Source: Tricholoma matsutake
Taxonomy: Eukaryota; Basidiomycota; Agaricomycetes; Agaricales; Tricholomataceae
Direction of reading: 5' to 3'
NCBI GenBank assembly: GCA_026075535.2
Contig: AP026545.1
Span: forward strand, 8,246,001-8,310,000
DNA: 64,000 bases
This document shows positions 1 through 64,000 of the stretch, one piece after another. Position 1 is the stretch's first letter; every line of letters starts with the position of its first letter. A program made the position numbers and the translations under genes. The notes beneath the pieces are model-generated. The model was not told the DNA's origin and did no database searches. It was given only the letters and a program-made list of their open reading frames with translations.

Positions 1-233
1 AACCAGTATCGAATAAGGAATGTGCTGGGGGTACAAGTAAGTATAAACAAGTTTCGTTACATGCCCCCTTTTGAGATTGCTTGGTGCAATCTAAGCAAAG
101 TAAAGGAGAGTGAGAAAAGTAAAGGAATGATTGTAGGTAATTGTCCATATAATAAGAGATAAGAACCATGGGTGGGCCATTAGGACCCAACCATATCAGT
201 CCTCAGTATGTTGGCGGTGGTGAAGGCAGCAAG
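1..233. other. No gene seen
   Basis: AT-moderate sequence downstream of the minus-strand ORF fragment. I see no coding frame, repeat or RNA gene here. Confidence 0.5.
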
Positions 234-989
234 TTAGGTAGTGGGGCACAACGTGAAAAGGGGTGATGGTGAGTGTGGTTGCGACAGGGGCAGGTGGCCG
301 TTCTCTTCATCTAGGTCCATCTCCTCCGTGGATGGCAGTACCTCGGTGGAGGTGGTTGGGCCTGCAGTCAGCTCTCCCATTTCCTCATCCTCAGTTGTAG
401 GTTGTGCTGAGGGCTCCCACTCCACAATAGGGTCACTGGCGGCGCATCGGGCAAAGAGTTGGCTGATGTGGGGGTCTTCCCCCACTAGTAACCAGTTGCG
501 GCTGTCATTGAGGCAGTAGTGGTCATGGTCCTCCTCAGTGGTTCGTAGCATGTGGATTTGACCCACGTCCTCTGCTGTCAGGGTATACCACCCATCCCAC
601 TCAGGAATGGCTGGGGGCAGGCCATGCACACCCAACCAGTGGATGCGTTCATTGTCCACGTCCTGGTAGTTCGCCTCGGCTTTGGAGGAGTGGTTGTAGT
701 GATGGTTGAGGTAGTGGAGGCCATAGGTATAGGCATGGTCCACCCAGGTGAGAGGAATGTGGTTGGTGGCCAAGGTAGCCAGGACTTCATCGGCGGTGAG
801 TTCAGGGCCCTGACGCTCTCCAAAGTCCATCTGTGTCAGGGTGACTGACCTGGGAGGGGAAATGAAGGGTTCAATGGAGGGGGCCTGCGTCAATGAGTCT
901 GCGAGATACTCAGCATAGCAACCAGGTACCGCAATGATGCCAGCAAAGTGGCGGATGAATGATGCCTGACCAGAGGTGGATGTGGGGCA
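234..989 (-). pseudogene. Repeat-associated hypothetical protein, 5' truncated
   Basis: The minus frame is open from the hAT-like element boundary at 989 down to a stop at 234. There is no plausible ATG at the top: residues continue upstream into the insertion point, so the N-terminus was probably removed by the element at 990. The visible ~250 aa hold motifs such as WVDHAYTYGLHYLN and PEWDGWYTL and an acidic, Ser/Thr/Pro-rich C-terminal tail. From memory, proteins with an EWDGWYT-like motif recur as hypothetical proteins near transposons in Agaricomycetes; I cannot verify this. Function unknown. No catalytic motif is seen. Confidence 0.5.
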
Positions 990-1050
990 CAGTGCATAAA
1001 CTTTGCACTCCCCCCCATATTCCTATTGGAGTCCTAGGAGTCCGAGTTTT

Positions 1051-1314
1051 CTGATAAGAGTCCAATTGGAATCTGATAAGAGTCCAATTGGAATCTGATA
1101 AGAGTCCAATTGGAATCTGATAAGAGTCCAATTGGAATCTGATAAGAGTCCAATTGGAATCTGATAAGAGTCCAATTGGAATCTGATAAGAGTCCAATTG
1201 GAATCTGATAAGAGTCCAATTGGAATCTGATAAGAGTCCAATTGGAATCTGATAAGAGTCCAATTGGAATCTGATAAGAGTCCAATTGGAATCTGATAAG
1301 AGTCCAATTGGAAT
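1051..1314. repeat. 12 perfect tandem copies of a 22-bp unit
   Basis: Unit CTGATAAGAGTCCAATTGGA + AT repeats exactly 12 times without a mismatch. The unit carries a GAGTCC motif and the palindrome CCAATTGG. Because 22 is not a multiple of three and the unit lacks minus-strand stops, all three minus frames stay open, giving three overlapping spurious ORFs with a 22-aa period. I treat these as non-coding. The position matches the subterminal GGAGTCC zone of sister hAT-like elements. Confidence 0.97.
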
Positions 1315-1499
1315 CCAATAGGAGTCCTACTAGTCCAACAGGAATCCAATCAGAATGTATCTTGATGACCATGTACTTTTATTTCCAAGAAATTCCTAGT
1401 AAATTCCGAGTAAAGTCCTATGCAATTCCAACAGGTAGTAGTCGGAATACCACACCATTTAGGAAGACTTAACTTGATGAAAGTGCTTACAAAGTAAAT

Positions 1500-1587
1500 G
1501 GGCAGAGCAGGAATTGAACTCTAGACCTTGGGATATAATTGACATGACTACCAAACAAGTGCTCAACCAGTTGAGCCACAGGAGCAT
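1500..1587 (-). other. tRNA-like Pol III module (degenerate) in A0
   Basis: On the minus strand an A-box-like TGGCTCAACTGGTTGAG is followed ~45 nt later by a B-box-like GAGTTCAATTCC. It is not a real tRNA: no convincing acceptor stem or anticodon arm. It points outward, toward the left terminus of the element. Confidence 0.6.
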
Positions 1588-1984
1588 TAAGAAATATGTA
1601 ATATAAAGTCCATTTAAAGCACTTAGGATTAGTTCACTTATTTTTAACCTCTCTCACAAGAGCTCAAAAAAAAATTGTTGAGCCCTCCCATCTTTGTGAG
1701 GGAGGAGATAACTAATATAGATTTAAAAAAACCCCCCATGCAAATGCGAGGGGGAGAATTAATTATACTATTTAATTATACTATTTTAAATTCTACAAAA
1801 AAAACCCACCCCCCCACAAAACAGGGGGGAGGGGGTGGTGGTGCATTGCATTGGCTGTCTCATCAGCCCTGTCCCGTCGTTTCCCCTCCCTCTCGTCTCC
1901 ATCGTGTCTCGCCTCCCTCACCTCGCCTCCCCCGTGGCTTCCCTCCCCTCCCTTGTCTCCCCTCCCTCATCGTTCCACCCACTG

Positions 1985-2420
1985 TCCACCCCATGAGCAG
2001 TTGCTCGCAAGGCTGGTGGTGGGTGGTGTGTCGTATGTTGGTGGCGGCATTTGTCCATCATCCCCTCCCTCCCTCCCCCTCCCCTTAAACACCTACGAGC
2101 AGATGCTTGTAGGCGTGCGTGGGGCAGGTGTCGCCATCATCTCCCCTTCTGGTCATTGTTTCCCTTTCCCCTTGTCATTTTGTCACCCTTGTCGTCCATC
2201 CCCCTTGTCGTCTGCACCCACAAACCACCCTATGGGCAGCTGCTCGTAGGCATGTCATTTGGTGCCATCGTTGTCCCTCCATGCTGTTCCCGTGTTCTTG
2301 CACCCCATATACACCCCACGAGCAGTCGCTCACGGCGGTGATGGGGGGTGCTGGATGTCATTGGTGTCATGGGGGGTCCATGCACTCATGATCCACCCTA
2401 TGAGCAGCAGCTCATAGGCG
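1985..2420. repeat. Five palindromic GAGCAGxxGCTC hairpins
   Basis: Five imperfect inverted repeats of the type ACGAGCAGTTGCTCGT occur at about 1992, 2096, 2231, 2315 and 2399, 70-130 bp apart, with varied stem bases around a conserved GAGCAG..GCTC centre. The same module recurs at 22740, 31635-31710, 39480, 39770, 50945-51235 and 57665-57840. Confidence 0.8.
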
Positions 2421-3162
2421 TGGGGTGGGTGCATTGTCGGTTCGTCAGTGATGTGGCATGAGGGGAGGGGTCGGGTGGTGCTTACTGGGTGGGTATTCCC
2501 CTTCTGGGGTCTCCTGGTGTTGCTCCCCATGCTCCTGACCATGATCAATACCCTCACATCCCGTTTTGATGGGGAGGAGGAGGGTTGCCAGGGGTGTCAT
2601 TGGGTGTGGGTTTGGCTCGCGTCAGTCCATCGTTACTCATGTAGATTAGAACCTAGAAACAAAACAAATGAATTAGCTAGTTTACAAAAGTAAAAAATGA
2701 ATGAAAAAAAAACTTACTATGGCCCAAACGATGATTGCATCATTTGGGCATTGTTTGGCATCTAAACCAGCCATTTCCGGTCTTGGGGGCTCATCTAGAT
2801 ATGGGGGTGAAGTGGGACTTGCCCAAGGTCAGCCCACACTTGCCCAAGGTCATTTTAAAAACAAAAATTGTACATCTCCTTTGCAGCACGATAATGGATG
2901 TCTTTCGCAGTCAGACATGAATTGTTTTCATCATTTAACAGTATTTGTGGATGCTGATGTAGGTGAATGCGAAACTTTTCGACAATTATTGAGTGATGCT
3001 CCAAAGGGCAGAATGGAGGTAAATTTGACTTTGTAATTTTGGGTGGGGTGGGCCAGACTGCTGTGCATGTCCCATCCGCAACCAATATCATCAAGGGGAG
3101 ATGACATGTTGATGGTGGCTCCTAGATGAGGAATTTATCCTGTAAGCTTTGACAAACAGTAG

Positions 3163-4735
3163 TCAATGTACCATTGGTTCAACATTATCCTCAACAGGCT
3201 CTTCACATTCTGCATCCTCCTCCCGGACACCTTCTTCTAGCCAGCCAGATGTGATACCAGGTGCCCATGTCAGATTGACAATGGTAAATGTTCGATGAGT
3301 GATATGTGGATCATATTTTGCTGGTGGCTTATCTTCTGCTAGTTGTTGTTCCAGGTACCTTATCGCATGCCAGTAACACAGATGACGTTTGGCATTAGGA
3401 AGCGCTGTGCAGACAGCACTCAACTCAGTTGGGTCTTTGTCCAAGTCCACATCTGCAATGTTTGGGCAGTACTGATCAATGTGACCCAACACCTTCTGAA
3501 GCATGCGGTCTTTCGCACCCAGTGCAGCAGTGCCGTCAGTTGAGCATGTGAATGCAAAGGCTAACAGCAGGGCCTGACCATTTGCTTCACCCACGACACC
3601 ATATAGTTCATATCCTAACGCATTTGTTTTCCCTTTACAATGGTGAGTGTCTTATTAACATTAGTGTTGTGAAGGTTTGCACATGTTGAATCCATGGCTA
3701 TCTCAATGATCTCCTCACCATAATCTTGCAGTATATTCTTGAAGCTGAAGGCAAGTGACGAGATTCCATCCTTGGTCTGTATTGGTATGATTTCAATATC
3801 GAGACCTTCCTCATGCTCCAGAACCATCAATGCTGATTTTACTTGATCATCATCCAGTCACCAGGTTGCCTCATGAAGGTGTGCCCAGTGCACATAGATC
3901 TGTTTCTGCATTAAATCTGTTTTAGGATATTTCTTCAGAACCAGTAGTTGGTGTCAACATTCTCGAGGAATGGGTGATAAGGCTGACCTTGGCAGCAGTC
4001 ATGTCTTTTGGTCCTTCAATTTCTTTCACGATGCTGTCAGATATTGATATATCGGCATATGGTGGATGGCATTGATAATGTGTGATATGGATGCATGCCA
4101 TTGTAAGTTCATTTTCATTGAGTGTCACGAACAGCCAGCCACTGCATTTGTATTGATCCATAGTCATGTGTGCCCATCGCTTTCCAGTTTCCACAAGCTT
4201 TTTCTTCGTCTGTTCACCATGTAATTGAGCCCAGTAAAATTTGTAGGTCATGGTGGTTTCAGCAGTCTGGCTTTTTCTCTTCATCTTGTAGCTAGCACAC
4301 GGTAAGATATATGTTGAAGAAAATCAGGTGCATACTGACTTGAACCAAAAAGCAGTTGTATGCCAGACTATCTTTGCTAGGTGCATGGCAAGATTATGGC
4401 TTAGATCATTGGAGCGCTGTGGTGCGGATGAGGCCTCATCACTAAGCATTACAAAGGCATGCAATTCGAATGCAGTTTCCATGTGTCTTGTAAGGAGGGG
4501 GATGAACTCTTGCCATGCAATTGTTGGAGGGCCACCTAGAGACTTATCCTTGCCTAGGACTCATCTTTTTGCTTTATCTGGGTTCTCATTCTCCTTCTCT
4601 ATGCGCTTCTGCTCTGCTTGGTCATTTCATTTCTGTGTACATGGCCCACATGTCTTCAAGTATTGCAGGTTTGATTTGCAGGGGAAGTCGGTGGGCACTC
4701 CCCTAAAACTGCATCGAACACATTTCTGAGTGAGG
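3163..4735 (-). pseudogene. MULE (Mutator-like) transposase relic
   Basis: Three minus-strand pieces in different frames read in order as a fungal MULE transposase. The first (~4735-3922) has an N-terminal part with a CGPC-like zinc-ribbon remnant and a DNA-binding part with GWLFVTLNENE and ITHYQCHP. The second (3830-3615) contains a DST segment typical of the first catalytic Asp region. The third (3594-3163) has EANGQALLLAFAF, DGTAALGAKDRM and the CYWH motif typical of MULE domains. Frameshifts and stops separate the pieces, so it is dead. The matching TIR lies at 4905. Family call is from recognised motifs, not a search. Confidence 0.75.
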
Positions 4736-4904
4736 TCTGGCATAGCAGGAGGAGCAAGGAAAAATTGATTTCACCATAACAAAAACTACATATGCAGCAG
4801 CCCCCAGACAAACAATGAGTATTGTTGACAAGGGCCATCCTGTTTTCTAATAACAGTAGATTGACAAATCTTTGAGGCAAGATAAGATTGAGCACCTATA
4901 CACA

Positions 4905-4965
4905 TGATGAGAAATATCACATGATCTGTTTTCTAAATGGTCGTATTGCTTGAGACATAGTGATC
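4905..4965. repeat. Right TIR of the MULE element
   Basis: Reading on the minus strand, TCTCAAGCAATACGACC then AAAACAGATCATGTGATAT and CTCATCA closely match both ends of the MITE at 22056-22920. The match ties that MITE to the transposase relic at 3163-4735. The opposite TIR is not found near 3100, so the left side of the autonomous element is lost. Confidence 0.75.
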
Positions 4966-5039
4966 AGCCAGTATGATCGGATGCGTCTCAATAGGCTCAC
5001 CCGATCAACAAATGCAAAATGCACAGTTTTGCACATTAC

Positions 5040-5965
5040 TCACGCATTCTTCCACAGATTCCCTGGTGGTCAGCTTTCCTCCTGTGCAAAACACTACCCT
5101 CTATCTACTCCTGTTCTCCATTTAACAGTGTGTTGCTTCACTGCCGAGATATTTCAAGATTATTACCATTTTTGGAACACCTGGTTCAACTGACTCCCTG
5201 GTGCATAGCTCAGCCTCTCCTGCTATCTGGATACTTTATGGCTGTAGGGACCATATATTACTACATTATTATACTTTTATATCTGCATTACATTGAGATA
5301 TAGAAGTCCTATAGTTCTTAGGTGAGTGACTATGACATATCTCAATATATTCACTCTCTACTACTCTTTTATAGAATAGTGAACCATTCAAAGGTGTTGA
5401 ATATACTTCTACTACATTAGTATGCATGTATATAAGGTTACTAGTGAGTCCCATGAGGTGGCATGGAGTAACAAGGAGGTTAGGTGAGTTGGTGAAGATT
5501 TTACTTTGTAGGATGAAGTATTGACTATGTGAAAAGTGTGTGATTTATGGTGAGCAAAGTTCACTTCTATTGATAGGGAACCCATGCTCTGGTGGGCCAT
5601 GGTCTTCCCTCCCTGTTATCTGCATTACTGATCCATGTTCTACTTTACTATTAGGCCTAGGAATCGAAGAAAGTGAACAATTTGGCCCCACAGATCTTAC
5701 AGGGTAAGCATATCTCCTCCTGAGTACATATTCACTTTTCTGTCTATAATAGCATCTACAAAGCCTCCAGGGGTTCTACCAGATTGTTTATTTAGACCAT
5801 TATATCCTCTTTCCATGTGCATCTCATCAGGGGAAGGCCTAGGTATGCAGGTAAGTGACCCCCTCACATGCATTGACAGAGAGCACCTTGTCCCCAGCTC
5901 TCCCAACATCAATCCCCACCTCTACATACATCACTTTACCATCTACATACATTTTTCTAGCTGTA
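5040..5965 (+). repeat. Direct repeat copy 1 (~0.95 kb)
   Basis: Collinear with 7395-8380 over most of its length, same orientation, with many substitutions and small indels. Shared landmarks are TCTATCTACTCCTG, ATATTTCAAGATTATT, GGCATGGAGTAACAAGGAG, GTAGGATGAAGTATTGA, AAGCATATCTCCTCCTGAG and GACAGAGAGCACCTTGTCCC. Short segments bordered by TTTACTATTAG and a GTAAGC suggest relics of exons and introns, but I do not recognise a protein. Confidence 0.8.
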
Positions 5966-7394
5966 GAGGCTGTACAAGCCCATCGCAAAAAAAAACTGAA
6001 CTGGTCGTTTTTTTTTTCAACTATGGAGGCTGGACTAACCCTATATGTAATCAGGCAAAAATCTATATAAGGAAATGTAAGTCTTTTTTATCATTTGCTT
6101 ATCTTTCTCTGATACTAAGTTTGTCACACAGATCATTTGTCACTATAATGATGACACTTCAAAAGCAACTGCCTTTCCTCCAGGTGTCAAGTTCATTATG
6201 CATCCCACAGTGATGTACTGGAGGTGCCAGGAGACTTGTGGAGCAAGATAGCCATAAGGTGCATACATAGTCACCATAGCCCTGTCCAATCTCCGCTGAC
6301 TGCACTGCTATCCCTTGAAACAGGAAACACCACCTCCTGAGCTTGACTTTGCATCACTCATCACTTGTTGCTGTGGCCATAAACACATCAACAACCTCAA
6401 TGACCAAGAAATGGCTACCAATGACTGCAGTCCCCCCTCACTTCCCCCACCCCATTATCTGTGCAGCTCCTGTAAGCCAGGCAGTGAGCAATAGCTTGCT
6501 GTTGTGTAGCAGGAGCTTCCAATAGATGAGGGGTGGGGTGGAGATGGTGCACAACGATGCTTGAGAGTAGTGACTGAATCACAGCCACAAAGCCCGGGCT
6601 TTTGGGCTCGGCTCAGGCTTCAGAAATAATGAGCTGAGCCCTAAGCCCTACCAAGCCCATTCCAAGGCTTGGCTTGGGTCAGGCTTCTGGGGCTCGACAG
6701 CCCAGGCTTCAGGGCTTTGGGCTGAGCCTTGCACATCACTACAATGGCCTCTGCTGGAGCCAATTGATGGTTCAGAATTGGTCCTGAATGGCTAACTGTT
6801 GAGGGGCTTTTGGCCCTTTGAAATAGTTGAATAGGTTTGTGTTCTTCTTCTTCTGATCCTTGTCATGCTTTTCTCAAGCATTTTTGCAGGTGTCACTTGT
6901 CCGATGGTGTTTTTCAAGGTTTGTGAGCCCTGTGCTTCCACATTTCACTCGTGTTCCGCAATCTGGACAAATAGCATAACCATCTGCATCAAGAACAGAA
7001 AGCTGCCTCCACTGTCAATGCTAGTCCTAAAAAAACCAGTATCGCTCTGTACCTCCTTTGTGGGATCCATTTCAACAGAGGCTCTGGCTTGCAATTTGAT
7101 CACGGCTGATCTGTCCCAATCACCATTATATTTTGATATTTTGATTACATTAGGGGCATTTGTACTGTTAAACACCTTTGGTTTATTTCCTATTGTTAAA
7201 TACAACATTTTGGATAGTTGAGTAGTCATTATAGCCTTCAAAACCATGTTTTGAGACCTGTGTACAGAGAGGTCCAAAAAAAAATTCAGGGGCTCCTTGC
7301 GTACCACTAAAGAATTAGGCATTCCCATGGTCTCAGTCTATGTGCCTCTGGATGCCCTCTCGCCCCATGTTACGCTTGCCAACAAAGCTGTAGC
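5966..7394. other. Unrecognised core between direct repeats
   Basis: No recognised gene. The longest frame is on the minus strand (7328-6945, 127 codons, MGMPNSLVVRKEPLNFF...), with no motif I know. A GGCTC/AAGCC-rich quasi-palindrome lies at about 6590-6740. Confidence 0.4.
6565..6752. mobile_element. Possible palindromic MITE rich in GGCTC/GAGCC
   Basis: Sequence bounded by TAGTGA (left) and TCACTA (right) contains AAAGCCCGGGCTTT near the left and GAAGCCTGGGCTGTCGAG repeated in inverted order near the right. TIR-like ends resemble other small hAT-like elements in the window, but the flanks show no clear 8-bp duplication, so the call is weak. Confidence 0.4.
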
Positions 7395-8380
7395 ACTGCC
7401 CATGTCTGATCTCCCTGCAGAGTCCAGCTCTATCTACTCCTGATTTTCATTCATTGGTGTGTGGCTTCACTGTCTAGATATTCCAAGATTATTGCCTTTT
7501 TGGGAACATCTGGTTCAACCTGCTCTCTGGTGCATAGCTCTGCCTCTCCTTCCATATAAATGGTCTATAACTCAAGGGAATCTTGCCTACTATGATTCTT
7601 TGCCTTGAATTTGTTACTACACCAAGCAGTTGAAGTACTGTTAGCATTGGGTGGGTGGTTGTTCCCTAGTACCTACCTCAATACATTTAGTCTCTAGCAC
7701 TTTTTACAGACAACTCAACCATTGAAATGTGTTGATTTTACTTTTACTGAATTGGTATGACTGTCTACAAAGCTATCAGCTGCTTTCATGAGCCAGCATG
7801 GAGTAACAAGGAGAATAGGTGAGCATGTGAAGATCCTATCTCGTAGGATGAAGTATTGATTATATGCACTGTTTGTGGGCTTTAAATTAAGGGTAAAGGT
7901 GTACTCTGGACGTCTAGGCTGAGCTTTAGACAACAGGTATAGTGTGTGACCCAGATTGAGCAAAGTTCACATCTGTTGATGGGGAACCCATGTCATGGTG
8001 AGCCAGGACCTTCCCTCTCTGCTGTCATCTTTATTAACCTTTGTTCTACTTTATTACTAGGCCCAGGAATCAAAGAAAGCGAACATTTTTGCGCCACGGA
8101 TCTCACAGGACAAGCATATCTCCTCCTGAGCACATATTTCCTTTTCTGGCTATACTAACAAGTGTAGGGGCTCCAGGGGCTCCATTACATTGTTCATCAT
8201 GGATATCTCATGCTTCTCTCATGTGCCTTTCATAAGGGGAAGTCCTCAGCATGCAGCTAAGTGACAACCTCTCCCAGGCAGGTGCACTGACAGAGAGCAC
8301 CTTGTCCCCACCTCTCCAATCATTAATCCCCACCCCTACATGCATTACCAGACCCATCTACATACACTTTATGGCTGTAT
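7395..8380 (+). repeat. Direct repeat copy 2 (~0.95 kb)
   Basis: Partner of 5040-5965, same orientation. It holds an extra ~60 bp around 7870-7930 absent from copy 1. Divergence is substantial, so the duplication is old. It could be a segmental duplication or decayed paralogous gene pieces; the ends do not look like LTRs. Confidence 0.8.
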
Positions 8381-8814
8381 ATGGTGTACAAGCCCTGTAG
8401 ATGGTACCCTGTCTCACACTCCCATTACTTCTCCCCATTTCCCTCCTTCCCACCCCATGTAGCTTCACTCCATGTCATGTATTGAGCTAGGTATATTATT
8501 AGTTATTCATGTACATGTAGTAGACCCCATAAATGAAGAGAAGAGACCTTACCCTCAAGAGAGAATGCTCACTACAAGCTCAATATTGGTATAAAATGAA
8601 GGATAAAGGTGTATTATGCCTATAGATACATATATAAGTGGCATACAGCAAAAAAAGCGAAGGGGAATGGTCAGGAATGAGTGGAAGGGCATGCTTGTTG
8701 TCAGGGATGATGAGTGTGACATTAGCCGAAGCTATGGTGCTTGTTGATCAACTGTGGGAGACAGTGATCAGGTGATGATCAGGGGTGGGAAACGGTGGCC
8801 ATCCCCGGTAACAT
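8381..8814. other. Intergenic sequence, no gene seen
   Basis: No open frame of note, no recognised repeat. The right edge holds the left TSD GGTAACAT (8807-8814) of the next element. Confidence 0.5.
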
Positions 8815-9160
8815 AGGACCCTGGATAATGCCTATGAAGGCTAAATCCCAATCCAGACAAAATTTGGGCTTTTGCCGAAAATGCTAGATTTTTGCCAGTG
8901 CCAAAATGTCCAGACAAAAGAGGGTCTAATGGGCAAAGGCTAGGTACATTTCCAGACAAATTAGGCCAGGTGCTGAAAATTTTTCATGCATTGACTGTTG
9001 TAAAATTTAGATAACCATCTAGAAATACTCAAAAACAGTGAAAAACTACTCAAAAATGACCAGAAACTGTAGAATCTCTCATTTGAGAGCAATTTGGTAA
9101 TCAGGAACCGGAAATTGCCTTATTTGGAAGCCTAAAAGTCTGGAAGGCTAGGTGAAATCC

Positions 9161-9358
9161 TGTTGTGAGTCGGAGGGGGGTCCCTTAAGATCATGCAGGA
9201 GCTAAACATGAATAATGTATATTATCGGGTGTACTCAAGGTGGTAGTAAAGGATTGCTTATGTAAAATAGAAGGCTGGTCCCTTTATAGGGGCCAGCCAG
9301 GTCAATAGCAAAGAAATATAATATATACAAATGTGGGGTCAAGCCCCAGGTCACCACA
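9161..9358 (-). repeat. gypsy1 3' LTR
   Basis: 198 bp, TGTTGTGAGTC..CACCACA on the plus strand. It differs from the other LTR at seven positions, all at six CpG sites where one copy retains CG and the other has TG or CA, or both have decayed differently (CCCCAGG versus CCCTGGG). Confidence 0.97.
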
Positions 9359-9372
9359 CCCTCCCCCTTAGG
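9359..9372 (-). promoter_or_regulatory. gypsy1 polypurine tract
   Basis: In element orientation AAGGGGGAGGG directly precedes the 3' LTR start TGTGGTGACC, the expected plus-strand primer site for reverse transcription. Confidence 0.85.
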
Positions 9373-9504
9373 CTTTGTCCAGGGGAGAAGCATAATGTTT
9401 TGAGTAAGTAGACGATCTCGAAGAGAGTATCGTCTGGCATGTGGGTATCGTCGGGGTACAACGAGGTGAATCAATTCGTTTGTTTATTAAAAAATGCGAC
9501 GACC

Positions 9505-11907
9505 TTATTTAGTAGGGTCGTTGGGGATGTGGGTATCGTCGAGGCTCAACGATGATATGTTGGACTCGTCGAGGTTCGACAAGGAATTGGGGAGGTTGAC
9601 GTCGACTATCATACGTCTAACTTCCTCCGGAGTTGTGGGTACGGGGTCTTTGCACTCATAATCAGGCGCAGAAGAAAGCAGGGTCGTTTCGTTGTTTGAT
9701 GCCAACAAAGACAATTGGGATATGGGTGTCTCTGGGGAGTTCCCCAGAGTCGAGGTATCTGTCGTTTGCCCTTCATCAAGAGGGAAACGGTCCTTATCGA
9801 CGGTGGACTTATCGACGGTGAATGTTTCATCATCGGATGAAGAGATGGAGTCAGTGGTATCACTGTCATCCTCAGCGTCTCTAACTTTTCATGGCTTGGT
9901 AGACGCGACTGGAGTGAATTTGCTAATGGACTTCTTGTGCCCGTTAGGAGGGATGCCGGCGGCGACTCTCCTAGCTCTCTTCAAGGCCTTCTTCTGGCCT
10001 TGAGTCGCCTTGACAATGAGGGGGGATCCAGACCATCCTGAGTTTGGATCGTTCTCCAGGGAATATTCCTCTGGAGGAGTTGGACGCCAGCCGGACAGAT
10101 ACAAAGGTCTGGCGCTGGCAGGGGGTTGGATGTCCACGTGAGAGGTGCTCGCGTGCATAGATGCAGATAGTCCAGCGGAGAATCTGGAGGACAGGGCAGT
10201 GGAAGTCATTGATTCAGGGCGAGGTTGCCCTGAATGAGAGGGAGCTCCGCCCCTGGTGGGAGCAGTGGATTCTCTTCTTCTTTTTCTTCATGGCTCTCGA
10301 AGGGCCACGTTGTTAGGCCCGGTGATCCACCACTGGGGTTCAGACATCAGAGGAGCGTCCTCTGAACGGGTATTTTGATGTTGCTGCAGACGTCTTATGA
10401 TGTCTGCAGCAGTAGAAGACTCTTCCGAATGGGAAGAGTTGGCAGTAGCCGTTGCTGTAAGCCAGCCGATGGCATAGTGAGAACCTTCTCGGACTTCCTC
10501 ATCTGAGACTCCCATAGAAGCGAGGTGTCGTATGACGTCCTCGAGGGAAATTGTATTGCTGCTGATCAGCATGGGCTGCCGACAGCGCACAGGGGACAGT
10601 GAGAGGTGTTCGTGCCCTCAAATCTGTCGGTACAATCCCGGCATGGCTAGTACCTCCACAATACAAAGGTAGAGAAGTAGTTTGGCTTCAGGGGAGAGCC
10701 CTGAAGGAATCTGTTGACGAAGCAGGAGTTGTCCCCTGACATGTGGGAGGGAGACCCTCTGTTCATCCAGTAGGGTACCAGGGTGGAATTGCCACTGGTA
10801 CAGGTGTCAGTGCATGAATTGCGCCCACGTTTCAGCAGAATCCAGGAGCGAGGGTTGCTCCAGGCAAGTAGGGTTGTTGAGTCAGTGTAATCCTCAAGCC
10901 GACTGCATTTGAACAGGGAGCCAACCAGGTAATCTCCAGTGGGCAAGGGCATAAGTCATCAGGGGTGTTCGAGCCCCTGAAGGAGTGTCATTGACGAACC
11001 GCATGTACTCGCACATTTGTTCCAACATTGTGAAGTTCCCGGAGGTGTGGGCCATCCGGGACCAGCTATCAAATTCCTCAGTGTTCTGAGGAATGGACGT
11101 AGGAACTTGGCCATGCAGCTTGGGAGCTGGTTTCCAGTTTGCCGTCCTGGGAACGTCAGGGCCTGAGAATGTATATCTTGGGGGTGGAAGGTTAGGAAGA
11201 GGTGGGTAGACCTCGTTCATGTTAACGTCCTCGTTGGGGATGACGGGGTGGGGAGCAGGAGGTGGAGCAGGCCGAGAGGCTGCACCGGCATATGAATTAC
11301 CCTGAGGTCTGTCAGGGTAAGGAGAGGGTTCATGAGTATGAGCTCGCTTGGACAAACATCCATCGAGCTGCTCGTGCAGGTGCTCATTCTCATCCTCCAG
11401 GTTCTGGATGGTATCCTGGAGGGCAGCAATATCTTTTTCGTATTCATCATAAACACGATTGGCTCTGGCGAGAGTGCCAGAGTTAATTTCCGAATCTCGA
11501 CGCTTCTTCGTGTCGAAATATTCATCATCGTGGTCATACACGTGGGTGTACACGTGTAAAGGGTAGCTCTTGCAGATGTTGCAAGTGCCTCAGTGAAGGA
11601 CGATGCCTTCACCGTCAATCCTCCAATTTCCAGTAGCGGAAGAGCTGGTGCCCACACCAGCTCACCAGTTTTGTTCTTCTCTAGCAGAACGTCTGCTAGC
11701 ACTGATGGCTTCTTCGATCTCGCCAGGGCTTGGCGAGCGATGGTGTCGAGTGTTGCTGCTGCTTGAGCCGGTGGGCTCGAGCTCTCTCTGCTTCTCCTTC
11801 CCCCTTCGAGACTGGCCACTGGGGCCCGTCTCGTGCATCTGGCTAGGTTCTTTGTCATCGAAATCATCCCCCATGGGGTCGTCCTTGTCTGGTGGAATAC
11901 TCGCCAT
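9505..11907 (-). pseudogene. gypsy1 ORF2: unknown ~800-aa protein in env position
   Basis: Starts at an ATG (11907, MASIPPDKDD) and stays in one frame to a TAA at 9505: 801 codons with eight premature TGA stops, each consistent with a decayed CGA. It begins 125 bp after the gag-pol stop. Visible parts: an acidic Ser-rich start with a SRRGKEK basic patch; a CNIC segment; a predicted coiled coil (YEKDIAALQDTIQNLEDENE); a Pro-rich stretch with YPPLPNLPPPRY; a middle part with LYQWQFHPG and LLLYLCIVEVL; a helical LEDVIRHLASMGVSDEE stretch; a basic KRARR region; and an acidic tail. There is no signal peptide or clear membrane anchor, so an envelope is unlikely; an accessory nucleic-acid- or Gag-binding protein is a guess. 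I recognise no family. Confidence 0.8.
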
Positions 11908-12031
11908 GGTAATGTACCAAGCGATGAAGGAAGAAAAAAATTGAAACTCCATGCATTGTGATGTACAGTTGCGGAGTTTGAAATCTGCTGGACAGTTACA
12001 CGCCCAACATGACTTCGAAATTTCGAAGTAG

Positions 12032-15000
12032 CTAAGTTCGTCGACGCGCAGGAGTTCCTGCGCATTTTGGCAATTCTTGCCAGTCTCTGGCACCCATCAG
12101 TGCCAGATAAGCGTCTAGAGCTGCAAGATCGTTGCAGTTCGCTAAAGGTTCCCAAGTGGTGTCTCCCAGACTCCACTTGACTTCAAACTGGACGGTACGG
12201 CCACACCACTTGTGAGCCATGATCTCTTCAATGTACCATTTGGTGTCATCTGGGGCACCGAAATCATATGTGTTAGGATAACGCCTGTTGGGAAATAATG
12301 AGTCATCGTTAGGGTGGTGAGGCCTTAGTAGGCTCACATGGAAACACTGGTGTATACGCCGGTGTTTCAACTCGCTGGGAAGATCCAGCACATAGCTGGA
12401 TTTTTCAGGTAAAGCTTGTAGGACCTTGTAGGGTCCTACAAATTTAGGTAGCAGCTTACTTGCACATCCCTTTGGCAACGCAAGATTTTTGGTGGAAAGG
12501 TAAACAAGGTCTCCTTGTTTGATATTGGGCTCCTTGCACCGATGCTTGTTAGCATAGTGCCGCTGAAAGACTCTTTCAGCGATGATGCTATCATGGGCCA
12601 CCGCCATGTTTTGCAGTGCATTCATTGCGAAAGTACACAATCTGGGAGGAATGCATTCTGTAGAAGGAAGTTCTTGCATCATGCGAGGCAAGAATCCGTA
12701 GTTGATTTCAAATGGGGCCATACCCATTGCTCTGTTAATGGTAGAGTTTATTGCAAACTCTACGAGAGAGAGGAACTTTACCCAATCTTTCTGATTGGAT
12801 GCAACGAACGCTTGGAGGATTTGAGTGATCGAATGGTTTGCGTGTTCCGTTATTCCATCCGTCTGAGGATGGAATGATGTGGACATGAGTATCTTTATGT
12901 CCAAGATATGGTGGATTTCACGCCACCATTTGGATGTGAATTTAGAGTCTCGATTGCAAATGATCGAGCCAGGTAGTCCATGCAAACGGACAATCTCCTT
13001 CATGAAGATGGGAGATAGTTGCGATGCTGTCGTCGTCATGTTCACCGGGATAAGGTGAACCATGGAAGACAGACAACATATAATTACCCAAAGGTAGTCA
13101 AATCCATTGGACTCTGGGAAGGGTCCAATAAAATCCATTCCAAATGACTCCCATGGTCTCATGGGTGTCGGTAATGAGTGCAGCTTGCCTCAAGGGGAGC
13201 GGTATTCCCCCTTCAAGCAGACGCAAGGTTTGCACGAATCACAGTACTTTTCGACTTCGTATTGAAGTCGAGGCCACCAATACCAACGTCGGATGTATTC
13301 CGATGTTTTCAGAGGGCTGAAATGCCCTACCAGTGTGTGGGCTTGTTTGATGATACGACCATGTAAGGTCATACCCTTGGAAGTAGAGGTGGGGACGCAA
13401 AGAACATCTTCGCCTCCTCTGTTCTTTCTCCAAATGAAATCATCCCGAATCTGGAAGTCCGGGTGGTCCTTAGGTTTTTCAAGAACCTTCTTGAAATGTT
13501 TGTCATTGACATATCCCTTGCAGATATCATCGTTCAGGGGGTCTAACTCTGACATGTGAATGTGCAGGTCAGACCCTTTAGCCTGAGAGGCATAAATCGA
13601 AGGATCATCCTGCGATTGGTTGGTGTCTGAAGGAGTTGTGGTTACTTCTTCCACATTTGCAGTCATTATGGCTGCGGCTGCCTCACGCTCTTCGACTTGT
13701 TCTCAAAGAGCTTTTAGTTGTTCACCAACTTGTTTCTGCTGGCAAGCAGTGGAATGAGTTTCAATTACTCGATTTTTGATTTTGAGATGTCAATCCCACG
13801 GGAGATCCTCGTGGTTGGGGTCGAGACGTACATCTGTGAAGACGTAGTGTTGGACTAAAGGAGCATCATCCCAAGAGTCAAATTGGTAGTAGCGGGACAG
13901 AGCGTCCGCTACTTTGTTCAATTTGCCTTTGACATAACAAATGTCAAAGTCGAAACATGATAGATATTCCATCCATCGCATTTGCCTAGCAGACAGTCGG
14001 CATTGAGTTTGGAAAAACTCAAGTGCCTGGTGATCGGTGATGACATGAATGCGCCTACTGATCAGTTTGTCTTCCCACTTGAGGAGTGCCTCAAGTATGG
14101 CAATCGTCTCATGCTCAAAGGTACGGTAGTTCCTTTGAGTGTCGGAGAATTTCTTGGACAGGAACCCAGCAGGGCGGCAAGTTTGCCACTCGGGTCCCTG
14201 ACCATACATTGCCCCAGTCCCAAAGACTGAGGTGTCACAGATCACCCATATCGGTTCAGGTGAATCTGGGCCGATTGGCTTCAGCACTGGTGTCATGCAA
14301 CAGATGTGTTTAATCATCTGGAAGCAATGATCGTGCAATGGTCGCCACAAAAAGGCTTGGCCATTTTTAGTCATCGCAGAAAGTGGACTAGTGAAAGCAC
14401 TTATATCTGGCAGGAAATGTGCCAGATACTGCACAAGTCCCAGAAAATGCTGGACTTCGTGATAATTACGAGGAGTTTTCCACTCTCGTATATGCACCAT
14501 TTTATCGCTATCAGCGTGTGGGCCGTGTTCATCAATCATGTGACCGAGACACTCTACCTTTTCAGCATAGAGTTCACACTTCTCTGCATGAAGGTACAGA
14601 GAATGCTCGCGTAGCTTGTTAAACACAAGCTCCAGATGTTTCTGGTGTTCTTTGATCATGTCACTGAACACGAAAATGTCGTCCAGGTAGGCGTGGATGA
14701 ATATTCCGATGTAGTCTCGGAATATGGAGTTCATCAACCTCTGAAAAGTTGATGGTGCATTGCAGTCACCTTGTTGCATAACAAGACTCTCATAAACGCC
14801 TTGAACAGTCGAGAATGCAGTTTTCCAGATGTCTTCTGGCGCAACTCAGACCTGCTCATAGGCATCCGAGAGGTCAATCTTTGAGCGGTACTTTGCTCGA
14901 GCGACATCAAGACAAATCAAGTCTTGATCAGGAAACGGTGTAACATCTTTCACCGTGTTAGCGTTACGTTTCACTGCATTGATCACAGTGCGAAGTTTCC

Positions 15001-18000
15001 CTGTTTTCTTGGGAACTACTAGCATCGGAGCTGCTTGCTCCACGCGGGCAGGGCACCACCAGCCTGCCTTGCAGTACTTGGATATTTTCTCGGCGAGGGG
15101 TTTCCTCATCGAGTCCGGACATTTGGGAAGATAGTAGTTATACTTCTTCTTCTCATCCACCAGTGGGATATGGTGGTTTATCTCCCTTAAAGGAGGAAGT
15201 TTGTCAGGTACTCCATTAAGGATGTCCTGACAAGATTGTTTCCACTCCTCACGGAGGCGTGGAAGGTCCTTCTTTGAAAGAGGTCCTTTACTTTTAGCTT
15301 TATCAGCCAGATCTTCGCAAATTGCGAAGAGTATGTCGTTCAGGTCATCAACCTGATCTGGCAGAAGTACCGCAGGGATAGAGGGATCGAACCCGGGAGG
15401 TTCGAAATTGGGTCCATTGGGAAATCTATCCCGAGTGAATTCCTGGACAATCTCTTCCAGATCGTCCTCTTCATCGCTCAGGGGTCCCTCTTCGGGTCCC
15501 AAAAGGACGGGGTCCAAAAGTTTCAGCTTCGATGGACAATGTTTGTCAACATCGTCTATTTCTTCCATTTCAACATTCCTACATCTCACAGACGGAGGTT
15601 GCACTTTCGTAGAACTCGGACCAGGCTTGTCCAGATCTTTTTTCTTTTGTGCGGCCGGGTGGCCATGGTCGAGTCACTCATCCTTGGGAGGTTGAGGATG
15701 CATAGCATGCCGCCGGGCTTGCTTGAAAGTGTTAGGGCCCTCGATGATGGTATCGAGGTGTTTGCCCTTGACGCGTACTTCGTCACGTTCGAAGTCTAAT
15801 ACTATACCATGTTTTCTCATGAACACAGTGCCCAGAATGGTGTCATACCTATCGATGTTAACAACATCGAAGTAGTGGGTGTTTTTGATTTCACCAATTT
15901 CAAAATCGGTGAATAGTCCGAAGTTGATCTTCCAACAGCTTCCAACGGTGCCCAATTGCAATGGCACCAGTTCTTCCAATTTGTGGGCTTTAAGGTTCGC
16001 TGACATGGCGAACTCAGGTGAGATTGAATCAGACGTGCAGCCTGAATCAAGGAGGATGAAAGCTTCAAGTTCATGAAGCCTCATTTTTGCCACGAAGCAA
16101 CGGTTGTCCTTCTCTGAGCGAGGAGGACGGGTTATTTTCTTTGAGGATCTCCTCAAAGTGGTTGCGCCTCTAAAGTGCGGTTTGTTTTTGAAAAGGTTGT
16201 CCATCATGATGCCTAATCTTTCAGAAAATGATGGAGATTTCTTCTCCGTCTCGTCCTCAGAGTCTTCCTCTGAGTCAGATACTGATTGGGTGGATGGGCA
16301 ACTATCAGAGTCATACTCTGAAAGGATTTCTCGGATCGCACCAAAGTGCTCTGATCCAGAATATTCACTGGGGTTATCTCCAGTGTCAGATTCCAAGTTG
16401 TACAGTTCACCTTCTGAACTGTACTGAGAACCGTCAGGGTTCATGTCTGACAACGCAGACCCATACTCAGAGGGAGTGTTGTCCTCTGAGTCGCTGTATG
16501 CTGCGGTGAGTCGTTCACTCATTGCAGAGTGTCCCTGGTAGGACTCGAGTGGTGATCACCGCTTGGTTGAGCACGGGATGTCTGGAGATCAGTCATAGAG
16601 CCTGATCCTTCCCGAGGGACCTCCACAGCTATAACAAGTCGGGGTCTTCTTGTCATCAGACCTTTTGTCTGATTTGGGTCTGGAATGTCTGGATGGTTTT
16701 CCTCCAGATGAGCGATGTCGAGTATCACGACGATCTTTGTTATGGCAATCGCTATCGCCGTGACTTCAAACTTCCTTGGTAGGATACTTCAAACCCGGAT
16801 ATTTAGAGTTGTCACGATAGTTCTTATCCTGTTTTTGGGAACAATTTCGGGATCATTCATGAGACCGTTCAGGTGAAGGGTCTTTTGTTTTAGAACTTTT
16901 AGTCGAAGAGGATGCGCTCTTCGACTTGGTGGAATCCATTATACGCTTCTTTTCGTTGAAGCGTTTTCTCATTTTACCTATTTCCTCTGCCTGGCAGGCA
17001 AAGTGTAGAATATCTTGCACTGAGCTTGTCTCAGCAGAGCATCCTTTGTCCAGTACAAAGGAGATGATGCTTGTGGGCAACCCGGTCACTAATTGCATTT
17101 TGAACATAAAAGGATCAGGCGCCTGTATCATCCTGGTAGCATATTGCTCCAGTTTGTGGTAATAGCCCATAATGCCTTCTTCGGCGTTATATTCAACGTG
17201 CCAGAATTTATCGGTCGCGTTGTGCATCACATTTTCATGCACAAACTGGTCGTATAGGCCGGTGATGACTTCTTTGAAAGTCCAGATTGAGCCTGGGCAG
17301 TATGCACCGTCAACACTATCCTCAAACCAAGTGAGGGCGGTGTTCTCAAGGAACATCGCTGTATATTCAATACGGTCTGAGTCCAGCTCAGGGCCGCATA
17401 CCTTGTTCACCTTCAACCACCGAAGAAGGGCATTTAGCCATCTTTCAAAGCTTTCAGTGTCAGGTAATCTGCCATACTTTGACAGATTGGGAACACGGGG
17501 ACCGTTCTTGCCTCCAGTGGTAGGAATTTCTGTCAAGACAGAGACCTTGTTGTCAATCTGTCTATATATCTTGGTATGGATGTCCCTCAAATATTTTGAG
17601 GGACGGCAAGAGCCTTTTTCTCGATAAGAATCGGGATGGGAAGATGTAGACCAGTAAGGGCTATTTGGCTCTTGTTGGGTACCAGAATGTCCAGATGGCG
17701 TACATCTGGAAGAATTGTGAGTCTGCGTTTCTCGTTGATGATTCGACGAGTTTCTGCGGGACGCCTCTTCCTCTACCCGGGAAGAATAATTGGTACTGTC
17801 GTCGCTCGACGTGCCATACGTCAAGTTGCTATCACTTCCATTATCATCACCCCCGGATCCATCTCCATCTGGTGGTCCTCCATGGCCTGCGTGACTCTGC
17901 GCAGGCCGTCTGGAATTTCCAGAGGGTGGGATGTCCCACTTCTGATGGCGAGATGAAGTGTCATCCTTATCCCAAGGTTGACCACCTTTGTCAAAGCGGA

Positions 18001-19012
18001 TCCCCTGGTTGGGGATCAAGGTGGGATGTCCGTCCTGGATATCGCCATCGTGTATCCTTTGAAGGACGATCCTGTTGTTGTTGATGTAGTGTACCTTCTT
18101 CTTAGAAGGTACTTCACAAGATAACTCGGGGTTTTGTAGATGTGGGGAACCACGTCTATGTGCGGAAGGATCTTCTTGTTCTGCAGGGTTGGTGGAACGA
18201 GGTAGGATAGGATTGGGATCTTGTTCCGCTGTGGTGGGACGAAGGATGGTAGGGTTAAATATACTCCTACCAGAAAAGTGTCTGGCATAACTCAACGCCA
18301 GATCTTTAAGTTGCTTTTCCAACTTAATAGGTTCAAAATCTCTTGCATCCATGCAACGGGTAAACATATCCGTTGTGATCTGAGCAAAGTGCTCAGCTCC
18401 AAACTCTTCGTCCGATTCATCCTCTTGAGGTTTCTCGAGGGGCTTTTTCTCTTCTCGTCGGCGCAGCCGATCGTTAGTGTTCATCGGTGTTGTGGGCACT
18501 GATGGTGTTAAATCCAGCCACACAGCAGGAAATAATCCAGGTGTATTGTACACCTGGTGGTTGCAGGGAAGATCAATACCACTACCGGGGGTAACCCGGT
18601 TGTTGTTGGGCTCTGGGGTTAATTCATCCAGAGGAGAAAGGTTCAGCAAACCAGGAGGAGGTCCTGGGTTAGGTTGAGAGTCTCGTTGACTGTTTTTCAA
18701 TGAGGAAGATTTTCTGGATTCGGGATCACTGTCGTCGGCATCCTCAACGGTGGCCCATTGATGGTGTAGTCTGAGGGCAGAGGAATTGATGTTTCTCGAA
18801 GCGGCTGTATGTGCTTCGAGGGTATCCCTAGTAGGGGAAACATTGTTTCTCGAGGTGCTTGTATGTGCCTCAAGTGGATGGGGTCCAGTTAAATCTCTCG
18901 GCACGCGCCGAGGAGAATCCGAGCCTGATGGCGATGGATGAGAGTTACCTTGCGTGGCCTGCTTAGGAGCAGGCTTCAGTTTGTTCTTGGTTTTGGCCTT
19001 GGTGTAGGCCAT
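12032..19012 (-). pseudogene. gypsy1 gag-pol polyprotein, broken only by TGA stops
   Basis: One frame of 2327 codons from ATG at 19012 to TAG at 12032. Order: disordered N-terminus; capsid-like gag with FERWLNALLRWLK and LTWFEDSV; zinc-knuckle remnant CYSCGG; aspartic protease with DSG near residue 989 and ILGTVFM; reverse transcriptase with IDLSDAY and YLDD near residue 1442; RNase H with CDTSVFGTGA, FEHETIAILEAL, TDHQALEFF; integrase H2C2 (HTLVGH..CDSCKPC); integrase core with D near 1960 and E near 2056; C-terminal chromodomain-like WYIEEIMAHK..VKWSLGDTTWEP. Nine in-frame TGA stops fit CGA. The second integrase Asp is Asn (CNRDSKF), explained by TGC|GAT to TGC|AAT at a CpG. No frameshift. 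Gag and Pol share one frame. Confidence 0.95.
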
Positions 19013-19266
19013 GGGGTCGGTCTTGTTGTACAGTCTTCAGCAATGGAGAAAAAGGAAAAAAAAATTTCAGTTGTAGCAGCGGGTGAAAAGCAAAGAGTCG
19101 AGTGCAAAAGAAACTTGATTCAGGTCCTAGCGACGGATATGCTTCCATCGCTGATCACGTTGAGAATTTTCTCCCTTCATGGGAGAAGTTCAGGGTCGTG
19201 TTGATGACGATCGCTGATGGGGCGATGTCGAGCTTAACTCTATATGAGTTTGGGTGTTTAAAAAAC
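19013..19266 (-). other. gypsy1 5' leader
   Basis: Untranslated region between the 5' LTR and the gag start. Directly after the LTR (element orientation) comes GTTTTTTAAACACCC; I do not recognise a tRNA-complementary primer binding site. Confidence 0.6.
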
Positions 19267-19464
19267 TGTTGTGAGTCAGAGGGGGGTCCCTTAAGATCAT
19301 GCAGGAGCTAAACACGAATAACGTATATTATTGGGTGTACTCGAGGTGGTAGTAAAGGATTGCTTATGTAAAATAGAAGGCTGGTCCCTTTATAGGGGCC
19401 AGCCAGGTCAATAGCAAAGAAATATAATATATACAAATGTGGGGTCAAGCCCTGGGTCACCACA
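19267..19464 (-). repeat. gypsy1 5' LTR
   Basis: 198 bp. It keeps CG at ACACGAATAACG where the other LTR has TG, and TTGGG where the other has TCGGG, so both LTRs have decayed independently at CpG sites since insertion. Confidence 0.97.
19380..19406 (-). promoter_or_regulatory. TATA-like hairpin in gypsy1 5' LTR
   Basis: On the minus strand CCCCTATAAAGGGACC places a TATAAA in the loop of an inverted repeat GGCTGG.CCC..GGG.CCAGCC. This is a candidate core promoter; the same structure exists in the 3' LTR. Confidence 0.5.
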
Positions 19465-19566
19465 AATCCAGACAAAATCATGAAAAATCTGTCCAGACAA
19501 AAGTGCTAAAATTGTGACTATTTGGGATCTAGCCTCTGCAGGCATTATCTGGGGTCCTGGTAACAT

Positions 19567-19889
19567 TCCCTTTGCGTTATCTACTTTCCATCTAGGGAAG
19601 ATCAGGGAAGATTAGTTGATGTGACAAGATAGTCACAATCACTAAAAATCCAACTGCTGTACCCACTGCCTCGAAGGCAGTTGAGTTTCAACTGCCCTAG
19701 GTTTTGCCCCTGGTGTTTGCGACAGCATTGTTAATTGATGATGCAGATAGTGAGAGCCCTGCATGAGCAAGGAGAGCCGGGTTGAGAAGCGTACTTTCGA
19801 TCAACAAACGAAGTTCCCATCACATGCACCACACGTGATGCGCCAAAACCTGGTATACATACTTCAATAGCGTTCAGTTACCACTCACC
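19567..19889. other. Upstream region of the membrane-protein gene
   Basis: No gene. It includes a GGGAAGATCAGGGAAGATTAG direct repeat and a CCAACTGC..GGCAGTTGAG inverted repeat. It should contain the promoter of the gene at 19890; no clear TATA box was found. Confidence 0.4.
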
Positions 19890-21395
19890 ATGTTGTCAAT
19901 ACTTTTCCTGCATTATCTCATTAGTTATAGAGCAGTAGCTCTCCCCATGCTTGAACTCGGAAATTGGGAGCATCTTGATGTCGCGCCGGTTGCATCATCG
20001 ACATGCGCTGATCTGGCTCAATGTCGAACCATCTGGAATATAGTCTGGAGTTGTCTGACCACTATCTTTGCCTGCACATGGCTTGCTATCCATCCAAACA
20101 TTCCTGCTCCAGACGAAAGGCCTTTCCGTGTCCATCTACGCCGCATGCGGCTAATGGTGCTTGGACTGCTTGGACCTGAAATAATCATCTTTTGGGCAGT
20201 TCGCCAGTGGTACATAGCTCGTGTCTTGGAGACGAAATATAAAAGTGTGTTTTACATATTTTCTGGTTTTACATAATAGATTATGGTCGACGTTTAAATT
20301 ACAGAATATAAATGGACACAAACTCATGGGTTCTTTGCGATCATGGGAGGCTTTGTGCTCGAGCATGGTGGAAAGGAGAAGCGTGAACTATTGCTTCTTG
20401 ACCTCGAAGAATATCTGTCAAAAGGAGCCATCAGCATCACTAAAGAGGAGGTAGAGGACAGGAGTAAAGGTGACATACTGTCGAAAGGGATCATTTTAGT
20501 TCAGACCGGATGGTTCATCCTCCAATTGCTTGCCCGCGCGATTCAACGTCTGCCGGTTACCGAGCTCGAGATCGTCACCCTTGGATTTGCTATCCTCAAT
20601 TTCGTAACATACGGGTTGTGGTGGAACAAGCCTCTTGATGTGCGGTGCCCTCTTGTCATACGAGAGCCTGAGAAGGTGACTGTTGCCATACCAACAGTTG
20701 GTCGGAGGGTGGAGGGAGAGCTTCATGCCCCAGGGAATGTGACTAGTCGCTCAGATGAGCCTGTCGCGGTGGGAAAGGACCAGAGGGCAGGGGCAGTAAC
20801 CCAGCCCAGGGGGACCGACCCAGATCATGATCCTCCATCGCATCCACCAGCACTTGCACGAAACCTTTCAGTCCTATCGTGGATCAGGTCTTGGTACGAC
20901 GCGTTGAACGATGCAGGGAGAATAGTATTAGGTAGCTCCCTACATCGTGGCGTCCACTTAAGTGAGTATTACGAGGTTGCCCAGAGGGTGCCTACGTTCC
21001 ATTGGGGTCATTCACTAACACCGGCAGATATTAAATGGTATCTATCTCTATACGTGACAATATGCCTGATTGCGACAATTTTTGGAGCCGTCCATTGCCT
21101 TGCGTGGTCATTTGAAATGCCGTCGCAGGCGGAGAAAATGTTGTGGCAGATTTCTGCTACTGTTACTGCAGCGGCACCCCTGGAATGGATCGCGGGAATG
21201 TTGTTTGGCAGAGTGGCCGACCGAAAGCACTGGAACATACTGCAGATCTGTAGTACCTTCCTGGCTTATGGGCTTTTTATCATATACCTCATAGCACGGT
21301 GCATACTGTTGGTGGAAGCATTTGTGCTACTTCGGGCGCTCCCTCACAGGGCATACGAAACTGTCCATTGGACTACTTTTATACCGCACATCTAA
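19890..21395 (+). CDS. Multi-pass membrane protein of unknown function (spliced)
   Basis: Two exons, 19890-20244 and 20305-21395, encode 481 aa. The 60-bp intron has GTGTGT..TTACAG borders; joining restores the sequence around WTQTHGFFAIMGGF. The start ATG gives a hydrophobic signal-like N-terminus (residues 1-18). Predicted membrane segments lie near 50-66, 88-104, 180-195, 206-224, 363-388, 403-420 and 428-461, with a long charged, Pro-rich loop about 235-305. Motifs such as CRTIWNIVWSC, HPNIPAPDE, EVEDRSKGD, PVTELEIVTLGFAILNFVTY and WWNKPLDV match, as I remember it, a large Agaricomycete family of uncharacterised membrane proteins. It has no stops or frameshifts, unlike everything around it, so it is probably a functional host gene. 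Biochemical role unknown. Confidence 0.9.
20245..20304 (+). other. 60-bp spliceosomal intron
   Basis: GTGTGTTTTACATATT..AAATTACAG. It interrupts a Lys codon (phase 1). Removal keeps the frame open to the exon 2 ATG-containing segment. Confidence 0.85.
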
Positions 21396-22055
21396 AAGAG
21401 CACACTTCATGAAGTTCATTGTAAATTTTGTAAAGATCTAGACTCAACCACGTTAGCATCCCGCAACAAGCCGAAAATATGGCGCATGGCATGGGGTCTG
21501 TCCCTCCTGGACATTTACATCAGGAAAAGAGAAATTCCTAAACGGGCCTATTTATAACTTAGTGTGCTTATTTCTTGCTGGGACATTTGAAAGATCCTGG
21601 TATGTGCAAACTGTTTGCTCGCGAACCTCGCCCACACTTGCCACGGCTCTGGGCCACCCTAGGTTGAAGATAGTTGTCTATGTATGTTGTGTACGGCTAG
21701 AGATTGGTCACCTGTCGTAGTATATGTCAAGCGCAATGATCTAGGAAGAAGAGAGCGAGTGAGCGGCTTACCTGGATAACACCACGGGCAAAACCTGTTT
21801 GAAAATCACACCGTGAGTACTATATTTAGCACATCAGTGCCCAATAGATACCTTTGTAAATGGTCTCTTTGTCTCGTTAGGTAGATATATATACCGTGCT
21901 CAGTAGTTTAGACACCTCAGTCTATACAGAGACTGAGGTGAGCATTTTCTTCATAGTTATTGTTTATCTGTTAGCTCACTGTACCCATAGTTTACTTTGT
22001 ACACTCTAGGTACAGTTAGCGCAATATAGTCACTTATACAGAGACTGAGTTTACT
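21396..22055. other. 3' flank, no gene seen
   Basis: AT-rich sequence with a CCTCAGTC..GACTGAGG inverted repeat near 21917-21942 and a TAGTTTACTTTGTACACTCTAGG segment (21988) repeated just after the next MITE (22923). No coding frame. Confidence 0.5.
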
Positions 22056-22920
22056 ACCTGCAATCCGACCCGCTAAAAAACAGATCATATGATTTTCTCG
22101 TCACATGGAGAGATCTTCGGTTCTGATCTCTTGTACATATATATTCAATAGAGGCTCGCGTTTGAACATTGTAAGATGTGCGGCATGGTCATTAATTTAC
22201 TTGCGAGGGAGGGTACTACTTCGGTTCTGATCTCTTGTACATATATATTCAATAGAGGCTCGCGTTTGAACATTCTAAGATGTGCGGCATGGTCATTAAT
22301 TTACTTGCGAGGGAGGGTACTACACAACTATATACATCGAAAAACTAATCCATCCTCACACAAATGCGAGGGGGGCAGACAACAATATTGATTAAAACCG
22401 AGAAATGAAAAAGAAAAAACCCCGTCCCCATGCAAAATGTGGGAGGGGGTCATGATGCAGCTGCTGTTGTCCCTGGTGCTATTGTTGTCATCGTTGTCCC
22501 CTCGTTGTTGTCCCGCTTCATCACCCAGTCGTCGCTCTGTCTGTGTTGGTGTCGCTGTCCCCCTCGCTGTCGTTGCCATGCCGTTGTTGTTTTGCCAGCT
22601 CCCATCTCTGTCCTCGTTGCTCCCCATGTCCACACCGCAAGCAGCTGTGGTGGCGGTTGGGTGTGGTGGTGCTGATACCTCGTCATCCCATCCCTGTCCT
22701 CGGTTTGTTGTTGTTTTCTGGCCTCGCACCCCCGTCTACCCTGCGAGCAAGTTGCTCGCAGCAGCGGCAGGGAATGCTGGGTAATGCCGTCATTGTCCCG
22801 TTGTCCCCCACGATGTCATAGAGGATTGTGGTTGAAGAGACAGTGGATCGTTTGTTTGATCTGTACATCTGATGAGAAAAATCATGTGATCTGTTTTTCA
22901 GCGGGTCGGATTGCTTGAGA
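22056..22920. mobile_element. MULE-type non-autonomous element (~865 bp)
   Basis: Inverted ends GCAATCCGACCCGCT then AAAACAGATCAYATGAT and a TCTCRTCA extension flank the element. The direct duplication TGAGTTTACT (22046-22055 and 22921-22930; 9-10 bp) fits MULE transposition. The TIRs match the TIR beside the MULE transposase relic (4905-4965), the likely source of mobility. The inside contains a 104-bp tandem duplication, a GCGAGGGG hairpin, a CCCCATGCAAAATGTGGG palindrome and a GCGAGCAAGTTGCTCGC palindrome, modules also found in hAT-like elements here. Confidence 0.8.
22115..22322. repeat. 104-bp tandem duplication
   Basis: Two adjacent copies beginning CTTCGGTTCTGATCTCTTG differ at a single base (ATTGTAAG versus ATTCTAAG). 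This is a recent internal duplication. Confidence 0.93.
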
Positions 22921-22954
22921 TGAGTTTACTTTGTACACTCTAGGATCAATTTTC

Positions 22955-23340
22955 TACAGGTTATGGGCCACTTCCGTTCCTTCTAGGTAACGGTAGAAGA
23001 TCTCCTAGCCACTCATCCATCTGTTTGATGCCTGGATCACTATCCCGCCTCGGATCAACTGTCATAAGTTTGTGGTAGGGATAGAAAATGATAATTTCGC
23101 GAGGTAAGTATTTTTCTTGTTTCAGCATCGTAATACTGAATGGATTCTGATCTGTCTTCAAACCTGATGTAGGCTTGCCATTTTGATTTGGGTAAGATTT
23201 TCCTTGTTTTCTTCTGCCCTTAAAGTAAAACCCAAACAGGTGCCCCAAATTCTCTAAGGTGGGCTACATTAGGCTTCTTTTTGGACCATATTTTGTAAGG
23301 TGTCAACTTCTTGAGGTGTTTGGTGTAGGAGTGATTGCAT
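22955..23340 (-). pseudogene. Ty1/Copia integrase C-terminal relic
   Basis: On the minus strand, across two frameshifts, the segments NHSYTKHLKKLTPYKIWSKK, PNVAHLREFGAPVW, FKGRRKQGKSYPK and IQYYDAETRKILTSRNYHFL can be read. These match the conserved end of Copia integrases (YxxWxxKKP..HLRxFG..V..GYD). Nothing of the rest of the Copia polyprotein is nearby. Confidence 0.75.
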
Positions 23341-23633
23341 ACATATTCCGAGTTCTCAATTTATTGAGAACGAGGTTATGTTAGACTGAGGAATAGAGAA
23401 TGTATCTATTAGTGCGGGGATCTCTGAGCCCTAGTTCATATGCTATATATAGATTGTATCCTGAGCTTGAGTAACACAACAGGCAAGCCTTGAGGCAGTT
23501 GATTTGTAGATGATTCGTGTTTGACTCGTGTTTGACTGGTAGTTGTCATTTGTAGTGATGTAATATACTTTAGTAATAACAATTCATTTCATGAGTGACG
23601 TTGACACTGAATGTTTATCATCCAGTTCATGCC
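23341..23633. other. No gene; possible LTR-like sequence
   Basis: Contains GCTATATATAGATTG (TATA-like) and a duplicated TTCGTGTTTGACTCGTGTTTGACT. It could be part of a Copia LTR but no TG..CA-bounded partner is seen. Confidence 0.3.
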
Positions 23634-23912
23634 TAGGGATCTGCACGGGTTTTGTGTACCCATATGGGTTATGGGTACGGGTACATGTGGGTATGGGTAT
23701 GGGTCACAATAGTCCTACCCATGAGCTACAAAACGCACCAAAAATCAAGCAAAATGGTCAAGAATATCAAGCAAAATGGTCAATTCTTGACCATTTTGCT
23801 TGATTTTGGTGCGTTTTGTAGCTAAGACCTGCGGGTTTATGGGTAAAACCTGTCACAGTCACGGGTACGGGTACAGTGTGAAATACCCAGGGGTTACCCA
23901 TGCAGATCCCTA
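23634..23912. mobile_element. hAT-like MITE (TAGGGATCTGC family), copy 1
   Basis: 279 bp, near-palindromic throughout. The ends TAGGGATCTGCACGGGTT and AACCCATGCAGATCCCTA-type inverted repeats are flanked by an exact 8-bp duplication TTCATGCC (23626-23633 and 23913-23920). Subterminal GGGTACGGGTA and GGGTATGGGTATGGGT motifs repeat, and the centre is a long hairpin around CAAGCAAAATGGTCAA. Non-coding. Confidence 0.95.
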
Positions 23913-24116
23913 TTCATGCCAAGTTCATGCTATGGTTTTAGCTGAAAACTTTATTCTGTACTTCAATAGACAATTTTATTATTTCTGATCAGAACTACGA
24001 CACATTGCTGCCAGAGGTGTGGAGGGTGTTGACGACTCGACACAGTAAGTTCAGCAGGTTCTGATGCATCACATGATCATGCTTGCGGCAATTTTGAGTT
24101 CCTTTGTTCTCAACGC

Positions 24117-25123
24117 TGATAGGTCCACTATGGCAGCAGAGCTCTGAAATCAAGAAATCACACTCGGACACCTTCTTCCCAAAGTCCTACGATTTTGTGA
24201 ATGCTTACGAACACCTACGAATGCACAAAACAATGAAACGATACTTCAAAACGTCTTGAAAGACTTCAAACCATTTCAAACGACTTCGACCACCATATTC
24301 CTATCGTACCGAACCTCGAACACATGCTCCCACCATTACACACACTAATACATTGCGTTCCCGCCACCACAAACACAAAGAAACACAACGGCTAGCAACT
24401 TAGTGCGCATCGAGGCGCTTTTTGACATATTCATGATTTATTGGAACCACAAGACAACGAGATTCGATATATCATGTATATGGCACGTTTCTTTCTTATC
24501 ATTTTCTCATTTACTTCGTGATTTCGACACCTTGTTCCCTGCCTCACATTTACTGCATGTTTTGCCTCATGGCCTTTTACCTTTTTAGTACTATCTCTCT
24601 AAAACATATATAGTTTGGTGTAATTACTGTCAAGCAAGGCAGAAAAATTGTCTTCTCACATCACCTATCATCTGACCTAAGGGTTTAACTCTTGAGTTTT
24701 AGCTCAGTCTTCGTCCAAACTCACTCAAGTATTCTGCGAACTACATCATTTTGCAACATAGTCTCTCGAAACTCTCATCACATTGCCTATCTGTTGTGCC
24801 ATTGTCTCTTACCTCACTTTCAACTATTGTGACCATCTCCCGAACCTGTGAAACCATTTCAGAGATTCTCGAACTCCTTCACATTGCTGCTAAACTCTTT
24901 CGTATCATTTTGGAACATTTCATAGTGTTTCGCATTACTTCGGACAAGTTTGCAGAGCTTTGCACAGTGTAATATGGCTTCGCAACATCCTACAGTACAT
25001 TTACTGGCCTTTGGATAGCACGGTGATATCCAGTACTACCTCGCAACCTTTCTCTGACTCATGTTATATCTCCTAAGACCTGTTTAGTTGGTTTTGGTTG
25101 AGTTTCTGGGTTGAGCATCATCA
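24117..25123. repeat. Solo LTR 1 of the gypsy2 family (1007 bp)
   Basis: TGATAGGTCCACTATGGCAG..GAGCATCATCA, nearly the same length and sequence as 26418-27424 and similar to the gypsy2 LTRs at 33888 and 45112. Flanks ACGC and ACGT could be a one-mismatch 4-bp TSD. No internal element sequence adjoins, so it is a solo LTR. Confidence 0.85.
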
Positions 25124-25207
25124 ACGTGTTCATGCATACTCATCTTCTGGCTTTACTGGATACCTGGACTCTTTATTCCATCATCTTCTATTGACTCTGA
25201 AACTACA

Positions 25208-27830
25208 ATGGATCCTTGTGCAAGTTCTAGTTCAGGGGAGGCTGGCCCATCTCAGGCTGGACTTGGCAAGCGCAAGCATTCTCTGAGCAACATGAACCCT
25301 GGTTCAAGAGCTTTGCAAGCAAAGAAAACCCCCAAGGCCTTCACAAAGCAACCCAAGAAGCCCAAGAAGCCTAGTGATTGGCACATGAGAAAAGGAGAGG
25401 TACCAAAGGAGGCTGAGAAGACAAAGGTGCACATTCATTGTATTCAAGCACTTTAAAGTCTAAATCACTTTCAGGCTGCACTTGAGCTTCATCTCTGTGT
25501 CCTTTGGGGCTTACCACACCAGACTACTGTCCCCCCCAAGGTCACAGAAGATGACAAAGTACCCTTCACCTGCCGCTTTACCTCTGAAGCACAGTTGCAG
25601 AACTCTGTCACAGCCAGTCTCAGCTAGCATTCAGGGCACCCAAATGAAAGTGCGCAAGCTCCTTAACTCTATCTCAGACTCAGTTGGGATTATTGCCAAC
25701 AACATCAAGCGCATTCCGGAATCCCATCTGTTGCTCATGTTCAGGTCGGTGGCATCCCTTGGGCTTCAACAGTGGGCACCTGATGTTTTGGGTAATGATC
25801 CAGAGTCTATGTATGATCTCCTTCCCCATTGCCCTCAAGACATTTGAGCAGGGCTCAGGCGCATCTGGATACTCTCACATGGGAATAAACCTGTTGTGTG
25901 TCAATGATTTTGCACTTATGCATAAACTTTATCGAAGCTTTGTTTTCTTGTATATGCATGGTATTGCCAAGTCAGAGGCAAAGAATCCAGAAAGTGTTGC
26001 AAAAGCAAAGCAGATGACCAGAGTATGGAAACAATGTAGTGTGGTATGTAATTCCTGGAATTCTGTATATGCCATTTGCAGATTGTATTTACTAATAAAC
26101 CTTGATAGCTTGCTGATGGCAGGATGGATGTGTTCAGGGCATGTGATTTCAATAAACACATTGTGGCCTTGGCTAGAGAGAATGAGGCCCATTTGGATGA
26201 TGAGTTGGCCAAAGGGAATGCTGAGTCAGTTGATGCAGTGTACCACATCAAGGAGAAGGAGGGACATTTGACAAAAGTTACTGCATTCTTTGGAATGGCT
26301 GATCAAGAGTGCAAGCAGATGAATAGAAGCAAAAGAAGACACCTTAAGTTGGCCAATCTTTGTTTTTCTTTTTACATTTGACTGATCTGATTTATCTGTA
26401 GACTGGAGCGATGCCATTGATAGGTCCACTATGGCAGCAGAGCTCTGAAATCAAGATATCACACTCAGACACCTCCTTCCCAAAGTCCTACGATTTTGCG
26501 AATGCTTACAAATGCCTACAAATGCACAAAACAACAAAACGACACTTCAAAATGTTTTGAAAGACTTTAAACCATTTTGAACAACTTCGGCCACCATATT
26601 CCTATCGTACCGAACCTCGAACACACACTCCCACCATTACACACACTAACACATCGCATTCCCGCCACCACAAAGATGAAGAAACACAATGGCTAGCAAC
26701 TTAGCGTGCATCGAGGCGCTTTTCGACATATTCATGATTTATTGGAACCACAAGACAAGGAGATTTGATATATCATGTATATGGCATATTTCTTTCTTAT
26801 CATTTTCTCATTTATTTTGTGATTTCGACACCTTGTTCACTGCCTCACATTTACCACATGTTTTGCCTCATGGCCTTTTACCTTTTTAGTACTATCTCTC
26901 TAAAACATATATAGTTTGGCGTATTTACTGTCGATAGAGCCAGAAAATCGTCTTCCCACATCGCCTATCGTCTAACTTAAGGGTTTAACTCTTGAGTTTT
27001 AGCTCAGTCTTCATCCGAACTCACTCAAAGTATTCTGCAAACTACATCGTTTCACCACATAGACTCTCAAAACTCTCGTCACATCGCCTATCTGTCATGT
27101 CATTGTCTCTTACCTCACTTTCAACTATTGTCACCATCTCCTGAACTCATGAAACTATTTTGGAGACTCTCAAACTTCTCCACATCGCTGCTAAACTCTC
27201 TTGTATCGTTTCAGAATGCTTCATAATGTTTCGCGTTACTTCGGACAGCTTCGCAGAACTTTGCACAGCCTAATATGGCTTCAGAACATTGTACAGTACA
27301 TTTACTGGCCTTTGGATAACATGGTGATATTCAGTACCACCTCGCAACCTTTCTCTGACTCGTGTCATATCTCCTAAGACCTGTTTAGTTGGTTTTGGTT
27401 GAGTTTCTGGGTTGAGCATCATCACCATGAAGACCCCCCCATGCCAAAGTTATCTGAGCTCACTGCTCTCCCAAAGAAAGTCCCAATTGATTGGTTTGAT
27501 CCTATCTATTGAAACAATCTTTCTCTCCGTGAGTGTGCCCAATATGTCAAGAATGGTACTTATGTTGCTCTGCCACCTGCAGAGCTCTGTGCCAGCTGGG
27601 ATGAGTGTGAGAAATGGAAGAGTATGCCAGAGAAGGAGTTTATGGCCAAATATGGTGATGAAGTGCAGGCAGAATACAAGCTACCTACACCAGACAAATT
27701 GGAATGACTTGGGCAGCAGGATGATGAGGATGATGAAGATGAGCCAGATGTATCAGGTGAGGGGTCGGGAGATGAGGGCTCAGGTGATGAATGAGATATG
27801 GGTGTTGTTTAATACATATTCTGGCTAATG
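25208..27830 (+). pseudogene. Unknown intron-containing gene, split by a solo LTR
   Basis: Pieces of one protein: basic N-terminus from 25208 (MDPCASSSSGEAGPSQAG, then KKPKKPSDWHMRKG); an intron-like GTGCAC..TTTCAG (25425-25474) leading to AALELHLCVLWGLPHQT and VPFTCRFTSEAQLQNSV; MKVRKLLNSISDSVGIIANN; RIPESHLLLMFRSVASLG; a later DVFRACDFNKHIVALAREN exon; then, beyond LTR 2, MPKLSELTALPKKVPIDWFD, ALPPAELCASWDECEKW and an acidic tail. Frameshifts and stops show decay. A vague resemblance to Agaricomycete hypothetical proteins is from memory only. Function unknown. Confidence 0.5.
26418..27424. repeat. Solo LTR 2 of the gypsy2 family (1007 bp)
   Basis: TGATAGGTCC..GAGCATCATCA with a perfect 4-bp direct duplication CCAT (26414-26417 and 27425-27428). 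It lies within the unknown gene, likely in or next to an intron. Confidence 0.9.
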
Positions 27831-27912
27831 GTGGTAATTGATTTACTTACCTCTTCATATTCATGCTTGCCAAGTCACTTAATGTATTTACCATCTTTTC
27901 TATTTATCCAAA

Positions 27913-28075
27913 GCTATTGTTACAATCTGAGACACATGAGAGACAGATGTAGGGCAAAATGGACGTGGGGAAAATCTACGACCTGATGAAAGACAACTGT
28001 TGTGATCTGAGACATGTGAGAGATATGGATGTAGGGTAAGGCAGATAAAGGGAAAATCTATGACCTGACAAAAGA
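27913..28075. repeat. ~82-bp tandem duplication
   Basis: Two diverged copies share TGTGATCTGAGACAYRTGAGAGA, GATGTAGGG, GGGAAAATCTAYGACCTG and AAAGACAAC. Confidence 0.8.
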
Positions 28076-29929
28076 CAACCGCATGAGTAGAGCACAATAT
28101 GCACACAGAGCGAGTGAGCCATGCGGCAACATACAAGGGTGGAACAGACTTGGCTTCAGTGAGCTGTGCCTCCCTGCGCTTATGCGTGTCCATAACTTCA
28201 AGGGGTGTTGTGCACAAGATGAGCAAGCTAAGAACTAATGCATGGGATTAATCATTATGAGTTGCAAGTTGGTGTTAATCGAGTGCGATTATCAGACTAA
28301 GGTATTACAAACAATACTATAGACTTAAATATGCAGAAACAGAACATAGGTAGTATGCTAAAGATAGCATGGAACAGAATAAGGAAGTAGAAGCGGAATA
28401 AGATTTCAAGTTGGAAAGAAGTCAGAACAGGAAAATGAAGTGTAGAATGAAGGCATAATTGTGGTTATAACAGCTATTTACACATTGCCAGGGCTGCAAA
28501 ATTATCGGCGCCCTCTGTTGGGAGCCCAACATACAACCAGGACCTTCCTGCCAATACCATAAGTGCCTGCTGGCCACTGGACAGTTGTGACATGAGTGAT
28601 TATGGACAGGCTCAATAATACTAAGGTTGTTAGAGGGGAGTGCATCAACAATTCGTACCATAAATCCAGGGTGGTGTATGAATGGTGCCTGCCTCTCCTC
28701 TTGTGTAGATAGTGATTGATGTGAGCGGTGATGATACTCAACCTGGGAAAACCACCAAAACAGCCGATGAGGCAACCAATGATATTTGCGATGAGTCAGA
28801 GGAAGGGTGCGAGATGTTCCAAATGTTCATGGTCCAACCTATGGGTAGATAACTAGTTGGTACTAGTCATGAAGGTAGTGCTATAGGAGATGAAGGTGTT
28901 TGGCATGGTCTGATCAAGTATTGATCAATATTGAGGATGATCGACAAGATTGACGGCGAATGATGTTTATCATCGATGGTCGAAGTGTGAATTCCAAGGA
29001 CCTTTTGATAGGTCGATAGTATACAAAGGCTATAGCCAATGGCTAGGATGTGTTGGAATGGTTGCTAGTGCTAACAACAAGAGGATTGAAGGAAGATCGA
29101 GGATGCGATGATCGCAGAGGTTTCTCGTCGATCAAGAAAACTCATAGAGACTTAGATTGTTTTAGAAAATTGATCAGATGCTTAGAACTGTATATGAGAC
29201 GATAGGTGAAGATGATTTCTTGTATTTCCAAGTAGATACTGCAGAGTTTTATATGTTTTAAAAGAAACTTCCTAAAATGGTATAAGAAACATATGTAGAA
29301 CATGAGGCAAAAGATATGAGTTAAGGCACAAGGCCAAAAAGGAGACTGGAATCTGAACAAGAAAGATATATATCATATGATGAAAGAGTAATAAAGGGTA
29401 TAGAACTAAAAAGGGACTGTCCTTTGTGTATAAACTGCGCTAAGTCTTGCAATAATTCATCTAGTGGGTTCTGTACACAATAGGGACTTGGAACAAGGCT
29501 GACCTACTATCAGCAGGTTTGAGCACGAGTTGGAATACTTCCTGGCGCATGGTATTCCACCATATAGATAACAAATGCGGCACCCAATGTTGCTCGTAGT
29601 CTCTCAATATCGATCGATAATGCTCAACGATGGTCAACAATGTTCGATTGCGGTTGCAGCTGTTTGAAGTCGATCGGGGATGTTCAATGGTTGTTTAGAG
29701 GGATCTTAGGGGCTTTCAACATAGTCCTAAGGTTGTGTGATGTGGTTTCTAAGTACAATCAATGTCGCTGGTGATGTTTCGATGCAGTCGATACGATATC
29801 GCACTCAGTAGACTTGGTTGGGAGTGGTCGCGCTGCTTCTGGGACCTCATGGGAGTTAGCCAATGTGATTAGAATGTGGTCAAAATGGTGAATCGGCCTT
29901 TGAGCCGAGGAGACAACCTATCACCAGCT
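28076..29929. other. No recognisable gene
   Basis: 1.85 kb with only short frames (longest 117 codons, minus, 28775-28422, no motif known to me). From 28890 to 29800 it is rich in GATCGATAATGCTCAACGATGG-type TCGAT/ATCGA words, as in decayed LTR or leader sequence. I cannot assign it. Confidence 0.4.
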
Positions 29930-31207
29930 ACACATACTAAACATTGCCACAGACCAGTCACTTCTCAATGCCATTGTCACTGGCTATGAGACTGATTCCT
30001 TTGCCAAACAACTTATGAAGGATATTGACATGAGGAGCATCAAAGGGGCAACCCTCACTGATCAACTCCTCTATGTTGGCTGCTGACTTGTGATCCCACA
30101 AGATCTCAAGGTATGCAAACTACTCTATAACCTGGCACATGATACCTTGGGCCATTTTGGCTTTGACAAAAGCTATGAATCCCTCTGCGGCTCTTATTAC
30201 TGGCCAAAAATGCGCCGGGATTTGGAAAATGCATACATCCCATCATGCACCAAGTGCCAGCAAAAGAAAAACTGGACCACGAAACCCACCGGTCCTACCA
30301 GTACCTGATGACTGCTTCGACACTGTCGCCCTGGATTTCATTGGCCCACTACCAGAGGAGAATGGAAAGGACACCATCCTGACCATGACAGACCTCCTTG
30401 GCGCTGACATACACATCGCCGGCATTCACTCCTCATACACTGCTGCCCAGGTCGCCGTTGTGCTCTTTGATGAATGGTACTGTGAAAATGGCCTCATGCT
30501 ACACCTCATCTCTGACAGAGATGCATGTTTCACTGCCGACCTTTGGACTGCACTCCACAAGCTCACCGGCATTAAACTACAAATGTCCACATCCTATCAC
30601 CCCGAAACTGATGGCAGCAGTGAATGGACAAACAAAACCGTGAACCAAGCCATTCAGTACCATGTTGACAACAACCAGAAGGGCTGGCTAGCTAAACTCC
30701 CCCGTGTATGGTTTTCCATCATGAACACCATGAATGCATCCACCGGCTTCTGTGGTTTCCAACTCAAAACTGGCCAATCTCCATGCCTCATTCTGCCTAT
30801 TGTGCCCCTCGCCGAAAATGCCACCCCTGAGCAGATCACTGCACACAACATCATTACATGTGTCCACCTCGATGTTCAGGAAGCACAGGACAACCTCCTT
30901 TCTGCCAAAATTTGCCAGGCATATCACACCAATGAGCACCGGGCACCGGAGGATGTCTACAGTACTTTACAGTCCCCCACCTGTCCTAGTGGACTCCGAC
31001 CGGACTGACCGGAGTCCGACTGGAGTCTGAGTGGAGTCCAATTGAACTACACTAAGTCATGTAGAGTTCAATCCCCCACTGGAGTCCAACTGGAGTCTGA
31101 GTGGAGTCTGAGTGGAATGCATTTCAACCAAATGATAAGTCAATTAGATATGAGCTCAAAGGACTTTGGACTTGGTGAATTTCATAAAGTACCCACAAAA
31201 TAAATTT

Positions 31208-31296
31208 GTGTACTGCAGGAATTGAACTCAAGACCTCACTATAAGGAGTCACATGACAAACCAAACAAGTGTGCTCAACCACTTGAGCCACAGGAG
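31208..31296 (-). other. tRNA-like Pol III module, left side of A1
   Basis: Minus-strand TGGCTCAAGTGGTTGAGC (A-box-like) and GTCTTGAGTTCAATTCC (B-box-like). It closely resembles the blocks at 1500 and 50440 and is directed toward the left TIR. It is not foldable into a convincing tRNA. Confidence 0.65.
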
Positions 31297-32229
31297 ATTT
31301 ATTAGAAATCAATATAAGGTTTATTTATGACTCAACTTTTCATATTCTTCGAGGAGGCATTTTTCAAACAATTAAGATCAAAATTTTTTAATTAACCACA
31401 TCCCTCATGTAGGACATGAGAGAGTGGGTATAATATAATAATAAACAAAGAAAAACCCCTTGCATTCAGTGCGAGGGGGGGGGGCAGAGATAAATTAAAA
31501 ATAATAAAGACCCCTCCCCGCACAAAATGCAGGGGAGGGGGGGTTGGGGGATGCGGTCTGGGGTGGGTGTCATCGCCCACCCCTCCTCGCACGCGTCTGT
31601 CGCCATAGCAAGCCGCACCCGTCATCCACCCTACGAGCAGAGGCTCGTAGGCATGGGGATGGGTGCTGTGGTCATCATAGCCCTGGTGTACCCACCATCC
31701 ACCCAACGAGCAGGTGCTCGTCAGCATGGGGTGGGTGTGTTGTCAGTTTTGTGGGTCTCCTAGTTTGGAGGGGTTGGGGGGAGGGGTCAGTAATGTGGCA
31801 TGCAAGGGAGGGGGTGGGTGGGTGCTTACCAGGTGGGTATCCTGCTCCACAGGTCTCCTGGTACCCCTCTGCCATCTCCTATCCTTTATCTACACCCTCA
31901 CATCCCATTTGGACGGGGAGGAGGGGGCTGGCATGGGTGTCATCGGGTCTGGGTCATTCTGGGTCCTGGTGCTGGTAGGCGGCATCGTCATCATCGTCAT
32001 CGACTGCACACACTCACGATCCACCCTACAAGCAGGGGCTCATAGGCATGGGGTGGGTGTGTTGGCTCATTTGTGGGTGGTGGTGTCATTACTAGTAGAT
32101 TATAACCTAGAAAACTAAAAAAACGAGTTAGTTTATAAAAACAAAAATCAAACGAAAAATTGTGTGTGGTGGTGATGGCAGATTGGGCATGGGAGCAGTG
32201 GTGGTGGGTGTCCACGCAGTGGTGGTGGT

Positions 32230-32292
32230 GGTAGAGCAGAGAGGAGGGAGGCGGCATCGACAGTGGTGGTGGTGGTGGTGGTGGTGGTGGTG
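32230..32292. repeat. GGT/GTG simple repeat
   Basis: Runs of GGTGGTGGTGG in A1; similar runs occur at matching places in A2 (46625), A3 (51960) and A4 (58660). Confidence 0.8.
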
Positions 32293-32377
32293 AGTGATGA
32301 GCTGGCACATTTGATGACACGGCTATATGCTTTGTCATACACAGCCGCACCACAGTACCAGATGATACCTTACACAA

Positions 32378-32459
32378 GGTACTGTGGTGTAATGGTTATA
32401 TTGCATATTATAATTACATAAGCAACCTACAGGGATCTGGGTTCGATTCCTTTTCTTAC
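32378..32459 (+). other. tRNA-like Pol III module, right side of A1
   Basis: GTACTGTGGTGTAATGGTTA (A-box-like) and ATCTGGGTTCGATTCC (perfect B-box consensus GGTTCGANNCC), 45 nt apart, pointing to the right TIR. The sequence recalls tRNA-Glu/Gly types but lacks a paired acceptor stem. Confidence 0.65.
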
Positions 32460-32842
32460 ACACTTTTTCAGTGGAATCCAACTGGACTCCACTGGACTCC
32501 ACTGGACCAGTCCGAGTGGAATCCGGTGTTTGAGTGGATTCCACTTGGAGTCTGATCGGACTGGACTGGGACTGGACTGGCAACTTTGCAGGCAGTTGGC
32601 TGGTGACCAGTCCCAGTGGACTCCAGTCGGACTCCAGTCAGTCCGGTCAGACTCCAGTTGGAGTCCACTAGGAAAGGTGGGGGAGTGTAAAGACCTCGAT
32701 GTCTATGAGGTTGGCGACCTTGTCATGCTCTCCACCGAAAATCGCCACCACAATTACAAATGCAAAGGCAAAACATGAGTTGCCAAATTCATGCCATGAC
32801 ACGACGGCCCCTACATGGTCACACATACCTTCCCTGAATGCT

Positions 32843-32905
32843 CCAAATACACTCTCAAACTTCCCAAATACACTCTCAAACTTCCCAAATACACTCTCAA
32901 ACTTC
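32843..32905 (+). repeat. 21-bp unit x3 inside gypsy4 integrase
   Basis: CAAATACACTCTCAAACTTCC occurs three times in tandem, adding KYTLKLP heptapeptides in frame to the integrase C-terminal region, where relatives normally have one. Confidence 0.95.
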
Positions 32906-33238
32906 CCAACAACCCCAATACCTTCCCTGGTTTCCATGCACACCTACTAAAATGATATGTCCCCAATGACCCACTCCTCCTCCCTGACCAGGAACCAGCT
33001 TGGCCAATGCCAATTGTCACTGAAGATGGCACCGAGGAGTGGTACATTGACAAAATTGTGGATGCACGCCGATGAGGCAGGGGTGTACAATACCTTGTCT
33101 GTTATGAAGGATATGGGAAAGAACACAATGAGTGGCACCCTGGCTCTGAAATGGGCGACACTGATGCCCTTGATCGGTGGGAAGATGAAAATGGGATGGA
33201 GGTCTGAGACCCACACAATTTTTTTAAGTGGGGAGGAG

Positions 33239-33887
33239 TGTAAGTCTGGCCCCAGAGACTCACGACATTACGACAAGTTAATTTACCTACGCCGCTGTTA
33301 CACACTTCCATGGCACTGGCACACCACACACATCGCCGATGCAACCACCCTCGCTGCCGACACAGCCACCGGCGATAGCACAGCCACCTACGGCGCATAA
33401 ACAACTCACCAACACCAGACATACCAATGTCTGTGTTACATTACTACACCACCATTACGCACTTCCACGGTGCCGGCACAGCCACACACATTGCCGACAC
33501 AACCACCCCTGCTACCTGCACAGCCACCGGCGATAGCATAGCCACCTATGGTGCATAAACAACTCACCAACACCAGATATACCAATGTCTGTGTTACAGT
33601 GAGTTATGGCCACCCTATGCCACCACACACTCCCACGGTGCCAACACAGCCACACACATCGCCGACACAATCATCCTCGCCGTCGGCGCAGCCACCGGCA
33701 AATACAACAACAACAACCAGCAACATGCATCCTGGCAACGGCACTATACATCCTTATTACTCTTCTATCCACATCCAGCAGTGCTGACATTATCCTATTG
33801 ATGTGGTACCTTCCTATTATGTGACTATGCCCGATGCAACCTTCCCAAATCACACACTATGCTTGATGCGGCCTTTTACTTACACGG
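33239..33887 (+). repeat. gypsy4 3' LTR, cut by gypsy2
   Basis: A purine tract AAGTGGGGAGGAG precedes TGTAAGTCTGGCCCCAGAG, the likely LTR start. Within it a ~157-167 bp unit is repeated about three times (starts near 33303, 33460, 33627), each with CACAGCCACCGGC and a CAGACAT..ATGTCTG hairpin. The right end is lost at the gypsy2 LTR. Confidence 0.65.
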
Positions 33888-34392
33888 TGATAGGTCCACT
33901 TTGGCAGCTGAGCTCTGAAAACAAGAAATCACACTCAGACACCTTCTTCCCAAAGTCCTACAATTTCATGAATGCTTATGAATGCACGAAACAATGAAAC
34001 AACACTTCAAAACATTTTGAAAGACTTTGAACCATTTTGAACAACTTTGGCTGCTGTATTCCTATCATACTGCACCTTGAACACATGTTCCCACCATTAC
34101 ACACACTAACACATCGTGTTCCTGCCACCACAAACACAAGGAGACATAATGGCTAGCAATGTGCATTGATGCACTTTTCGACGTATTCATGATTTATTGG
34201 AACCACAAGACAAGGAGATTTGATATATCATGTATATTGCATGTTTCTTTCTTATCATTTTCTCATTTACTTTGTGATTTTGACTAGCACGGTGATATTC
34301 AGTACTACCTCACAACCTTACTCTGACTCGTGTTATATCTCCTAAGACCAGTTTAGTTGGTTTTGGTAGAGTTTCCGGGTTGAGCATCATCA
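33888..34392 (+). repeat. gypsy2 5' LTR (505 bp, internally deleted)
   Basis: Begins TGATAGGTCCACTTTGGCAG, ends GAGCATCATCA. Compared with the 3' LTR it lacks ~480 bp between TGATTTTGAC and TAGCACGGTG. Downstream TTCTGGAGCCCACTGCGAG could hold the primer binding site (TGGAGCCC). Confidence 0.85.
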
Positions 34393-34523
34393 TTCTGGAG
34401 CCCACTGCGAGGGGTTTCTGAATCATTTCATCACCTAATCCATCTCGAATCTCCTGGCTTAGGCCAACCCAAGCCAGAAACCTCTGAATCGATACTCGCC
34501 ACGCCTTCGAATCTCTTGAACAA

Positions 34524-35763
34524 TTGGGAGATATCCTAATTCCAGTAACTGAAGCAGAATCAACACATTGTCAACTATTTCCCTCACCCATTCCATCGTC
34601 TTCATCATCATCTTCTACTTCTTCATCCTCAGCTTCTAGCACTTCATTCATCTTTCCAAATACATCGACACCGCTACCATCTATCACCCAAGTCCTAACC
34701 CCAACTCCAAGAGCTATCATACTCATGACTACACAAGCTACTATGCCAGCTCATGGTCACTCCACAGCTCTGACCTTCAATCCTACTCAGCCTCGAGAAC
34801 TTCAGAGATACTTTAACGAACTCGAAATGCTGTTTCCAACATGTGAAATTACTGATTCCAAAGATATGAAGAAGCATGCCTGTTGATACGTTGACATTGA
34901 TACTTCCGAACTTTGGGAGTCAATCCCCAGAATATGACACAGGGGTTTCGTTCAATGAATTTCGTACTGCTATTCACAAGGTGTACCCTGGATCTGAAGA
35001 CGACCGCAAGTGGTTGATCACTGATATGGATAAACTGATCAGCGAACAACTTTGCATTGGCATCTACGATGCGAACGAATTAGGATTATATTACAGGTCC
35101 TTCTACAATATCACTAAATTCCTCACCACAAAAAATCGACTTTCAGCAGCCGAACAAAGCAGAGCCTTCATTCGCGGCTTTCAACCAGGATTATGGATGC
35201 AAATTGTGCGCCGTCTCAAACTCAAATTCCCCGACCACTACCCAGACGACCCCTATCCTCTCAATGACATCCATGCTGCTGCGAAATTTGTTTTAGCAGG
35301 TACTACATCATCGCAAACTCCCTTGGCCTCAACGTCGCAAGTCCCATCCTCATCTTTGACTTTGACTTCTATCCCTACTACCTCTACATTGTCTCCACAA
35401 ATCAAAACAGAGGATTTATCAATGATTCTTGAGAAATTTGCGACCACTCTCATCATGGCCTTAACAGGAGCTTGACCCAACAATAACAACAACAATTCCC
35501 CTCATGTTAATCAAGGGTTTTGCCAGGACCAACTCAAAAATCTAGTTTGTATTTTCTGTGGTCTTTCAGGACACTTCATTAGTGATTGTTTGGTCTGTCA
35601 AATGTATATTAATGAACAAAAGTGTAAGAAGAATGCCAAAGGAAAGGTCATGCTTCCGAATGGACAGTTCACACCACGAAACATCCCTGGGTGTTGTATC
35701 AAAGATCACATCGATGAATGGATTCGTCGAAACCCAGACATAAATATCATCCCTGCCCTCATG
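34524..35763 (+). pseudogene. gypsy2 gag
   Basis: Starts with a Ser-rich segment at 34524, then TFNPTQPRELQRYFNELEML, a capsid-like region (PEYDTGVSFNEFRTAIHKVY, SAAEQSRAFIRGFQPGLW) and an intact CCHC zinc knuckle CIFCGLSGHFISDC. A one-base insertion near 34925 shifts the frame, and TGA (HAC*YVD, TGA*PNN) and one TAA (ALM*GIA) break it. Gag would bind and package element RNA. Confidence 0.8.
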
Positions 35764-36960
35764 TAAGGCATCGCCCCTTCACCCACTCCAGCTCCCACTC
35801 CTAGGGGGATCTACCAGATCATGGACATGAATACCGCAGCTGATATTCATATCACTCATTTAGAACAAGAATTATATGCCTTACAAAGTGGTCGAAACTT
35901 TGCTCAACATGAACCCGGTCCAATCGCAGCTCCTGTGGTTCAGCCATCAATTTTGTCCATGGCTCCATCAGCAGAACCAGTAGCACTTCCCACTCCAACC
36001 ATTGCACCACCTTCTATATCATCTACTGTGACCAATCCATCTACATCCAATATAGCACCAGCGACAGCTTTGCAGACGACTTTGAATTTGCAACCCACCC
36101 CAAATTTGCAACCTCTCATGAGTTTGCAACCCCCAGTCCATCCTTATGCTGCAGCTTCAGAGAACACTTACTTACCCCCTCACGAACAAAACTTTGCCTC
36201 TACTAGTAAAGGTAAAGAATGCGATGGTCCTTCGTACCACACAGTAGCCCCCATTCAGAATGACACAATTGCTCAGGACATATTTTCGCGTTCGATGAAA
36301 ATACTGATTGTCACCCTCACTATGGAAGAACTTCTTTCATTATCACCCAAAGTTCATATGAAATGGAAGGAACAGCTAACACCACATCGTATTCTGAATC
36401 AGGATGGAAACAACGTGGGGCACCTCGTCAATGAAGAGGTACTTATGATCAACGACCCATATGAAACTTATATCAGCTCTCTTCAAATCGGCGATATTCC
36501 AAAACCCTTTGTTGCTGCAAAGGAATCTCACTCGATCAGATCAGTTATGATGAATGTCAACAGTATAAACCCTGTCCAAAGTGTAGTTGACCCTGGTTCT
36601 TCGATTATCGCTATGTCCGAAGAAGTCTGCCATGAACTATGTCTTGCATACAATCCTTCCATCCACATTCCACTTCAATCAGCTAACGGTGGCATTGACA
36701 AAAGTTTAGGATTAGCACGAAATGTTCCTTGCAAAGTTGGCACGATCACAATCTATATGCAGATTTATATAATCCGAAACCCTGCCTACGACATCCTACT
36801 TGGTTGACCCTTCAATGTAGTCACTGAAAGCGCCGTCAAAAACTGGAGCGATGAATCTCAGACAATTACTATCTATGATCCTAACTCAACAAGATCCTCT
36901 ACTATCCCGACCTTTCCTAGGGCCATGAAACACCAAAAAGTAGTTCGCAAGGATTTTTGT
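35764..36960 (+). pseudogene. gypsy2 protease region
   Basis: Open from 35821. A long Pro/Thr/Gln-rich linker with LNLQPTPNLQPL-type repeats leads to a retropepsin-like domain with VVDPGSSIIAMSEEVC (DPG in place of DTG/DSG) and AYDILLG followed by TGA then PFNV, where Arg is expected (the ILLGRPF motif). Confidence 0.75.
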
Positions 36961-38868
36961 TGCTAGAGGATAATATTTCGGAGACCAAACAGTGCGCATT
37001 CATCATTTCTTTTGACCATTTGAACTCTTCTATATTTATCGAATGCACTGCGAACATTCCCAACTTTGAATCCTTGCCTTCTTTGAATGCCACTACTACT
37101 TCGGATATTATTGCCCATCTCTATTTGACAGCTAGTGAACAGTATGTTACATTTTTAATGGCCTCGATGGCCCCCTCTATGCCAGATTCATCTAGATATT
37201 CCACACCCTATCTATCCACCAATTCTCTATATCCTGCTTTCGCAGCCACTAAGAAGAAGTACAAGCCTGTCGCATCAAAAGTATGACCAGTTATCACCGA
37301 CCTTCCTGATCAACTTCGCATTACTCGCATGATCACAGGGAATCCTCTCAAAGAAATGCCAAAACTTAATCCTAAACCTCCAACATTTTTGCCATCTTTC
37401 CGATACACCCTCAAACAAAAAGCGATTATCGATAATAATCACCCAGCAATTTTCTTTGGCCTGAGGAAAGAAAACTCATGCACGATTTTATTCGAAATCA
37501 CGAAACCAGTTTTGCATGGACCGAACAAGAATGAGGAAGTTTTCACCCCGACTTCTTCCCTCCAATCAAATTCCCAGTTATTCCACACACCCCATGGATA
37601 GAATTAAACATTCCTATCCCACCAGGGATTTACGAAGAGGTTTGCGCCATGCTCAAGAAGAAAATAGAAGCAGGCATCCACAAACCATTGAACTCGTCTT
37701 ATAGGTCGTATTGGTTTTGCATCATGAAGAAAGATGGCAAAGCACTTCACTCAGTCCACAGTCTCAAACAACTCAACAAAGTTACTATACAGCACTCAGG
37801 TGTCGTTCCGATCCCCAAACATTTAGCAGAACAGTTTGGAGGACGCACTTGTGGAGGAATGCTAGACCTCTACATTGCTTTCGACAAATGAAAAGTAGCT
37901 GAATCATCTCAAGACCTGACTACCTTTCAAACGCCTTTTGGAGCACTTCACATAGTCACTCTACCAATGGGTTGGACCAACTCAGTGCCCATCATGCACA
38001 ACGACATTTTGTTTATCCTACAACCCGAGATTCCCCATGTTACAATCCCCTACATCAATGACGCACCCATCAAAGGTCCAAAATCATGCTACTCACTCCC
38101 TGGAGGAGGTTACGAAACTATTTTGCAGAACCCAGGAATTCATCGTTTCGTTTGGGAACACTTCAAAAATCTCAACTGAGTTGTCCAACACATGAAATAT
38201 TGTGGAGGGACTTTTTCAGGACCCAAGCTATTCCTTTGCATCCCCAAGGTTTTAGGACATCGTTGCAACATTGAAGGTTGTATGGCTGACCCAACTCAAA
38301 TTGATGCAATCAGCAAATGGGGACCTTGTCAAAGTCTCACTGAAGTAAAAGCCTTCTTAGGAACCATTGGAGTTTGTCATATTTTCATACAGAATTTTGC
38401 TAAACAAGCAGCTGCTCTTATCAACCTCATGCGTAAGGACGTTCCATTCGAATTTGGTACAACACAAATTGCAGCACAAGAAGATCTTAAACTCACTCTC
38501 ATCACTTCTCCCGCAATTTGTGCAATCACCTGTCAACCTATCAGTTGACACTTCGCACATCGCAGTTGGATTTTTCTTGGCTCAGTGCGACCCCGAAAAT
38601 CTTCGTAAACACTATTACAGTCATTTCGGATCTATCACGCTCAATGCCTGTGAATCTCACTTTTCACAACCCAAACTAGAACTCTATGGACTCTATCGTG
38701 CCCTTGGTGCACTTCGCTTGTACGTTATCGGCATATGAAATCTCATCGTCGAAGTCGATTAAGGCAAGGCACGGGTACGGGTAACACCGTGACAATGTGG
38801 TCATGGGTATGCATGGGTATGGGTACAGGTTTCGGATTGCCGTACCCATGCAACACTGTACCCCTAAC

Positions 38869-40250
38869 TAGGGCTGCGCACTGTGCCGTCAGGACCTTGA
38901 GACTTGCCTTGACGGTACGGTGTACGGTATGGATTTATGCCGTATTGACCGTCAAAAGATGGCCGTTACAGCCGTGCATACGGTTATACGGCACTTTCTA
39001 TAAGCACTCAGCCAAAAATAGAAATGCTGACAAATTTGTTTAGGTTTCGATCACACAATGACCAACCAGTCAACGAAGATAAGCCCAACGATGACGACAA
39101 CGGTGAGCTCGCCTTGTCAGTAAGAAACGACGATGACGATGCAGGGCTACCACCACCACCGAACAAACAAATGGTGGGAATACGACCACCCCGGGTAAGT
39201 GTTTTTTATGTCTCCTCTCTCATTTTCTTCATTCAACTAACTTCTATTGTTATTATCTACAGGTTTTATCTAACAACGACACTACAATGACAACCAACGC
39301 ACCTCCACCCGCTGGCTGAGGACTGCCTCATGATTTGGGCATAGGAGACTGCAGAAGGGCATGAAGATGAAGGATGCCGACGACTAAATCACGACAACAA
39401 CAACGAAGAGGACGACGATGACAGGAACGACAGGGATGAGCATGACAACAACCCAGACCCAGCACCCGTCCCCACTGCTGTGAGCTACTGCTCGCAGGGT
39501 GGACTACTTTTGCTATGGATTATGACCATGGCAACGCAAGCAAAAGGAAACCAAACAATGACGAGGGGATGACCAGGGATGACCAGGGTGGCAGGGCCAG
39601 AATGAGCTGCACAACAGACCCCATGATGGCGGGTATGGGATGGAGACAGAGAGAGTACCCGACAACGACAGAGACGGCAGGTGAACACAACAATGAGGAG
39701 GACGGGGAGGATGAGGACGAGAACCACCACCACCACCACCACCACCACCACAGCACCCCCAACCACCGCTGCGGGCAACTGCTTGCAGGGTGGAAATGGG
39801 GAGCAACAGGGAGGGGGGATGGACGGCTACCAGATGGAGGGTGAATAACTCGCATTTTTAGCGGGAGCTTTTTTTGTTTTCTGTCATTCATTATTTTTGT
39901 AGCCCCTTCCCTCGCTGCGTGCGAGGGCGGTTAGTTGTACTTATCTCAATAAGAACATTTGTATCATCCCTCGCATTATCTGAATAAAAATTCCAATGTA
40001 TAAAACACTCTGGACCATTGCAAACAACAAATTCCTGTCGCTGCATTTGTTTACTATAGTACTGGAATGTTATATTCAATTTTGTGTATTATTATATTTC
40101 CGTCAACCGTAATACAGCCGTATTGGTACCTGTACCATACCGTCAGAGGTTATGGGTGTTAGATATACGGACGGTGTACGGTCTACCGTATCCGTCAAAC
40201 TACCGTGTGTTGTACGGCCGTGGCCATAATACGGACGGTGCGCAGCCCTA
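38869..40250. mobile_element. hAT-like element (inner of nest, 1382 bp)
   Basis: TIRs TAGGGCTGCGCACTGT / TAGGGCTGCGCACCGT with the exact 8-bp duplication CCCCTAAC (38861-38868 and 40251-40258). Subterminal repeats are TACGG/CCGTA words (ACGGTACGGTGTACGGTA, GCCGTATTGACCGT). The inside holds a short spliced-looking relic (39024-39290: MLTNLFRFRSHNDQPV, then a GTAAGT..CTACAG intron at 39195-39263), CACCACCAC runs and GAGCAG-type palindromes. Confidence 0.93.
39024..39310 (+). pseudogene. Short gene remnant with intron inside the inner hAT element
   Basis: ATG at 39024 starts an acidic peptide (NEDKPNDDDNGEL, NDDDDAGLPPPPNKQ), followed by a textbook intron (GTAAGT.., CAACTAAC branch-like site, TTATCTACAG). 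Exon 2 soon meets stops. It could be the start of a lost transposase or a captured gene; it is too short to tell. Confidence 0.4.
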
Positions 40251-40289
40251 CCCCTAACCACGGGTTTATGGGTATCCAATCCATCATAT

Positions 40290-41215
40290 TATAGTGAGTT
40301 CTGCCTTGTTTGCAGTGATTGTATACTTGATTTAAATCTATTTAGTAGTTGTTTCAAGTTACTGAAGAGACCAGAGGGCTGTGCCCTCCTGTTTTTCCGA
40401 TAGGTGCTTATCTGTCTCAGGAGGGGGGGATGGTGGGTTGTACTCTTTCTTGGTGAGTTCCCATTCGTTTCCAATGATCTTATACTTGATTTCAATCTAT
40501 TTAGTGGTCGTTTCAAGTTACCAAAGAGACGAGAGGGCTGCGACCTTTCGTTTTTTTGCTAGGTGCTCATCTGTCTCAGGAGGGCCTGGGGGGGATGGTG
40601 GGGTGTACTCTTTCTTGGTGAGTTCCCATTCATTTACAATGATCTTATACTTGATATCAATCTATTCAGTGGTCGTTTCAAGTTTCCAAAGAGACGAGAG
40701 GGCTGCGCCCTCCCGTTTTTCCGCTAGGTGCTCATCTGTCTCAGGAGGGGGGGGATGGTGGGGTATACTTTTTCTTGGTGAGTTCCCATTCGTTTCCAAT
40801 GATCTTACACTTGATTTAAATCTATTTAGAGGTCGTTTCACGTTCCCAAAGAGACGAGAGGGCTGCGCCCTCCCGTTTTTCCGCTAGGTGGTTATCTGTG
40901 TTAGGAGGGGGGATGAGGTGGGGTGTACTCTTTCTCAGTGAGTTCCCCTTCATTTCTAATGATCTTATACTTGATCTTAGTCTATTTAGCAGCCGTTTTA
41001 AGTTCCCGAAGAGACGAGAGGGCTGCGCCCTGCTGTTTTTCTGCTAGGTGCTTATCGGTGTCAGAAGGGGGGATGAGGTGTGCTCTTTCTCGGTGAGTTC
41101 CCCTTCATTTCTAGTGATCTTATACTTGATTTTAGTCTATTTAGCAGCCGTTTTAAGCTCCCAAAGAGACGAGAGGGCCGCACTCTCCTGTTTCTGTGCT
41201 AGGTGCCGATCTTCT
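40290..41215. repeat. Six tandem copies of a ~160-bp unit
   Basis: GAGGGCTGCGCCCTC-type hairpins mark each unit at 40374, 40533, 40698, 40858, 41018 and 41173 (spacing 155-165 bp). Each unit also has a TCTATTTAG box, GGTGAGTTCCC and a TCAGGAGGGGGG run. A 168-codon frame through three copies is a by-product. Confidence 0.9.
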
Positions 41216-43195
41216 TGAGTAATATATAATAGATATTTATATAGTTGGAGTAATGTACTCGGAAACCCACGAACATTGCGGGTAACCCCCAAAACCCGTG
41301 GGGGACACTGTACCCTTACCCAAATGGATATAGTGTTCACGGGTACGGGTACGGGTACAGCGAAATTTACCTGGGCATTACCCGTGCCGTGCCCTAAAGT
41401 CGATGCCAGATACATCAAAGGTATGCTAGCAAATCCCGACATTGCACCAAGCGCAAGCATTAATCGATGGACTGTATCCATTCTTACCTTCCATTTTACG
41501 CTTGTACATGGCGCTGGAACGCATCATGGTCCAGATGGACTTTCACAACGTCCTCTACAGAATGGAGATGACACACAACCAAATGATGGATCCTTCGAAG
41601 ATTGGATCAACCAACTGCATGGTTTTATGCATCAAATCAGCCCACTCATGACTCACCTATTCCCATTGCATTTGCTCCAATTGACATTCACCCTACCTTC
41701 ACATATCAGAAAGGGGGAGAACATCACTTATGAAGATGTCCCTCGTTCCGAAAACACCAAAAGAGATGACGAACGACTTCTTCGTGTTTGAAAATGGCTC
41801 GAAGATTTACAATGACCACCAGACCTCTCTGAAGCAGACCACAGCACTTTCATGCGATATTGTACTCAGTGCTTCATAGATTCTGGAAAGCATTGGCAAA
41901 AGGATTCACAAGGAGCCCACAAGATCATCGCTATCCTGGAATGCCGCCTCGACATTATTCGAGCTGCTCATGATGATATTGGGCACAAGATGATATTCAC
42001 TACGAAAACCCTCGTTGCACTCCGATTTTGGTGGCCCAATATAAAAGCCAACATTGCATGGTACATTTGTTCTTGTCACCTATGCCAACTTTGACAAAGC
42101 CCAAATCTGCTTATTCTGCCCACAGTGGCAACACCAGCACCACTTTTTGGCAAAATCTACATCGACACAATGCAAATGCCCCCATCGAACAGATTCAAAT
42201 ACATCGTTGAAGGGTGATGTTCACTAACAGCCTATCCAGAATGGCGAAAGCTTCGACGCAAAAATGCCACAACATTAGGGGACTGGATCTTCAAAGACAT
42301 CATTTGTCACTGGGGGTCTCTTTACAAAATCATGAGTGATAATGGATCAGCATTTATTGCAGCAATGGAGTATTTCGCGAAATGATACCATATCAATCAC
42401 ATCCGAATCAGTGGTTACAACTCTTGAGCAAATGGGATCGTAGAAAGAGCACACTTCAACGTTCAACAATCATTATTCAAAGCAGTCGATGGAGACCAGA
42501 GCAAGTGGTCAGATGGAGCACACTCTGTCTTTTGGGCAGAACACGTAACAGTTTGCAAACACATGGGTTGTTCACCCTACTTCGCAGTGACAGGATCCCA
42601 TCCCCTCATTCCACTCGACATCTCTGAAGCTACATATTTGCAGCCCCCTCTGAATTCAATACTTTCAACAACCGATCTTATGGCACGACGAGCTGTCGCC
42701 TTAGAAAAACGATTGATCGACCTCGAAAACCTTTATTCGAAGGTTTTGTCGGCCCATCTCAAAGCTGCAAAACAATTTGAACAAGTCCACCAGAGGACTG
42801 TCAAAGACTACAACTTCACAACAGGTGATTTAGTCCTGCTTCGCAATACACAGATTGAAAAGTCCCTTAATCGCAAAATGTGACCTCAATACATAGGTCC
42901 CCTCATTGTCATCGATTGAAACTATGGAGGAGCCTACATCCTTTGCGAACTCAACAGATCAGTACTCCATCGCCCTGTCGCTGCCTGTCGTCTACTTCCT
43001 TACTTAGCTTGAAAATCAATTCCACTCCCTCCGAACTTCCTCGACATCGACTCAGCACGTCTCGAAACACTTCGACAAACTTTGGACATTGATGAAGATA
43101 TTCCTGATGACATTCCACTCCTCAAAGACAATTAACTATTCTCTTTCTTTCGTTCACAATTACTTACCTATGATTTTGATTTCTCTTAGTGTATC

Positions 43196-43298
43196 TAGTG
43201 AATAGCAGGGGTTACCCGCAAATAAGTGACGGGTATGGGGGTATGCTGATTACCCCCATATCCATCACTTACCCATGGGTAACCCCTGCTATTCACTA
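43196..43298. mobile_element. 103-bp palindromic hAT-like mini-MITE
   Basis: TAGTGAATAGCAGGGGTTAC at the left and its perfect inverse at the right, with the exact 8-bp duplication AGTGTATC (43188-43195 and 43299-43306). Subterminal GGGTATGGGGGTA and inverted TACCCCCATA-like words. It inserted just after the gypsy2 pol stop. Confidence 0.93.
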
Positions 43299-43605
43299 AG
43301 TGTATCATACAAGTCATGATATCGCATTATAGTGTGGTTGCACAACCTCCAAAAGGGTTTTTTGGCCATAATGATTTACTGAGCCTTTCCCTTACTTTGT
43401 AACGTCATTTCCTTTCATTTTCTCTTACAATGTGCTCAGAACACTTACAACAACAAGTTTCCGCAATGAATTTCATCTCAAAAAATGTTCAGATATTTCT
43501 TTTACTCTACTTATTTCTTATATCTTCTGTTTCCTGTTTGACAAAGCACAAATATATTATACGAAAATAGCGAAAAACATAGTGAAAAACACAAACAACG
43601 AACTT

Positions 43606-44956
43606 TTACTCTTCTTCGTCCAACATCTTACCCAGTGCCATTATCTCCTGATCCAGCATATGACGCTGCAGCTTTTTCTTCACCATCTCCTCCAAAATTA
43701 TTTGTCAGCGCTGCTCTATGCCCAACATGCCCTCGTCGCCATCTCGAATTCCCCCCCCTTCCCTTTCCTGTCTGACTTCGACTGACCCTGCAACCTCGAA
43801 GGCCCTGCCTCTGGTGCTAATGAAGGCCCAACAACTCGAATTCGAGGTACTATACACTACAAAATGTTAACGGATGCTTTGAAAAGACATTGATCAGTGG
43901 CTTACCTGGTTTCAGATGCTCTGAAACCTTTCCCCCATGACTCCCTACAGCCTTCTTTCCTTTCACCTTACGAACCCCCCACCTTGAAACACCCTCCCAA
44001 TAGCTACCCTTGTGCTTCTTGCATGCATTTGCGGCACTTTGCCACTCCTTTGTCCATGATGCACATGGGCCAGCTCTTGAAGCCAGAGCATTGATCACAC
44101 TACAGGCATTTTGTTAGTTTCGAAATCCCTGCAAAACTTTTCGTATGACTTACTGGTCCTTCAAACTTGAGAAGTCCCCCCTCCTCGAATCTCGCTCGTT
44201 GAGCGGTGATTCCTTGTTTGCCATCATAGTCATCATCTTCGTTGAAGTCCTCCTCCATCGCCTGCCACTTTTGGGTGCCCAGGAGAACAACTGGGTCTTC
44301 GCTCCCCTCCTGATCCTCCTCCCCAATTTCTGCTACCTGAATTGCCTCACTTTCTGCCTGCAATGCTAAATTTCACCTCTTCAGATCTTCCTTCGATATT
44401 GTTTTTGCCTGAACCTCAGCAATGAGAATGGCTTGGGTGGACTTGAGAGCCTTCTGTCATTCATCGAGCTTGGCAGCTTTTGCCGCCGCTGCCTCGCGCC
44501 AAAATGCTTCCGCCTCCTCCCAAAGCTTTGCCTCCACCTCTGCCACTTCCTCCATCACTTTCGCCTCTGCTGCTTCTGCCTCAGCCTTTGCCTGAGCAAC
44601 CCTGGCCTCTTGCTCCTCTTGTTTGACCTCATTGGCTAGGTCCTGGAATAGAACCTCAGTGCCCCAGGAAAGCCACTCCCGAGGTGCCAGAGGAGTGTAC
44701 AGATCAAATACTTCGTCCACGACTTTTTGAACGGCCTGCAAACGGGATTCCTCGACATCGTCTGCAAGATTGTCGTATTCGTACTATGAAAAGTTGTTAG
44801 CATCTAACAGCATCTCAGAAAACATGTTGACACTCACCATTTTCTCACAAAAATCTCGCCCCCAAACTTTGAAATTGATATCTTCTGCCTTACCAACTTT
44901 GGGCATGGACTTCGCGTGTTTGAGGATGTTGTGTTCAAATTCAAGGAGTAGCGACA
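43606..44956 (-). pseudogene. Antisense, spliced Cys-cluster/coiled-coil gene within gypsy2
   Basis: Opposite to pol, four exons: 44956-44838, 44783-44154, 44099-43906, 43856-43606. Introns of 54, 54 and 49 bp have clean GTGAGT..CATAG, GTAAGT..TGTAG and GTAAGC..TGTAG borders. The protein starts MSLLLEFEHNILKHAKSMPK, then a WLSWGTEVLF segment, a long Ala/Glu coiled coil, an acidic QKWQAMEEDFNEDDDYD part, FEGP joined across the intron to CDQCSGFKSWPMC..CRKC, and a C-terminal helix (QIILEEMVKKKLQRHML, stop TAA). The cysteine cluster suggests zinc and DNA binding. Two TGA stops and two likely frameshifts disable this copy. I recall similar ORFs near Agaricomycete gypsy elements but cannot confirm a name. 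Confidence 0.7.
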
Positions 44957-45098
44957 TGATCAGAGGATGTAACAGACGAGTTCGACTCGAAGATGAGAGA
45001 AAAAGAGCGAGGTTTTCAAGTTACCTTTAAGGGGTTTCAACTCGATCACAGATTCGGCATGTGACTCCGATCGGCTGACTGGGACAGTCAGGATTTCA

Positions 45099-45111
45099 GT
45101 AAGGGGGAGGA
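45099..45111 (+). promoter_or_regulatory. gypsy2 polypurine tract
   Basis: AAGGGGGAGGA directly precedes the 3' LTR start TGATAGG. Confidence 0.8.
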
Positions 45112-46093
45112 TGATAGGTCCACTTTGGCAGCTGAGCTCTGAAAACAAGAAATCACACTCGGACACCTTCTTCCCAAAGTCCTACAATTTCGCGAATGCT
45201 TATGAATGCCTACAAATGCATGAAACAATGAAAAACACCTACGAATGCACAAAACAACAAAATGACACTTCAAAATGTTTTGAAAGACTTTGAACCATTT
45301 CGAACAACTTCGGCCGCCGTATTCCTATTGTACCGAACCTCGAACACACACTCCCACCATTACACACACTAACACATCGCATTCCCACCACCACAAACAT
45401 GAGGAGACACAACGGCTAGCAACTTAGTGTGCATTGAGGCACTTTTTGATGTATTCATGATTTATTGGAACCACAAGACAAGGAGATTTGATATATCATG
45501 TATATTGCACATTTCTTTCTTATCATTTTCTCATTTACTTTGTGATTTCGACACCTTTTTCACTGCCTGATGTTTACCACATGTTTTGCCTCATGGCCTT
45601 TTACCTTTTTAGTACTATCTCTCTAAAGCATATATAGTTTGGTGTATTTACTGTCGACAGATGCAGGAAATCATCTTTCCACATCGCATATTGTCTGACT
45701 TAAGGGTTTACCTCTTGAGTCTTAGCTCAGTCTTAGTCCGAACTCACTCAAGTATTCTGCAAACATGTCATCATCTTTTACCTCACCTTCAATTATTGTC
45801 ACCATCTCCCGAACTTGTTAAAACCATTTCAAAGATTCTCGAACTCCTTCGCATCACTGCTAAACTCTTTTGTATCATTTCAGAACACTTTGTAGTGTTT
45901 CGTGCTACTTCGGACGGTTTCGCAGAACTTTGCACCACCTAATACTGCTTCGCAATGTTTCACAGTACATTTACTGGCCTGTGGATAGCACGGTGATATT
46001 CAGTACTACCTCGCATCCTTACTCTGACTTGTGTTATATCTCCTAAGACCAGTTTAGTTGGTTTTGGTAGAGTTTCTGGGTTGAGCATCATCA
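45112..46093 (+). repeat. gypsy2 3' LTR (982 bp)
   Basis: TGATAGGTCC..GAGCATCATCA; same family as solo LTRs at 24117 and 26418. It abuts a broken gypsy3 integrase, so gypsy2 inserted into gypsy3 or was joined to it later. Confidence 0.9.
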
Positions 46094-46304
46094 CCAGGAC
46101 CGGAAGTTGCTTCACAAAGGTGTGGAGATTGGGCCAAACATATTCCTGTTGGATAAGCTGAAGGGTCTTGTTTTGCCCATAGTGACCTGAGAGGATGTGG
46201 TTGTGCTTGTATTGTAAGACTTTAAGACAGAGGTCCATGACATCTGGGACATAAGTGGCGGAGAAGTCCGCTGTCATCTAGAGACCAATCTGGGGCGGAT
46301 GAGC
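46094..46304 (-). pseudogene. gypsy3 integrase zinc-finger fragment
   Basis: Minus-strand VLQYKHNHILSGHYGQNKT, then LQLIQQEYVWPNLHTFVK, is the H2C2 N-terminal integrase domain (HILSGH). It jumps directly to QLPV, so the CxxC half is deleted. Upstream PDWSLDDSGLL lies in another frame. Confidence 0.8.
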
Positions 46305-46743
46305 AAAAAAAACTTATGTAAGGCCCAAATGATGCAGATCGCATCGTTTGGGCCCATGTTGGCTTGTTTGTGAGTGGTGGCATCGTTGCCAGTAGATTGT
46401 AACCTAGAAAGCTAAAAAAACAGGTTGGTTAGTTTATAAAAACAAAAAGCAAACGAATAAAAAACTTATGTAGGGCCCAAACGATGCGATCTGCGTTGTT
46501 TGGGCCCACATTCCATCCATTGGGCTCATTTGCAGGTGGTGGTGATGGCGGATTGGGCATGGGAGCAGTGATGGTGGGTGTCCATGCAGTGGTGGTAGTA
46601 GAGAGAGGAGGGAGGGAGGTGGCCATCGATGGTGGTGGTGGTGGTGGTGAGTGATGAGCTGGCACATTTGATGATGCAGCTATATGCTTTGTCATACACA
46701 GCCGCACACAGTACCTAGCACAAGTAGATGATACCTTAAACAA

Positions 46744-46818
46744 GGTACTGTGGTGTAATGGTTATATTGTGTGTTATGATTATATAAGCAACCAACAGGG
46801 ATCTGGGTCCGATTCCTT
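46744..46818 (+). other. tRNA-like Pol III module in A2
   Basis: GTACTGTGGTGTAATGGTTA and CTGGGTCCGATTCC, orthologous to the block at 32378. Confidence 0.6.
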
Positions 46819-46859
46819 TTCCCTCCAGCCTGAGCCGAGCCTCATGGGACACACTTTTT

Positions 46860-47165
46860 GAGCGGAATCCGACTGGACTCCCAGTGGACTCCAACCAGAC
46901 TCCAACTGGAATCCAACTGGAATCCAACTGGACTCCAACCAGACTCCAACCGGAATCCAACTGGAATCCAACTGGACTCCAACCAGACTCCAACTGGACT
47001 CCAACTGGACTCCACTGGACCAGTCCGAGTGGAATCTGGTGTTTGAGTGGATTCCACTCGGAGTCCAGTCGGACTGGACTGGGACTGGACTGGCAACTTT
47101 GCAGGCAGTTGGCTGGTGACCAGTCCCAGTGGACTCCAGTCGGAGTCCAATGGGAAAGGTGGGGG
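46860..47165. repeat. GACTCC/GGAATCC subterminal array
   Basis: About 20 copies of GACTCCAACTGG / GGAATCCAACTGG-like words, switching to GGAGTC orientation near the terminus. All frames are open by composition; the ORFs are spurious. Confidence 0.85.
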
Positions 47166-47179
47166 AGTGTAAAGACCTC

Positions 47180-50100
47180 ATGGAAGGTGTGAGGAGGAGA
47201 TGGGATCAAGAGGGAGTGAAGATCGGATATCGTTGTGGAGTTTTTCAACGTCCATGAGAACAGCTTGATGGATGATAGGAGTAGCAAGGAAAGTGGCTTG
47301 GAGGGAGGATGTGAGTTGTTCTTGAGTAAAGACTGGATGGAAGTTGCTTGGATTTACCAAGGCGAAGTCGCTATTTCCCCCTTTGCAGTAGATGTCCCAG
47401 CATCTAGTGAGCGCATTGGGTTTAGCCCCCAGCTTACCAGGGCGGAAGGTGGAACTGTGAGAGGTATTCTGACCACTGAGCTCGACAACGAGTAAGGAGC
47501 TTCATGGTACTGAAGTATTCCAAGTTTTTGTGATCCATGACCACATCTACTGGATTTCCGGAACCTTCGAGGTACTGTCGCCAGTGTTTGAAAGCTTCGA
47601 AGATCACCAGAAGTTCCTTGTCATGGGTGTCATAGTTCAATTCAGCCGGGTTGAAGGAACAGGAGTAGAATGCAATCGGGTGGATTTCTCCATCCAGGGT
47701 ATAGATGGAAAGGATAGCTGCTAAGGCGTAGTCTGAGGCATCTGTCTCCAGGATAATGTGGGAGTCTGGTAGCCATTGAGCAAGTATTGGGGCATGAGTG
47801 AATTCTTCTTTCAATTTGCTGAATGCTTCTTGACATTTCTTGCCAAAGTCCCAAGGCATGTGCTTCTGGGTGAGTCTGGTGAGAGGGATGACGATGTCGG
47901 AATATCCATGGATGAACCGTCAGTAGAAGTTGCAGAATCCAAGGAAGGATTGTGGATATCCTTAACCTTTTGAGGTTCGGGCCAGTCGAGGATGGTTTTG
48001 ACTTTATCTTCGGACATCTGGAGCCCATCTGGAGAGAGGATGAACCCCAAGTATTCCACACTGTCTTTATGGAACTCATATCTCTGCAGAGCAGCATAAA
48101 GCCCATTTTTCCGGAGTCTCTGGAGAACTTCCTTGACGTGAGCCTTATGTCAACTCATGTTGTTGGAGTAGATTAGGATATCGTCAAGGTAGACAATGAC
48201 GCTGACATCTAATAGGTCACTGAAGATGTTGTTCATGAGGCACTGGAAGGCAGCAGGTGCATTGGTGAGTCCAAAAGGAACCACCAGCCATTTGAAAGAA
48301 CCATAGCGCGTGCAGAAAGTGGTTTTCCATTCATCTCCCTCAGCAATGCGGACTAAGTGATAGGCATGCCGGAGGTCAATTTTGGTGAACATGCGCACTG
48401 TTCCCAGAGAGTCCAGGAGATCCTAGATTAGAGGAAGTGGGTAGCGGTCCTTCTTTGAGATGTGGTTGAGTCCCCAGTAGTCGACACAAAGTCACAGACT
48501 CCCATCCTTTTTCTTGACAAAGAGTATAGGAGCGCTGTGAGGGGATTTGGAGGGGTGGATGAAGCCTGAGTGAACATTTTCTTCAAAAAATATTTGGAGG
48601 GCCTCAAGCTCAGAGGGAGAGAGGGAGAACATGCAACCTGGAGGTGGGGGAGCATTATCCTCCGTCTCTATCTTGAGGTCATAGGGACGGTGTGGGGGAA
48701 GGGTGTTGGCTTTTTGTTTATTAAAAACATCTGCAAACTCATGATATTCTTCGGGAACATCTGAAAGGTCTGGAGGATTTCCGGACACTACTGAGGATTT
48801 AGCTGCCAGTCCTTCAGGGGAGAATGTCATCTGAAAGGCAACAGCCCCAGGAAGTTTGCTTGCACACATGTAAGTGGCAGCATTGATGAAGGAGATCTCA
48901 GGAGGTATAAGTTTTGAGGGTTTAGTGATTACAGGATTTTCATGGGTTTCCACTGGAAGGTTTGGAAGTGAAGGTGACTCACACAAGATAGGAGAGTCAG
49001 AAGATGCCAAGGGGGCAGGACCTCCTTGAGCTGCGGAACGGAAATTTATTTGGCCTGAAGATCAGTCAATCAACAGATTGTTATGACCAAGTACTGCAGA
49101 ACAGGAAGAGTCCAGCGAGGTTACATAAAATGTCAGATTGAACACTTCACCAGACAGAAAAGCGACCAGGAGTTCCACAACTTGAGTTATGGTGGAGTTA
49201 CAAGTTCCATCAAATAGTTGGAGTCCAATCAGTGGAATGGTTTTGGTACTAAGTTGGTTGTGATGAATCTAGGAAACAATGCGAGGAACCTGAGTCGATA
49301 AGAGTTTGGATTTCCAAGGAATGTTTAGAAAGGGATAGCAGGATGGTAAGGTATTTGGGATCAGAAAGAGCGGACACATTGAGACAGATGTAAGCAGCCA
49401 GCTGGGAAAGGTCAATGCAACCCTCAGCCCCAATGGCATGTTCCCAAGGGTTGTGGACTATTTTTTTGGGTCCACAGAGTCTGGCTTGGACTCGGTGACT
49501 GCTGCAGCACGAGCTTTGGCAGCTTTGGACTTTGGACAATTTCTGGCTCCATGTCCTTTCTTGCCGCAGTAGAGCCAAAGTCCTTCTTTCATGCGGTGTT
49601 CCCGCTCATCTCTGGTTAGTTTACCGTCTTTCCCCAACTTGTCAGAAATAGAGTTTTTTGGCTTGTCCCTCTGGCAGTTGTTCTTCAACCCAGAGGAGCT
49701 GCCAGACAAGGATTGGCTTGTGCGGTTGGTACTGGACGAGGGCTGGGGTTTGGACTGAGTTCTGGAGTTGGAATTGGAGCTAGGAGAAGCTTTGGATTCC
49801 TTTCTCCTGGGGTTTGCAGAATTCCCAGGAGTTTTTGCTTCTAAGTGGGTTTCTTCTTCCTGCATCCAATAGATGTTGTCAGCATCCTGGGCTTTAAGAT
49901 GTAAGAATGCTAGAGTATCAGGTCGTCCCCCCGTAAGACTTCTATGCATAGACAGAGTGGAAGACCACGGAAATACCGGTTGCAAAGAGTGGCCTCATTC
50001 CAATTGACCTGGGAAGCCAGTTCCCAGAAATCCACATTATACTTCACTATTCTTCCACCTTTCTTCATTGTGAGTTCTGAAAGGGCCTTCTCTGCATCCC

Positions 50101-50260
50101 CAACAGGGTCATGAGGACCAAAATTACTTTCCAACTCACTAAGGAATACCTCATAGTTCCACATCCATTGGGCAGAATTTGTTGGGTCATTGAGTCCAGG
50201 TTCAAACCAACTAAGGGCTGACCCTTTGAGGTAGGAAAGGATGAATAAGATCTTCTTTCA
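47180..50260 (-). pseudogene. gypsy3 gag C-terminus, protease, RT and RNase H
   Basis: In element order (right to left): gag (FILSYLKGSALSWFEPGLND, LASQVNWNEATLCNRYFRGL), zinc knuckle WLYCGKKGHGARNC with the first Cys changed to Trp, protease DSG (QTLIDSGSSHCFL), RT with [34 protein letters not shown], intact [11 protein letters not shown] and RNase H (LETDASDYALAAILS, YDTHDKELLVIFEAF, DHKNLEYFS), then the linker to integrase. Several frameshifts and stops. Frames suggest an older element than gypsy1 or gypsy5. Confidence 0.85.
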
Positions 50261-50439
50261 CTGTAATTTACCCTCCCCCACCTATTCCAATCGGAGTCCA
50301 GTTATTCCAGTCAGAGTCCAGTTATTCCAGTTATTCCAACCAGATTCCGGTTACTCCAGATGCTCAACTTAGAGTATATACCCCTAATGGATAGTCAAAC
50401 TTCAAGTCTTAAGTTGTCAAAGTGCCTACAAAATATATT

Positions 50440-50532
50440 TGTGCAGAGTAAGGATTGAACTCAAGACATCTTGAGTAGAGTGATCACATGACAAACCAAA
50501 CATGTGTGCTTAACCAGTTGAGCCACAGGAGA
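50440..50532 (-). other. tRNA-like Pol III module, left side of A3
   Basis: Minus-strand TGGCTCAACTGGTTAAGC and TCTTGAGTTCAATCC, related to blocks at 1500 and 31208; outward directed. Confidence 0.6.
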
Positions 50533-50944
50533 ATTATTAGTTAGTAATATAAGGTTTATTCATGACACTCAAACTCACAACTCTAATTTTTTTCGAAGTA
50601 GTTAAGATCAAAAACTTTTAATTAACCACATCCCTCACATTGAATGCAAGGGAGTGGGGATGATTGTGATTACATACATAAACAAAAAATCCTCCCTCTC
50701 ACAAGATGCAAGAGAGAGTTTTATTTATATAAATAAAAAGCTAACCCCTCGCATTCGGTGCGAGGGGGGAGGTAAAAACATGAAGAAAAAAATCCCTCCC
50801 CCATGCAAAATGGGGGAGGGGGGGGGGGGGGCACAATACTAATAAATAATTAAAAGTACAAAAAAAATCCCTCCCCACAGGGAGGGGACGTGATCCCGCT
50901 GTGCTAGGTGTGTTGTCCGTCATTCCACCCACGATCCACCCCAC

Positions 50945-51245
50945 GAGCAGTTGCTCATGAGGCTGGGGGCGGGTGGTGCATTGTCATCTCCTATCCCTGC
51001 ACCTGGGCGTCATTCCACCCACATTCCACCCCACGAGCAGTTGCTCGTGAGGCTGGGGGTGGGTGGCTTGTCATCGTTGTCGTTCCACCCGCGATCCACC
51101 CCACAAGCAGTTGCTCCACCCCACAAGCAGTTGCTCATGAGGCTGGGGGCAGGTGGTGTGTCATTGTTGTCTCCTGTCCCTGCACCTGGGCATTATTCCA
51201 CCCACAATCCACCCCACGAGCAGTTGCTCATGAGGCTGGGGTTGG
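50945..51245. repeat. GAGCAGTTGCTC palindrome cluster in A3
   Basis: Five ACGAGCAGTTGCTCATGAGG-like units at about 50943, 51036, 51103, 51122 and 51217, each followed by GCTGGGGGYGGGTGG: a locally amplified module. Confidence 0.85.
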
Positions 51246-51401
51246 GTGGCTTGTCGTTGTTTGTCACCATTGTCCCCCATTTGGATTTCTGTTTTTTTTT
51301 TGGGGGGGGGGGGGGTTTGGGCGCATCAGTGTGATGTGGTGTGAGTACAGAGGTTGGTGGGTGCTTACTAGGCAGGTACCCCCCTTCTGGGGTCTCCTGG
51401 C

Positions 51402-51653
51402 TAGGGATCTGCATGGGTAACCCCCAGGTATTTCGTGCTGTACCTGTACCCGTACCCGTGACAGGTTTTACCCGTAAACCTGCAGGTCTTAGGTACAAAA
51501 TGCACCAAAAATCAAGCAAAATGGTCAAGAATTGACCATTTTGCTTGACTTTTGGTGTGTTTTGTAGCTCATGGGTAGGACTACTGCGACCCGTACCCAT
51601 ACCCACATGTACCCGTAACCCATATGGGTACACAAAACCTGTGCAGATCCCTA
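51402..51653. mobile_element. hAT-like MITE (TAGGGATCTGC family), copy 2
   Basis: 252 bp with ends TAGGGATCTGC..GCAGATCCCTA and the exact 8-bp duplication CTCCTGGC (51394-51401 and 51654-51661). Inverted relative to the copy at 23634. The central hairpin around TTGACCATTTTGCTTGA is conserved. Confidence 0.95.
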
Positions 51654-52164
51654 CTCCTGGCATCCCTCTGTACCCTCCTAGCCCATGTCGACAGCCTCAC
51701 ATCCCATTTGAATGGGGAGGAGGGGATCAGGTGGGCATGGGCATGGGTTGCGCATTTTTCATTGTGGCAGGTTGTCCCCAGTAGTATATAACCTAAAAAG
51801 CAATAAAATACAATTAGTTGATTGATAAAACAAAAAGCAAAAAAAGACAAAAAAGAAAAACTTATCCATGGCCCAAATGACAGTTGCTGTCGTTTGGGCC
51901 CGCATTCTGTCCAGTCAGCTCGTTTGAGGGTGGTGGTGATGGTGGGAGTGGGTGTGGGAGTGCTGGTGGTGGGTGCACATGCAGTGGTGGTGGTAGAGAG
52001 GAGAGGAGGAGGAGGTGGCATTGACGATGGTGGTGGTTGTGAGCTGGCAGTCACATGTCATGTGTCATGCAATGCATGCAGCTATGTGTATGGTTACTAA
52101 GCCCTTAATTAGGTAATAAAGGTATTAAAGGGTAATAATGGTATTAAATGTATGTAGGAATAAA

Positions 52165-52252
52165 GACTTGGTAGATCAGTGGTTAAGTGTGTTGTTCTGT
52201 GTGTAAACCCATGTAGATCCAAGGTCAAGTGTTCAATTCTTACTGTATGTGA
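52165..52252 (+). other. tRNA-like Pol III module, right side of A3
   Basis: TTGGTAGATCAGTGGTTAAG (A-box-like) and GGTCAAGTGTTCAATTC (B-box-like) pointing to the right terminus. Different in sequence from the right-side blocks of A1 and A2, so not a simple copy. Confidence 0.5.
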
Positions 52253-52492
52253 AACTTTTATTTGGGAAAGCACATGCATTCTGGTTATTCTGGTTAGTCC
52301 ATGCATTCCAGTTAGTCCGGTTGTGATGAGTCCAGTCAGATTCTGGGGATTCTGGGTGTAAATTGGATCCTTAGTCCGACTGGAATTGTTTTGCATAGGG
52401 AAAACTACATTAAAAAAAAAATTCCACTGGATTCCAGAAATTCCAGAAATTCCGGAATCCAACTGGAATAGGTGGGGGAGTGTAAAGTACTC

Positions 52493-52633
52493 TCTTTTTG
52501 TCGGAGGCAAAGACCTGAGGATGATCACAGAAGTGAAGGTTGCACGAGACTAGGAGTCCTGAAGTTTCCAGGGGTTAGCCCTGTCGAAAGTGTCAGGGTC
52601 CCGGACTTTGATCTTTTCAGATTTGGGTGCTTG
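52493..52633 (-). pseudogene. gypsy3 gag N-terminal fragment
   Basis: Minus-strand KAPKSEKIKVRDPDTFDRAN then, after a frameshift, CNLHFCDHPQVFASDKK: the start of the gypsy3 gag, cut off by the gypsy5 LTR upstream and by A3 downstream. Confidence 0.8.
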
Positions 52634-53155
52634 TGTAAGGGCAACCTTACGATCAGAGTCCTAAGAACTCGATACTTGCAAGGGAAAACCAAAGTTTAGA
52701 TTCAATAACTATTGAACAAGGAAAAGACCCATACCTTGCAAGGGAAAACCAAAGAGAAAACTCTAAGGAGTCCAGTGCAAGGCCAAAGTATATATATGGA
52801 AGGCATGCAACGTTCTAAAATACTTGGAGCCCCTTCCATCCTAGCACTAATTCAGATCCAGGGTCGTGTTCCCATTTGGGGAGATGGCCATCAATCAGTG
52901 ATAGTGTCTGCATCAGGCCATGCTTGGTAAGTGGTGTCTGCATCAGGCCATGATTGGTAATGGGCATGCGAAGACATCCTCAATCGTTTCCGCAGGGGTA
53001 TTGACTGTGAGAATGGTGAGAGTACAATAGGGGCTGATGGATTGACATATCGGAATGTTTGTAGATGCTTTGTTGCGTGAACATTTGCGGGTGTGTGGAA
53101 ATGTTTGCAAATGTGTGCCAACCATTGTAGGGGCTCATAAGGTGTTCCCCTTACA
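52634..53155 (-). repeat. gypsy5 3' LTR (522 bp)
   Basis: In element orientation TGTAAGGGGAACACC..GGTTGCCCTTACA; its terminal TGTAAGG/CCTTACA is an inverted repeat. A TTGCAAG/CTTTGGTTTTCCC motif occurs twice near the downstream end, as in the gypsy6 LTR (63232). The polypurine tract AAGGGGGGGG (53156-53172) abuts it. It contains a 31-bp near-duplicate GCATGGCCTGATGCAGACAC pair. Confidence 0.8.
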
Positions 53156-53211
53156 TCACCCCCCCCTTAAGGTGCAGCGTCCTGATGCGCAAAGTTCCAT
53201 CAGTGTGGATA

Positions 53212-56200
53212 TCATGGTTGGAATCCCATCTGTCCAAAGGTAAGTGCATTAACACATTTTGGCGCATTTGGATGAGCCCTGTCGAAGTTTGCGATTAGTT
53301 TTGCGGCATCAAGATCCTCCTCTGGAATCCATGAATTCTCTTCGTGCCCATAGCCTCTCCATCTGACCAGATACTGCAACTTCCTACCCTTCATCCTGCT
53401 GTCCAGCACCTCATCCACCTTGTACCTCTCCTCTCCTCCTATGATCTTGGGGGGCGGCAGTGGTTTTGCATGGCGACCTTCAATCAGGTCCATTGGTGTG
53501 GGCATGAGCTTGACAATGTGGAACACCGGACGTATTCAAGCCATCGATGGTGGGAGTTGGAGGTGATATGCATGTGAGCTGACAGGACAAATGACTGGGT
53601 ATAGCCCCAGGAAGCGGTGCGCAAATTTCTTCATGGGTCTAGTTGTGCTGATATCCAAAGCATCCAGGAAGACCTTTTCACTGATCGCGAAAATCGGTGC
53701 AGGGATTCGCCATTGGTTATAGTACCTCACCATATCATCCTTCGATTTGGCAAGGGCGGCACGAGCCTCCTCCAACGTCGACTTCATCTGATCCACAAAC
53801 TCGTTGACTGCCTCAAGCCTCAAGGGTCGTTGGTTGGGCTCAAAACCCATCCACAGATGTCTGCCAGTGTCAATGAAGAAGGGGGAGTGCTGGGTGGATG
53901 AGTGGACATGGTTATTGTATGTGAATTCGCCCAGAGGGAGCAGAGTGTCCCAATCATTTTGGCGCTCATTCACAAAAATGTGGATGTACTGCTCGAGCTC
54001 CTGATTGACTTGTTTGGTCTGCCCATCGGACTGTGGGTGATACGCTGTGGATGCCGAAATGGTAATCCCCAACAAGTGATACAATTTGCGCATGAATTGC
54101 GCTATGAACTGCGGTCCCTGATCCGAGAGCATCGATTTCAGGAGGCCATGAAGCTTCCACACGTTCTGCAAGTACAATTGCGCTGATCCCAGCGCCATAA
54201 CGGTGGTGTGAGTGGGTATGAAATGGCTGCGCTTGCTCACTGAGTCTACCACCACCATCGTCGCATCGAAGCCATGGGAGTCCGGAAGTTCGGTGATGAA
54301 ATCAACACTTACCACATCCCAGCAATTTTCGGGGATTGGGAGGGGGTGTAGTTCGCCAAAAGGTCAGCACTTCTGCGCCTTCGTGCAAAGACACAGATCA
54401 CAGGCCTTACAGTACTGACCGACAAAGTGCAACATGTTTGGCCACCAGTAATTGCGCGAGATGAGTTTGAGTGTTGTCCAGTGCCCTGCATGTCCACCAA
54501 TCTTGGAGTCATGATGCTGTTCAGCGATTCTGCATCGTAAGTCTGGTATGAGCAGAACATAAATGCAATCACGAAACCTCCATAATCTATCCTCCTCTGT
54601 CCACTCTGAGCTTCGCAATGTCTTGCCCTTGGCCCTATCCAACTCCTTCATTGCTAGTACCACCACATCTTTGCTCTTTCCATCCTGAACCCCCTTTCGC
54701 ACTTTGCGCAAGATATTTCGCTCCACTCCTTCTATCATCACCCCTTCGAGTGCCCGAATCACGAAGAATTCGGGGTGGAGCAGGGTAGTGTCACGATTAT
54801 TCTCAGCGCTGTTCGCATGATTGGCTCATCGTGAAAGTGCATTGCATTTACCCATACTCTTTCCAGGACGGTGGTGCATGACAAAGTCAAACCATGAAAG
54901 ATAGAGTGACCAGCGAGCTTGTCTGTGATTTAGCTTTTTCGCAGTCATGAAGTACTCCAGATTTTTGTGGTCAGTCCAGATCTCTACCTTGTGCTGTGCA
55001 CCTTCAAAGAAATGCCTCCATTCCTCTAATGATCTCATCACTGCTAGCATCTCCTTGTCGTGGATCTCGTAATTTCATTTGACCACATTGAGCGATTTTG
55101 AGTAGAACACAATAGGGTGCCATTTGAGATTGTTGGCCGATTGCTGCGACAGCACTGAGCTGGTCGCATAGTCCGAGCTGTCCACCTCGATGTGAAATGC
55201 TTTGGCATCGTCAGCAGAACAGAGAATAGGGGAGGATGTGACCCGATTCTTGATTTCGTCAAAGGTGCCTTGTTCTGAAGGTCCCCATTCCCATTTGCGC
55301 TCCTTCTTTGTGAGCTCAAAGAAAGGTTTCGCATGATGCAAAAAGTCTTCAATGAAGCGCCAATAGAAATTCGCGAACCCTAGGAATGACTGTACCTCCT
55401 TGCACGTTGTGGGGGTGGCCCATTCGGTGACTCCCGCTACCTTGACAGGATCCATATGAATTTTGCCCTTGGATATGATGAGTCCGAGGTACTTGATTGT
55501 TGTTTGCTCAAACTTGCACTTGTCATGTCGCAGAAACAACTTGTGCACACGAAGGTGCTCCAGGACAAGGCACATAATGCACCGATGTTCATCGATCGAT
55601 TTCATAAAGATGAGGATGTCATCCAGGTAGACACAGACCACTCCCTCCATAATGAGATCCTGAAAAATGTCGTTCATCATCGTTTGGAATGTGGAAGGGG
55701 AGTTTGTGAGTCCAAAAAACATCACCAAGGATTTGAAAAGCCTGTGATTCATGCAAAAAGTGGCTTTCCATTCATCGCCCCTTTTCATGCGCACATTGTT
55801 GTACCCCCATCGCACGTCGAGTTTTGTAAAGTATTTTGCACCTCGTAGTTGATTTACGAGTTCTGAAATCAGTGGTAGCGGATATCGGTTTTTAATTGTG
55901 AGGGCATTGAGAGCATGATAATCTTGTACCAGCCAGAGGGATCCATCCTTCTTCTTGATAAAGAAGATGGGGGATGCCATCGGCGACTTTGAGGGGCAAA
56001 TGTGGCCAGTGGCTAGGTTCTCCTGGATGAATTCGTCCATCTCGGCCTGTTTGTTGGGTGTGAGGGGGTAGACCTTGCAGCTAGTGGCTTTCGCACCAGG
56101 GATGAGTTCGATCACATGATCCCATACCTTTCGGTCAGGCAAGCGGTCAAACAAAGACTTTGCAGATAGGTCCTCAAACTCATAGAAGTGCGCAGGGACG

Positions 56201-57008
56201 GATTCGTGAAAGGACTTTGGTTGCACATTCTTATGGAAGGCCTCTGCTAGCTGTTGTGAAATGTTGGACATGGCGCGAATGAATTCTGCTTCGCAGGGAA
56301 TGGTAGCAACAAAGATGCGATCTCCCTCTTTGACTGAGTTTTCACTCGAAAGGGGCGGTTCATCATGGTCTTCGTCATCATTATCATTGTTCACCAGTTG
56401 CAGAAGGTCCGGGATGTCCTCCATCTCAATGTCAGGGGTAGGCATGGGACCTGCACGACAGGTACAAATGCTAGCAATTTCCTGAAAAGCACTTTTGCGC
56501 TCTTTGTTCATCTCATTCTGACAGGTGCAGCAGTGATTCGGGCATCGACTCATTTTGACCTCATTAGTCTGCCAGTCCACCTCAGGATTATGCTTGCAGA
56601 GCCAGGTGAGGCCAAGAATAACATCTCGCTTGCCGATGCCAGTCACCACGAACGTTGCATGTTCAGAGTGGTCGCAAAATCATAGTAGGACCTCTACAAC
56701 TTCCAAGATATTGCCTGCTTCATTTGCTGAGCCATCGACATTGAACACAGGGATGGGTCGGCTGAGCACTTTTGTTGTGAGGTGATTTCGTGCAATGAAA
56801 TCAGAACTGACGAAAAGGCCGGTGGCACCACAATCAAGTAGCGCCTTGGTTGTGTGCACAGCGCTGGTATCGGTGGTTTGCAGCGATACTTCAAGCTCGA
56901 ACGAGTGGGGGTTCGGGGGAGTCGTTTCTCCCATTTAGGGCACTTACAAAAATGCGAATGAGGATAGGGAGGGGTTAGTATGGCTTGCACATCATTTGCA
57001 GAGAGATC
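53212..57008 (-). pseudogene. gypsy5 pol: protease to chromodomain, TGA-decayed
   Basis: A single frame runs from 56934 to 53212 with five TGA stops at plausible Arg codons (VLL*FCDH, VVK*NYEI, LSR*ANHA, QKC*PFGE, SMA*IRPV). Domains: protease (LLDCGATGLFVSSDF), RT with KKKDGSLWLVQDYH, KLDVRWGYNNVRM, intact [11 protein letters not shown], RNase H (IEVDSSDYATSSVLS, WTDHKNLEYF), integrase H2C2 (HAGH, CKACDLC), catalytic core (VDFITELPD, LSDQGPQF) with the third acid lost (DGQTKQVN: E to K through ACC|GAA to ACC|AAA at a CpG), and chromodomain (YKVDEVLDSRMKGRKLQYLV, NSWIPEEDL). Gag and the 5' LTR were removed at 57008 by a hAT-like element. Confidence 0.92.
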
Positions 57009-58118
57009 CAGTAATTTACACTGCCCCATATGTTCCGCGTGGACTGTGCGGACTCCGTGCGGAGTCCGACCATCTGGTGACCAAAATAAAAAATTACACA
57101 GCCTTCCACAGGGAGTCCACACCAGTCCGCACCAGTCCACGCGGAGTCCACACCAGTCCACACCAGTCCACACAGAGTCCACACAAACTATTCAAGTAGT
57201 CACTTAATTTTTATAGATTTATTATATAGTTTATTGACCCCCTCACACATATGAGGGGTATGATTTATGTAATATACATCTAAGCTCCCTCATGAGTGGG
57301 AGGACTACTAATTTGACAAAAAAAAACCCCCTTGCAAATGTGAGGGCCGCCCTCTCCCCCACAATCCCCCTCGTGCGCCCGTGACTCTCGCCTTTCACAT
57401 AGCAGTCAGCGGTGGTGGGGCTGCACATCGTCGTCGTCATCCCTCCTTCCCTGTTCCCTGTCATTCCCACACTCTCGCACCCCCATATTCACCCTGTGGC
57501 ATGTGGCGTTGGCGTCATCCCTGTCGGTCTCCCTCACTGTCTCCCCTCCTCCCCCCAGGTGGGTGTCATTGCCATCTCCCTCGTCATCTCCCTCCCCCTC
57601 CCCCCTCATCTCCCTTTCCTCTTGTCTCCCATCCCCCTCATCATCATTCCACCCACCATCCACCCCACGAGCAGTTGCTCACAAGGCTGGAGGTGGGTGG
57701 TGTGTCCTCGTGGGGTGGATGGTGGGTGGTGTGTTGTTTTGTGGTTGGTGTTGGTTTCGGTCTTCATGGCGGCATCGTCTCCTCCTTCTGGGTGTTGTTG
57801 TGGTTGTTCCACCTGTGATCTACCCCCCGAGCAGTTGCTCGTGGGGCTGGGGGCAGGTGGTGTGTCTTCCGTTGCTGTGGGTGGTCATGGTGGGGCCCTG
57901 GTGCTCATTTTCATCTGTTTTGGGGGGGTTTGGGGGGGTCAGCATGACGTGGCGCATTTACGGGGGTAGCTGGGTGCTTACTTGGTTGGTATCCCCCTTC
58001 TGGGGTCTCGCGGCATCCCTCATCTCCCTCCTGTCCCTCATTGACACCCTCACATCCCGTCAAAATGGGGAGGAGGGGGGTTGCACGGCCATGCATCGTC
58101 CCGTGTTGTTGTCCATCG

Positions 58119-58520
58119 TTACCTGTAGATTAGAACCTAAAAAACAAAGAAAACAATTAGTTAGTTGATAAAAAGAAGAAATGAATATAAAAAATTTACC
58201 TATGGCCCACATTGCTTCTTGTCGGCTTGTTTGCAGTTCTTTGTGGCCGTGGAGTCGTTACCTGTAGATTAGAACCTAAAAAACAAAGAAAACAATTGGT
58301 TAGTTGTTGATGAAAAGAAGAAACGGATAAAAAAAAATTACCTATGGCCCAAACGATGCAATTGTGTCATTTGGGCCCGCATTGTCATCTGTTGTTACCT
58401 GTAGATTAGAACCTAAAAAACAAAGACAACAATTAGTTAGTTGATAAAAAGAAGAAACAAATTTAAAAAAATTACCAATGGCCCAAACAATGCAATTGCA
58501 TTGTTTGGGCCTGCATTGCT
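58119..58520. repeat. Three tandem ~137-bp blocks in A4
   Basis: Units start at 58119, 58257 and 58394 with GTTACCTGTAGATTAGAACC. Two end in the palindrome ATGGCCCAAACRATGCAATT..GGGCC; the first has a shortened version. Copy number varies between elements: one in A0 and A3, two in A2, three here. Confidence 0.85.
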
Positions 58521-58767
58521 TCTGGTCAGCTTGTTTGCAGCTCTTTGTGGCCATGGAATGGGGCTGAGAGTGGGTGGAGGTGATGTGGGTAGAGTGGAGA
58601 TGGTGGTGGTAGAGAGGGAAGGAGGGAGGGAGTGAGGTGGCAGCATGGTCATCGTTGATGGTGGTGGTGGTGAGTGATGAGCTGGCAACGTTGATGACAC
58701 GGCTGTGTGCTTTGTCATACAAAGCCAAACAGTCATATGTAGTGGCATCAATGTGACAACATAGCAC

Positions 58768-58846
58768 TGGCTGTGTAGTGTAATGGTAATGTGTGTCTGT
58801 ACTTTATTAGTTAACCATGAGGCTACGAGTTCAAACACCATTCATG
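58768..58846 (+). other. tRNA-like Pol III module in A4
   Basis: CTGTGTAGTGTAATGGTAAT (A-box-like) and CTACGAGTTCAAACACC (B-box-like), facing the right end. Degenerate. Confidence 0.5.
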
Positions 58847-59036
58847 ACATTATTTTGCTAAGCTCAAATGGGCTGCTCGGATGCATGCGGACTGTCCTTG
58901 CTGGTCCTTCTTGTTGATCATGGACATGGATGGACAAAATCTGCAGAATCCGAGTAAAATACACAGAATCCATGTTAGTCTGCATAGATCCATGCAGACT
59001 GGCACACCCTGTTCCACAACTAAGATGGGTTATTGT

Positions 59037-59960
59037 ACGGAACCTGCACCTTTATTCAGCAAAGTCTACATCGATACTATGCAAATGCCTCCTTCAAGTG
59101 GATTCAAGTATATCATACATGGTTGGTGTTTGCTAACGACCCATCCCAAATGGCGAAATCTTTGACGAGAAAATGCCATGACCCTCAGGGATTGGATCTT
59201 CAAAGATATCATTTGTAGATGGGGTTCCCTATACAAAATTGTGAGTGATAATGGATCAGCCTTCATTGCAGCATTGGAGTACCTTTCAAATGATATCACA
59301 TTAACCACATTCAGATTAGCAGTTACAATTCTCATGCGAATGGAGTTGTTGAATGAGCCCACTTCGATATTCAACAATCATTATTCAAAGCAATTGATGG
59401 AGATCAGAGCAAATGGTCAGCTGGAGCATACTCTGTGTTTTGGGCAGAACAAGTTACAGCTCATAGATGTATGGGTTGCTCTCCTTACTTCGCAGTTACA
59501 GGATCACATCCCCTAATCCTGCTTGACATCTCTGAAGCAACATACTTGCAACCCCCTCCTGATTCTATCTTATCGACAAGTGATCTCATTGCTCGAAGAG
59601 CAATAGCACTACCAAAATGGTCATCCGACCTCGAACTTCTATATTCAAAAGTCTATACCACTCTACTCAAAGCTGTAAAATGTTTTGAGCTCATTCACAA
59701 ACAAACAATGCATGACTACAACTTCGAAAAAGGCAACCTGGTCCTACTTCGCAACATGCAAATTGAGAAATCTCTCAATTGCAAGTTGTGTCCTTGATAT
59801 TTAGGTCCCCTCATCATCACCGATTGCAACTATGGAGGAGCCTACATCATCTGCAAACTCGATGGATCAGTATTTCATTGACCAGTTGCAGCCTTCCGAC
59901 TCCTTCCCTATTTTGCATGAAAATCAATTTCCCAAACACCGACCATATCCTGAAGATCAA
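59037..59960 (+). pseudogene. Integrase relic of the gypsy2 family
   Basis: In several frames: PAPLFSKVYIDTMQMPPSSG, RDWIFKDIICRWGSLYKIVS followed by DNGSAF, CMGCSPYFAVTGSHPLILLD, NFEKGNLVLLRNMQIEKSLN. Nearly line-by-line similar to 42140-43010 of gypsy2 but more damaged; the ANGIVERAHF region is frameshifted. No RT or LTR nearby. Confidence 0.85.
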
Positions 59961-59992
59961 CGATGCTTTCCAAATTCGACAACCCTGCTTCT

Positions 59993-60790
59993 TTAATAGT
60001 TTATCTCACTGGCCAGCTCAAGGGCAGCATATGCAATGTGAATTTTTAGTTGAGACTTGGAGATATAATCAGTGATATAATACAGGATTGCTTTAGCAGC
60101 AGGTCCAGATCCAATAAACTTGATGTCCATGTTACAATGTATGGTCTGGATTATGGTTTCATTAAAGTTATTCACTAATCCATCTAGGCAATGCAACCAG
60201 AGCTCACCAGTCTCAGGATCTATTGTGGAAATGGGATTATAGTTTGCCGAGCTTAACCCAAAGTGACATTCCTCTCTCTTGGGTGAATACTTGAAGCAAG
60301 TATCCTGGTGTTTATGTTGCTGACATGCTGTGACAATATTATGCAAATCCTGTTTCTGTACAGTAGCATGGTTTTTGTGTGAGGATAGAGGATTGCGAAC
60401 AGTACAAGGATGAAATTGTGAGGACAGTATGTCCAACAGCTCTCCATTGACATCAGGCTTCGGAGGGATACATGTGGAAATGCTATCATCCAGAAAGGCT
60501 AAAAGCCGCTGGCGAAAGTCATCCTCATCAGTACTCATAACTTTGTCACATATCTCATTGGGATTGAGTCCACCTTCAACCCATATCAACATATGGCAGT
60601 GCAAAGTACTGCATCCTTTGTGGCAGGGTAAGTGGTCTATTGGTGCTCTGTTGACCAGGAGGTCACAATGTGGGAGGCACGGTAAGCGAACTTGGTTAAA
60701 CAAGGGGGTAAAGGTTGGTAAATGAGCCCACGGCTCAATGAAAGGGAGAGGGGCATGCAGTAATGCACTAGAGTGAAGACGGTGCAAACT
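59993..60790 (-). pseudogene. Helitron Rep (rolling-circle) domain fragment
   Basis: A 264-codon frame, truncated at both ends. It contains the Rep motif STLHCHMLIW (HxH metal-binding), then GGLNPNEICDKVM, HPCTVRNP, CQQHKHQDTCFKY, EECHFGL, DPETGELWLHCLDGLVNNFN, CNMDIKFIGSGPAAKA and the Tyr region ILYYITDYISKSQ with YxxxY and a following Lys. These match eukaryotic Helitron Rep domains that nick and join single strands. The helicase part is missing; the 3' side ends where the integrase relic starts. Confidence 0.88.
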
Positions 60791-61897
60791 GTGTAGCGAG
60801 AGGTGTGGTCAACATCAATCAAAGACTCCAGCCACAAGATTACATGCCGATATCATCAAAGGCAGATATTTGACACATCAAAGGGAAAGTTGCTCATTTG
60901 GGCTTTAGTAAGTAGCAAGGTGAACCACTTCACTGGAAATACTACTTGTAGTAATGGAATGTCAAGAGAACTAAAGAAATCGGGGCCGAAAGACTTCAAA
61001 CTTGAATACTTAGCTTAACTTCTACACCTTTGTGTGTAGTAATCTTGGGTAGCCTTTGAGAACTCGGAGGGAAACTTAAGAGGAACGCAAAATGAGAGTC
61101 CAAAGTTACTTGTCCCATTTGAGAGGTGGGGAGACACCTTTATACAAGTCAAGTACCAATATTGAGAAAACCATGTCGCACTTGTTCTCTTGTGCCGACA
61201 GGACCAATTAACCAGAGAGATAAACTATTAAAGAAGCAGGGTTGTCGAATTTGGAAAGCGTCATTGATCTTCAAGATATGGTCAGTGTTTGCACAGTGGA
61301 TGATGTCACAGTGGTGTCGTCAAGTTCTCATCTCAGGGTTTCAGCAACTGGGGATGACTCAGGGAGAGGACAGTGTTGAAGTTCTCTATTGACGTCATGT
61401 TGCCTGTGCCCCCAGCAAGCATGGAGAACACTCAAGAGGTGCGCAAAATGAGAGTCCAAAGTTACTTGTCCCATTTGAGAGGTGGGGAGACACCTTTATA
61501 CAAGTCAAGTACCAATATTGAGAAAACCATGTTGCACTTGTTCTCTTGTGCTGACAGGACCAATCAATTAAGAAGCTTGGAGATTATGATCCAGCGGATG
61601 ACTTGGTTACAATTTATGCCAAGCAGCTGTTGCAGAAATGCATGCACACTATGATCTCACATCAAGATCTTTCTGGACAATTTGTTGCTACCTATTTGCT
61701 GGATTTTGAGGATCACTTTACTAGTCATGTTTATCACAAGCTATATTGGACGAGTTTTGAGGACCATGTCAAGGCTGAATTTCCCAGCCCAGAATATAAT
61801 GCGAAGGAGGCACCACCAGTTGTGTCGGCAGAAGATGCTCCCCCTAAAGAGCTCTGTTAAGACTATTGGTCTCGACTCAGTCTTGGGTCATGTGTCG
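60791..61897. other. Unrecognised sequence with a duplicated ~127-bp block
   Basis: Direct repeats at 61085-61212 and 61441-61570 (starting CGCAAAATGAGAGTCC, ending GACAGGACCAAT) differ by few bases. The second lies in a frame reading PVPPASMENTQEVRKMRVQ and YLSHLRGGETPLYKSS, followed by a downstream frame with CMHTMISHQDLSGQFVATYL and EDHVKAEFPSPEYNAKEAPP. It could be gene pieces carried by a Helitron; no family recognised. Confidence 0.5.
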
Positions 61898-62067
61898 CAG
61901 TTGGAGGCTTTCCAACTGTATCAATATTGCACTAGGAGGCTTTCCTAGTGTATCGGGCTTCCTGCCTTCACTTGGGTACTTCCTCAAGTCATCGCGGCTA
62001 TCCATACTCAGAGGCTTTCTGAGTAGACTGTCCATTCATGTATCACAGTTGGAGGCTTTCCAACTGT
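61898..62067. repeat. Four hairpins with conserved GGCTT loop and different stems
   Basis: CAGTTGGA-GGCTT-TCCAACTG (61898-61918), CACTAGGA-GGCTT-TCCTAGTG (61930-61950), TACTCAGA-GGCTT-TCTGAGTA (62005-62025) and again CAGTTGGA-GGCTT-TCCAACTG (62046-62066). All have perfect 8-bp stems with compensating changes. Confidence 0.9.
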
Positions 62068-62094
62068 TGGGTTCAAGTTTATCACAGTCAGGGA

Positions 62095-62159
62095 TTTTGC
62101 AAATCTGCGTGGAGTCCATGTAATTCTGCATGGAACATATGGGGCAGTGTAAAGACCTC
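62095..62159. mobile_element. Right terminus of a hAT-like family A element
   Basis: GGAACATATGGGGCAGTG then TAAAGACCTC is the inverse of the A4 left terminus (57009). The sequence before it has TGCGTGGAGTCCATG. No 8-bp duplication with the A4 left flank. Confidence 0.7.
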
Positions 62160-62989
62160 CCTAGGTGAAGGGAGTATCGAGCGGTGGATTGCTGATAATC
62201 CTGGTACCACGCCAGCATGGCGAGAGTTCCTTGTGGTTTGTTGAGTCTGAGATTCAGTGAGAGTCATAGGGGTTAGAAGATGGAATGTGATAGATTTGAC
62301 AAGAGAAGTGTGAGTTTGTAAATACGGTTAAGTTCTGAGTTGGGGGAAGGAGATGTCAGATTTCCGGTCGTACCCAGGTGGTAGGAGTTGAAAGGGAAGA
62401 GTCAGAGAGGAGCAGGATTCTGATGGAATTCCAAGGCAAGGGTTGGGACAGAAAGGGCTTGGCTTCAGCTTGTAAGAAGCTGTGCCCTTCTCCTTGTCAA
62501 GTGTCCTAATTTCAGATAAGGTGAGAGGGGAGGATTGGAGGATCAGAGGATTTCTGGGGAGTACGAGTGAAGGTTTGAGGAAGACTTAAGAAATGAATTG
62601 GTGCGAAATAAGAGTGGGATTAATTGAGTGACTTTATGGATTTACAAACTGGCAATACAGAACGAAAGTAGCTAGCTTAAATACTAAGGTCAGAGTTTCT
62701 GAGGCTGTGGTAATATGCAAACCGGCTCCCAAGGCAAATCCTGAAACTGTTTCATCTAATTGGAAATGAGGGTATTTTGCCTCTAGGCAGTGCTGCTGAT
62801 AGGAGGGGAGCTGTGATGCAAGGCAGCCAGGAAGGGGGGCAGAAAATGATCAGAAATCCGGTTGAGAGAATCAGTCTTGACACAGGTGTGTTGAGGCAGA
62901 TAAAGTGTATGAGGGGCTGCATCAGGACATCTATAAGACTCCAAGAAAGACAAAGCTGATGAGTTATTGTACTTATTCCAAGTTTGTGA
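62160..62989. other. No gene seen
   Basis: Purine-rich sequence with several GTGAGAGGGGAGG-like runs. No recognisable product. Confidence 0.4.
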
Positions 62990-63231
62990 CCATGTTCTGC
63001 AAATGCAGCCTGCTCCCTCTCTGCTGAAATTGCTGGCTTGTCATTCCATATCATGTTACTCAACAACTCCCAACAGAGATCAATTTGTTCACTGTTTGGA
63101 ATCCCACACACTTTTGCTAAGAACATGGATACACTTTGAGGTAAGGTAGGGGGAGGTACAGAGGGCAGATGATTAGTAGATTGTACAAGTAGGATGTTGT
63201 CCTTGGGCTTGGTAGCATATATGTAAGGGGA
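62990..63231 (-). pseudogene. CxC5-like fragment (KDZ-transposon associated)
   Basis: Minus-strand PKDNILLVQSTNHLPSVPPP, TLPQSVSMFLAKVCGIP, CWELLSNMIWNDKP and EHGHKLGI recall the start of the CxC5 cysteine-cluster domain found with KDZ transposases in basidiomycetes. The cysteine cluster itself would be further downstream and is not seen. From memory, moderate certainty. Confidence 0.5.
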
Positions 63232-63583
63232 CAGCCCACCACAGGGTTTCCATTGGGTTTCTGTGAGAAACCTGCTGACCACCTTATGGCGCTACCATGA
63301 TGCAATACAATGCAAACCTGGAGGAGTACATGGTTACCATGGAAACCCACTGGAAACCCACAGGATATTATGATAATGTAGGACAATGGTAGTAGGAACA
63401 ATGGATTGGGAAATGTGTATATAAGATTCACACCCTGCAAGGGGGACCTTAGAGAATTCTCTTTGGTTCCCCCTTGCAAGGTTAGCAAATTATGTCACTG
63501 TATTATGTCACTATCTAATTGACTTTGGTTCCCCCTTGCAAGATCAATGGACCCCATGCTGTTGCCGTAAGGTTGCCCTTACA
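63232..63583 (+). repeat. gypsy6 5' LTR (352 bp)
   Basis: TGTAAGGGGACAGCCC..GTAAGGTTGCCCTTACA. Ends match the gypsy5 LTR, and the CTTTGGTTCCCCCTTGCAAG motif occurs twice, as there. Shorter than the gypsy5 LTR. Confidence 0.8.
63417..63425 (+). promoter_or_regulatory. TATA box in gypsy6 LTR
   Basis: GTATATAAG lies ~30-70 bp ahead of the repeated CTTTGGTTCCCCCTTG block, a plausible U3/R boundary. Confidence 0.55.
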
Positions 63584-63711
63584 GCAGAATTCTCTCCAAA
63601 AAATGCAAACTGGGTTTCCAATGTATTTCTGCACAAAATTTTTGGAAGAGAACAACATGTTGTAATGTAGACCTTCCATAAAATAGTGTTGGAACACCCC
63701 TTTCACCTGCC

Positions 63712-64000
63712 ATGCCAGAAACTTGTGTGATGGCCCTCAAGAAACTAGAAGAAAAGCTAGAAAGACTCGAGGGTGAACTTGGCAATTTGAAGGCTGAAAA
63801 TCACACCCTTACCAAAACAGTACACGACTTGACAAAAAATTTTGATCAATTGACCCTTGCAAATGCTGCCAGAAAACCACAGAAAAAGGTGGGCCTTAAG
63901 CCTTCACCTCCCAGTGAGTTCAACAGAGATCATTCCAAGGGACGGGCCTTCCTCAACTCATGCCAACTGTACATATGGTTGGCACCAGAGCAGTTCAAGA
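63712..64000 (+). CDS. gypsy6 gag, N-terminal part
   Basis: ATG at 63712 (a second in-frame ATG at 63730) opens a frame that is still open at the window end. It begins with a coiled coil (KKLEEKLERLEGELGNLKAE), then a basic linker and the gag-typical FNRDHSKGRAFLNSCQLYIW with LAPEQF. No stops in the 96 visible codons. Gag would form particles and bind RNA. Confidence 0.8.
   Translation, partial: MPETCVMALKKLEEKLERLEGELGNLKAENHTLTKTVHDLTKNFDQLTLANAARKPQKKVGLKPSPPSEFNRDHSKGRAFLNSCQLYIWLAPEQFK

Follow-up and report, generated by a model that had tools for sequence, protein, structure and literature searches.

Why should the coding sequence of a retrotransposon be filled with perfect short hairpins? 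The question is raised by gypsy1, a 10.3-kb Ty3/gypsy element of Tricholoma matsutake at 9161..19464, coded on the minus strand, within the 64,000-nucleotide stretch of contig AP026545.1 analysed here (the window, whose positions are used throughout). The element has an LTR pair with TG...CA ends, a target-site duplication AATCC (left copy 9156..9160, right copy 19465..19469) and gag-pol domains. Its 198-bp LTRs (5’ LTR 19267..19464 and 3’ LTR 9161..9358, both minus strand) are 96.5% identical across 199 aligned bases. The following segments are likewise on the minus strand. By Pfam the order is gag, protease, reverse transcriptase, RNase H and integrase: a 719-aa gag ORF (16853..19012; weak Retrotrans_gag match), a protease segment (15674..16522; weak RVP_2 match), a pol segment with the N-terminal part of reverse transcriptase (14846..15604), which has no Pfam match of its own and in copy L004 is continuous with reverse transcriptase, a reverse transcriptase/RNase H segment (13790..14779), an integrase zinc-binding segment (13190..13666) and a segment with integrase core (rve), Tf2-1-like SH3 and chromodomain (12032..13162). 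The reverse transcriptase, RNase H, integrase zinc-binding and SH3 matches lie above their curated cut-offs; gag, protease, integrase core and the chromo match after the integrase (E=2e-4) lie below theirs. Two ORF2 segments (11662..12093 and 10894..11553) have no Pfam match, and two more open stretches at 9505..10287 (9889-10287 and 9505-9888) are probably the frameshifted end of ORF2. A search for tandem repeats within gypsy1 found none.

Perfect stems with loops of 3-12 nt were counted across 9505-19012. Stems of at least 6, 7, 8, 9 and 10 bp number 115, 69, 43, 18 and 5, against means of 19.3, 4.7, 1.28, 0.28 and 0.10 and maxima of 29, 10, 4, 2 and 1 in 60 dinucleotide-preserving shuffles, an excess of about thirty-fold over chance for stems of at least 8 bp. 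All 21 hairpins listed in the original prediction were recovered in place with perfect stems of 8-10 bp, and its estimate that chance yields one 8-bp stem per 8-10 kb was about right (1.28 over this interval); its figure of one hairpin per 40-60 bases was overstated, as stems of at least 6 bp occur about every 83 bases.

The five 10-bp stems lie at 17582..17604 (loop of 3 nt), 16400..16424 (5 nt), 16901..16926 and 12416..12441 (6 nt), and 10382..10411 (10 nt). Stems of 9 bp enclose loops of 3 nt at 18537..18557 and 12561..12581, 4 nt at 18091..18112, 11642..11663 and 11073..11094, 5 nt at 13927..13949 and 12741..12763, 6 nt at 12852..12875, 11297..11320 and 10212..10235, 7 nt at 14701..14725 and 14404..14428, and 9 nt at 16465..16491. 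Stems of 8 bp enclose loops of 3 nt at 15852..15870, 15312..15330, 12502..12520, 11681..11699 and 10347..10365, 4 nt at 16139..16158, 14077..14096, 14003..14022, 13477..13496 and 9730..9749, 5 nt at 17690..17710, 17042..17062, 13251..13271, 10686..10706 and 10419..10439, 6 nt at 18306..18327, 12086..12107 and 11537..11558, 7 nt at 14906..14928 and 9981..10003, 8 nt at 17884..17907, 9 nt at 17220..17244, and 10 nt at 18795..18820, 14114..14139 and 13888..13913. The hairpins are distributed through the coding sequence, and their stem sequences are unlike one another.

One account is that the hairpins arise by chance or from composition or codon usage, or that they reflect an assembly artefact; we give it almost no credence. 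In its favour, the rest of the window shows a mild hairpin excess and a mean folding z near -0.5 (-0.54 sense, -0.47 antisense). The controls, however, keep dinucleotides and codons: when synonymous codons were permuted in the eight ORF segments, 59 stems of at least 7 bp were observed against 6.65, and 34 of at least 8 bp against 1.8. Hairpin density in gypsy1 thus far exceeds both kinds of shuffle, enough to refute this account, and 61 separate copies on many contigs give the same picture. In 2-kb bins there are 5-10 stems of at least 8 bp within gypsy1 and 0-4 in bins with other gypsy pieces, where about 0.3 are expected; the sole other bin above 4, positions 1-2000, owes its count to a 22-bp tandem repeat. 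One other gypsy element (53.2-56.4 kb), when folded, gave a mean z of -0.16 versus -2.53 in gypsy1. The contrast first drawn by eye with the other gypsy elements therefore largely stands, although the rest of the window carries a mild excess.

The excess is a property of a family. All 73 loci examined, which are 61 distinct copies by place, exceed their own shuffle mean for stems of at least 8 bp, the lowest being L072 with 4 against 0.2. These copies are roughly 65-100% identical to one another. Hairpin centres were aligned for the window copy and 44 of the 73 loci, those outside being the window itself, second fetches of one copy, or unchosen loci of mostly partial cover; L069, aligned at just 0.58 identity, was left out of later analyses. 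Lineage A, with 36 hairpins, has 27 centres in common with lineage B (44 hairpins) and 5 with lineage C (24 hairpins), which is about 65% identical to A. The hairpins at 14114..14139, 14077..14096, 13927..13949 and 12741..12763 are shared by A with B and C, the last with a compensatory pair change in C; at 15312..15330 lineage C has a hairpin at the same place with a paired change; and that at 12561..12581 is found in 16 of 18 A copies and in 0 of 12 B copies. Despite the few centres shared with A, lineage C stays hairpin-dense. Hairpin positions turn over between lineages that are about 65% identical, and density persists. DNA of relatives outside the T. matsutake genome was sought in viral contigs and genome contigs and none was found. 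Of 456 protein relatives, 120 were listed, and those with a name belong to Mycena, Phanerochaete, Phlebia and Trametes (known here from proteins alone). A Mycena protein query against the T. matsutake genome led, among its 37 scored candidates, to places already listed as copies.

Do the hairpins persist because they are kept? Between lineages A and B, 7 of 157 third codon positions changed in stems versus 120 of 1029 outside (odds ratio 0.35, p=0.005), and between C1 and C2 the figures are 13 of 107 and 256 of 1007 (odds ratio 0.41, p=0.002); odds ratios between close lineages were 0.35-0.42 overall, and 0.30-0.48 once CpG sites were removed. Third positions in loops changed at 8 of 48 (A vs B) and 10 of 41 (C1 vs C2), not below background. 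As stems change less and loops change at the background rate, the gypsy1 hairpins seem to have been kept up over evolution rather than to be relics. Over the long A-C distance no third-position constraint from A stems was seen (0.550 versus 0.559). The lower substitution rate in the window copy's stems, measured against close copies (0.033 versus 0.057), was not used as evidence, since picking perfect stems in a single copy is enough to produce that bias, and groups were compared instead. Differences clustered on one arm were too few to be decisive.

In the comparisons of double changes and of nonsynonymous differences, lineage C was represented by the tight C1 cluster, 9 of its 15 loci; later analyses keep C1, C2 and C3 apart. 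Where both bases of an A-hairpin pair differ in C, the new pair is Watson-Crick in 11 of 15 cases, and for B hairpins in 10 of 16 (the A and B sets overlap). In the reverse direction, C-hairpin pairs with both bases changed in A give just 5 of 13, no better than chance. Among close lineages both-sided Watson-Crick changes are few (1-2 for A/B, 0-2 for C1/C2). The suggestion that some stems mismatch only where a CpG has decayed held in part. Among the 44 stems interrupted by exactly one internal G.T or A.C, the mismatched base sits in TG or CA in 22. Sixteen such mismatches lie in the pol region; when 17 sister copies are compared, 7 of them are paired in one or more copies and 9 in none.

Folding energy is low as well. 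Mean z per 150 nt in gypsy1 is -2.53 sense and -2.44 antisense (68 windows), so that both strands fold well beyond controls and almost equally. In the pol region of 21 other copies (6 A, 6 B, 4 C1, 3 C2 and 2 C3), z is -2.93 in A, -2.63 in B, -1.62 in C1, -1.21 in C2 and -1.13 in C3. The values in A and B are near those of the phages MS2 (-3.03 sense, -2.43 antisense) and Qbeta (-3.15, -2.70), whose coding RNA is likewise folded throughout. Such energies, together with the third-position constraint in stems, would fit structure in the sense RNA only, either a genome-scale ordered RNA structure (GORS) or many dispersed Gag-binding packaging hairpins, as would a slight lean towards the sense strand in A (-0.25, se 0.12, for sense minus antisense z) and B (-0.23, se 0.11; six copies each, non-independent). 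The C lineages, however, show no strand difference (C1 and C2 about 0; C3 +0.11, se 0.15), and the pairing itself speaks against sense RNA acting by itself. Stems are Watson-Crick with no G.U preference: G.T exceeds A.C in rRNA stems but not in gypsy1. Directly flanking the gypsy1 stems of at least 6 bp, the next pair is G.T in 14 and A.C in 31 of 118 cases, as opposed to G.T in 13 and A.C in 3 of 41 for MS2 and Qbeta together. The phages favour G.U in stems of at least 8 bp and at stem ends, although their stems of at least 7 bp with a single mismatch likewise lack the preference.

The idea of an ordered RNA genome accordingly survives in part, as evolutionarily kept structure supported by phage-like z in A and B and by synonymous constraint in stems; it is not simply sense-RNA structure, because G.U is not favoured over A.C and the antisense folds nearly as well. 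Position-specific Gag-binding sites, which had also been proposed, are unlikely as a general explanation, given 5 shared centres among 36 A and 24 C hairpins and loops that change at the background rate. No loop motif is shared (among 71 hairpins the only loop occurring twice is AACT), loops are unconstrained, and gypsy1 has no Rfam match at gathering score. We consider it improbable that structure in the sense RNA is the whole explanation.

Strand symmetry without wobble preference might instead reflect how the element is copied. During reverse transcription the nascent strand could fold back and copy itself (quasipalindrome correction, template switching), so that imperfect inverted repeats become perfect and hairpins accumulate as a functionless by-product. 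Template switching is reportedly able both to create and to maintain perfect stems, and the account of it available in PMC8794818 likewise predicts perfect, strand-symmetric stems with short loops. The gypsy1 excess is confined to short loops. Codon phase is also weakly biased: stems of at least 7 bp fall into classes of 23/19/16, and class 1, the least adjustable by synonymous change, has 14/50, 9/24, 7/22 and 4/18 in B and the C groups. As phase is hardly biased in these sets, a purely synonymous route is not demanded. Among gypsy1 stems of at least 8 bp class 1 drops to 6 of 34, which counts in favour of selection rather than template switching. In phages codon-phase bias was too sparse to decide.

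The footprints that PMC8794818, so far as available, leads one to expect of template switching (templated clusters, loop inversions and long stems) were not found in gypsy1, within limited power. Across three groups that together comprise 48 loci (20 B, 9 C1 and 19 A, among the last the locus of the window itself), none of 193 private mutation clusters has a reverse-complement match of at least 10 nt nearby and 2 have one of 9 nt, beside 4 direct matches; the power of this comparison is limited because most private changes probably postdate insertion. Inspection by eye of the listed hairpins that A, B and C have in common revealed no inverted loop. Single-sided stem changes outnumber double ones among close lineages, and nonsynonymous differences in stems are not clearly raised. 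The expected tail of long stems is missing from gypsy1, which has none above 10 bp, although other copies do have single hairpins of 11-12 bp. The LTRs, which are reverse-transcribed too, have no hairpin of stem at least 7 bp, a count of 0 over 408 nt that comes from one short sequence present twice. A template-switch origin, offered in the original prediction as one source of the hairpins, is possible, but none of the private clusters is explained by a nearby reverse complement of at least 10 nt, and we rate it a main rival to our best reading, with a low probability.

Strand symmetry would also be expected of short DNA palindromes serving as protein-binding or recombination sites in the integrated DNA, and in lineages A and B the arms do have a polarity, pyrimidine outside and purine inside. 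Stem sequences differ from one another, though, the polarity is absent in L067, the C copy tested, and the hairpins are spread through coding sequence, which leaves such sites very improbable. Stem G+C is hardly raised (odds 0.98-1.28), and as a test of mutation versus selection for stability it was dropped, as MS2 and Qbeta together also show no rise (odds 0.94; Qbeta alone 1.30). G+C falls with stem length in two sets out of five (rho -0.25, p=0.04; rho -0.40, p=0.015), which hints weakly at a stability threshold, but the trend is gone for gypsy1 stems of at least 8 bp. Neither pairing beyond the terminal mismatch nor extension of stems across mismatches or bulges departed much from chance in gypsy1 or in the phages, so these measures did not discriminate.

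Our best reading, held with middling confidence, is selection for many small hairpins working on both strands, as in ssRNA phages. Selection acting mainly via synonymous sites would keep the coding sequence as a string of discrete small hairpins, with perfect stems of about 7-10 bp and loops of about 3-10 nt. The selected trait would be self-folding of the sense strand, present as mRNA and genomic RNA, and also of its complement, be it antisense RNA or minus-strand cDNA; under such two-strand selection G.U would not be favoured, because a G.U good in one strand is an A.C mismatch in the other. Counting against this reading are the slight sense preference of A and B, sense A.C mismatches slightly above composition expectation, the weak codon-phase bias, the scarcity of both-sided Watson-Crick changes between close lineages, the chance-level result for C-hairpin pairs changed in A, the missing third-position constraint from A stems over the A-C distance, and stem G+C that is hardly raised, although the last is true of the phages too. 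In ssRNA phages, hairpins hinder the annealing of complementary strands, and Dicer usually needs stems longer than those seen here. By this analogy, from which we infer the function of the gypsy1 hairpins, complementary strands may be kept from annealing into long dsRNA that feeds RNA silencing, and RNA compaction may be a second benefit. More tentatively, and as a possibility rather than an expectation, an LTR-retrotransposon lineage may have evolved a two-strand hairpin chain guarding it against long dsRNA with its own antisense and so against RNA silencing, a sequence-wide structural defence encoded for the most part at synonymous sites.

RNA viruses and phages are known to have pervasively folded coding RNA, and GORS usually lacks conserved structure positions. 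For LTR retrotransposons, no report of it appeared in the titles and abstract openings of the matches listed. As GORS is described in the accessible portion of PMC9784701, gypsy1 resembles it in that its coding genome folds at much lower energy than shuffled controls, but differs in being an LTR retrotransposon with discrete perfect short stems, near-equal strands and no G.U preference. It is also richer in perfect stems of at least 8 bp than the phages (43 in 9.5 kb, versus 2 in 3.6 kb in MS2 and 5-6 in 4.2 kb in Qbeta), the C lineages, with about 6-10 per 4 kb, being nearer Qbeta. The host and the gypsy superfamily are the same as for marY1. That studied gypsy element of T. matsutake is given as 6,047 bp with 426-bp LTRs in the text seen of PMC10211490, as against 10.3 kb and 198-bp LTRs in gypsy1.

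These data suggest that pressure to remain folded along its length can act on a retrotransposon. If the hairpins prove mutational instead, they would provide unusually strong evidence that template switching has shaped a retroelement. If they are selected, the synonymous sites of a transposon would bear a structural load along its whole length, and why some RNA genomes fold throughout would become testable in a fungus, where one T. matsutake genome offers many copies of several lineages for study.

The original prediction described the gypsy1 retrotransposon as crowded with perfect inverted repeats, and all of the hairpins it named (21/21) were found at their coordinates with perfect stems of 8-10 bp. 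Across 9505-19012 there were 43 perfect stems of at least 8 bp with loops of 3-12 nt, compared to a mean of 1.28 and a maximum of 4 in 60 dinucleotide shuffles. The gypsy1 ORFs held 34 stems (at least 8 bp) versus 1.8 after codons were permuted among synonymous places. Enrichment was 2.9-fold at 6 bp, 25-fold at 8 bp and 46-fold at 9 bp, and the longest stem in the window element was 10 bp. With respect to loop size, enrichment peaked at 5-6 nt and was gone from approximately 15 nt (ratios of 0.8-1.4 for loops of 15-40 nt). The stems stop abruptly, with pairing past the first mismatch at chance level. Mean folding z (folding energy against shuffled controls in 150-nt windows, where negative is more folded) was -2.53 for gypsy1 versus -0.16 for another gypsy in the window, and was about -0.5 for window DNA other than gypsy1 (342 windows).

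Outside gypsy1, hairpin excess was mild, with 0-4 stems of at least 8 bp per 2-kb bin versus about 0.3 expected when the tandem repeat at 1-2000 was set aside. The only non-gypsy1 bin rich in such stems is so because of an array at 1061-1312 of a 22-bp unit with the palindrome TCCAATTGGA. Four perfect 8-9 bp hairpins, each with the loop GGCTT, lie within 170 nt at 61898-62067; these have three distinct stem sequences, one of which is present twice. Long perfect hairpins with stems of 18 and 17 bp and nearly identical arm sequences were also seen at 23766-23804 and 51512-51548.

By its anatomy, gypsy1 belongs to Ty3/gypsy. It is a minus-strand element with an LTR of 198 bp at either end (9161-9358 and 19267-19464), a flanking 5-bp target-site duplication (AATCC), and Pfam matches to gag, protease, RT, RNase H, integrase and, weakly, a chromodomain. 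After the pol domains comes a second, accessory ORF region (9505-12093), of which the two segments scanned gave no Pfam match.

A search of the Tricholoma matsutake genome (13 contigs, 161,040,721 bases, the total also reported for a telomere-to-telomere assembly of the species; PMC10211490) found at least 40 gypsy1 copies by nucleotide search and at least 122 matches by protein search. In other Agaricomycetes, the protein relatives listed include ones from Mycena, Phanerochaete and Trametes. The 73 loci examined represent 61 distinct copies, including the window copy, and at every locus the hairpin count was above the mean of the locus's own shuffles. Identity to the window copy was approximately 94-95% in its own lineage, A, 88% in lineage B and 65% in lineage C. 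Stems of at least 8 bp per 4 kb numbered 15-20 in most A copies, about 10 in group C1 of lineage C, and 6.6 in groups C2 and C3. A and B had 27 hairpin centres in common, out of 36 and 44, respectively, and A and C had 5, out of 36 and 24. Few centres are shared between A and C and C is still rich in hairpins; therefore, hairpin positions turn over while density persists. Some old hairpins were altered on both arms between lineages, with double changes being Watson-Crick in 11/15 cases for A stems towards C and in only 5/13 for C stems towards A. In the 5' stem arms of lineage A, the outer half is rich in pyrimidines and the inner half in purines (+0.243, se 0.048; 9161-19464); this polarity was +0.177 (se 0.081) in the B copy L031 and was not seen in L067, a copy of lineage C (-0.067, se 0.074).

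To assess constraint, stems were set in one group and differences between groups were counted at codon positions. Between A and B, third positions differed at 7/157 sites in A stems versus 120/1029 outside, and at 9/176 in B stems versus 117/999 outside. Between C1 and C2, the counts were 13/107 versus 256/1007 for C1 stems and 11/89 versus 259/1031 for C2 stems. Odds ratios for third-position change in stems were 0.35-0.42 in these four comparisons, and were still 0.30-0.48 with CpG sites removed. Codon positions 1 and 2 showed no significant stem-versus-outside difference in the same comparisons. The hairpins are thus maintained over the short run, because third positions change less in stems and third-position change in loops was not below background (A/B and C1/C2 comparisons). 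Over the long A-C distance, A stems showed no third-position constraint; C1 stems did show it (0.439 vs. 0.570).

Structure formed by the sense RNA only should tolerate G.U pairs. E. coli rRNA does so, with an excess of 11.1 for stems of at least 6 bp with one G.T versus 3.6 with one A.C. In the ssRNA phages MS2 and Qbeta, stems of at least 8 bp gave 10.6 with one G.T versus 6.8 with one A.C, and the pair adjoining the stem was G.T in 13 and A.C in 3 (n=41), but one mismatch in stems of at least 7 bp gave no G.T lead (10.0 vs. 14.4). In gypsy1, G.T and A.C were alike at one mismatch (16.9 and 19.4), A.C was ahead at two (18.4 vs. 3.4), and the adjoining pair was G.T in 14 and A.C in 31 (n=118). 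Base composition accounts for part of this A.C lead, since A and C outnumber G and T on the sense strand. Folding z was nearly the same on sense and antisense; A and B leaned slightly towards the sense strand, and C showed no preference. Selection for two-strand folding or a template-directed process explains these data; sense-RNA structure alone explains them less well, and we consider it an improbable source of the hairpins.

A mutational origin by template switching would fit the lack of wobble preference in gypsy1 stems and the weak codon-phase bias (classes 23/19/16). However, 0/193 mutation clusters were templated at 10 nt or more, no inverted loops were noticed in shared hairpins, and single mismatches were commoner than double changes. 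Stem length is bounded in the window element, nonsynonymous change in stems is not clearly raised, the least adjustable codon phase is depleted among stems of at least 8 bp (6/34), and the LTRs, two copies of one sequence, hold 0 hairpins in 408 nt. None of these points is decisive alone; we consider template switching as improbable a source as sense-only structure. Selection for two-strand folding has, in our judgement, about an even chance of accounting for the gypsy1 hairpins.

Among the matches listed in a literature search of titles and abstract openings, with subscription journals mostly outside its reach, there was no account of such a hairpin-rich retrotransposon. The folding z of lineages A and B is near that of MS2 and Qbeta, but gypsy1 is several times richer in perfect stems than these phages. 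Gypsy1 resembles ordered RNA virus genomes, above all those of the ssRNA phages.
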